Origin: Methanobacteriota archaeon
GTDB taxonomy: Archaea > Thermoplasmatota > Poseidoniia > Poseidoniales > Thalassarchaeaceae
Reading direction: 5' to 3'
Length of the DNA stretch: 44,984 nucleotides
NCBI GenBank assembly: GCA_002730095.1
Contig: PBZE01000006.1
Location: 1-44,984 of the forward strand
How positions within the stretch are numbered: the first letter of the stretch is position 1; every line of letters starts with the position of its first letter. The position numbers and the translations under genes are program-made. This document shows, one piece after another, positions 1 to 44,984 of this stretch. The notes beneath the pieces were generated by a model. It worked only from the letters and a program-made list of their open reading frames with translations, did not search any database and had not been told where the DNA came from.

Positions 1-122
1 CTGATTGCGAGCCTAATTACATCAGACCTATTTCGCATGCCATCCAAGCCGACTAGTCTATCCAATTCTAGGAGATGATCTTCAGGAATTCTAAGCGAAA
101 TCATCGGGCTGTGACCTGTCAT
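1..122 (-). CDS. Ribbon-helix-helix (CopG-like) DNA-binding protein, N-terminal fragment truncated by window edge
   Basis: Minus-strand translation from the ATG at 122..120 reads MTGHSPMISLRIPEDHLLELDRLVGLDGMRNRSDVIRLAI, a typical RHH 'SxRIPxxLLxxLDxLV...RSDVIRxAI' pattern. Confidence 0.75.
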   Translation of the reverse strand, partial: MTGHSPMISLRIPEDHLLELDRLVGLDGMRNRSDVIRLAI

Positions 123-234
123 CTTGATCCCCTACTGGTCCATCGAGAGGGGGGAGGGGTATTAATTGTATCTCATATGAAATACAAATGAATTACAATA
201 TTGGTATTTTGATTATTCTTATTTTCTGTCGGCA

Positions 235-255
235 GTTCCCTTCAAGGGGGGAAAC
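235..255 (+). promoter_or_regulatory. 5' leader hairpin upstream of HD-domain gene
   Basis: TTCCCTT-CAAG-GGGGGAA stem-loop (with G.U pairs) downstream of an AT-rich TATA-like stretch at about 205-225. Confidence 0.35.
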
Positions 256-279
256 ATACTCGGAAGCTCGTGGTGTGCT

Positions 280-1596
280 GTGAAGACAATCAATGATGCA
301 ATACACGGACAGTTCAGAATCGACGGAGTTCGAGAGGATCTTCTATCCACCCCTGAAATGAATAAACTGAGTCATATCAAGCAATTGGGACTAGCTCATT
401 TGGTTTTCCCCGGTGCCCATCACACTCGTTTCGAGCACTCACTTGGCGTTTCCCATGTGGCTGGGATGATGGCTGATTCTCTAGGCTTGGATGGATTAGA
501 GAAAGACACTGTTGAGGTAGCTGCGCTTCTGCATGACGTAGGTCACGGACCATACTCCCATACATTGGAACACATTTTGCATGAGAGGGGTGGGATGGAT
601 CACATGTCCATAACAGAAGGGATTATTCTAGGAGACTATGACGTTTTGAGAGAAGGAGAGGGCGCATCTGTGCCCGGAAGGAGATCTGTCCCCGAGATCC
701 TTGAGAGTCACGGCATTGATCCTCGGGAGGTAGCTAGCTTAATCAGAGGGCCAGATGCAAAGGGCTCCGAAAGAAATCTTCTATCATGGGCCGAGGGTAG
801 AACGAACTTTGTTGAGAATGATAAAACAATGGCACATCTTATTCACGGCCCAGTGGACTGTGATCAGATAGACTATCTTCTCAGAGACTCACATTTCACA
901 GGCGTGAAGCATGGAATAATTGATCATAGAAGGCTAATAATGTGCCTTGAAAGTCATGGAGGAGATATTTCCGTAGAAGAGGGCGGACTGCCTGCTTTGG
1001 AAGGTATGTTAGTTGCCAGAGGACTAATGTACAGTGCAGTATATTTCCACAGGGTGACCAGAGTCACAGAGGTCATGCTCTCAAGAGCAGTAGAGAGAAG
1101 CGAGGAAGCGATTCCAGATTCATTAGACCTACAGAGGAGAGTTGATGCAGAGATTTGGCAAGTCCTCCACGAAGCTGGTGATTTTTCAAAGGACATGATT
1201 AGAAGATTGAAGTACAGGCAGCTGCTAAAGGTATGCCTTTCAAGAAGAAAGCAAGATTTGAGCGAAGATGATATCCTCCTCCTCACTGAGTTAGCTTCTG
1301 ACTCCAAGAAGAGGATGGATTTTGAGGATGAAATCGCTAGAAGATCCGGATTAGAACCAGGTTATGTCGCTATTGATGTCCCTAATATCAAACTCCTCCT
1401 ATCGGAACCAAGGATGTCTCAGGTCGATATCAGGATCATTGGAGATGATGGCAGAACTAGGTGGTTTAGGGAACATACGCCTTTGGCAGAAGCTCTCAGA
1501 AAGAGGCAAGTGAGTCAGGCAGTTTTCTACGTGATGACGATTCCGGGATTTGAGTCCAAGGTTTCTCAGGTGTCCGAAGATATTCTCTTCTCCTAG
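280..1596 (+). CDS. HD-domain phosphohydrolase (dNTPase/SAMHD1-like, YdhJ-type)
   Basis: GTG start; motifs HTRFEHSLGVSHVAG, AALLHDVGHGPYSHTLE, VDCDQIDYLLRDSHFTG. Confidence 0.9.
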   Translation: MKTINDAIHGQFRIDGVREDLLSTPEMNKLSHIKQLGLAHLVFPGAHHTRFEHSLGVSHVAGMMADSLGLDGLEKDTVEVAALLHDVGHGPYSHTLEHILHERGGMDHMSITEGIILGDYDVLREGEGASVPGRRSVPEILESHGIDPREVASLIRGPDAKGSERNLLSWAEGRTNFVENDKTMAHLIHGPVDCDQIDYLLRDSHFTGVKHGIIDHRRLIMCLESHGGDISVEEGGLPALEGMLVARGLMYSAVYFHRVTRVTEVMLSRAVERSEEAIPDSLDLQRRVDAEIWQVLHEAGDFSKDMIRRLKYRQLLKVCLSRRKQDLSEDDILLLTELASDSKKRMDFEDEIARRSGLEPGYVAIDVPNIKLLLSEPRMSQVDIRIIGDDGRTRWFREHTPLAEALRKRQVSQAVFYVMTIPGFESKVSQVSEDILFS

Positions 1597-1672
1597 ATAG
1601 GATATTTGCAGACATTGTTACGGGATATGATTCAAAAGGGCAAGGCCGCTCGCGCAAGCGGCTGGTACCTAA

Positions 1673-3795
<2,123 letters not shown>

Positions 3796-5934
3796 CTAAT
3801 TGCCTCCTGATATTCCCAAGCCGGGGATTCTAGTCTTGTTTTCCAAGTACCGAAGTATCAATGCCAAAGTCCATGTGACTATGAAATAGGAAATTAGAAC
3901 CATTCCATATGACCAGAATACCTGGAAGGTTACGGCATTGATCAACTTAGCCTTCCTTGTCAATTCGGAGTACCCTATCACCATCGCCAAAGACGAATTA
4001 AGAACCAAATTGACCATTTCATTGCCCATTGGAGGAATGCAAATCCTAATCGCTTGTGGCATTATAACCAATCTCATTGTCTGCATATAGTTCAGTCCAA
4101 TACTTCTCCCTGCTTCCATCTGCCCGGAAGGAATTGCGGCTATCGCCCCTCTTATTGTCTCACACTGATAAGCCCCAGAATTTAGTCCAAGAGCAAAAAT
4201 CGCACTTACGCACGCTCTATTGGAAAGTACATCGTCTCTCAAGAAAGACGTTATTAGACCGGTCGAACCATCCAGCATTTCCGCCAAGGGATCTCCAATG
4301 AGAGCTCCAATCTGCACTCCAAAGTGAATAAACAAGAACTGCACAATTAATGGCGTATTTCTGAATATGTCAGTGTATATTGTAGCAATGAAGTTCAGAG
4401 GCCTGACGCCCCAAGGATTCCAAATTACAGTTCTTCCAAAAATCTCCAGCTCAGATTTTTTATATTTCCCATTGGCAGAAATAAATAATCCACCAAGTAG
4501 CAAGAGGCTAACTCCAAGAATGAGGTATGCGAAATTCTCGAATTGCAGATCTCCGGTAATTCCTCCTGGATTTATTATCCCAATCGGGGCATAGATATAC
4601 TCCCATCCGTTAAGTCCAAGCCCCTCTATTATTGGAATTAGGTGATCCAAGAACATGAATCCTACGATGAATGAAACAGCTCCGAACAACCTTACTAAAA
4701 TCAGGCTCCTTTTCTGAGCAACCTCTTTCAATGTCGTCGGTGATGTCTTCATCATAGAAAGGGTGACTCCTAAGAAGAATCCAAGGAAAATTCCGAATAA
4801 TACGATATTTAGCGTAGCGAATAACCCGTCTATTAGCATCCCTTTGGAGTAATCAACAAAGTTTCCAAATTCACTGAAGTCTCTTACCTCGAAGCCAACC
4901 TGTTCGTCCTCTCCAGCCCTTTCAGTAATCAAAATTGACCCATTACTTCCTACAGCAATCCCTCTGAATCCATCTAGCATGGCAATATCATTGAAAGCTG
5001 TCAAGTTGTCTAAAGGAATCATTTGCCTATTCACGATGTTTCCGCCATCTTTACTCATTGACAGATATCCTTCAGTGCCAGAAAGAAGGAATTTATTCGT
5101 GGTCGCTACTTCTATCGATGTCAGATTAACGCCCAGATTACTAGAACCTCCCTCAGATTCAAAATATTGCATATTCCAGAGAAAACCAACAGGCGTGGAA
5201 ATCTCTCTCGAGGACTTCATAACCTCTCCCATATCGGTAATGGCGTATGCCCTAATGTCGCTATAGAACTCAACATCAATTATCCTTGACGATGATGCCT
5301 CAGAAGGGGCGTCTCTGTAATCCCAGGTAACGCCTCCATCGTCAGAAAATAGAATGGCCCCCTCCTCTCCAACTGCAATCCCCCTTTCGGAATCCAAGAA
5401 TGAAACATCAAGTAAGTCAACCCCACTTATTGAGTAATCGGACCATGAACCTGAATCGTACTTCCATATGGACCCGTTACTGCCCACAATTACCACAGAG
5501 GAATTCCCATTGAGGGAGACTCCTCGGATGTCCTCTTCTCCGGCGTCAAATGAGATATCCTCCCACTGCGATCCAGAATCGATTTTGATTATGACAGTCC
5601 CATCTCTACCAGCTGCCAGAAAGGCCCCAAATCCCGAGTCTGACATTGACAAATTCGAAGGTCCCATGGACTCCATTTGGGTCCATGTTGCGCCACTATT
5701 TTGACTGCCCAAAACTATCCCATTTTCTCCGAATGCCCATATTTCTTCACCCTCTCCCTCGACAGAAAATAAGTCACTTGTGACTCCACTATTTACCACA
5801 TCCCAACCACTCCTATACTCTTGAGCATTTGCAGTGACAGAAACCAATAAAATCGATAACAATACTATTGCAAAATATCTTGAAATCGAGTGTTTAAATG
5901 GGGAATTTGTTTGAGAAATTGCAGTTTCCCTCAT
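3796..5934 (-). CDS. Fusion: signal/TM + extracellular Ycf48/Asp-box-like beta-propeller (about 5840-4860) + amino-acid ABC transporter permease (about 4860-3796)
   Basis: N-terminal hydrophobic segment FAIVLLSILLVSVTANAQ; repeats GENGIVLGSQNSGATW, GRDGTVIIKIDSGSQW, GSNGSIWKYDSGSW, GEEGAILFSDDGGVTW, GTEGYLSMSKDGG, GSNGSILITE; permease EAA loop GAYQCETIRGAIAAIPSGQMEAGRSIGLNYMQTMRLVIMPQAIRICIPPMGNEMVNLVLNSSL. Confidence 0.9.
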   Translation of the reverse strand: MRETAISQTNSPFKHSISRYFAIVLLSILLVSVTANAQEYRSGWDVVNSGVTSDLFSVEGEGEEIWAFGENGIVLGSQNSGATWTQMESMGPSNLSMSDSGFGAFLAAGRDGTVIIKIDSGSQWEDISFDAGEEDIRGVSLNGNSSVVIVGSNGSIWKYDSGSWSDYSISGVDLLDVSFLDSERGIAVGEEGAILFSDDGGVTWDYRDAPSEASSSRIIDVEFYSDIRAYAITDMGEVMKSSREISTPVGFLWNMQYFESEGGSSNLGVNLTSIEVATTNKFLLSGTEGYLSMSKDGGNIVNRQMIPLDNLTAFNDIAMLDGFRGIAVGSNGSILITERAGEDEQVGFEVRDFSEFGNFVDYSKGMLIDGLFATLNIVLFGIFLGFFLGVTLSMMKTSPTTLKEVAQKRSLILVRLFGAVSFIVGFMFLDHLIPIIEGLGLNGWEYIYAPIGIINPGGITGDLQFENFAYLILGVSLLLLGGLFISANGKYKKSELEIFGRTVIWNPWGVRPLNFIATIYTDIFRNTPLIVQFLFIHFGVQIGALIGDPLAEMLDGSTGLITSFLRDDVLSNRACVSAIFALGLNSGAYQCETIRGAIAAIPSGQMEAGRSIGLNYMQTMRLVIMPQAIRICIPPMGNEMVNLVLNSSLAMVIGYSELTRKAKLINAVTFQVFWSYGMVLISYFIVTWTLALILRYLENKTRIPGLGISGGN

Positions 5935-6039
5935 ACGCTCCCCCTCACTTGGTACAGTTCTTACAATATAGTATCGGCGGTATAATCATGCTGACCTACC
6001 CTCAGTAATGTTCATCGTCGTCTTTCTTTCGCTGGGTTC

Positions 6040-6951
6040 ATGGCAAGCATGTTGTACAAGGGCAAGGTAAAGGAAGTGTGGAGTACCGATGATCCAGATG
6101 TTATCGAATTTAGATATACGGATCAGATAAGTGTCTTCGATCAGATAATTCCAAGCCTCGTTCCACGAAAGGGAGAGAGTCTCAATCGAACTTCTTGTCA
6201 TTGGTTCAAGCTTGTTGAGGAAGCTAATATTTGTGAAACACACATCATTGAAATGAATGCCCCAGATAGGGTTCTGGCGAGGAGGTTTGATGTAATCAGG
6301 GAGCCAGGTGCAATCCCTAGGGACATGGAAAATGTGTTTGTCCCCTTAGAAGTAATTTGCCGACACTACCTGGCTGGGGGCGGATGGCGAAGGTACGACA
6401 GAGGAGATGTCGGTCCAGAGGAGTTTGGTTTTGAGCCCGACACAATACTATTCGAGGGCATAAAGCTTCCAAAACCATATCTTGAGGTATCGACCAAATT
6501 TGAGAAGTTTGATAGACTCCTCGATAGAAAGGAAGCATTAGAGATTTCAAATCTCACAGAAGAAGAGTTCGATGCCATCTTGGACATTGTCATCAAGATT
6601 GATGAGATAATCGATCTAGAGGCTTCCAAAAGAGGACTAATACACGTAGATGGAAAAAAGGAATTCGCACTGGGAGCAGGCAGAGTCCCTGTACTTGTCG
6701 ACTCTTTCGGAACTCTAGATGAGGATAGATGGTGGGCCGCGGATGACTACGAGAATGGGGAAATAGTCTCCCTTTCAAAGGAATTTGTCAGGGAGCATTA
6801 TCTTGGTACTGGTCACTATGAGGACCTATATGATGCCAGAGAAAAAGGCACAGAAGAGCCACCTATCCCAGCACTGCCAGATGAGATTATCAATCAAACC
6901 GCTGAACTTTATGCAAGTATGTTTGAGCGGCTTACAGGTCAACATTTCTAG
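6040..6951 (+). CDS. purC: Phosphoribosylaminoimidazole-succinocarboxamide synthase
   Basis: MLYKGKVKEVWSTDDPDVIEFRYTDQISVFDQ, PLEVICRHYLAGGGWRRY, VLVDSFGTLDEDRWW. Confidence 0.93.
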   Translation: MASMLYKGKVKEVWSTDDPDVIEFRYTDQISVFDQIIPSLVPRKGESLNRTSCHWFKLVEEANICETHIIEMNAPDRVLARRFDVIREPGAIPRDMENVFVPLEVICRHYLAGGGWRRYDRGDVGPEEFGFEPDTILFEGIKLPKPYLEVSTKFEKFDRLLDRKEALEISNLTEEEFDAILDIVIKIDEIIDLEASKRGLIHVDGKKEFALGAGRVPVLVDSFGTLDEDRWWAADDYENGEIVSLSKEFVREHYLGTGHYEDLYDAREKGTEEPPIPALPDEIINQTAELYASMFERLTGQHF

Positions 6952-7584
6952 TTATGAGTGACGCCTCATTAAGATTCCACACCTTCTTCTTTGTGCGGCT
7001 CGCAACATTGCTAGAAGTAACCTGAATGCGTAGTCAACCCCGCCATCCAATGGCTCTTCGGATAGGATTTCCCATCTCCCAGATCGAATAGCCCGCTGCA
7101 ACTCCGAGACTTCCTTCCTAGTGAGCCATCCAAGTAGGGTCAGTCCTCCGAATCCATCTCTGAAGCCAGACTCCCCAAGATTGTCTTCAGAAAGGCCATC
7201 AGATAGCTTGTACAAAAGTTCGTGCAATGTTGACATATCCCCCTTCTGCCTAGTGTATCTGAGCAAGTATGCTACTATATTTCCGTCTGAATAGGGGAAA
7301 CGCCCCAATTTCTCCTTCCCTGAACCGGAATCTATTCCCTCTGTTCTGGCTCCTGAACTATCTAGTTCGATAATTGCCAGATAAAGCAATGTCGCTGGAT
7401 CCATTTTTGGTTCAATGCCATCTTTGAGACTTTGGATATCAATTGAGTTCGGACTCACTTTCTTTATGTCCACGTGATCCCCTCCAAGAGATGACTGTAT
7501 TGATGGTATAACTTCGACTGGATCATGCACTATTGGATCAAATGTATGGAAATTCGGAAGGTTCGATTGCATGGCATTTTTCAC
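6952..7584 (-). CDS. Hypothetical protein (about 210 aa), operonic with the upstream giant surface protein
   Basis: Full-length ORF on the minus strand, stop abutting the purC stop; no family recognised by eye. Confidence 0.65.
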   Translation of the reverse strand: MKNAMQSNLPNFHTFDPIVHDPVEVIPSIQSSLGGDHVDIKKVSPNSIDIQSLKDGIEPKMDPATLLYLAIIELDSSGARTEGIDSGSGKEKLGRFPYSDGNIVAYLLRYTRQKGDMSTLHELLYKLSDGLSEDNLGESGFRDGFGGLTLLGWLTRKEVSELQRAIRSGRWEILSEEPLDGGVDYAFRLLLAMLRAAQRRRCGILMRRHS

Positions 7585-7586
7585 CC

Positions 7587-10500
7587 CTACTTTCCCGATC
7601 TGAGTCGGTTTAGACGCTGCTCAAATACATCCATCTCTTCATCCTCAGGCTCCGATAAATCCGAAGTATCTGCTACTTCTTGTATAATTTCATCGCCGCT
7701 CTCTTCAACCGGACTCTCTTTCTTAATCTCTAACTCATCTCTTCTTTGAGATAATCTAGACTTCCTTTCCAAGGCCTTCTTTTCCACAGCCAATCTAGTC
7801 TTCTCCATCATTTCTCTACTTTCTCTGAAGTTCTTAGCCATCCATGCAAAGGCGATAGAAATTCCAATGACCAGGCTCGCTGAAGCAATCGCAGTACTGG
7901 AATCACTGAACCCGCCTTCGGAATTTTCAGAACCAGAAAGGACTATCCTCGCCTCATTATCAGTCGAGTCTGAATCTTGATCCCATGGGAACTCACAGCT
8001 TATGGTTGCCACAAGCTCCACTCCATCGCTCACATCCGGCCTTTCTATAGTCGGCCTAGGGGCTAGGGCACTAGACTCAGACATATCCACATAGTACTCT
8101 TCTGAATAAGAGCCAGCTTCCACTAAAATTTTGCAAATTGAATCATCTAAAATTTGTTGGTTACTTCTTTTTGTTAGTATTGAAATTTCTTGTCCATCCC
8201 CTGTCCCAGAAATTTGCAATCCCACTAGTCCGACATTCCAATCATTCCTTCTCACATCAAATATTTGACTAGTCGAGGTAACTTCTATTCCCCTTGAGTC
8301 TATGACTCTGAGTGTTAACTCACTATATCCCGGTGCAGGATTCCAGCCTTCTGAACTCAAATTAACCACTCCCGAAGATAATCCCGGGCCAACATCACTC
8401 GAAATGGAGTCAATCATGCTTCCTTGATCATCGGAAAGAATAATCGTAAACTCGAAGTTTTCTGTCCCATTCAATATTGTACAACTGGCCTGTACCGATG
8501 CGACCTCTCCTCCTATGGAACAACTGGCCATTCTAGAAGGCGTATTGGAAACCCATGACCTATATTCAAGGGATACCGTTGAGTCTACTGTGAAGCTTCC
8601 ATTTTTCTCTATTTCCGAATCCCAGAGCCATCCAATCGGCCCCATCCATGGAAGTGACCCAGTTTCCGAGTCAATCACAACACTATTGGAATCGGTCCCA
8701 TGAATTCTCATTACATATTGGTCCCCCGAAGTAGAAATGATTACTGGACTGTTTGCCCATGAATAATCTTCTTTCCTAGTATCTAGGGAGATTTCCCTCT
8801 GGTTGCCCTCTGTATCGGAGGCCAAGATTCTGATAGTTTTTACATCTCCCTCCCATGATTTGTCAGGGATCACCTCAAGTGGTACTCCGGAAATCTCGCC
8901 TACTCCCATGATAACATTACCCTCTCCAGAGACATTCCACCCACTCGGTAGGCTAAGTACCATGAACGATATTGTACTTGGCGAATTGCCAGTATTTTCA
9001 ACCAAAGCCAATGGATAACCTCCGTTTTCGCTTACGACCCAGTCCCCAAATCCTATCAATGAAAAATCATGTGTGGCGGAGACCCTCAATGGGAAAACTA
9101 TCTCCGAAAGGCCAGTAGAGTCTCCTTCTTTGATCCTAAGGGTCAGTTCTACTGCCCTACCATGGACAGCATTTTCAGGAGGTGTAATGTTTAGGAGAAG
9201 TGGTGCACTTTCGCCCGGCTCTATAATTGGAAGATCCTCTATTTCGCCAATATGCCAGCCGCTTTCGCCAGATACGAACATGGAAATGTAGGGACGAGAG
9301 GGAGAATTTCCCGTCTGGACTACAGAGAGTAAAACCTCGGATCCTTCGGGGTCGACTTCTAGACTGGCCTGATTGACTATCGCGTTCCAAGATGGTACAT
9401 GCCCCGATTCGACCGAGAATGAAAATGCAGAAACCTCTTGCCCACGGGAAAATGCTGTAACGGTCACTTCAACCTCTGACCCACTCCAAGCATCAATGGG
9501 GATGGTAGTGCTAATCTCCATAATTTCACTCTCATTGACTCCTACGTTAGATACTGAATCTCCATACGAAGTCCAATCAGTGGAAACATCACCATTTTCA
9601 AGAGTGATTGATGTTGAAGTAATCAGTTCCAAATCATCATCGAGGTTGCCAATGTTGGTCGCTATAACATTCATTCTGAAAATCTCTCCAGGGTCAGCTG
9701 TTACCATTGCTCCATCCCCTTCTATCTCCCCTTCCTGGGTAACGAAATATGGATAGATGTCCCATTGATGGTCCTGCCTCGCCTCGAATGCAATTTCAAC
9801 TAGTGAGCTTGAATCAATGTCACCCAGGGAGCGCATCTCGAACAAAATCCTAATGGGGACCCTAGCAGGGGTATTTTCCGGAAGAACAACTGTAATTGGG
9901 ACAGTTGTCAGACTTCCGGCCGATAATGATACTGTGTCCCTTGAAAAGGAAACGATTATTCCGGGATCTTCAGAAATATTTTCGTCCATTACCAATGAGT
10001 AACCCAATTCATACGAGTCGTACCCGTTACCCGGGTTCTCAAGCCTCAAAACCACGAGAGCTTCTTCATCTACATCAACTAGTAGGGGCTGTTCTGAAGG
10101 TGCAGAAACAATCATCGACGATCTGTAGATTTGTAAGACCTCAAGAGAAAATATGAGAGAGTGATCAGCAGACTCGTTGCTGGGATCTTCGAAGTAATGA
10201 AATGCCGGTGCTGCGCTATCGGGTAGATCCAATGACAGGATCCCTTCGCCAGTCCCACTAGTGACATCCATAGTAACAAAGTCGCCGTTTATCATCAAGT
10301 CCCCGGATGCCGACCAAATCCATCCAGTTTTTGCCATTCCAGCAGAAGAAAGAGACCATGTCAGTGTGTCTGATTCCGAAGGTCTGTCAGCCTCTATGTT
10401 CCATTGCAGATTTGTTGTTGGTACGCTTCTGATATGGCTTCTACTAACTACGCCCGAGGCAATGAAGGTCAAGTCAACCGTCTGGCATGCTTCATCTCCA

Positions 10501-13277
10501 TCGACACACATAGTGAGCGCTGTTTCAACGAAATCTCCTATTGATACTGCTTGCTGGTTCTGGTTAGTAACCGGAACCTCAAGATAAGCCTCTAGAACCA
10601 TTTTCTCTCCCGGTCCTAATACCAGAGCGAAAATCTCATCCTCATTTTCGTCGAATAGTCTCAGATCACTTCCCCATAGGGTATTTCCCCAGTCCATGGA
10701 TATTTGATTTTCAGCCGCGTTTCCTATATTTTCAACTACCATCCATGCTCTTGAGAATTCACCAATTAATCCATGTCCTGTACTGAAGGAAGCACCTTCT
10801 GGCCCCCTTATCGACAAACCCCGAGTCCTATTCGCCTCAACTGGAATAATCGACGATACACTGACATTTTCGTCATCATCAAGGGTCATAGTTAGAGCTA
10901 GGAAACCAGAGTCAGATCCGAGTGCTTCTTCTGGAGCACTCACTCCGATGGAAGGGGACCAAGATTCCCCAACAGGGATCTCGATACCCTCTATTCCCCC
11001 AGTTGAAAGATCGGCCCATGTCCATCCCGGTGGTAATCCCGAGTCGTCAATCTGAAGTGACCAGGTGCCAGAGAGTCTGCCTGTCGATCTAATCGAAGGC
11101 TCTGCCGTTTCAGTTTCTCCAGGAGTTACTCTTAGGGGCTGGGACGATGTCTCGAAAGTGACATTGTATGTTGGAATTATAGATAGAATCTTGGAGAATA
11201 AGTCGTTATCAGTTCTTGTTTGGCTGATATTGCCGAAGGGGTCAATTTCCAAACTGAATTGATGGTCCCCTAATGACCCTGCCCATTCCACAGAAAAAGA
11301 CTCGAAAGACCCAGTGCCCGAGGGTGCTACAGGTTGTAATGAAGAGAACCTATGCCTGCCTATTTCTATGCCATCGGCGTAAAGCACAGCATCCACATCG
11401 GAATCTGGATTAGAAGTCCCACTGTTCTCAACGAAAGCAGTAATCTGAACATCTTGTCCAGGATTTGGAGAGGTCGGATCGAATTCTATCCCCCTTCCAT
11501 CAAGCAATGGCCTGATGTCAGCCCTCTCCAAGGAGACTACTGTGCCACCGATTATGATGTCCAGAGTCCCATCGCCATCAATGTCAGCCAATGATGGTGA
11601 AGACCATGTCCTCTGATTCAATTCCAAGTCACTGGACCATTCAGTGCTAATGCCAGACCCCGTGCCCTCCGAACCATCGAATCCCCACAGAGACCTCCCA
11701 AATCCAACTAGTAACTCAGGCTCCCCCGTCCCTTCAATGTCCATCCATACGGGTTGTGAAACCGCTATCTCATCATTTGGAGTGCCACTACTCTGCTCCA
11801 AATCTCTGTGCCAAGCCTCATCAGGACTCGAAGTATCGATATCATCCACGCATCCAGCAATACCGTGCCTTGCCGTAGTAGTCTGCCACCAAGTAACCCA
11901 GCACATTCTATCATGATCCCCATCTCCATCCGTGTCAATAGGCAGTGGGGGGGCGTCTGCATATCCGTTGGGGGCCGAATATGACCACTTCTCGGAACCA
12001 TTGGAAACCTCCAGTCCCCTATATTCTGCCCCATCCAATGTCCCTGATGAGTCGCTATCCGTCGGAATCGTTACTATGATCTCGGGGCTGTTGTCACCAT
12101 CCAGATTTGCAACTACAGGCCCGGGGAGTCTGATATGTGGGACATTGGAGTCGCCATCGAGATTCCCGAGTGATTTTCCATCCCAACTCGGGTCCCCGCT
12201 GGAGGAATCCAGCTTCCAGAGCCACATGGCACCATTTGTTGACTCAGTTGTCGTTAGCATCACATAAGCCGTATTCTCATCGGTCTGAACGAATACTGGA
12301 TCAGATCCGTGGCTCCCATATCTTAGCGTCTTATCCCATAATAATGAAGGTGAGCCAGATGAAGGAAGGGAAATTGCAACAACTTTTGGAGAATTGTCAG
12401 ACTCCTTTATTGCAGAAATGACCAGCTCCGCATCTCCATCCAGATCCAAGTCAGCGAGTAGGGGCTGAGATGTTGGCTTGTGATTTCCCCATATGCTCCC
12501 CGTATATGCTCCCTCTTCGCTGCTTATCATTAGCTCAGTGTCCTCCCACGACCAAATTAGTTGATTGTCCTTGTTTCCGCCCGATGACCAGCCAGTGACG
12601 CTACACGATAGGACAGGAGACCATGCATCAACCTGCATCTTGACGTCACTGCCAACAATTATGTCGTAAACAAGAATTATTTCAGGCCCTCCTGTCCCAT
12701 CTATGTCAACAATCATTGGCGAAGCCTTGACTTTCTCAGTCTGTCCCAAATTGACTTCCCATGCCAAATCAGAGTCCTCTCCCTCAACAATTCGAAGATA
12801 GCTATCGCCAGAAGAAGAATCTGTTTGTACTATTACTGTGAAAAGAGAGCTCCCGCCGCATCTTTCAGAGGAATCCGGATCAACTACCAGGGCTTCACTA
12901 AAGTCTCCAATTGGGGTCCCTAGCGAGTCCGTACCTATGTCGTAGTTTCCATATTCCCAGTTAATCACTGGGTCTGTAATCGAAGTCAGGGAAATATTAC
13001 TTCCCAGAGGGTCATGCCCCGGACTTTCAGAAATCCTATCTGGCGTCCTCCCTGGTTGAGGCCAAGGCTGACCTCCATCGACCCATGGATCACTGGAACT
13101 AGTTTTTGATACGTAATCAACATTTGACTGAGACAGATTATTGTTGAAATCCGAGAAAAGCGGATATGCAATAACTAGGAGCATTAGTACGGAAATAATT
13201 AGTGCTCCGCCACGCCTAGTTCGGACGTCTCGTACTCTGAGGGGCACCATCAGATTAGCAGATGGTATTTGGAACAC
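7587..13277 (-). CDS. Giant surface protein: N-terminal TM, FG-GAP/VCBS-like propeller, CARDB domain, repeated NEW3/CARDB-like Ig-type domains, C-terminal TM, cytoplasmic charged coiled-coil tail
   Basis: PMIVDIDGTGGPEIILVYD, PLLADLDLDGDAELVISA, PVVANLDGDNSPEIIVTI, PSLADIDGDGTLDIIIGG; PGQDVQITAFVENSGTSNPDSDVDAVLYADG; many N-x-G-N motifs; TM near ASASLVIGISIAFAWMA; tail EMMEKTRLAVEKKALERKSRLSQRRDELEIKK. Start may be internal at 13250 (MVPLRVRDVRTRRGG). Confidence 0.9.
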   Translation of the reverse strand: MFQIPSANLMVPLRVRDVRTRRGGALIISVLMLLVIAYPLFSDFNNNLSQSNVDYVSKTSSSDPWVDGGQPWPQPGRTPDRISESPGHDPLGSNISLTSITDPVINWEYGNYDIGTDSLGTPIGDFSEALVVDPDSSERCGGSSLFTVIVQTDSSSGDSYLRIVEGEDSDLAWEVNLGQTEKVKASPMIVDIDGTGGPEIILVYDIIVGSDVKMQVDAWSPVLSCSVTGWSSGGNKDNQLIWSWEDTELMISSEEGAYTGSIWGNHKPTSQPLLADLDLDGDAELVISAIKESDNSPKVVAISLPSSGSPSLLWDKTLRYGSHGSDPVFVQTDENTAYVMLTTTESTNGAMWLWKLDSSSGDPSWDGKSLGNLDGDSNVPHIRLPGPVVANLDGDNSPEIIVTIPTDSDSSGTLDGAEYRGLEVSNGSEKWSYSAPNGYADAPPLPIDTDGDGDHDRMCWVTWWQTTTARHGIAGCVDDIDTSSPDEAWHRDLEQSSGTPNDEIAVSQPVWMDIEGTGEPELLVGFGRSLWGFDGSEGTGSGISTEWSSDLELNQRTWSSPSLADIDGDGTLDIIIGGTVVSLERADIRPLLDGRGIEFDPTSPNPGQDVQITAFVENSGTSNPDSDVDAVLYADGIEIGRHRFSSLQPVAPSGTGSFESFSVEWAGSLGDHQFSLEIDPFGNISQTRTDNDLFSKILSIIPTYNVTFETSSQPLRVTPGETETAEPSIRSTGRLSGTWSLQIDDSGLPPGWTWADLSTGGIEGIEIPVGESWSPSIGVSAPEEALGSDSGFLALTMTLDDDENVSVSSIIPVEANRTRGLSIRGPEGASFSTGHGLIGEFSRAWMVVENIGNAAENQISMDWGNTLWGSDLRLFDENEDEIFALVLGPGEKMVLEAYLEVPVTNQNQQAVSIGDFVETALTMCVDGDEACQTVDLTFIASGVVSRSHIRSVPTTNLQWNIEADRPSESDTLTWSLSSAGMAKTGWIWSASGDLMINGDFVTMDVTSGTGEGILSLDLPDSAAPAFHYFEDPSNESADHSLIFSLEVLQIYRSSMIVSAPSEQPLLVDVDEEALVVLRLENPGNGYDSYELGYSLVMDENISEDPGIIVSFSRDTVSLSAGSLTTVPITVVLPENTPARVPIRILFEMRSLGDIDSSSLVEIAFEARQDHQWDIYPYFVTQEGEIEGDGAMVTADPGEIFRMNVIATNIGNLDDDLELITSTSITLENGDVSTDWTSYGDSVSNVGVNESEIMEISTTIPIDAWSGSEVEVTVTAFSRGQEVSAFSFSVESGHVPSWNAIVNQASLEVDPEGSEVLLSVVQTGNSPSRPYISMFVSGESGWHIGEIEDLPIIEPGESAPLLLNITPPENAVHGRAVELTLRIKEGDSTGLSEIVFPLRVSATHDFSLIGFGDWVVSENGGYPLALVENTGNSPSTISFMVLSLPSGWNVSGEGNVIMGVGEISGVPLEVIPDKSWEGDVKTIRILASDTEGNQREISLDTRKEDYSWANSPVIISTSGDQYVMRIHGTDSNSVVIDSETGSLPWMGPIGWLWDSEIEKNGSFTVDSTVSLEYRSWVSNTPSRMASCSIGGEVASVQASCTILNGTENFEFTIILSDDQGSMIDSISSDVGPGLSSGVVNLSSEGWNPAPGYSELTLRVIDSRGIEVTSTSQIFDVRRNDWNVGLVGLQISGTGDGQEISILTKRSNQQILDDSICKILVEAGSYSEEYYVDMSESSALAPRPTIERPDVSDGVELVATISCEFPWDQDSDSTDNEARIVLSGSENSEGGFSDSSTAIASASLVIGISIAFAWMAKNFRESREMMEKTRLAVEKKALERKSRLSQRRDELEIKKESPVEESGDEIIQEVADTSDLSEPEDEEMDVFEQRLNRLRSGK
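11510..12780 (-). repeat. FG-GAP/VCBS-like DxDxDG propeller repeats within the giant surface protein
   Basis: At least six repeats of the form (P/A)-x-x-x-D-h-D-G-x-G-x-x-E-h-h-h; approximate boundaries. Confidence 0.75.
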
Positions 13278-13303
13278 ACTTGAACGTTCGCACCATATTC
13301 TCT

Positions 13304-13322
13304 CTCAGACCGTAGGTCTGAG
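13304..13322. promoter_or_regulatory. Perfect inverted repeat between the divergent surface-protein and rpoE' genes
   Basis: CTCAGACC-GTA-GGTCTGAG, 8-bp perfect arms. Confidence 0.55.
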
Positions 13323-13374
13323 TGATTATCGGGCATAGCCAAGCATCAATTGGCATCCGCTGCGCTTATACAGA

Positions 13375-13462
13375 GGAGGCAAGTCGCGAGACCCGCGGAC
13401 TTCTCCTCCAGAGGCTCAGCCGATGAAGGACGGGAGGGAAACCCCCCGTCCTGGAGAGCCTC
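13375..13462 (+). ncRNA. Candidate structured leader of rpoE' mRNA (two adjacent hairpins)
   Basis: Hairpin 1: GGAGG-c-AAGTC-GCG-[AGACC]-CGC-g-GACTT-ct-CCTCC (13375-13409). Hairpin 2: GAGGCTC-[internal loop]-GGACGGG-A-GG-[GAAA]-CC-C-CCCGTCC-TGGA-GAGCCTC (13411-13462). Confidence 0.5.
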
Positions 13463-13490
13463 GGAGAGGTCTGTAAACGGAGGAAAAAAA

Positions 13491-14039
13491 ATGTACAGTA
13501 TAGTTGAGAGAGAGGACACAATCCGCATTCCCGCTGAATACATTCGAGAAGGGCAGAGTCTCGTAGATCATATTGACAGTCTAGCCAATGATGCATTCGA
13601 AGGAAGATTCGATGCTGATGAGAACTACACGGTATTGACATTCGACCACAAACCAGTAGGAAGAGGCAGAATAATCCATGGAGACGGCGCCATTTATCAG
13701 GCTGTTAGTTTCAAAGCACTCCTCTTCAATATGGAGAATAATGAAGTCGTAGACGGATATGTCTCGGACGTCTCAGAATATGGTGCGTTCGTCAGAATTG
13801 GCCCCGTAGAGGCCCTTCTTCACAAGTCACAGATCCTCGATGAACCAATACAGGTCAATATGGGCGTAAGAAGAATCGAGGGAGCTCAGTCAGGAAAGCA
13901 CATCGAGGAGGGATCCCATGTACGTTCAAGAGTTGTATCAAAAGCAATTAATCAGAACGATCCAAGGGCTAGTAAGATAGGACTCAACTGTAAGATGGAC
14001 GGCCTCGGAGCCGCAAGTTGGTTGAAGGAGACTGATTAG
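13491..14039 (+). CDS. rpoE1: DNA-directed RNA polymerase subunit E' (Rpb7-like, S1 domain)
   Basis: MYSIVEREDTIRIPAEYI...GRIIHGDGAIYQAVSFKALLFNMENNEVVDGYVSDVSEYGAFVRIGPVEALLHKSQI; ATG 13491 preceded by GGAGG. The track ORF start at 13350 runs through the hairpins and is probably spurious. Confidence 0.93.
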   Translation: MYSIVEREDTIRIPAEYIREGQSLVDHIDSLANDAFEGRFDADENYTVLTFDHKPVGRGRIIHGDGAIYQAVSFKALLFNMENNEVVDGYVSDVSEYGAFVRIGPVEALLHKSQILDEPIQVNMGVRRIEGAQSGKHIEEGSHVRSRVVSKAINQNDPRASKIGLNCKMDGLGAASWLKETD

Positions 14040-14040
14040 A

Positions 14041-14259
14041 ATGGCCAAGCAACCATTCGCATGCGGGGAGTGCAACCAAATCCTCCCTGATCCTGAGAAG
14101 AGGAGTGAACCTCCTCAGTGCCCTCACTGCCCAAACTCTCCAGTCACCACAGACTGGCAAGGATTTGTGGTCATTCTTAACCCAGGCAGGTCTGAAGTAG
14201 CCAAGAGATTGAATATTACTAGGCCCGGGAATTATGCACTCAAGGTGAACATTAGATAG
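14041..14259 (+). CDS. spt4: Transcription elongation factor Spt4 (RpoE'')
   Basis: CGECNQILP...CPHCPNSPVTTDWQGFVVILNPGRSEVAKRLNITRPGNYALKV. Confidence 0.95.
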   Translation: MAKQPFACGECNQILPDPEKRSEPPQCPHCPNSPVTTDWQGFVVILNPGRSEVAKRLNITRPGNYALKVNIR

Positions 14260-14267
14260 GTGATTTT

Positions 14268-14573
14268 ATGCAGGTAATTGAAAGAAAAGATAACCCATTG
14301 CTCAACAGGGTAGAGATTAGATTTGTTTGGGACCATCCAAATTCTCCAACTCCTGACTTATCACAGATGGTTGCCGCTGCTGCTAAAGTAGAACCAGGGG
14401 CAAAGGAAGAACTAGTATTCATCAAGGACGTATCTACGAGATTCGGGATGCCAAGGACAACAGGACTGGCACTGATATATTCCTCTGCCGAGGCATCAAC
14501 GATCGAGCCTAACTTCATTGTCGAAAGGCACAAGAGAGTCAGGGGCGATGATTCTGAAGGAGGGGATGAGTAA
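14268..14573 (+). CDS. rps24e: 30S ribosomal protein S24e
   Basis: [21 protein letters not shown]...[24 protein letters not shown]. Confidence 0.93.
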
Positions 14574-14743
14574 TGTCAGACGGACCAAATCCCAATGCCA
14601 AGTGGTCTAAGTACAAATTTGATGACGATGGCAAGCTAACTCCCCGTGAGTTCTGCCCTACTTGTGGAGAAGGCGTATTTCTGGCCGTGCACAAAGATCG
14701 CAAGTCATGCGGGAAGTGTGGATTCACTGTCTCTCTAGATTAG
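14573..14743 (+). CDS. rps27ae: 30S ribosomal protein S27ae (missing from ORF track, 56 aa)
   Basis: ATG overlaps the S24e [59 protein letters not shown] with a C-x2-C...C-x2-C zinc motif. Confidence 0.93.
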
Positions 14744-15800
14744 AGTCAATAGGGTAAGAAAAAGCTCCCCATAAGCCGCTGTTTGTCAGCACCTTATCGC
14801 CAAGAAGTGATACTCCAATCTCATCTCTTGAGCAGGTTCGACTCACCAAAATTCTTCCGGACGAAACTTCCCTCTGCATCATCCCATCATGCCTCCAGCC
14901 AGTCCACTTCCATCCTCTCGAAAAGGGGACGGCATCTAGTACTGGACCCGGTACATTCACGATCTCAGGTTTAGTAAATAAATCAGATAGAAATGCAACA
15001 TTTCTGCCGTGAAGCATAATTATCCAACCACAGTCTTCGTTATGCATGACTCTGTGAACTCTTCCGGGTAGATTAGGAAGGATTCCGTTACTTTTCTCTA
15101 TTCCTCTGGAAACTGAAATGATTGAGAACCCTCCAGAGGAAGTGAAACAATACAATTCGTCTCCCATATGGATCATCGAGACAATAGAATCCATACGCGC
15201 AAGATCTTCTAGTTCTCTCCATACTGGATAAGGGGAACGCCAAATCTCCCGGGCTTCAGAGTCAATCATGTAAATTCCAGTTCTGAGACATGCGAATGCC
15301 AAGCATTCTCCAACTTTGCACATTGCAACGGGCTCAGACTGCAGCTCCCTTGTCCAGATAGCTGAATTACTTACATGTCGTGTTTGTTCTCCATCTTGCC
15401 CTTCCGATTGTATGCCTGCATCGGACCACATTTCTCCCAATGAAAACGAGCTCATGAAGGCCTTTCGAATCTCTCCGTTGGCCCACGAGCCTACCCATCT
15501 TCCAGAAATAATTGCCCCACAGGATGAAGCACCACTAAATGGGTATGCAATATCATGTACCTGAGAATCGCCGTTGGATATCTTCAGTACCTCTCCATCT
15601 GAACCTATGGCCAAAGAGTATTTTTCCCCCTTATCAATCCTGATTGGATTGAACCCAATACCACTGTTCATGTCATTTCCGACATGTTCTACTGCTTGAA
15701 GGTGTGGCTGTGGTATTGAATACATGTGCCCTATCCGAATCATGGTAACTTTGGTCCTGTGCTCACTCTCAGACGAAGCTTCAGTAAATATCAGGGACAA
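14724..15800 (-). CDS. Hypothetical protein, possible beta-propeller; N-terminus probably internal
   Basis: Long ORF with beta-rich periodic sequence (for example [37 protein letters not shown]); 5' end overlaps dtdA so a start at a later ATG (for example [10 protein letters not shown]) is likely. Confidence 0.6.
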
Positions 15801-16686
15801 ACTTCAACAATTCTCCGATTGGTCACCTGAGGAATCATTCGGACATGGGGGAGTCTCAATATCTGTCAATTCAGATGTGCACTTACTTACTATCCAAAAG
15901 ATACATGTCAATGCCGATTCAATCGATAAAATTCACGAGAGAGAATTAGATTGTACAGTAGACGAAGTTCTAGTTCTATCAAGGCATGTTTCGTCCACTG
16001 ATACTCCTGCCATCACATTGCATGCTATCGGACTTCCAGGGGCAAGCCCTGAGGGGGGGCCGGGTAGGTCAGGAGGAGTAAACGGGGTATTGGTGCCTCC
16101 TTCTCCCAGATTCGCCACTATTTTTAGAGAGATGGTGATAGAAGCAAGAAAGAGGAAATTGGATGATCACTTCGATCTTACCATGGAAGCTACACATCAT
16201 GGCCCAGTACTAGAAACTCCAACTCTTTACTTGGAGATAGGGTCTACTGAAATGGATTGGTCGAGAGAAGATGCACTGGAGCTATGGGCTCATCTACTTT
16301 CCAAAGTTCTCGGATTAGAGGATGGTTCCCAAAAAGGAAAATGGATGGGTAGCGGGGATGTTATGATAGGTTTGGGAGGTGGGCATTATGCACCTAGGCA
16401 TAAGGCTGTAGTGGAGAAAGGTAACATGTGGCTGGGTCACATAATCGCAAACTACTCTCTCGACTTCTCAATGTCGGAATCTTCGTCCCTGAATGCACTG
16501 GACGTGCCTTGGAAGAAAACGATAATCGATGCAATCGAATCTACCGAGGCCGCATTTCCCGGAGGGGAGATATTTGTGCATCTGGATAGGAAATCATTCA
16601 AAGGCTGGCAGAGAAGGGAAATAGAGAATTTCCTTTCCCAAAATGAAATTTCTATCCGAAGAGGAAAGGACATCATGCAAGAGTAA
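15742..16686 (+). CDS. dtdA: D-aminoacyl-tRNA deacylase, archaeal DtdA/GEK1 type
   Basis: MEATHHGPVLETPTLYLEIGSTEMDW, GLGGGHYAPRHKAVVEKGNMWLGHIIANYSL; start chosen at MVTLVLCS (track start 15724). Confidence 0.9.
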   Translation: MVTLVLCSLSDEASVNIRDKLQQFSDWSPEESFGHGGVSISVNSDVHLLTIQKIHVNADSIDKIHERELDCTVDEVLVLSRHVSSTDTPAITLHAIGLPGASPEGGPGRSGGVNGVLVPPSPRFATIFREMVIEARKRKLDDHFDLTMEATHHGPVLETPTLYLEIGSTEMDWSREDALELWAHLLSKVLGLEDGSQKGKWMGSGDVMIGLGGGHYAPRHKAVVEKGNMWLGHIIANYSLDFSMSESSSLNALDVPWKKTIIDAIESTEAAFPGGEIFVHLDRKSFKGWQRREIENFLSQNEISIRRGKDIMQE

Positions 16687-16719
16687 TCGTGAAGTCTCTC
16701 CTGCCCCTCCGATCAAAGG

Positions 16720-17676
16720 ATGGCGCTATTGGGGAGGTTGATTGTAGCGACAATGCCACTGGCCCCTAAGTTCATCGTCAGAATGGTCGCTAGTAGATAT
16801 GTCGCGGGCTCAGAACTAGAAGACGCACTATCGACAATGAAGAGACTTTCATCAGAGGGAGCATGTTTCACTGTTGATGTATTGGGCGAGGAAATAACAA
16901 CCTTGGATGAAGCCAGATTCTTCTTGGACGAATACTCATCTCTCATAGATTCCATAGTTGAATCGAAAATCGATGCCCATATCTCAATAAAGCCCACCGC
17001 ATTTGGCCTATTGATAGATTCAGAGTCAGCATATCACAACATTCTCCAGATCACAAAGAAGGCTTCGGAGAATGATATTTTCGTTAGATTAGACATGGAA
17101 GATAGCCGTGTTACGGACTCAACAATTGATATCATGATGAGAATCAGGGATGATGGATTATCAAATATTGGAGTCGTACTCCAGGGGAGGCTATTACGGA
17201 CGATCTCAGACATTGAAGAAATATGTGATAGATTTGGGGCGGATTCCGATTTCCGGATCTGTAAGGGAATATATCTGGAGCCAGAAGAAATCGCTCACAC
17301 GGGCTACCATGGTATCGTAAATGCTACGAACGAAGCAATAGAGGAAATGCTGAAGAGAGGTGCTTACACCGCTATCGCATCTCATGACTTTCCAGTAATC
17401 GATAAGACACTCGAGTTACTACAAAAATACAATCTTCCACCGTCCGGGAATAAGGAGTCGTTTCCAGGCAAGGGCCCTGGATACGAATTTCAGTTCCTCC
17501 TTGGCGTAAGGGGGGACCTAAGAAGGAGACTATCAGAAGAAGGCCATCTGACTAGGATATATGTCCCATATGGAAAGCAGTGGTACGAATATGGAATTAG
17601 GCGATTAAACGAGAATCCCGAAGTAGCTACTCACGTTCTTAAGGCCCTTCTGATGCCATGGACTAACAGGAAATGA
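16720..17676 (+). CDS. Proline dehydrogenase
   Basis: CFTVDVLGEEITTLDEARFFLDEY, ISIKPTAFGLLID, VRLDMEDSRVTDSTIDI, GVVLQGRLLRTISDIEEI, FRICKGIYLEP, ATHVLKALL. Confidence 0.88.
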   Translation: MALLGRLIVATMPLAPKFIVRMVASRYVAGSELEDALSTMKRLSSEGACFTVDVLGEEITTLDEARFFLDEYSSLIDSIVESKIDAHISIKPTAFGLLIDSESAYHNILQITKKASENDIFVRLDMEDSRVTDSTIDIMMRIRDDGLSNIGVVLQGRLLRTISDIEEICDRFGADSDFRICKGIYLEPEEIAHTGYHGIVNATNEAIEEMLKRGAYTAIASHDFPVIDKTLELLQKYNLPPSGNKESFPGKGPGYEFQFLLGVRGDLRRRLSEEGHLTRIYVPYGKQWYEYGIRRLNENPEVATHVLKALLMPWTNRK

Positions 17677-18282
17677 CTAGCTCTTAACAACAGGATGCAA
17701 GTACATTCTACGTATGTCGGCAGCCACTCTTTTTCCTCTAAGTGTCCTCCCTTCACCAGTATGTATGGCCCTTATTCTCCATCTCCTGCCATCGATTCTC
17801 ATTACTGTTCCACAAGAAAACTCCTTCTCAGGATCACAATCTATTGTAGAGGATACACTGTTTTCCTCGTCGGTTAACGTAATCTTGACCACACATGTGT
17901 CTTTGTTAACGGACCACATTGAAACTATTTCTCGAGCCAAACAGGAATCAGCCGATATTTTGTCTCCAATCTCTATTCTAGTCACAGACCAATGGGAATC
18001 CTCAAACTGGAATAGATCCCCAACCGAGATGATTTCATCGGAGTCAGACTCCAACATTACAGATTTGCTATCTTCCCCCTTGGAGAGTGTGACCTTGACT
18101 TTCACGGATGCTGCCGGCCTTAAGTTCAAAAGATGCACCTCAGAACACTCCAAGCACCTAACCAGTAAGTCCTCCCCCTTGCCCTTAGGGGACCTCTTGA
18201 GAATGGCATGCTCGGTCATGGATGAACATCCAGGGCACTCTGTGACGTCCGCCACTCTGCCGTCATCGGCCTCCTCGTTCAT
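17677..18282 (-). CDS. HVO_0476-family zinc-finger protein
   Basis: VTECPGCSSMTEHAILKRSPKGKGEDLLVRCLECSEVHLL...RRWRIRAIHTGEGRTLRGKRVAADIRRMYLHPV. Confidence 0.82.
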   Translation of the reverse strand: MNEEADDGRVADVTECPGCSSMTEHAILKRSPKGKGEDLLVRCLECSEVHLLNLRPAASVKVKVTLSKGEDSKSVMLESDSDEIISVGDLFQFEDSHWSVTRIEIGDKISADSCLAREIVSMWSVNKDTCVVKITLTDEENSVSSTIDCDPEKEFSCGTVMRIDGRRWRIRAIHTGEGRTLRGKRVAADIRRMYLHPVVKS

Positions 18283-18338
18283 GAACCTCCGGCCCGAACG
18301 ACTCTCTTGAAGGCATCCTCAAAGACTAATCTTGAATA

Positions 18339-19154
18339 ATGGTGCTACTATCCCTAATCATGGGCACTGGTGCTGATGGGTTCGGATTGCCTCAAATGTC
18401 CCAAGGTGAGATGCTGGAAAGGCTTCTCTCAGAAGATCCAGATAGATCGGATAAGGAGCCTGAGATCGCTTCTTCAATAGGAGAGCAGATGCTATTGATG
18501 GGGCTCAGGACTATGCCTAGGTCAATGAGGGCTAGGATTAGGGATATTTCATCGAGGGTCCCCCTAGGTAATGCAATCCTAGTCGGAGGGGGGATAGGCC
18601 ATCTTTCAGCGTGGCTTTTTGACCTCTGGTGTGGAAATCCTGTCGAAGAAAACCATGTCCCAAAGAAAACACCAGACTCATTTATCATCATAGAAGAGGG
18701 GGCCAGATTTGGGGTAATAATTGACAGGCTGATCAGAAGATACAACGCTGAGTCATGGTCTAGGGTGATGGCGAAACCTTGGTCGGAGATTACTGCAGAG
18801 GTCGCAAGCTGGTCAGCAGCAGCAGCTTCACTTCCTTCATCGGCTAGACCTAGTGACATCCCACTACCTGTCTCTCTGGTAATAATAGATCTCCCTGACT
18901 CCGAAAGGCCCGCAGCCGCCTCTTCAGCATTCGATATATTATCTCCTGACGGCCTCTTGATTGTACCAGAACCCGAGGTTCCAACAGGGGATGTAGGTGT
19001 TCCTGAGGAGGGCGCAGAGCCAACTATCGCGCAGGCAAAGGTTTTGGCATTCAATCAATGGATCTCTTTCATTAAGAATGTTAGCGAGCATCACTCCATA
19101 TCCTTTGTCGAGCTCAGTGGCGGAACACTCGCAGTTATCCGTCGTATGGCCTGA
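18339..19154 (+). CDS. Putative SAM-dependent methyltransferase-like protein (Rossmann-like)
   Basis: NAILVGGGIGHLSAWLFDLW, FIIIEEGARFGVIIDRLI, LVIIDLPDSERPAAASSAFDILSPDGLLIVPE resembles O-methyltransferase motif order, but weakly. Confidence 0.45.
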   Translation: MVLLSLIMGTGADGFGLPQMSQGEMLERLLSEDPDRSDKEPEIASSIGEQMLLMGLRTMPRSMRARIRDISSRVPLGNAILVGGGIGHLSAWLFDLWCGNPVEENHVPKKTPDSFIIIEEGARFGVIIDRLIRRYNAESWSRVMAKPWSEITAEVASWSAAAASLPSSARPSDIPLPVSLVIIDLPDSERPAAASSAFDILSPDGLLIVPEPEVPTGDVGVPEEGAEPTIAQAKVLAFNQWISFIKNVSEHHSISFVELSGGTLAVIRRMA

Positions 19155-20458
19155 GTACCATTTGCTGTATATTCGGAGGCGTCATTCTGCAACTCCGAAA
19201 TTTCTAAATCATCATGTAACCCTGTACTGGTGTTATCCGAATTGTTTACTAGGAAATCTATTCTCAGTATTCCATATCCAAAATTATCATCATGGCCTTC
19301 TTGCCCATCTTTCATCTCGGAATTCTGAGATATCATTGACTTGAGGTTCGATATTGCAGTACTTCCTCCTTGGCTCCCTCCCCTTTTCATTTCAGGATTC
19401 GCCTCAAGGAAAATCGCAATACTCCCAGAGACCCATGCTGTGGCAGCCGACGTTCCACTAGACCAACCCCACCAAGTCCCGCTCCCAGTGCTACTCGCCA
19501 TTAGGATTGGTACTTCGTGACCGGGGGCAACAACCTCGGGCTTCTTGTCTGGATCCTGTCTAGGAAGAATTGGATTAGGCCATATTCTCCCATTATTATC
19601 TCCTTCTGAACTTCCACTCCAAACATTGCCAGTTCTAGTTATTGCACCCACACAGATGACGTCTTCAACGGACCCCGGAGACTCTACATCGCCATCGTCG
19701 TTCTCTCCATCATTCCCGGCTGCTGCTACTACAAATACTCCAGAATCTATGGCGTCAATAACAGCTTCTTCAAGCTCGTCAGTGGTGAATAATCCAGATC
19801 CAAAACCCTGGCTTCCACCTAGACTAAGAGAGATCACATCGGCCCCTTCAGTAACACACCAATCTACAGCATCGGCTATGTTAGAATCTGTACCAGACCC
19901 ATCATCAGATATTGCCTTAGCAACCAGTAAATCTACTCCGGGGGAAACCCCATTCAAACCTCCCTTAGAGCTAATGATTCCCGCCATTGCGGTTCCATGT
20001 CCCTCGTCATCATAGGGAGATTCAACTCCAGAAATAAGGTCCACCCAAGCGACTATATTTGCACTCTTTAAGTCGGGATGACTTGCGTCTATACCGGTAT
20101 CGACAATACACAATCCCACTCCATTGCCATCCAGATAATTTACTTCATCTAAACCCGTCATTTCCCTATACTGGTCCTCCCATAATTGTAGAGATTGAGG
20201 AGGTCCACCGAAGGTTATGTCTGCTGACTGATATGTCGCCCATAGCAGTATTATAGATACACTGAGAAAGACTATCAATCCGGATACTCCCTTGATTAGA
20301 ACATCTATTGAGCTCCCGTTAGAGAACTCATCCTCAATAGTTCCATCAATATCTCTACTTGGGGCAGAATGGTTGCCCTCGTCATCAATCTCAAGGTAAT
20401 CGGACCTTACTACCTCATCATCAGATGCCATAGTCCACTCCTGAAGTAATTTCACCAT
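19091..20458 (-). CDS. Membrane-anchored subtilisin-like serine protease (S8)
   Basis: Cytosolic N-tail, TM GLIVFLSVSIILLWATY, catalytic Asp GLCIVDTGIDASHPDL, His DEGHGTAMAGIISS, Ser SSGTSAATAWVSGSIAIFL. Confidence 0.95.
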   Translation of the reverse strand: MVKLLQEWTMASDDEVVRSDYLEIDDEGNHSAPSRDIDGTIEDEFSNGSSIDVLIKGVSGLIVFLSVSIILLWATYQSADITFGGPPQSLQLWEDQYREMTGLDEVNYLDGNGVGLCIVDTGIDASHPDLKSANIVAWVDLISGVESPYDDEGHGTAMAGIISSKGGLNGVSPGVDLLVAKAISDDGSGTDSNIADAVDWCVTEGADVISLSLGGSQGFGSGLFTTDELEEAVIDAIDSGVFVVAAAGNDGENDDGDVESPGSVEDVICVGAITRTGNVWSGSSEGDNNGRIWPNPILPRQDPDKKPEVVAPGHEVPILMASSTGSGTWWGWSSGTSAATAWVSGSIAIFLEANPEMKRGGSQGGSTAISNLKSMISQNSEMKDGQEGHDDNFGYGILRIDFLVNNSDNTSTGLHDDLEISELQNDASEYTANGTQAIRRITASVPPLSSTKDME

Positions 20459-21612
20459 GCATCAGATTTTACGAAGTGACTGGTTACAGATGCGCTTGTG
20501 CCACATTTCTCGCACTCCAGCCTCATGGGCAAGGACTTTCCACAAGTTGAACAGGAAGCCCCTGGCTCACCCCATCCAGAACAGTCTCGATCGAGGCAAT
20601 GGACTTCAATGGCCCCAGAGGGCCTCCTCAATACTGGGGTCTCTGCACCGCAAACCGGACATAGTCCCTGCAGTGTCTCTTCTCTTGTACTGGTTACGAT
20701 TCCCGCAACCTCCCTGGCCCTTGTGGATTGGATAGTATGGTCTCCGCCACCAAGCATAAAGTGAGGATACCAGACTACATGCATGAGTAAAAAGAATGAG
20801 AAAATACCCGAAAAGACATACACTAACGAGAGTCCGAAAATACCCCCTTCGATCGGAGGCCTCTGTGAGATAGCGTGAGCCCCAGACCATGACATTATGT
20901 TAATCATAAATCCCCATATTGCTAAGCTCCAACTCCATGCATCTAGCCTGTGATCATTCCATGCCTTTTCTACTAGCCTTGGGTCAGGATGTGCATGCTT
21001 CTCCTCAACATGTATGTCCCTCGTTTCTGTAACTGCTCTGTGAACGACAAAAACCGAAAGGAAAATCATAATCATGTTCCCCATTGCAACGCCTCCCCAG
21101 TCCGATAGGCCAGAGTTATTCGGGAAGAAAGGGGCATTTGAGTGAGAGTGGATGTGGCCAAGTTGGACGGAGAACGTGGCCACAATTAGGAACACCAGAT
21201 TCTCTCTCATTATGGGATATCTGGTCCACATTAATACGATAGCAGCGAACCAAGACATCATCGATAGTAGGCTGAGCATTATTGACCATTCCTTTAGGTG
21301 AAGAAAGCCACTATCGTCCCCGAAGATCCCCCCTCTGCTCCAATCCCCTCCAGAAGACAGCTCTCCGATTCCATAGTCCCAAGCGCCCATTATCACAGAA
21401 GCCGAAACTAGGCCGAGTGCCATAGCTTCATATTTGCCCCAAAACTTCCTAGAAGTTCCTACATGGAATCTGAACTGAAGAACGAGTATGTCGATAAATG
21501 ATAGATATTTCGAGAATTTCGAGAAGCTTGTCGTACTCTCAAAGTCCGATAATCTTCTGACTTCACTGCCCCCGGCCACAGCCCCGACGCCAGTCACGGC
21601 AGCATCATCCAT
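20452..21612 (-). CDS. Multi-TM membrane protein with C-terminal tandem zinc ribbons, operonic with subtilase
   Basis: Several hydrophobic segments; C-terminus LCPVCGAETPVLRR...CLDRDCSGWGEPGASCSTCGKSLPMRLECEKCG; 7-nt overlap with the subtilase start. Confidence 0.85.
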   Translation of the reverse strand: MDDAAVTGVGAVAGGSEVRRLSDFESTTSFSKFSKYLSFIDILVLQFRFHVGTSRKFWGKYEAMALGLVSASVIMGAWDYGIGELSSGGDWSRGGIFGDDSGFLHLKEWSIMLSLLSMMSWFAAIVLMWTRYPIMRENLVFLIVATFSVQLGHIHSHSNAPFFPNNSGLSDWGGVAMGNMIMIFLSVFVVHRAVTETRDIHVEEKHAHPDPRLVEKAWNDHRLDAWSWSLAIWGFMINIMSWSGAHAISQRPPIEGGIFGLSLVYVFSGIFSFFLLMHVVWYPHFMLGGGDHTIQSTRAREVAGIVTSTREETLQGLCPVCGAETPVLRRPSGAIEVHCLDRDCSGWGEPGASCSTCGKSLPMRLECEKCGTSASVTSHFVKSDAW

Positions 21613-21682
21613 GATGCCTACCAGAAGATGGATGACATAAGGGGCTCGCCGATTCGAGCATAAAATATGCCAATTGTGATGG

Positions 21683-21765
21683 CGCCGAGACGGAGATTTG
21701 AACTCCGGAGGGATGAACCCACATGATTTCCAGTCATGCGCAATACCAGGCTATGCGATCTCGGC
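21683..21765 (-). tRNA. tRNA-Ser(GGA)
   Basis: Reverse complement GCCGAGATCGCATAGCCTGG...CATGA-CTGGAAA-TCATG...GGGTTCATCCC variable arm...GGAGTTCAAATCTCC-G-TCTCGGC-G; acceptor 7 bp paired. Confidence 0.95.
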
Positions 21766-21857
21766 TGCGTGTGTCCGAATCATGTTGATGTCTTGAGTGC
21801 ATCGGAGATGTCTCTAATCGTAACACCCATAGGTGGTGTACCATTCGAAGCTGTTGC

Positions 21858-21932
21858 GCCACTGTGGCTTAGGGGTATAGCATCCCATTGGTAATGGGAA
21901 GGTCGGGAGTTCAATTCTCCCCAGTGGCTCCA
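21858..21932 (+). tRNA. tRNA-Thr(GGT), 3' CCA encoded
   Basis: GCCACTG-TG-GCTTAGGGGTATAGC-A-TCCCA-TTGGTAA-TGGGA-AGGTC-GGGAG-TTCAATT-CTCCC-CAGTGGC-T-CCA. Confidence 0.95.
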
Positions 21933-22019
21933 TAAATTCAGATGCAATTTACTCAGTTTTTGGCATCTTGGCTCTAAGTCACCAATTCATTCATAATGTC
22001 TGCAATATTACGAGGCAAC

Positions 22020-25000
22020 ATGTCGAACAACCGTAGGAGGCTCGCTGGAGCCCTAGTACTACTGATGTTACTAGCACCGATCACGAACGCAGCAACCACT
22101 TCATGGGCAGGACCATCAACGGTCAATACTTCTGGAGGGGAAACAACACTAACAGGATTTAGGGCACCTGGGAACGCCACAATAATGGATGGATGGGCAC
22201 ATATCACAGACTCCCCTATGGCTGCCTCCCAGACTCCAGGTGATGTGATGGATATTTTCGTGCTAGAGAATGGTACCGCATCGGGCACAACTACGGATTA
22301 CAGAAATGGCAACCTGACATTGGTCGATGATCAATCCTTGAATACCATTACCGATTTCGATCGGGGGAACTACTCAATTGTAATGAACTCTGATTATGAC
22401 CCAGGGCCGGAAGAAATCATCCGCTTGAAGTTTGAGAACTCGTCAGGGTACACCCCCCACCTAAGCTGTGGAGGGCTCAAGGGATACAACCTAACTTCTG
22501 GATACGATGACAACAAAAATGGCCAGCTAGATCCTAATGAGGTCATCGATACCGATTATCTCTGTACCACCAATCAAACCGTTCAGGGAGGGAATGGCCG
22601 TGCCCAGAATGGAACTGTTGTGAACGGATCTTTCCAGTACACTCAGTTGCCCCTTGCGGAGGGTGACGCCAACTGTCCTTTCGGCGGTAAGTCAGTCACT
22701 TACGGGAATGACTATGGTTACTACTATGACGATGATACTTCGCTGAATGCAACTGAGACAGATGGTACTCTGTACTACTGCAACAGGGACACGTACTGGG
22801 CAGCCACAAACCTAGATCTTGGCGGAACAATAAACGGAGCCGAACAGACCTTATCATTCGGAGTTATCCCTGCCCAAGCCTCCCAAGGATCTGTCGTCAT
22901 GGCCACGAAACCTGGTACTGGCATCGGAGCGGGCAATGACACATGGATCACCATACCGTCATTCTCAGTGCCTTCATACAATCTGAGGAATAACTACTTC
23001 TTGAGCTTCGATCATTGGTACCACTTGGATGGTAGCAATGGCGGAGCATGGCTAGAATATCGGGCAGGAGGAGATGGCAACCCCTGGACTTGGATCGCTA
23101 CCGATGGGGGGTACCCCTCCTACATCGATAGTACCAACATTGACGTTAACGGGGCCCCAACTGGTCAGTTGCCCGTCTTTACGGGAGCCACTCATAGCGG
23201 TTGGCAATCTGAGACCCTGAATCTTTCGAATTTATTCTCAGACCCGAATCTCAACAACTCAGTCAGTGTCGAGTTTAGATTTAGAGTATGGACCTCCAGC
23301 ACCTCGGCAGTCGTACCAGGATTGTTCATTGATGATGTCAAATACTCCAACGCTGGCAACGGCCAAGGCGTATGGCATCACGGATGCGACGTCAATAACT
23401 GGTACTATGGCCTCTATGGATCGTCCTGCTACTATTCCAACAACGCTTTGGGATACCTGACAGTTCCTATCGATTTGTACAACGTAACTGACTTAGAATT
23501 TGACGTTCATTGGGACCTAGAGGGATCAGGTTGGGATAACGCATGTATCGAGCTCTCAAACAACAATGGCGTCTCATGGACGGATATCTCATCCACTGGA
23601 TCTAGTTCTTCAACCACACAATGCAGATCCAGAGCTGGAAATATACCAGGTTCCTCCGGATATGCAGACAAAGATGGTAACATTCCTACTTTGACATACG
23701 GAACCGGTTCCACATCCACGGATGATAGCGGAGGAATGGTGACAATATCCAACTCTGTACCTGCCGCTAACCAAGTCAATGGCTCATTATTGAGATTCGT
23801 TGTCCAGACTGACGCATCGGTCCAGTATGGTAACCCAGGTGGAAATAACGACCCTGACTCCAGAGAGGGTTTCTCCGTCTTTGCATACAGGACAATGGAT
23901 TGGATCGGAGACCCGATTAATGCATATACGATTCCAGCAAATGCAACTACAAGTGGAACTAACGACTGGCAGTTCCTGACACTCAATTCTGGATACATAG
24001 ATGTTGTCCATAATTTCGAGGACTCCACAGTTTCCTCGCCCGAGAGTGATTCGGAGCCAGGCTACACAAACATGTACAGGTATTCATCATCCTCGATGCA
24101 GGCCTGCGGTACAGAAAGGTGTAAGTGGGTAGTATCGGAGCCTTCCTCACTATATGGCCCCCAATCTGCTAACTCATTCCCTTACATGTACAAAATTGGC
24201 GTGAATGGTGGCACCGATCAGTTCTATGAATCCAGCCTTGTCACACCCCAATACACTGTCTCCAATATCGGCGAGTCATCATTCGCTTGGGACATGTCCG
24301 TCTGTTTGGACTATGGGACTGGAGCCTACGTCTATGTGGGCGGAGCACTATGGATGAGGGTAAACGGAGGGCAGTGGCAACATGTGGACCATCCTTCTTA
24401 TACTGACAGGCAATACAGCTCAACTAGCATTTCCTACACAATCAACGATGGCCAAGAGATTTGGACACGAGTGCACTGCAACAGCAACGACTGGGATTCG
24501 TATGAGGTCGATCTTTCACAGTACAAAGGCGATGATGTTCAATTCAAGTTCGCAATGGGTGCACGGTTCAGTGACGCAAACTCAGGATGGCACATAGACA
24601 ATGTTGGTATTAAGCAGGGCAACTTCAGTCAGCCCGGATCATGGACAAGCCCCATCTTCTCCATCTCAGGCGATGACTCATTCAATAGGGGCCTAATAGA
24701 AGTTGATGGGTCGTCTGACGACTACGTCAATCACACACTGACTGGAACTATCATAGATGCAAACTCGGGCAACCCAATACCAGGTTATTCTGACTTGACA
24801 TTCCCGATCAGTTTAGCGGGCGTCGACTCTGAGACACACTCAAGTTTGAGACTCATTGTTGAGATGGATACAACTAATCCTCTAGCGTCTCCTATGCTTG
24901 AGTACATCAGAATAGGAGGCAAGAGGCTCCTAACTGCAGATATGATGGGGGTCAATGGTTGGCAAATGACCAATGTTGACAGAGTGGACGGACTAATTAA

Positions 25001-28000
25001 CGCAACCACTATATCTGGAACAATCACTTCAGATTATCTACATTCAGTCAGACCAATAAAGGCACTAACATTCGGAGGGAACTCTTCCACCAGTGTCCAA
25101 ATTGAGGTCTTCGATGAGGGCGGAAACTCGATTGGCAGTACGTCCAAAGGAGGGTCAGTACTATTCCCCACTCCAAGGACAGGATACTCCTTGGAGGTTA
25201 CATTGCCAACAAACGGATACATAGATAGGCTGGAGATATCACATCTCTATGGCGAACCTGCATCTGATATAGAAATAGACTTTGTAGATGATGATATTCT
25301 GGATTGGTCATTCCCCAATCAATTAGCCAGAGGCCACTATGCGTGGCAGACAAATTTGCTTGGAAGCCAGTCAGTTGGTTCGTCAGAGGGTACCAAGTCT
25401 GTGACTATGAACGTGGGGCCAAACCCGACATCTGCTTATGCAATCGTGCCTACTAGTGGATACGTCAACACAGGGCTAATCACCCTGCTTTCAGACTCAG
25501 ATGGATTTGAATCATCTGTAGATATTGATGTATCCGGAGTTTCCTTCTCTACTGGATCTAACACGGAGAGGTTCACATCAGAACTTAATTCATATCAGAT
25601 TTCAGCAATAAACTCCTTGTCATCAGGGTGGTCAGACACCGGAACTGACAGGGATTGGAGAGTAGTGGAATTTGCTCTTACATCTTCTCAGACGCAGACC
25701 GTTACACTGACAGGACTAGCACTTGGTTACACGATGTTCGAGAATGTTTCTGACATTTCAGGGCCGATCTCTCAGTACCATAGTGATAACACACAGGGCG
25801 ATACACCACCAGTTGAGATAGCAATTCCAGTCACAATCTCGTCATCGACTGGCTCTGTCTCTATTGATGGAGACCTGATCTATGATTACATAATGACCAA
25901 CAGGGACTTCCAAGTTCCCAATACCCTATATCCAGATGGAAATATCAATGAAATAGAGACTGCGCACCATCATCTGAATGACAACTCATTACTAGCTGCG
26001 ATAGAGCTCACTGGGACCGCCTCAGACGGCCAGGTGATCTCATTCAGAGCAGATAATGGAGACGACGGACTTTGGGGCATGGGAAGTGACCCAGTCACGT
26101 TCACCCAGATCTCGGGTAGCAGTGTCGCACCGCTCGACACTTCTCAGTCATATGTGGAGATGGTAACCCATTCCGACGGTTATGACGACGTAGTGGTCAA
26201 CTGGATGTTCGACATCAACTGGAATTGGGACGATGTCGAGTCTATCAGGTGGGTATCTACCGCTCTTGATGAATATGGCGAGTTTGTCTGGCCATCCGTC
26301 TCATTCAGTGGCCAAGGCAATGCCAAGGCCGTAGAGAACGATCTCCAGATAGAGTCGTTCGAGGTCAGAGATGAGTATGATAGGCTACTATCCAATCAGT
26401 TCTCAACATTCTATCCGTTCCCAGTTAAGTCTACCAATGATGTCATTGTGTCGGGTACGGTCAGATTCCAGGACGCGTCTGACGCCAGACCCATGGCTAC
26501 AGATTTCCTCGTCGGATTGAATATGTCAGGATCTCTCTATTCGATGACCATGGGGGACAATGGATCTTTCGAGACTACCGTAGATTGGCTTAGCTCGTCT
26601 ATAGCTGGAAGTGAAGTAACTCTGTCCCCGTTGATGATAACCGTGGGGCCTTCAGGCTCTACAGTCGGTGCAGTAGACACTACTGGGGCCCCTCCTCAGA
26701 CGAGTATTATAGTCGACTCAAATGCTCCCATCGCTGGACCTCTTCAGGTCAATACACCTTCGGGCCTCCAAGATGCACATGGGAAGGTCTGGGATCCGAC
26801 AGTACCGCTATCCTTGTTCATTACTATCGATGAGCCCGAGGCTCGAGGAGAATCCATCACTCTCCATTATTGGAGGGAGAGTACTGACGACACAAATATG
26901 GACGGGATTGCTGATGAGGATGAATATCTGAGCCAGACGCAACCGCTCTCTTCCGGGATGACCGGTCAACAACAAGTTAACTTCATCGGAATCGATGTAT
27001 CTGCTCAGGACTTCAACAGCCCAGTTCACTTCTATGTGGAAGGAACTGATTGGGCTGGACTCACATACCAGGAGGGAGGTACTGGAGGAGCTGTTGGCGC
27101 AGGGAACTCATGGGCCTCTGTTATCGTGGCCACAGACGAGCCTACCAGCATAAAGAACTCAGGCTTCTCAATGGACTCGGAAATCGGCTTCTTGATGGCT
27201 GGACAGTCTCATATATTCACTATGCAGATAGAGGAAGCTAATGGCATCAACACACTTGATAACGTTACAATAATGCTATGTGGAGACGGCCCCAGCAATC
27301 TCGGAAAGATGTCCTACGACCCTTCAAGAGGGACTCTATGGTCATCACCCGATAGCATGGTAACCCCAATCTCCGTTCAAACTCAGGATGTTACAGCAAT
27401 AGTCACCGAACTAAGTGTAATTTTCGAACTTTCATGGGATTACCCATGGGAAGAAGATCAGCTATCATGCAAGCCCAGCGTATCCATCCTGGATGACCTG
27501 AACACAGTTGATTTCAAGAATAATATCGGTGAACTATCATGGCAGTTGGACAACAAATTCATGGCCTTGCCTGATACAATAATTGACATGACCGAACCGG
27601 TAATGGAATCCATAGATGGACAATTATTCTTGAGACAAGGCGATGAATTCAGTATCTCTGGATCCATCGTCTATGCTGGTTCTGGAATGCCAATCACCGA
27701 TATCCCTGAGGGACTAACGGTGGAGGCAGCAGTCGTATATGGTTCTCAGACAGTTACATCAGATGCCGACGTAACCGCTGAATCTAGATTCACCATTACT
27801 ATGCCTCTCCCAGATAGAGTTCCATTGAATCCATACATGGGCATTTCCGTCAATGTGGAAAATGTCCCTGGACTGGGTAGCTCCACAGCCAATGAAGACT
27901 ATTCCGTAGTAGTCGATAGTAGGTCTCCAACGGCATTGTTCGACCAGATTACTTATCCAGATTCATCACTCACAATAATTGAGTCTGATATGGTCGACAA

Positions 28001-28889
28001 CGTAAAGGTCACAGTCACCATCAATGACGAAGTCGGTATGCAGGATGGGCCATTGCAGGTTTCATGGGTTTATCTCCGTGGAAACTCACCAGTCGCAGGA
28101 ACAGAGGACAGCGGGGAACTGGTAATGATTTCAGAAGGAGATAGGTCATCATCTGCTAACTGGGCCGACGTCTACCAGTCCCGCTTAGACCTGACCCCTA
28201 ATAATGACATGAGAATTGAGGCAGGAGACGCCATTGCTTTCTGGGTAACTTCGACAGACAAAGCAGGTAATGAGATATCTGGACTCGGTAGTGAGTCTGC
28301 TCCAAAGGTTCCAGCACTAAGGATAATGGAATTCCTAGGAGAATATGTCAGATCTGTCTCATCACCGACAGCTCCACTGATGAATGAGATAGTTACGATC
28401 GAAACATTCTGGGAGAACTCCGGGAAGAGAGATGGATCATTGGTAGTCGGGCTCTACGAACTAATCTATGAGGTAGACGCCAATGGTGAGTCGACAGAGA
28501 GATGGCAACCATCCTTGACTACTGCCCAGACTCCAGATATGGAGATACAGCTAGCAGCGGAATCTACGAGCGTCAGAGTCTCGTTCAAGTGGGAAGCAAC
28601 CGCACCTGGGCAACCAAATCTATACATTGTAACAGATGTGGATGGAGATGGCAGTATAGGAGAGAATGACTTCAATGCAGCTGATATAGCCATTGGAGGA
28701 ATTAGCGTGACTCCCCCACCAAGTACAGATGAAGGCTCTACAGACAGTGCCATCATGATGATTGGAGGAATAGCAATAGTCGCGATAGGCGCCATAGGTT
28801 TCCTGATGAGTCGTAGAGGTAGTGATGAAGACATGTACTACGAAGATGATGACTATGAATACTATGACGAAGAGGAAGAAGACTACTAG
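22020..28889 (+). CDS. Giant secreted/cell-surface protein (about 2290 aa) with signal peptide, C-terminal TM and acidic/Tyr-rich cytoplasmic tail
   Basis: MSNNRRRLAGALVLLMLLAPITNAA signal; Cys-containing DxNxNGxLDxxEVxxTxYLC-type repeats near the N-terminus; TM SAIMMIGGIAIVAIGAIGFLMSRR; tail DEDMYYEDDDYEYYDEEEEDY. Track start 21996; ATG 22020 has upstream GAGG. Confidence 0.92.
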   Translation: MSNNRRRLAGALVLLMLLAPITNAATTSWAGPSTVNTSGGETTLTGFRAPGNATIMDGWAHITDSPMAASQTPGDVMDIFVLENGTASGTTTDYRNGNLTLVDDQSLNTITDFDRGNYSIVMNSDYDPGPEEIIRLKFENSSGYTPHLSCGGLKGYNLTSGYDDNKNGQLDPNEVIDTDYLCTTNQTVQGGNGRAQNGTVVNGSFQYTQLPLAEGDANCPFGGKSVTYGNDYGYYYDDDTSLNATETDGTLYYCNRDTYWAATNLDLGGTINGAEQTLSFGVIPAQASQGSVVMATKPGTGIGAGNDTWITIPSFSVPSYNLRNNYFLSFDHWYHLDGSNGGAWLEYRAGGDGNPWTWIATDGGYPSYIDSTNIDVNGAPTGQLPVFTGATHSGWQSETLNLSNLFSDPNLNNSVSVEFRFRVWTSSTSAVVPGLFIDDVKYSNAGNGQGVWHHGCDVNNWYYGLYGSSCYYSNNALGYLTVPIDLYNVTDLEFDVHWDLEGSGWDNACIELSNNNGVSWTDISSTGSSSSTTQCRSRAGNIPGSSGYADKDGNIPTLTYGTGSTSTDDSGGMVTISNSVPAANQVNGSLLRFVVQTDASVQYGNPGGNNDPDSREGFSVFAYRTMDWIGDPINAYTIPANATTSGTNDWQFLTLNSGYIDVVHNFEDSTVSSPESDSEPGYTNMYRYSSSSMQACGTERCKWVVSEPSSLYGPQSANSFPYMYKIGVNGGTDQFYESSLVTPQYTVSNIGESSFAWDMSVCLDYGTGAYVYVGGALWMRVNGGQWQHVDHPSYTDRQYSSTSISYTINDGQEIWTRVHCNSNDWDSYEVDLSQYKGDDVQFKFAMGARFSDANSGWHIDNVGIKQGNFSQPGSWTSPIFSISGDDSFNRGLIEVDGSSDDYVNHTLTGTIIDANSGNPIPGYSDLTFPISLAGVDSETHSSLRLIVEMDTTNPLASPMLEYIRIGGKRLLTADMMGVNGWQMTNVDRVDGLINATTISGTITSDYLHSVRPIKALTFGGNSSTSVQIEVFDEGGNSIGSTSKGGSVLFPTPRTGYSLEVTLPTNGYIDRLEISHLYGEPASDIEIDFVDDDILDWSFPNQLARGHYAWQTNLLGSQSVGSSEGTKSVTMNVGPNPTSAYAIVPTSGYVNTGLITLLSDSDGFESSVDIDVSGVSFSTGSNTERFTSELNSYQISAINSLSSGWSDTGTDRDWRVVEFALTSSQTQTVTLTGLALGYTMFENVSDISGPISQYHSDNTQGDTPPVEIAIPVTISSSTGSVSIDGDLIYDYIMTNRDFQVPNTLYPDGNINEIETAHHHLNDNSLLAAIELTGTASDGQVISFRADNGDDGLWGMGSDPVTFTQISGSSVAPLDTSQSYVEMVTHSDGYDDVVVNWMFDINWNWDDVESIRWVSTALDEYGEFVWPSVSFSGQGNAKAVENDLQIESFEVRDEYDRLLSNQFSTFYPFPVKSTNDVIVSGTVRFQDASDARPMATDFLVGLNMSGSLYSMTMGDNGSFETTVDWLSSSIAGSEVTLSPLMITVGPSGSTVGAVDTTGAPPQTSIIVDSNAPIAGPLQVNTPSGLQDAHGKVWDPTVPLSLFITIDEPEARGESITLHYWRESTDDTNMDGIADEDEYLSQTQPLSSGMTGQQQVNFIGIDVSAQDFNSPVHFYVEGTDWAGLTYQEGGTGGAVGAGNSWASVIVATDEPTSIKNSGFSMDSEIGFLMAGQSHIFTMQIEEANGINTLDNVTIMLCGDGPSNLGKMSYDPSRGTLWSSPDSMVTPISVQTQDVTAIVTELSVIFELSWDYPWEEDQLSCKPSVSILDDLNTVDFKNNIGELSWQLDNKFMALPDTIIDMTEPVMESIDGQLFLRQGDEFSISGSIVYAGSGMPITDIPEGLTVEAAVVYGSQTVTSDADVTAESRFTITMPLPDRVPLNPYMGISVNVENVPGLGSSTANEDYSVVVDSRSPTALFDQITYPDSSLTIIESDMVDNVKVTVTINDEVGMQDGPLQVSWVYLRGNSPVAGTEDSGELVMISEGDRSSSANWADVYQSRLDLTPNNDMRIEAGDAIAFWVTSTDKAGNEISGLGSESAPKVPALRIMEFLGEYVRSVSSPTAPLMNEIVTIETFWENSGKRDGSLVVGLYELIYEVDANGESTERWQPSLTTAQTPDMEIQLAAESTSVRVSFKWEATAPGQPNLYIVTDVDGDGSIGENDFNAADIAIGGISVTPPPSTDEGSTDSAIMMIGGIAIVAIGAIGFLMSRRGSDEDMYYEDDDYEYYDEEEEDY

Positions 28890-28973
28890 TGACTTTACCC
28901 GAAGTATGGGAAAAAGATCGCCAAATAACGGTCTCCACCTCTTGTGTTTATAGGCCATGTGTCAATTTATTTT

Positions 28974-28991
28974 CTGAGGGAACTCCCTCAG
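28974..28991 (+). promoter_or_regulatory. Perfect leader hairpin upstream of small ORF
   Basis: CTGAGGG-AACT-CCCTCAG, about 25 nt downstream of TATA-like GTTTATAG (about 28945-28952). Confidence 0.5.
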
Positions 28992-29009
28992 ATGGGATGC
29001 GTGGGGTAA

Positions 29010-29171
29010 ATGGACGATAGTTTGTCATTGGAAGAACTAAGGGAAGAAATCGACGATTTGAGGGAGCTGGTCAAGACCTTGCTGACAATAATCATGGAAG
29101 AGGCGGATGGCGTTCAATCTGGTGCAGCACCATCAATTCCCCATCAGCCAAAGCGCGGCTATTGTATGTGA
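29010..29171 (+). CDS. Small (53 aa) putative coiled-coil protein, missing from ORF track
   Basis: MDDSLSLEELREEIDDLRELVKTLLTIIMEEADGVQSGAAPSIPHQPKRGYCM; has its own TATA-like element and leader hairpin; stop abuts the convergent glycosylase stop. Confidence 0.6.
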   Translation: MDDSLSLEELREEIDDLRELVKTLLTIIMEEADGVQSGAAPSIPHQPKRGYCM

Positions 29172-29798
29172 TCAGTATTCTACAGGTTCTGGATCAACTG
29201 TTCTCCACATGAAACAACAGGCCACAGTACGCCATGGCTTCCACTTTTCTGAGATAGAATACAACTCCTCTCTGGACATCCTTTCTCCAGAGTTGTACGA
29301 TTTTTCAATTCCCCTGATCATTCCTATATCTCCAATTGGAAAGACATCAGGACGGAGTAGGGTGAAAATCAGTATCATCTCTGCAGTCCACCTACCTACT
29401 CCTCTCAACTTTATCAGCTTCTCTATTATTTCTTCATCGCTCATCTCTTCCCATTCTAAAGAACCGTAATCGGACCATGACTCAGATATTCCCACAACAT
29501 ATTCCGCCTTTCTCTGAGACAGGCCACAACTTCTCAACTCATCGATATCAACAGACAAAATATTCCCCGGTTCAATATCGCCTATCTTCTCGCAGAATCT
29601 AGACCAGACTGTAGAAGCCGCCTTGACAGAAATCTGTTGACCGATCACCGATCTGATCAATGTGTAAAATAAATCTCCCCTAGAAACCAATTCTAAATCA
29701 TCGAATTTATTCATTATCTCGGATAGTACAATATCATTTCTGGACAACTCAATTTTAGCCGTGCCCCAATAGTCTGGCTTATCCCCCTGCAGTGGCAT
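29172..29798 (-). CDS. DNA-3-methyladenine glycosylase (AlkA-like HhH-GPD)
   Basis: LIRSVIGQQISVKAASTVWSRF, LRGVGRWTAEMILIFTLLRPDVFPIGDIGMIRGI. Confidence 0.93.
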   Translation of the reverse strand: MPLQGDKPDYWGTAKIELSRNDIVLSEIMNKFDDLELVSRGDLFYTLIRSVIGQQISVKAASTVWSRFCEKIGDIEPGNILSVDIDELRSCGLSQRKAEYVVGISESWSDYGSLEWEEMSDEEIIEKLIKLRGVGRWTAEMILIFTLLRPDVFPIGDIGMIRGIEKSYNSGERMSREELYSISEKWKPWRTVACCFMWRTVDPEPVEY

Positions 29799-29849
29799 GG
29801 TGGCTGGAGCGCCTAATGGTTCAAGACTACTGGCCTTCTCCCACCTCCA

Positions 29850-30337
29850 TGAAAGCGGAAAACATTGTACTATCTACAGTGGCTATTTTTACGTTGGCAT
29901 TTATCCTCTTAACTCTGAACTCAACTGACTCCCCTGAGGAGGGAAACAATTGGCAGATTGCGAATGTCTGTCTCGCTGACCACAATTCTCTTTCCACACA
30001 TGATCACGCTCAGCTTGTAATCGTGATTAACGGAACTGAGGTTGATATAGAGTCTAACATCGGCATCGGCGACCCAGATTGTAATGGAATGAAGGGCATT
30101 CACACTCATGACAATACAGGGAGATTGCATATCGAAACCCCAAGTCCGATGCCCGCCCCCCTGGGCGCATTTTTCGAAATCTGGGGTGAGTCATTCAGTG
30201 AAGACGAGATTATGGGCCATAAGTCGGATCAAAGCCATGAGATAATCCTCACTGTAAATGGCGAGGTCAACCAACTATATGACGAATACAGAATGCAAGA
30301 CGGAGATCAGATTCACATAGAATTCAGGGAGATTTGA
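29850..30337 (+). CDS. Membrane-anchored His-motif protein of unknown function
   Basis: N-terminal TM IVLSTVAIFTLAFILLTL followed by STHDHAQLVIVINGTEVDIESNIGI...GIHTHDNTGRLHIETPSPMPAPLGAFFEIWGESF; start chosen at MKAEN (track start 29792). Confidence 0.75.
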
Positions 30338-31807
30338 TTACCCCTTAATGACCGAAATCGGCCTCAGCCTGGCAACAGGTCTTGCAAGTCCTGCCTGATT
30401 AGTTAAAGAAATCACTTCATCGACGTTCTTGTAGGCGTCAGGGGCTTCCTCTGAAAGTACATTTGGCGTCTTAGCCCTAACATGGATACCTTTAGACTCT
30501 AGATCAGAGATAAGGGAACCAGAGTCTATAGATTTCCTTGCAGCAGTCCTTGAAAGCCTCCTTCCCGCTCCATGGCAGGATGATGAGAAAGCGTCATTCC
30601 CTCCTTTCACTGGACCTGCAAGTACCCATGAGGCTGTCCCCATGTCACCTGGTACAAGAACCGGCTGTCCCAAACTGAACTTAGAAGACAGCTCTGGGTT
30701 ATCTCCCCCTAGGGCTCTAGTTGCACCCTTCCTGTGTACTGCACAGGTGCAGTTTTTTCCATGTATGACATGATCTTCAATCTTAGCGATGTTATGGCTG
30801 ACGTCATATACCAATTCCAACTCTCCATCCGCCGAATACTCATTTCTCAGAACCTCTCTGAGTCTCTGGGTTAGTGCGGATCTATTCGCGAATGCGAAAT
30901 TTCCTGCAGCACACATCGCGTCAAAATAAGAAGCCCCCTCGGAACTATGGATTGGGGCGGATGCCAACTGTCGATCAGGGACTGAAAATCCCCATTTCTC
31001 AGAATACCATGAGTCTCCTGACTTGGAGTATTCCTTCTCTATGTTGGCAACGTGTTCGGAGCAAACCTGGTGCCCAAGCCCCCTTGATCCAGAATGAATC
31101 ATCGCTGTGATCTGCCCGACTCTCAGTCCGAAGGCTTCAGCAGCTCTCTCGTCAACTACTCTGTCTACTACCTGAAGCTCGAGGAAATGATTGCCAGATC
31201 CCAAAGTCCCAAGTGAGGTTGAACCTCTCTTCATGGCCTTGTGCCCCACATTCCAATCTTCACTTTCAAGGAATCCATTCGATTCAATATTTGCTAAATC
31301 CCTCTCTTCCGCAAGGCCTAGTTCTACAGCCGCCGAAGCCCCGCCAGAGAGAATTGAGTCTAACTCTGTATTTCCGAGTTGGACGCCCCCCTTCCTACTG
31401 GCCCCAGCAGGAATGTTATTCGATAACTCTTCAGCTAGAGATTTCGCATCAATGTCATCTATATGTAATTCTGTAGAACAAAGTCTGACGCCACAATTAA
31501 TATCGAATCCAACACCACCTGGTGAGATAGACCCGCCCTGATCCCCCCATTCGATATCAGTGGCCACTACTCCCCCTATCGGGAAGCCATAGCCAAAGTG
31601 CCAATCTGCCATGGCCCAAGCGTCACCAACTATTCCCGGCATACTGGCTGTATTCACAAGTTGGGCTGGCGATCTATCGTCTGAATGCCCTAACATGTGC
31701 ATCTCATCAGAAACCAGAACCGCATCAGTGAGCATTCTGCCATGCTTGGAAATCCTCATTCTACCGGGTCCGTCCGGCGACAAATAGTTCCTCCACGACT
31801 CCTCCAT
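30338..31807 (-). CDS. rtcB: RNA-splicing ligase RtcB
   Basis: GVGFDINCGVRL, GTLGSGNHFLELQ, MIHSGSRGLGHQVC, HNIAKIEDH, RKGATRALGG, LVPGDMGTASWVL, CHGAGRRLSRTAA. Confidence 0.97.
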   Translation of the reverse strand: MEESWRNYLSPDGPGRMRISKHGRMLTDAVLVSDEMHMLGHSDDRSPAQLVNTASMPGIVGDAWAMADWHFGYGFPIGGVVATDIEWGDQGGSISPGGVGFDINCGVRLCSTELHIDDIDAKSLAEELSNNIPAGASRKGGVQLGNTELDSILSGGASAAVELGLAEERDLANIESNGFLESEDWNVGHKAMKRGSTSLGTLGSGNHFLELQVVDRVVDERAAEAFGLRVGQITAMIHSGSRGLGHQVCSEHVANIEKEYSKSGDSWYSEKWGFSVPDRQLASAPIHSSEGASYFDAMCAAGNFAFANRSALTQRLREVLRNEYSADGELELVYDVSHNIAKIEDHVIHGKNCTCAVHRKGATRALGGDNPELSSKFSLGQPVLVPGDMGTASWVLAGPVKGGNDAFSSSCHGAGRRLSRTAARKSIDSGSLISDLESKGIHVRAKTPNVLSEEAPDAYKNVDEVISLTNQAGLARPVARLRPISVIKG

Positions 31808-34778
31808 GGCATCGCGTTACATACACAACCTTTCAAGGCCACGTAACAATTTGAACAATCGAATTCAAGTCAAACCCTTCGATGCATGGCCGGGGGAGAT
31901 GACATTGGCGTTCGGAGAGATTGATATTCCCTACTGGGAAGACTCGGGCCATGAATTGAAAATCTGTAAAGTTTCAGGACTTAGATTCTGGACCCGAGAT
32001 AGCAGCAGAGAAACCTGCGGAGACACCTCCGAAGACCCTTACACGTTCATAGGAAATCCAATAATCAAGGGATTCAACTCCACAGGTAAGAAATTAAAGG
32101 ACGAGATGAGGGAGGCCTTCCTAGGATTCTTCGACTCCAGAGGCCATACTAGAATAGACCCCTACCCAGTTATCGCAAGATGGAGAGATGATATCCACCT
32201 CACTATAGCCAGCATCGCCGATTTTCAGCCTCATGTTACCAGTGGACTGGTCCCTCCCCCTGCAAATCCTCTAGGTATTAGCCAACCTTGTATCAGATTA
32301 ACCGATGTGGCAGCAGTAGGGCGGTCGGGAAGGCACTTATCCACATTTGAGATGATGGCCCACCACGCATTTAACAGGCCGTTGGAAGGAGATGTGATTT
32401 ACTGGATCGACCAATGTGTACGTTACTGTGACGAGCTTTTAGTCGAAGCATTGGGAATTGATCCAGAATCAATTACCTACGTAGAGAATCCATGGTCAGG
32501 GGGAGGGAACGCCGGGCCAGCACTAGAGGTAATAGTTGGGGGCCTAGAACTCGCCACTCTGGTCTTCATGAACTTGGAGGAGAGGGAGGACGGAGAGATT
32601 TCCATCAAGGGCCAAAGATATGCCGAGATGGACCTTCAGATCATCGATACCGGTTATGGACTGGAAAGATTTTGTTGGGCGGCAGCAGGAACTCCGACGA
32701 TATACGAAGCGATTTACCCGGAGTCTATTGACTGGCTCAAGTCAATATCAGGCTTCGACGATTTCCTAGAATCTCTGCAATTGGAAGTTGAGATCGAAGA
32801 CCTATTAGGGGAGCTATCAAGACTGGCAGGGATACTGAATATCGATGTTGGAACCGATGTAGACGCACTGTACCTAAAACTCAGTGAGAGGCTCTCTGAA
32901 AGGGGAATGGACATCTCAATTAATGACCTCAAGAAAGTTACTGAGCCACTTTCCTCAATTTATGCAATTCCAGATCACATGCATGCAATCTGTAACATGT
33001 TAGGGGATGGATTAGTTCCTAGTAACAGCAAAGCTGGTTACTTAGTCAGGATGTTAGTGAGGAGGGTATGTAGGATGAAGGATTCCCTTTCCATTCCTGC
33101 AAGTCTTTCCGAGCTGGGACTTCACCATATGGGCACACATCTGGACATGGATAGTTTCGTACAGTCCAAAGAGGGAATCATCGAGATTCTAGAACTAGAG
33201 GAGGAAAGATATCATCAGATGCTAAGGAAGGGAATTGCTGCGGTGAATACGGCTCTGAAAGAAGTTCCAAAGGAAGCCAGCCAAATGGACGATGAGATAT
33301 TATTCCGACTGTCCGAAGAAAGAGGACTCAATCCAGAGATGGTCATCTCAATTGCTAGTGAGCTTGGCTGGGCCAATCTTTCCGTCAGAGTCGGTTTCAC
33401 TGCCGATATGGCTGCTAGGAATGCTATGATGACTAAAGCTGCTTCAAAGGAAAAGGCCGGAACTGATATTTTTATTGTTGATGGTTTGGAACGGACAAAA
33501 CTCGATTTCTATGAAGATACCACGGCCACTGAATTCTCCGCCCTAGTCATCGATTGCTTCCCCCTTACTGATGAAATGATGTCGCGAATTACATTTTCCT
33601 CTGAGGTAATTTCTGTCCCTACTCATGTAGTAGTTACCGATAGGACTCTATTCTACCCTGAGGGCGGCGGGCAACTTGGTGATCAAGGGGTTCTGGTTCA
33701 GGGAGATATCATTTCAAACGTACTCGACACTAAATCCCAACAAGGCGTTGTCCTCCATTTTACAGACGCGCCCCTGGACATAGCTCCAGTCAAGGGACAG
33801 TTAGACCACGAAAGGAGGAAGCAACTGATGGATCACCACACCGCCGTTCATATCGTAGGAGGGGCTGCAAGGATAGTATTGGGCCCTCACGTTTGGCAGG
33901 CCGGATCAAACAAAGGGGCCAGATATGCCAGACTTGACATCACTCATCACTCAAGATTGAGTAGGGAGGAAATTGAGGTAATAGAAGACAGGGCGAATCA
34001 GATATTAGAATCCAATTATAAAATCACCAAAGAGGTATTGGAAAGAGCAGAAGCAGATAAGAAATACGGATTCGACATTTATCAGGGAGGGCCACCTAAG
34101 CACGAAGTAATCAGGGTGATCAGTATCGGCGACTTTGATGTTCAGGCATGTGGGGGAACGCATCATGATCAAACCTCCAAAATTGGAGAGTTAAGGATAA
34201 TCAAGTCCAGTCAGGTACAAGACGGGGTGGAGCGTCTGCAAATCGTGGCAGGGGAGACGTCTAGGGAGAACTCGAGGAGGCAGGAGCGTATTCTTAGCGA
34301 AGCTTCGGATATTTTGGGAGTCCAATCTGAAGATCTCCCAAAAGCCGTATCAAGGTTCTTCGAAGAGTGGAAATCACAACAGAAGAAGATCGAATCACTA
34401 GAGTCTGAAATCGTTAGACTAAGGACTAGTGGCGGAGGTACAGACTCTGTAGAATTAGATGGGGTGAGGTATGTTGTTATGGAGGTCGAAGGCGATATGA
34501 AACAGATGATGACAATGCTTTCTCAACTGACCAGAGATCCGAAGAGGCCAACGCTGGCAATATTGGGCACCAAGGCAGGTGGTGGCAAGATCATCGTCGC
34601 ATCCACAGAAGGGTCAATCGCTGCAGACAGGCACAATGCCGTTGAGATACTGAATGCCATCTCCGGACATATAGATGGAGGAGGCGGAGGGAGGCCAACA
34701 ATGGCTCAAGGAGGAGGGACCAATGGAGAAGGAATCCCCAATGCCCTAAAGGAAGCAAAAACCCTTCTCGGATTGTGA
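31806..34778 (+). CDS. alaS: Alanyl-tRNA synthetase, archaeal type
   Basis: RFWTRDSSRETCGDTSEDPYTFIG, EMMAHHAFNR, FYPEGGGQLGDQG, DHHTAVHIV, VQACGGTHHDQTSKIG; start may be ATG 31899. Confidence 0.96.
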   Translation: MASRYIHNLSRPRNNLNNRIQVKPFDAWPGEMTLAFGEIDIPYWEDSGHELKICKVSGLRFWTRDSSRETCGDTSEDPYTFIGNPIIKGFNSTGKKLKDEMREAFLGFFDSRGHTRIDPYPVIARWRDDIHLTIASIADFQPHVTSGLVPPPANPLGISQPCIRLTDVAAVGRSGRHLSTFEMMAHHAFNRPLEGDVIYWIDQCVRYCDELLVEALGIDPESITYVENPWSGGGNAGPALEVIVGGLELATLVFMNLEEREDGEISIKGQRYAEMDLQIIDTGYGLERFCWAAAGTPTIYEAIYPESIDWLKSISGFDDFLESLQLEVEIEDLLGELSRLAGILNIDVGTDVDALYLKLSERLSERGMDISINDLKKVTEPLSSIYAIPDHMHAICNMLGDGLVPSNSKAGYLVRMLVRRVCRMKDSLSIPASLSELGLHHMGTHLDMDSFVQSKEGIIEILELEEERYHQMLRKGIAAVNTALKEVPKEASQMDDEILFRLSEERGLNPEMVISIASELGWANLSVRVGFTADMAARNAMMTKAASKEKAGTDIFIVDGLERTKLDFYEDTTATEFSALVIDCFPLTDEMMSRITFSSEVISVPTHVVVTDRTLFYPEGGGQLGDQGVLVQGDIISNVLDTKSQQGVVLHFTDAPLDIAPVKGQLDHERRKQLMDHHTAVHIVGGAARIVLGPHVWQAGSNKGARYARLDITHHSRLSREEIEVIEDRANQILESNYKITKEVLERAEADKKYGFDIYQGGPPKHEVIRVISIGDFDVQACGGTHHDQTSKIGELRIIKSSQVQDGVERLQIVAGETSRENSRRQERILSEASDILGVQSEDLPKAVSRFFEEWKSQQKKIESLESEIVRLRTSGGGTDSVELDGVRYVVMEVEGDMKQMMTMLSQLTRDPKRPTLAILGTKAGGGKIIVASTEGSIAADRHNAVEILNAISGHIDGGGGGRPTMAQGGGTNGEGIPNALKEAKTLLGL

Positions 34779-34782
34779 GAAA

Positions 34783-35985
34783 ATGGTTGAAAAAATCGAT
34801 GTTTCAGCTCGCGCCGCTGCAATAGAATACGCCATTAGGGACGTAGTAGTTCCAGCAGTTGAGCTGGAGAAAGAGGGACATGAAATAATCAGACTCAATG
34901 TCGGAGACCCTCTAGCATTCGAAGGCCTCCCCACTCCTAGCCATATGATTTCTGCGTACAAGCAAGCTTTGGATAGGCAGGACAACGGATATGGGCCCTC
35001 ATATGGAATTCCTGAGCTCAGGCAGGCAATAGCTGATTCAGAGTCTAGGAAGGGCTGGGCTTGTACTAGTGATGATGTATATGTCACACATGGAGTCACC
35101 GAAGCACTACAGATTTTGTTTGCCGCATTCCTGGAATCAGGAGACAAGGTTCTGGCTCCCGGGCCACACTACCCCCCTTACATGGCATATCCCCAGATGT
35201 ATGGTGCTGAGACGATCGAATACAGACTAGATCCGAATGATGGCTGGCGCATTGATTTTGATGACATAGAATCTAAGATGGACGACAATGTCAGGCTATT
35301 AGTCCTAATTAATCCAAACAATCCAACAGGAAATGTCGCCAGCAAGGAGGAAATAGATGCGCTGATCAAGCTGGCTCAGAAATGGCCGCGATGTACTATA
35401 ATCGCAGACGAGATATATGACGGACTGGATTTTACCGGAGGATTGGTTTCCGCAGCATCGTGTTCTGAAGATGTACCAGTAATCGTATTGAATGGCGTAT
35501 CAAAGGTCTATTTCGCTCCCGGATGGAGGATAGGATACATGGCATGGCATGACCCAAATGGAATATTGGATCTAGTCCGTGATGGTGTTGAGAGGCTATT
35601 GAGGAGCAGACTCTGCGCATCAACTCCAGCACAATTCGGATATCTTGCCGGCCTACTAGACGAATCTGATTGGCTACAAGGACACCGAGAAAGAATAAAG
35701 AAGAGACTCGACCATTGCATCATGAGAATATCGGGAATTGAAGGAATAGAGTGTCAAGAGCCCGGGGGGGCATTCTACTTATTTGTTAGAATTACCAGAA
35801 CGGATCTGTCATCTGATGATAAGAAGTTCGTCCTCGATCTACTGCATGAAAGACACGTCCTAGTAGTACACGGCTCTGGATTCTCTCCGGAGTATGGCAG
35901 TGGTCATTTCAGGATGGTCTGCCTCCCTCCAATAGAAATTCTCGATGAAGCATTCGATAGGATTTCTGATTTCCTAGGGAGATGA
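34783..35985 (+). CDS. Class I pyridoxal-phosphate aminotransferase (alanine/aspartate type)
   Basis: YGPSYGIPELRQAIADSE, INPNNPTGNVASKEEI, IIADEIYDGLDF, VLNGVSKVYFAPGWRIGYM. Confidence 0.94.
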   Translation: MVEKIDVSARAAAIEYAIRDVVVPAVELEKEGHEIIRLNVGDPLAFEGLPTPSHMISAYKQALDRQDNGYGPSYGIPELRQAIADSESRKGWACTSDDVYVTHGVTEALQILFAAFLESGDKVLAPGPHYPPYMAYPQMYGAETIEYRLDPNDGWRIDFDDIESKMDDNVRLLVLINPNNPTGNVASKEEIDALIKLAQKWPRCTIIADEIYDGLDFTGGLVSAASCSEDVPVIVLNGVSKVYFAPGWRIGYMAWHDPNGILDLVRDGVERLLRSRLCASTPAQFGYLAGLLDESDWLQGHRERIKKRLDHCIMRISGIEGIECQEPGGAFYLFVRITRTDLSSDDKKFVLDLLHERHVLVVHGSGFSPEYGSGHFRMVCLPPIEILDEAFDRISDFLGR

Positions 35986-36100
35986 TTATCTGGGATTCCT
36001 AGATCGATTCCGAAAACAGAAAACACTTCACAGCATACTCCGTAATAGATGGAGATCCCAGTCTGATGGCTCCATTTCCGATTCATGGAAATATGGACAC

Positions 36101-37084
36101 GTGGCATGGATGGTTGGGGTCTCATGGTTTAATTCCTTTATCTCAAATATCGAGATGAGACTGAGTCTAAGCTTAGGTAGGAAATTAGCACACGCTGCAT
36201 CAGAAACAGAAGAATTTTTCCTAATCAATCAAAATCGCAGGAAGCTCGGCTCGAATATAGAAAGGTGGCAAGGCCTCTCAGAGGACAGGAAGTCTAGGGG
36301 TCTCGGCGATATAGAGGTAATCAATCAGTCATTTGAGACGGCTAATATTCTTGTGAACCGTTTCTCTTCAGGTCCGATGGAGGCAGGCATATTAGCCAGC
36401 TCATGGGAGTTCGCAAAGAAGAAACGGTACAAATTTAGATGGTCAGACTCGGGAGGAGTATTGCTAGTAGATCTCGAACTAGATGACATCACTGTTCCCA
36501 TTCCCGAGGAAATGACATTTAGTTGGAGCAAGGGCTCTTCCGAAGTCATACCCTCCGATGTGGTTAGATGGGAGGACGTAAGGGAATTGGAACTAGGAGG
36601 TTGGGAACTGGATGGAGATAGAAAGGCCATGATACACCGAGATCTTATCCTCAGATTCGAAGAATTCTCAATTCACAATATCCAATCATTGACAGAATCT
36701 AGGTCTGAAGACTATAATTGGGAGTTAGCAGAAGGAAAGAGGGCATTGTGGTGGACCGCACTAGCAGACACCTCAAGGCATCTTTTCATGGAGAGCAAAA
36801 GACATGTAATGATATCAGAGGCCAAAGATTGGATTTCCGTATCCATCCGGAATCTTTCATCATATGGCCTGGGAATGATTTCAGATCCAGAAATAGATTT
36901 GGAAACAGGTGAGCTAAATGCAACCCTGATTGGTACATTTCATCCGGCGATATCAGGGGGAATTATTCTTGGTTGTTGGGAGAGGTCCACTGGTTCCAAA
37001 GGCAGGGTTACAGTTAGTTTAGATGATGGAAAATTAAGGGTAAAAATATCTCCAAAAAGGCCATCTCCCATCAGAGTAGATTAA
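36101..37084 (+). CDS. Hypothetical protein (327 aa)
   Basis: Single long ORF with no recognised family; RSRVRAD/KxRP-rich C-terminus; start uncertain. Confidence 0.65.
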   Translation: MAWMVGVSWFNSFISNIEMRLSLSLGRKLAHAASETEEFFLINQNRRKLGSNIERWQGLSEDRKSRGLGDIEVINQSFETANILVNRFSSGPMEAGILASSWEFAKKKRYKFRWSDSGGVLLVDLELDDITVPIPEEMTFSWSKGSSEVIPSDVVRWEDVRELELGGWELDGDRKAMIHRDLILRFEEFSIHNIQSLTESRSEDYNWELAEGKRALWWTALADTSRHLFMESKRHVMISEAKDWISVSIRNLSSYGLGMISDPEIDLETGELNATLIGTFHPAISGGIILGCWERSTGSKGRVTVSLDDGKLRVKISPKRPSPIRVD

Positions 37085-37129
37085 TCCTGTTCTGTCAAAT
37101 GTTATATCCATCCCCAATGTCATAGGTAC

Positions 37130-37145
37130 GGCCCCCAAGGGGGCC
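37130..37145 (+). promoter_or_regulatory. GC-rich leader hairpin upstream of TSP3-repeat protein
   Basis: GGCCCCC-AA-GGGGGCC, beginning about 25-30 nt downstream of TATA-like GTTATATCC (37101-37109). Confidence 0.5.
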
Positions 37146-37156
37146 GGGGTGTAACA

Positions 37157-40100
37157 ATGGCCATGAATCACAATCAATATGCTGTAACAGCCATCGTAGC
37201 GACTCTATGTTTAGCAGGAATTTACACCATAATTGGGGCCGGCTTGTCTACCACCGAATCTGGTGGATTCGAACCAGCTGGTTCCGACGTGGCTGACTTT
37301 GAAGCTACTGGAGAAGGCGGTGTTGACACTGACGAAGATGGCATTCCTGATAGGATGGAAATGACTCTCTATGGAACAGATTGGAGGGAGTTTGACACCG
37401 ATAACGATGGCTTGAATGACGGGTGGGAGATTAGAAATGGCCTCGATCCACTTGATAACGGCGAGCCTGCTGACACTGAGATACCATTCGAGGACACTGA
37501 GAATGAAGATGAGACAGGCGAACAAAATGAAACGTTCCCCAATCCGGACAATGGTCCTTATGGGGATCCAGACAGGGATGGCCTGACCAATACTGAAGAG
37601 GCCGCTTTGGGCACCAAGCCAATGGACGCAGACTCAGACGATGACGGATTGAATGACAAATGGGAATCAACTCACGTCCATGAGATAATCACCCCAAATG
37701 GGGTGCTAAGACTATTGGACCCCCTGAATGCAAACAGGGATTGCTATTTCCTTACTCCTGACGGTTCTGTAAATAGTCAGGGGCCCGATGCTAGGCAGCA
37801 GATTATGAACGAACTAAGTGACTCAGACTGGGACTTGGTTGCTAATGCAGACGGTGAGATTTCGTGTGATGCTGCACTGGATTTAGAGCAACCAACTCCA
37901 GATGGTCTCAGGAATTTCGTAGAGGAGAGATATGACACTAATCCACTTCAGGAAGATAGCGACGGGGATCTAATCGCAGATAGGCATGAAATTGCATTCG
38001 GCGCAATAGAGCTAGGAGTGCACTGTGGAGTTCCCGTTTTCGGTACGATTAGTCTCCAAGCACCATTCCATGAATTCATGGAAGAAGCAGGAGATCTGAC
38101 CTGGTTTGAGCAAGATATGGATGGCGATGGACGCTTGAATGGACCAAGCGACTGGGATACTGATGGCGATGGGATGCCCGACGGTTTCGAATACTGTTAC
38201 GGCGATTTACTAGATCCTTCCAATGCCACTGATGCCTACGGGGATCCCGATGACGACGGCCTAAATAATGTCGAAGAGTACGAAGTCGCATACACATGGG
38301 GTCCCTCGAATTTTACTGATCCGCAGGAATTTGACACCGATAACGATGGAATGCCAGATGGATGGGAGTACCTTAGTGGGATTCATCCAAACGATGGAAG
38401 TAATGCCGATGATGACCCCGATTTTGATGGATACGACTCCGACGGGGATGGAGGAGTCAGGTACTCGGATATGATAGGGGTTTCAACAATACAATCCATC
38501 GTTGTGGATATAGGGGACTATGTCCAAGTCAACAAGACGGTTCTATGGGTTAGAACGGTCCAGGACAGCGAGTATGTCAACATTCCAGTTAAGACCCTAA
38601 CTGCCGGTTGGGTGTACCACATTAACGTGAATGTGGGAGATGAGGTTTCTAGCAGGCTACAGGATCTAATCATTGTTGTTGAGGAGGACGAGAGATTCAC
38701 CAATCTAGATGAGTTCAATGCCAGAGACAGAGATGGCGACGGGGCAGTGGATGGCAGATCTACCGATCCACTATCGCCAGATACCGATGGGGACGGACTT
38801 CTTGATGGAATTGAGGTGAACGGATGGACAATTAGGATAGTCGATCACGGAGTAAGGGATGTAATTGTCAGAAGCGACCCTGGGGCTTATGATACTGACA
38901 GAGATGGGCTGTCCGATGCTGTGGAATATTATGAGACATTCACAAATGCCACCGACAAAGATACCGATTCAGACGGCCTAGAGGATTTTACCGAGGCCAT
39001 TGATGGCTTTATCTGGAATGGTTCAGTCTACTTCACCAACGCGTCAGCTTTCGACTCTGATAATGATGGCCTAGAAGACGGCGAAGAAGTTGTTGATGGG
39101 CAGGACCAATACATTACACATGCCAATAATGCCGATAGCGACGCCGATGGATTGGATGATGGAGGAGAGGTACTCTATGTCCCAAGGCCATGGCAATCCC
39201 CTACTAATCCACTGAACAATGATACTGATGGGGACTCGCAGCCAGATGGATGGGAGATGCAGGTATTCTCAGTTCAGCAGAACACCAATAGCCACAGCCT
39301 TTGGGTAGTTACTGATTGGTGGCTTCCTCCTGGTTGCGACTCTATGATGGAATGTGGACTCGGCCCCGGCGGCTGGATATGGAAGAACTATCTCGATGGC
39401 TTCTCATCTTCCGGAGACAGGGATGGCGATGGAAAAATAGACCCTGAGTATTTCTTGTGGGAGCTGAACATTTCTGGATTCTTCATTCCCGATGGCGGCA
39501 GGTGGGCTTTGGATCCTTCATATGGCTCGATCCCTGACTCCGTCTTCGATATTGACAATGACACGCTCATGAATTCACAAGAGGCCCCTGACAGATGGGA
39601 TACCAATCCCGTATCCCATGACACAGATGGGGACAAGCTGCCTGATGGATGGGAAGTCACCTACTCTGAGGAGTCTCTAATGATGGGTTTGGTCGATAAC
39701 AACACCTTGGACGCCCTTGGCGCAAGAGGGCCGATGGACCCAAGAATGCCAGATTCCGATCTTGATGGAATAGATGATGGACAGGAGGACTTCGACGAGG
39801 ATGGCCTCAATCGAACAAACCTGATGAATAGGTACTGCCCGGGATGGAATAATCCACAAAACTCAGAGTGCCACATAGACCATATGACTGATGCAGGTAA
39901 CAGGTTCTACGATGATCTTGAGAACTACACAAACTTTGAGGAGTACCAAAATGGCACTAATCCAGTGAATGCCGATACCGACGGCGATATATGGGAAGAT
40001 GGCTCAGAGGTTTATCACCAAGATCAGGATGACGATTCGATGTGGGCAGGATGGGAGTATTACTTCGGATTCGACCCCTATGACCCAGCGGACGCTAATG

Positions 40101-40213
40101 TTGACTCAGATGGTGACGGATTCGTCAATAAATGCGAGAACAAATGGAATACCCATCCTAAGGACCCTACAAGCTTCCCTTCACAGGGCGAGCTCTGCGA
40201 TATGTTCAACTAA
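37157..40213 (+). CDS. Secreted thrombospondin-type-3/calcium-binding repeat protein with internal biotinyl/lipoyl-like module
   Basis: N-terminal hydrophobic segment AVTAIVATLCLAGIYTIIGAGL; many DTDxDGLxDGxE repeats; module VVDIGDYVQVNKTVLWVRTVQDSEYVNIPVKTLTAGWVYHINVNVGDEVSSRLQDLIIVVEEDE. Confidence 0.92.
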   Translation: MAMNHNQYAVTAIVATLCLAGIYTIIGAGLSTTESGGFEPAGSDVADFEATGEGGVDTDEDGIPDRMEMTLYGTDWREFDTDNDGLNDGWEIRNGLDPLDNGEPADTEIPFEDTENEDETGEQNETFPNPDNGPYGDPDRDGLTNTEEAALGTKPMDADSDDDGLNDKWESTHVHEIITPNGVLRLLDPLNANRDCYFLTPDGSVNSQGPDARQQIMNELSDSDWDLVANADGEISCDAALDLEQPTPDGLRNFVEERYDTNPLQEDSDGDLIADRHEIAFGAIELGVHCGVPVFGTISLQAPFHEFMEEAGDLTWFEQDMDGDGRLNGPSDWDTDGDGMPDGFEYCYGDLLDPSNATDAYGDPDDDGLNNVEEYEVAYTWGPSNFTDPQEFDTDNDGMPDGWEYLSGIHPNDGSNADDDPDFDGYDSDGDGGVRYSDMIGVSTIQSIVVDIGDYVQVNKTVLWVRTVQDSEYVNIPVKTLTAGWVYHINVNVGDEVSSRLQDLIIVVEEDERFTNLDEFNARDRDGDGAVDGRSTDPLSPDTDGDGLLDGIEVNGWTIRIVDHGVRDVIVRSDPGAYDTDRDGLSDAVEYYETFTNATDKDTDSDGLEDFTEAIDGFIWNGSVYFTNASAFDSDNDGLEDGEEVVDGQDQYITHANNADSDADGLDDGGEVLYVPRPWQSPTNPLNNDTDGDSQPDGWEMQVFSVQQNTNSHSLWVVTDWWLPPGCDSMMECGLGPGGWIWKNYLDGFSSSGDRDGDGKIDPEYFLWELNISGFFIPDGGRWALDPSYGSIPDSVFDIDNDTLMNSQEAPDRWDTNPVSHDTDGDKLPDGWEVTYSEESLMMGLVDNNTLDALGARGPMDPRMPDSDLDGIDDGQEDFDEDGLNRTNLMNRYCPGWNNPQNSECHIDHMTDAGNRFYDDLENYTNFEEYQNGTNPVNADTDGDIWEDGSEVYHQDQDDDSMWAGWEYYFGFDPYDPADANVDSDGDGFVNKCENKWNTHPKDPTSFPSQGELCDMFN

Positions 40214-40246
40214 AGCACGCCCATTCGCAAATTGAAGGTGTTGAGG

Positions 40247-40717
40247 ATGTCATCATGGGTATTTCCCACGACTGCCGATGTCGGAATACGAACATTTTCA
40301 CAATCACTAAAGGGACTTATTGAGGAAACCACAGCTGGAATTCAACATTACCAAATTCTAAAATCAGGTAATCCAGAAAATAACCCTCCTAGGAGTACGG
40401 GGACCTGGGCTGTACCAACCGGAGGAGATATGGAGAGGGGATTGGTTAGGTGGCTGGAAGAGGTCCTCTACAGGGGTTATGGAGAGGGGCAGTGGCTAGT
40501 AGACTCCTCAATTTCGATCTCCGAAGAGTACGTCACGGGGCATGTCACTTGGGTGGACTCTGATCTAGTGGAGAGAGAAATCGAGGTCAAAGCGATAACT
40601 ATGCACGAATTGATATTGATGGAGGTTGAAGATGGTGAAGTTGTACTAGGGGAGCACCACGGAGTACCAGATTTCGAAGGCCCGGGTTGGATGTCCCAGG
40701 TGATTCTAGATATCTAA
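40247..40717 (+). CDS. Archease (RtcB activator)
   Basis: MSSWVFPTTADVGIRTFSQSLKGLIEETTAGIQ...LVRWLEEVLYRGYGEGQWLVDS...REIEVKAITMHELILMEVEDGEVV...VILDI matches the archease 'HTADIGIxAxGxxLxELFxxAxxA...EVKAVTYHxLxV...VLDI' order; track start 40232. Confidence 0.85.
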   Translation: MSSWVFPTTADVGIRTFSQSLKGLIEETTAGIQHYQILKSGNPENNPPRSTGTWAVPTGGDMERGLVRWLEEVLYRGYGEGQWLVDSSISISEEYVTGHVTWVDSDLVEREIEVKAITMHELILMEVEDGEVVLGEHHGVPDFEGPGWMSQVILDI

Positions 40718-41445
40718 GAAAGAGCCTCCAAAAGATACAGAATGCCACTGGATATTATTCCAATCATCACACCATTTCTAATCAATAAAGAGTCGAGATT
40801 TTTCAACCAAATCTTACCGACCCTAGCACCTGTAAGTGCCGAAATAACAAGGATCAAAGTCAGCCCATAATGAGAAAATAACTCCTCACTGCGATAGATA
40901 AGATAGACAGGTATTCTTGATAGATCAACACACAGTGCTAAGATACTAGCTGTGGCTGCGTATGCCATTTTATCTGGTATTCTCCGAGCTAGAAACATCG
41001 CTCTTAGAGCTCCTTGATGCCCAGAAAGGCCGCCCATGAATCCCGAACCAAAACCTCCAACTCTATCGTTTGACTCTGGTATTCTGTATCCTGTCCACTT
41101 TTCACTAAGGGTAAGAATTGGAAGAATTATCAAGGCTATGCCGAGAATCCCCAATAGCGGCCTCTGAGGTACCTTACTTTGAAGTAACGCTCCAATTACC
41201 GAACCTAGAATTAGCCAAGCTCCATATCTTCTGAAAGCCTCAAAATCGACGTTATCCCACAGTAAAGCAAGCTTCCCTGCATTATGAGCACCATGTACGA
41301 TAGCAACAACTGCGATCGCCTCATGCGGAGGCATCAATACTAGGACAAGAGGAGTCAGTACCGTCGAAAGTCCGAAACCAGCAGGAACGGTAAGAGCGGC
41401 TGCAATGAAGGCCCCGAAGGTGGCCAACACTAGGAACTCATACAT
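40714..41445 (-). CDS. TauE/SafE-family membrane permease
   Basis: Two-fold TM organisation; PAGFGLSTVLTPLVLVLMPPHEAIAVVAIVHGAHNAGKLALLW and GGFGSGFMGGLSGHQGALRAMFLAR. Confidence 0.88.
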   Translation of the reverse strand: MYEFLVLATFGAFIAAALTVPAGFGLSTVLTPLVLVLMPPHEAIAVVAIVHGAHNAGKLALLWDNVDFEAFRRYGAWLILGSVIGALLQSKVPQRPLLGILGIALIILPILTLSEKWTGYRIPESNDRVGGFGSGFMGGLSGHQGALRAMFLARRIPDKMAYAATASILALCVDLSRIPVYLIYRSEELFSHYGLTLILVISALTGARVGKIWLKNLDSLLIRNGVMIGIISSGILYLLEALS

Positions 41446-41490
41446 GCCCTAGCGATAGTCTCCACATTAAATTCAGTTTCCCAAATAGAC

Positions 41491-42543
41491 TCACTCTTCA
41501 ACATTGAATCTTTGGTATACTTCATTCGTGGTGCGTGTGACCCTGATGAAAGTAGTACACTTGGGTAGGTCCTTTATCCTCCTAGCCCCAACATAAGAAC
41601 AAGCCGATCTAACTCCGCCCAATATGGACTGTACAGTCTCATCCAGACTCCCTCTATATGGCACTCTCACTTCCTTTCCTTCAGGGGCACGGTGCTTGGC
41701 AACTTCTCCATAATATTCCTGCATGGCTTTTGCAGATGACATCCCGTAGAACGATTTGTACATCTTTCCATTGTCACCTTCAACCAGCTCTCCTCCTGAC
41801 TCGTCATGCCCTGCTAGCATCCCGCCCAACATCACAAAATCTGCTCCCGCCGCGAAGGCCTTGGCAATGTCTCCCGGAGACGAGCAACCCCCATCAGCCA
41901 TTACGTGTCCACCAAGTCCATGAGCGGCATCAGCACATTCAGAAATGGCAGAAAGCTGTGGGTATCCAACGCCCGCTACCTTCCTAGTGGTGCAGACTGA
42001 ACCCGGCCCGATTCCAACCTTGACTATATCAGCGCCAGCTAGTATCAGTGCCTCAGTCATCTCCCTAGTAGCAACATTTCCCGCAGTAATAATCGAATTC
42101 GGGAAATTCTTCCTCACATCCTTGATGAATTCCAAGAAGACTTCCCTGTAACCATTAGCAACATCCACACAAATCATCGACAGCCCATTACTTGTGGCCA
42201 TCTTCTTCTTCAGGAGCTCTAGACTGTCTTCAGTCGATCCACACGTTATGGCCACAAAACCAGGGTCTATCCCCCTCTTCCATGCATCAGAGCACTGTCG
42301 AGTGGAGTAGAATTTCTGTAGACAGGTAAGCATCCCATACTTCTGAAGGACCTCGGCAACCCCGAATACCCCTGTAGTATCCATGTTTGCTGCAACTACT
42401 GGCACTCCTTCCCAAGTCGTATCTGAATGTCTGAACTTGAACTCTCGTACCAAAGTAACATCGGACCTGGAAATCAGTGTACTACGCTTAGGGCGGATTA
42501 ATACATCGTCAAAAGTCAGCTTTACATCATGCTCTATACGCAT
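41491..42543 (-). CDS. guaC: GMP reductase (GuaC-type, no CBS domains)
   Basis: LTFDDVLIRPKRSTL, GPGSVCTTRKVAGVGYPQLSAISECADAAHGLGGHVMADGGCSSPGDIAKAFAAGADFVMLGGMLAGHDESGGE, FYGMSSAKAMQEYYGEVAKHRAPEGKEV. Confidence 0.94.
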   Translation of the reverse strand: MRIEHDVKLTFDDVLIRPKRSTLISRSDVTLVREFKFRHSDTTWEGVPVVAANMDTTGVFGVAEVLQKYGMLTCLQKFYSTRQCSDAWKRGIDPGFVAITCGSTEDSLELLKKKMATSNGLSMICVDVANGYREVFLEFIKDVRKNFPNSIITAGNVATREMTEALILAGADIVKVGIGPGSVCTTRKVAGVGYPQLSAISECADAAHGLGGHVMADGGCSSPGDIAKAFAAGADFVMLGGMLAGHDESGGELVEGDNGKMYKSFYGMSSAKAMQEYYGEVAKHRAPEGKEVRVPYRGSLDETVQSILGGVRSACSYVGARRIKDLPKCTTFIRVTRTTNEVYQRFNVEE

Positions 42544-42585
42544 TGGAACCTTACTACTCCAACGAAGGTGAGCTTATGACGATTA

Positions 42586-44778
42586 TCATGAAAGAATCGG
42601 GCCAGGATTGTCCCAATAGTGCCATAATTGCCTCTGATCACCGTCCCAAGCTGTGAAGTATAGCTTATCCCCAACGCTAGTAAGCCACCATGGCCAACTA
42701 CCATTTTCTCCTTGATGGACATCCACTACAATCTCCGTGCCAGACTCAGTGCCATCTGTTCTCCAGAGCTCTTGCCCACTCTCTCCATCGTCAGCACTGA
42801 AGTAGAAATGTTCGCCATGTGTAAGGGTGTATTCTCCATGCCAATGTTCGGTACTTCCCCATGATAAACTACTATTCTCGCCCACATTTAGGTCCTTTAC
42901 CATAACCGTGCCTGCTTCTGTCCCATCAGTCTTCCAGAGTTCGTATCCATGTTCCCCATCTGTGGCACCGAAGTAAACTTCGCCGTTAAGTACCTTCATT
43001 GGGCCTGTAGGATTGCTTGAGTTATTCCCTGGATTGATGTCTTTGATCATATATGTTCCTAATTCGGTATTGTCGGTTATCCATAGTTCTCTTCCATTTT
43101 CTCCATCATTTGCAGAAAATATCAGTTTATCCCCCAGTTTTGTTAACCAGAGTGGATTGCTAGAATTATTAAATCCTGGTCGAATATCCTTTACCACATT
43201 AGTCGTAAATGCATCTCCTAGAGAGAAATGTAATTCCTGCCCGGTTGACCCATCATTAGCTGTGAAGTAGAGTCCTCCAGAGCCCCTTGTCAAATAAAGA
43301 GGATCACTTCCAACAGTCCCCGGATTGATATCCTTGACTAGAAATAATCCTCCGCCCAGAGATAGGCCAAACCTGTACAACTCTCTGCCATAGTTCTCAG
43401 TATCCCCCGTAAACCATACTTGATTCCCAATTACCAAAATATTCCTTGGAGCCGATCCATCCCAATCTGCGCAGCATTGGCTATTCCCATTATCATCGAT
43501 CCACGAGCTCGTCTCTGGCTCAATATTTGCAATCATCCTAGTGCCTACTTCAGTACCATCGCTTATCCATAATTCTTCGCCTTGTGGGTATCCCTGCTCC
43601 CCATCCAGTCCATCTGCTCTGATAGCAGAGAAAATCACTCTATCCGCATTATTGCCATTGGACTCTATGACTTCAAGATTCGAAACTCCAACATAGTCAA
43701 ACTCACATCCATCACATCCATAATCCCAATAATTCCATAGGTCCGTAACTATATTGGTGCCATCACTAGTTCCATCACTTACCCATAGGTCTGCAGCAGA
43801 CCAAGTTGTAAATTGGTTGTAAGCAGTGAAAAATACCAGATTTTTCCCAGCGACCACTTCCACCGGCATGAATATGTTATCCCAAGTCCTGTCAAAATTG
43901 GAACTGTAATTTACACAATCCTCAGTTGCCTCGCCTGTGTCTGGGTCTACTGATGGGCTACATTCTTCTCCTCTAATGTCAACTAGGATGTAGCTCCCAG
44001 AGAGGGTCCCATCACTTCTCCAAAATTCCCAGCCATGAATTCCATCATCAGCAATGAAGTAAAGCACGCCTCCCATTTCAACAACCCTCTGATGAGCCCA
44101 ATTATGTTCAGTAGTAGTCTCATTGTATACCATTCCATAATTCCCCGGGCATTCTCCGACTGTGAACTGTATCTCGTCGAATGTAATCATGCCATCGCCC
44201 TCAACACCGAGCCCATTCCCGTCATCATATCCAATATTCAAAAGAAATCCTGGGTTATCAAGTGGGCATTCATCAACATAATAATTCAATGAATAAGTTA
44301 GGCTTGATAGAGTATTTTGAAGTGTTAATATGGTGTGCTCTAGGTTATCGATGGAAACATCTTTCTGAGCAATCTGTGAGCCTAGATCAATAATTTGATT
44401 GTCTAAATCCATTATTTGTTGATCCAATGAGGAGATCTCTGTATGTAGGGAAGATACGTTTTCTTCCGATTCATCCAGCTGAATCGCAATCTCATCACGT
44501 ATCTGTGCCAACGCATTTCTCTGTCCTTCTAGTTCCGAGATACTCATCTCTAGGCTGGTAACTTCAGACTCAATTGCAGACAGTTCCTCATTCGCTTCAG
44601 TCAAGGCACTTTGTAGAGTTGATATCTGGCTCTGAGCGTCATTATTTTCAGATATTGAATCCTCCAATTCAGCTTCTAAATCCTCAATCCTATCCGTATT
44701 CCCAGAATCACTACTGGTACATCCGGATAATATTGAACTGAACAACAGTAATGCTATGACTGCGGACCTTAGTCTCAT
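42586..44778 (-). CDS. Lipoprotein: long coiled coil followed by about eight ELWxTDGTxxGTxxVKDI repeats (likely propeller)
   Basis: Lipobox LLFSSILSGCTSS; heptad-rich residues about 30-160; repeats such as ELWITDNTELGTYMIKDINPG, ELWKTDGTEAGTVMVKDLNVG, ELWRTDGTESGTEIVVDVHQG. Confidence 0.9.
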   Translation of the reverse strand: MRLRSAVIALLLFSSILSGCTSSDSGNTDRIEDLEAELEDSISENNDAQSQISTLQSALTEANEELSAIESEVTSLEMSISELEGQRNALAQIRDEIAIQLDESEENVSSLHTEISSLDQQIMDLDNQIIDLGSQIAQKDVSIDNLEHTILTLQNTLSSLTYSLNYYVDECPLDNPGFLLNIGYDDGNGLGVEGDGMITFDEIQFTVGECPGNYGMVYNETTTEHNWAHQRVVEMGGVLYFIADDGIHGWEFWRSDGTLSGSYILVDIRGEECSPSVDPDTGEATEDCVNYSSNFDRTWDNIFMPVEVVAGKNLVFFTAYNQFTTWSAADLWVSDGTSDGTNIVTDLWNYWDYGCDGCEFDYVGVSNLEVIESNGNNADRVIFSAIRADGLDGEQGYPQGEELWISDGTEVGTRMIANIEPETSSWIDDNGNSQCCADWDGSAPRNILVIGNQVWFTGDTENYGRELYRFGLSLGGGLFLVKDINPGTVGSDPLYLTRGSGGLYFTANDGSTGQELHFSLGDAFTTNVVKDIRPGFNNSSNPLWLTKLGDKLIFSANDGENGRELWITDNTELGTYMIKDINPGNNSSNPTGPMKVLNGEVYFGATDGEHGYELWKTDGTEAGTVMVKDLNVGENSSLSWGSTEHWHGEYTLTHGEHFYFSADDGESGQELWRTDGTESGTEIVVDVHQGENGSWPWWLTSVGDKLYFTAWDGDQRQLWHYWDNPGPILS

Positions 44779-44821
44779 AAAACTCCTTATCGGTACAGAT
44801 TATTAGAAGTTCCTCTCAATC

Positions 44822-44869
44822 AACGTCTATATCGACTAATGGCCACATGTGGCTCTCAACCGAGACGTT
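44822..44869. repeat. Nested inverted repeats between tRNA-Glu and the lipoprotein gene
   Basis: Outer arms AACGTCT (44822-44828) / AGACGTT (44863-44869); inner 12-bp palindrome GCCACATGTGGC (44842-44853). Confidence 0.6.
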
Positions 44870-44870
44870 T

Positions 44871-44948
44871 TGGTGCTCGTGCCGGGATTTGAACCCGGGT
44901 CGTCGCCTCGAGAGGGCGACATGATGGACCGAACTACACCACACGAGC
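44871..44948 (-). tRNA. tRNA-Glu(CTC), 3' CCA encoded
   Basis: Reverse complement GCTCGTG-TGGTGTAGTTCGGTCCATCA-TGTCGCC-CTCTCGA-GGCGACG-ACCCGGGTTCAAATCCCGG-CACGAGC-A-CCA. Confidence 0.95.
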
Positions 44949-44984
44949 GGTATCATCGCCACTCCCCTTCCATATTTGAAAACA

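Follow-up and report, generated by a model that had tools for sequence, protein, structure and literature searches.

A barrel-sandwich module resembling cofactor carriers interrupts a calcium repeat in a predicted surface protein of Poseidoniales

A large calcium-repeat protein of the archaeal order Ca. Poseidoniales (Marine Group II) contains a biotinyl/lipoyl-like barrel-sandwich module. We identified it in a window of 44,984 nucleotides, the whole stretch of DNA analysed (assembly GCA_002730095.1, contig PBZE01000006.1, family Thalassarchaeaceae). Our analysis establishes the fold of the module, its point of insertion and its order-wide conservation. It also establishes the absence of a carrier lysine and of an adaptor hairpin. 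We consider it reasonably probable (about 0.6) that the module is a rigid side or spacer contact domain in a membrane-anchored, calcium-stiffened surface glycoprotein. Poseidoniales are among the most abundant archaea of the surface ocean. To our knowledge, the order has no cultured member and its cell surface is known from sequence only.

A TSP3-repeat protein with features of a surface glycoprotein

The host protein and its N-terminal segment are as follows:
37157..40213, + strand: predicted TSP3-repeat surface protein holding the module (open reading frame, 1018 aa; Pfam TSP3_bac; orthologues)
37181..37240, + strand: N-terminal hydrophobic segment, aa ~9-28 (Kyte-Doolittle; kept in orthologues)

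The 1018-residue protein belongs to the TSP3 repeat family. Pfam TSP3_bac, the sole domain over cut-off, scored 26.8 bits (cut-off 25) and matched ten stretches. An orthologue scored 55.2 bits and orthologues across the order are ~1000-1070 residues long. The N-terminal segment has a 19-residue Kyte-Doolittle mean of 2.08; the next best value in the protein is 1.39. This segment, the sole strong transmembrane candidate, may serve as export signal and anchor. The protein is acid-rich, with 239 Asp and Glu residues versus 42 Lys and Arg. Cysteines 196, 237, 290, 347, 727, 733, 894, 905 and 993 are each missing from at most one of the 110 orthologues, across which about 14 N-glycosylation sequons are also conserved. 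Such sequons, together with disulfides and a lone helix at the N terminus, fit an archaeal surface glycoprotein. An extracellular location had been predicted by a first-pass annotation of the sequence and is supported by the helix, the acid excess, the cysteines and the sequons. We infer that the protein is surface exposed and glycosylated.

A single-sequence search of the PDB with the whole protein found no relative. The full-length AlphaFold2 model had a pLDDT of 41 and was set aside; the placement of the module on a rod is not readable from it. Searches for viral copies returned none, and the sole good matches in a viral structure library were lipoyl-type proteins of giant viruses.

By repeat, the nearest named TSP3 proteins are two from Myxococcus: CglD, a lipoprotein that functions in gliding, and MtsD, which functions in cell-cell cohesion. 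The NCBIfam CglD model matched the whole protein with an E value of 5.8e-30, at 103.8 bits versus an equivalog cut-off of 400. A match to residues 316-554 seemed to span the module and to indicate a domain shared with CglD. We rejected this candidate; the flanks match, whereas the module alone matched neither the CglD nor the MtsD model. All three are calcium-repeat proteins and their likeness resides in the repeats. The "thrombospondin" genes of Poseidoniales also encode calcium-repeat proteins, for which a part in adhesion has been proposed, as has a particle lifestyle for the order (PMC6461757).

An interrupted calcium repeat

The insertion point comprises four elements:
38414..38431, + strand: opening half of the split TSP3 unit, DPDFDG, aa 420-425 (conserved; compare the intact unit DPDDDGLNNVEEY, aa 363-375)
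38435..38470, + strand: EF-hand-like calcium loop DSDGDGGVRYSD, aa 427-438, adjoining the module N-terminally (calmodulin profile match)
38474..38689, + strand: barrel-sandwich hybrid (biotinyl/lipoyl-like) module, aa 440-511 (profiles, AlphaFold2, Foldseek, internal repeat)
38696..38716, + strand: closing half of the split TSP3 unit, FTNLDEF, aa 514-520 (conserved; compare the intact units)

Where TSP3 units are intact, as at residues 137-148 and 363-374, they follow the pattern D-P-D-x-D-G-x-x-N-x-x-E. As we read the repeat pattern, the EF-hand-like loop and the module would together be one insertion that splits one TSP3 repeat. Thr515 and Asn516, in the second half of the split unit, occur in all 110 orthologues. 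The profile match of the loop to calmodulin loops has E values of 0.02-0.1, and loop position 12 (aa 438) is acidic in 93/110 orthologues. Putative calcium-ligand residues of the protein are conserved and the motifs flanking the module may bind calcium. The protein is organised as first described, with an export or transmembrane segment at its start and a module that interrupts the DxDxDGxxD array.

The barrel-sandwich fold

The sequence in which the first-pass annotation recognised a biotinyl/lipoyl-like fold is the exact translation of 38471-38692 (+), residues 439-512 of the open reading frame. Its half-motifs, GDYVQVN (453-459) and GDEVSSR (494-500), are offset by 41 residues. With the window module alone, NCBIfam biotin/lipoyl carrier models matched at 4e-5 and E2p at 1e-4. 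Pfam Biotin_lipoyl gave E values of 0.047-0.06 for the single sequence; the match at 0.047 scored 14 bits, under the curated cut-off of 22.1. We also searched the PDB with a profile of 19 orthologues that included no carrier. Lipoyl, biotinyl or membrane-fusion proteins took all of the top seven places, with E values of 1.8e-10 for E2p lipoyl domains (summed over three domains) and 1.8e-4 for BesA.

Structure prediction with 62 orthologues gave an AlphaFold2 pLDDT of ~80-94 over the module and low values in the flanks. Pyruvate carboxylase, BesA and biotin carriers were the top Foldseek matches of this model. It superimposed on the biotin carrier protein (BCCP) of Pyrococcus horikoshii at 1.5 A, with a TM score of 0.89 by target length. 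Across 110 orthologues, the mean BLOSUM62 score between positions 41 residues apart was +0.71, and it was negative at all other offsets of 35-47. In the window sequence alone the repeat is modest, being equalled by 113 of 3000 shuffles. Two beta half-motifs, pseudo-twofold symmetry and a flattened barrel, the marks of a barrel-sandwich hybrid, are evident from AlphaFold2, Foldseek and the internal repeat. An unrelated fold was not seen. The fold suggested initially was thus borne out by profiles, modelling, structural comparison and symmetry. We conclude that residues ~440-511, as modelled, form a complete barrel-sandwich hybrid domain.

Conservation across the order

The module was found in 39 of 40 near relatives. 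We then drew 390 genomes from across the phylum, 127 of them Poseidoniales. Whether orthologues keep the module had been raised at the outset; it was matched in 119 of the 127. Six of the eight without a match were followed up: in three, contig ends carry pieces of the protein, and three have no clear orthologue. One Poseidoniales genome with no clear orthologue, G242 (family f2, genus g19), is 90% complete in 30 contigs; either true loss or a gap in the assembly may account for it. In the sister family of the class, none of the genomes listed in the draw has the module, and matches to the TSP3 protein are at repeat level only. Two weak matches lie outside Poseidoniales (G108 and G282; E in the 1e-4 range), and these are likely ordinary carriers on one reading.

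In both families of the order, spanning about 20 genera, the module is retained at the same place in the protein and at almost constant length. It is somewhat less conserved than the surrounding repeats. Gly484 is present in 110/110 orthologues, as are two non-core residues, Tyr487 and Arg500. Asn459 and Arg500 occupy equivalent places in the two halves; carriers have Gly at these sites. Asn459 begins a sequon:
38531..38539, + strand: N-x-T sequon NKT, aa 459-461, where the first half-motif would canonically have Gly (110-orthologue alignment)

The sequon is kept in 107 of the 110 orthologues. Three further orthologues are more divergent. Two of them lose the sequon, one loses Tyr487 and one has Gly back at position 459. 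Hence, the "invariant" sequon, Tyr487 and Arg500 are weakened as a functional signature, since divergent orthologues drop one or another. The sequon is likewise weakened as a special mark of the module, being one of the ~14 conserved in the protein. In the divergent sequences the fold pattern persists although some of the best-conserved polar residues are lost, which suits selection on structure better than on an active site. Asn459, Arg500 and Tyr487 are candidate contact-surface residues.

Comparison with carriers and hairpin adaptors

The module has the fold and length of the E2p lipoyl domain and of P. horikoshii BCCP (2d5d/5gu9). It also has the two-half pattern of biotinyl/lipoyl carriers, GDxVxxG..L / G.V..I.V..GDxV, and its best sequence matches are carriers. 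These similarities would favour an active extracellular carrier of biotin or lipoate. In carrier domains, which are parts of carboxylases or dehydrogenases, the turn joining the two halves always bears at its tip a lysine that can be modified. In contrast, the module has no conserved lysine there and belongs to a calcium-repeat protein predicted to be exported:
38558..38584, + strand: turn between the halves, aa 468-476, the modified-lysine site of carriers (residue 473 is Tyr here)

The lipoyl-lysine of E2p aligns with residue 473 (turn VQDSEYVN), 11 residues before Gly484. Tyr predominates at this residue (88 of 110 orthologues), followed by Gln (12) and Lys (7); Lys anywhere in aa 468-476 is likewise limited to 7/110. 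Neither an M-K-M nor a D-K-A motif is present. The first-pass annotation was right that the lysine is probably unmodified but mistook VKTLTAGW for the carrier turn; Lys479 sits in the following strand. A turn lysine, for which it proposed inspecting orthologues, is therefore not a conserved feature. Furthermore, biotin and lipoate are attached in the cytoplasm, whereas this protein has a predicted export signal. Because the lipoyl-lysine position is usually Tyr and is Lys in so few orthologues, we reject carrier function; the handful with Lys speak for it, but we regard it as scarcely credible.

Besides adhesion, the first-pass annotation had suggested a hairpin adaptor of the MFP/HlyD type, which serves secretion or efflux pumps. 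BesA is among the top matches by sequence and fold (Foldseek E ~2.5e-4). As predicted for the module, the barrel-sandwich domains of BesA (4kks) and HlyD_D23 employ the fold outside the cytoplasm and not as carriers. In MFP/HlyD adaptors, a long alpha-helical hairpin splits the barrel-sandwich domain. By contrast, the Val456-Gly484 span of the module is 29-30 residues in 109/110 orthologues, and no helix was found between the strands of the AlphaFold2 module model. The inter-half loop does not grow and there is therefore no adaptor hairpin. Also unlike membrane-fusion proteins, the module is accompanied by neither beta-barrel nor membrane-proximal domains, and calcium repeats flank it. Among neighbouring genes with an assigned family, none encodes a transporter of the kind partnering such adaptors; the closest candidate, encoded on the opposite strand, is a TauE-type permease. 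We thus discarded the hairpin adaptor and regard a pump-adaptor role as highly improbable.

Role of the module

We favour a contact domain. The protein would be anchored in the membrane and extend as a calcium-stiffened rod on the cell surface, with one TSP3 repeat split by the EF-hand-like loop and a non-carrier barrel-sandwich domain. The module would touch neighbouring copies, flanking repeats or another surface protein, and calcium bound on both sides would hold it in position. We offer contact making, and likewise any adhesive function, only as proposals. Any analogy to adhesion is weakened by the CglD and MtsD matches, which arise from the TSP3 repeats and not from the module.

The lower conservation of the module compared with its flanks could instead mean a passive spacer that makes no specific contacts. 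Such a spacer would be a stable fold that the common ancestor acquired by chance; it would have no partner and be retained because its loss would disturb the rod. The imperfect retention of its most conserved polar residues agrees with this. Retention over two families and about 20 genera at near-constant length does not, nor do Tyr487 and Arg500, identical throughout the 110 orthologues. We consider a passive spacer possible but doubtful. More tentative still is an order-specific assembly interface, in which flanking calcium would lock a former carrier fold and so join copies of a major surface glycoprotein. If true, this would be an extracellular use of the barrel-sandwich fold that is neither carrier nor pump. 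The module could also bind ligands or glycans, its surface capturing substrates or attaching to particles. This would suit a predicted surface protein, the weak matches to NqrA_N and RnfC_N (which share this fold without being carriers) and the proposed particle lifestyle (PMC6461757). However, no conserved pocket or catalytic set was recognised in the module, and we consider such binding improbable.

Compared with these alternatives, a contact domain remains our preferred reading. A known fold is well conserved in an unusual setting, with a function that we infer. The combination of a barrel-sandwich domain with a TSP3 surface protein is probably undescribed; few papers in the literature searched join these topics. 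The module is a clear further example of a cofactor-carrier fold put to another use, here in a protein with predicted export. A ~1000-residue protein with a recognisable non-enzymatic domain, present in nearly every Poseidoniales genome, is a concrete target for structure determination and localisation.

Gene neighbourhood

In the window, genes for alanyl-tRNA synthetase, an aminotransferase and a 327-residue protein lie upstream of the TSP3 gene; genes for archease, the TauE-type permease and an IMPDH/GMPR-type protein lie downstream. The steady companion is the gene directly upstream:
36101..37084, + strand: fast-evolving 327-aa protein, directly upstream of the TSP3 gene (no Pfam family)

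A Pfam search with the 327-residue protein gave no family, and its identity between the two families of the order is ~22-28%. In nearly every genome that yielded its gene, this gene immediately precedes the TSP3 gene on one contig, and the exceptions are contig breaks. It is a candidate for a co-transcribed partner of the TSP3 protein, or possibly an assembly factor.

In other genera the TSP3 gene is part of a larger conserved cluster:
L141:1635-14747 and matching parts of L142-L147: conserved cluster of other genera, partly taken apart in the genus of the window

The cluster begins with an aminotransferase, a TPR-containing exported protein of ~1050 residues and an SHMT-like enzyme. It continues with a fast-evolving gene of ~360 codons and the TSP3 gene, which are followed by genes for an exported PKD-domain protein, for an aminopeptidase P and for a CofH-like radical SAM enzyme. 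In the genus of the window, a relative of the PKD protein is on another contig. Beside the cluster of one relative (L144:15770-18001, -) is a calcium-repeat protein with a match to the PNGase F C-terminal domain (4.4e-20).

The window encodes further large proteins. An 1896-residue protein with FG-GAP and CARDB matches (7587-13277, -) is another likely large surface protein. A 2297-residue protein (21996-28889, +) has DUF7151 as its sole match. Finally, the first 170 residues of a 730-residue protein (42586-44778, -) contain a long coiled-coil.
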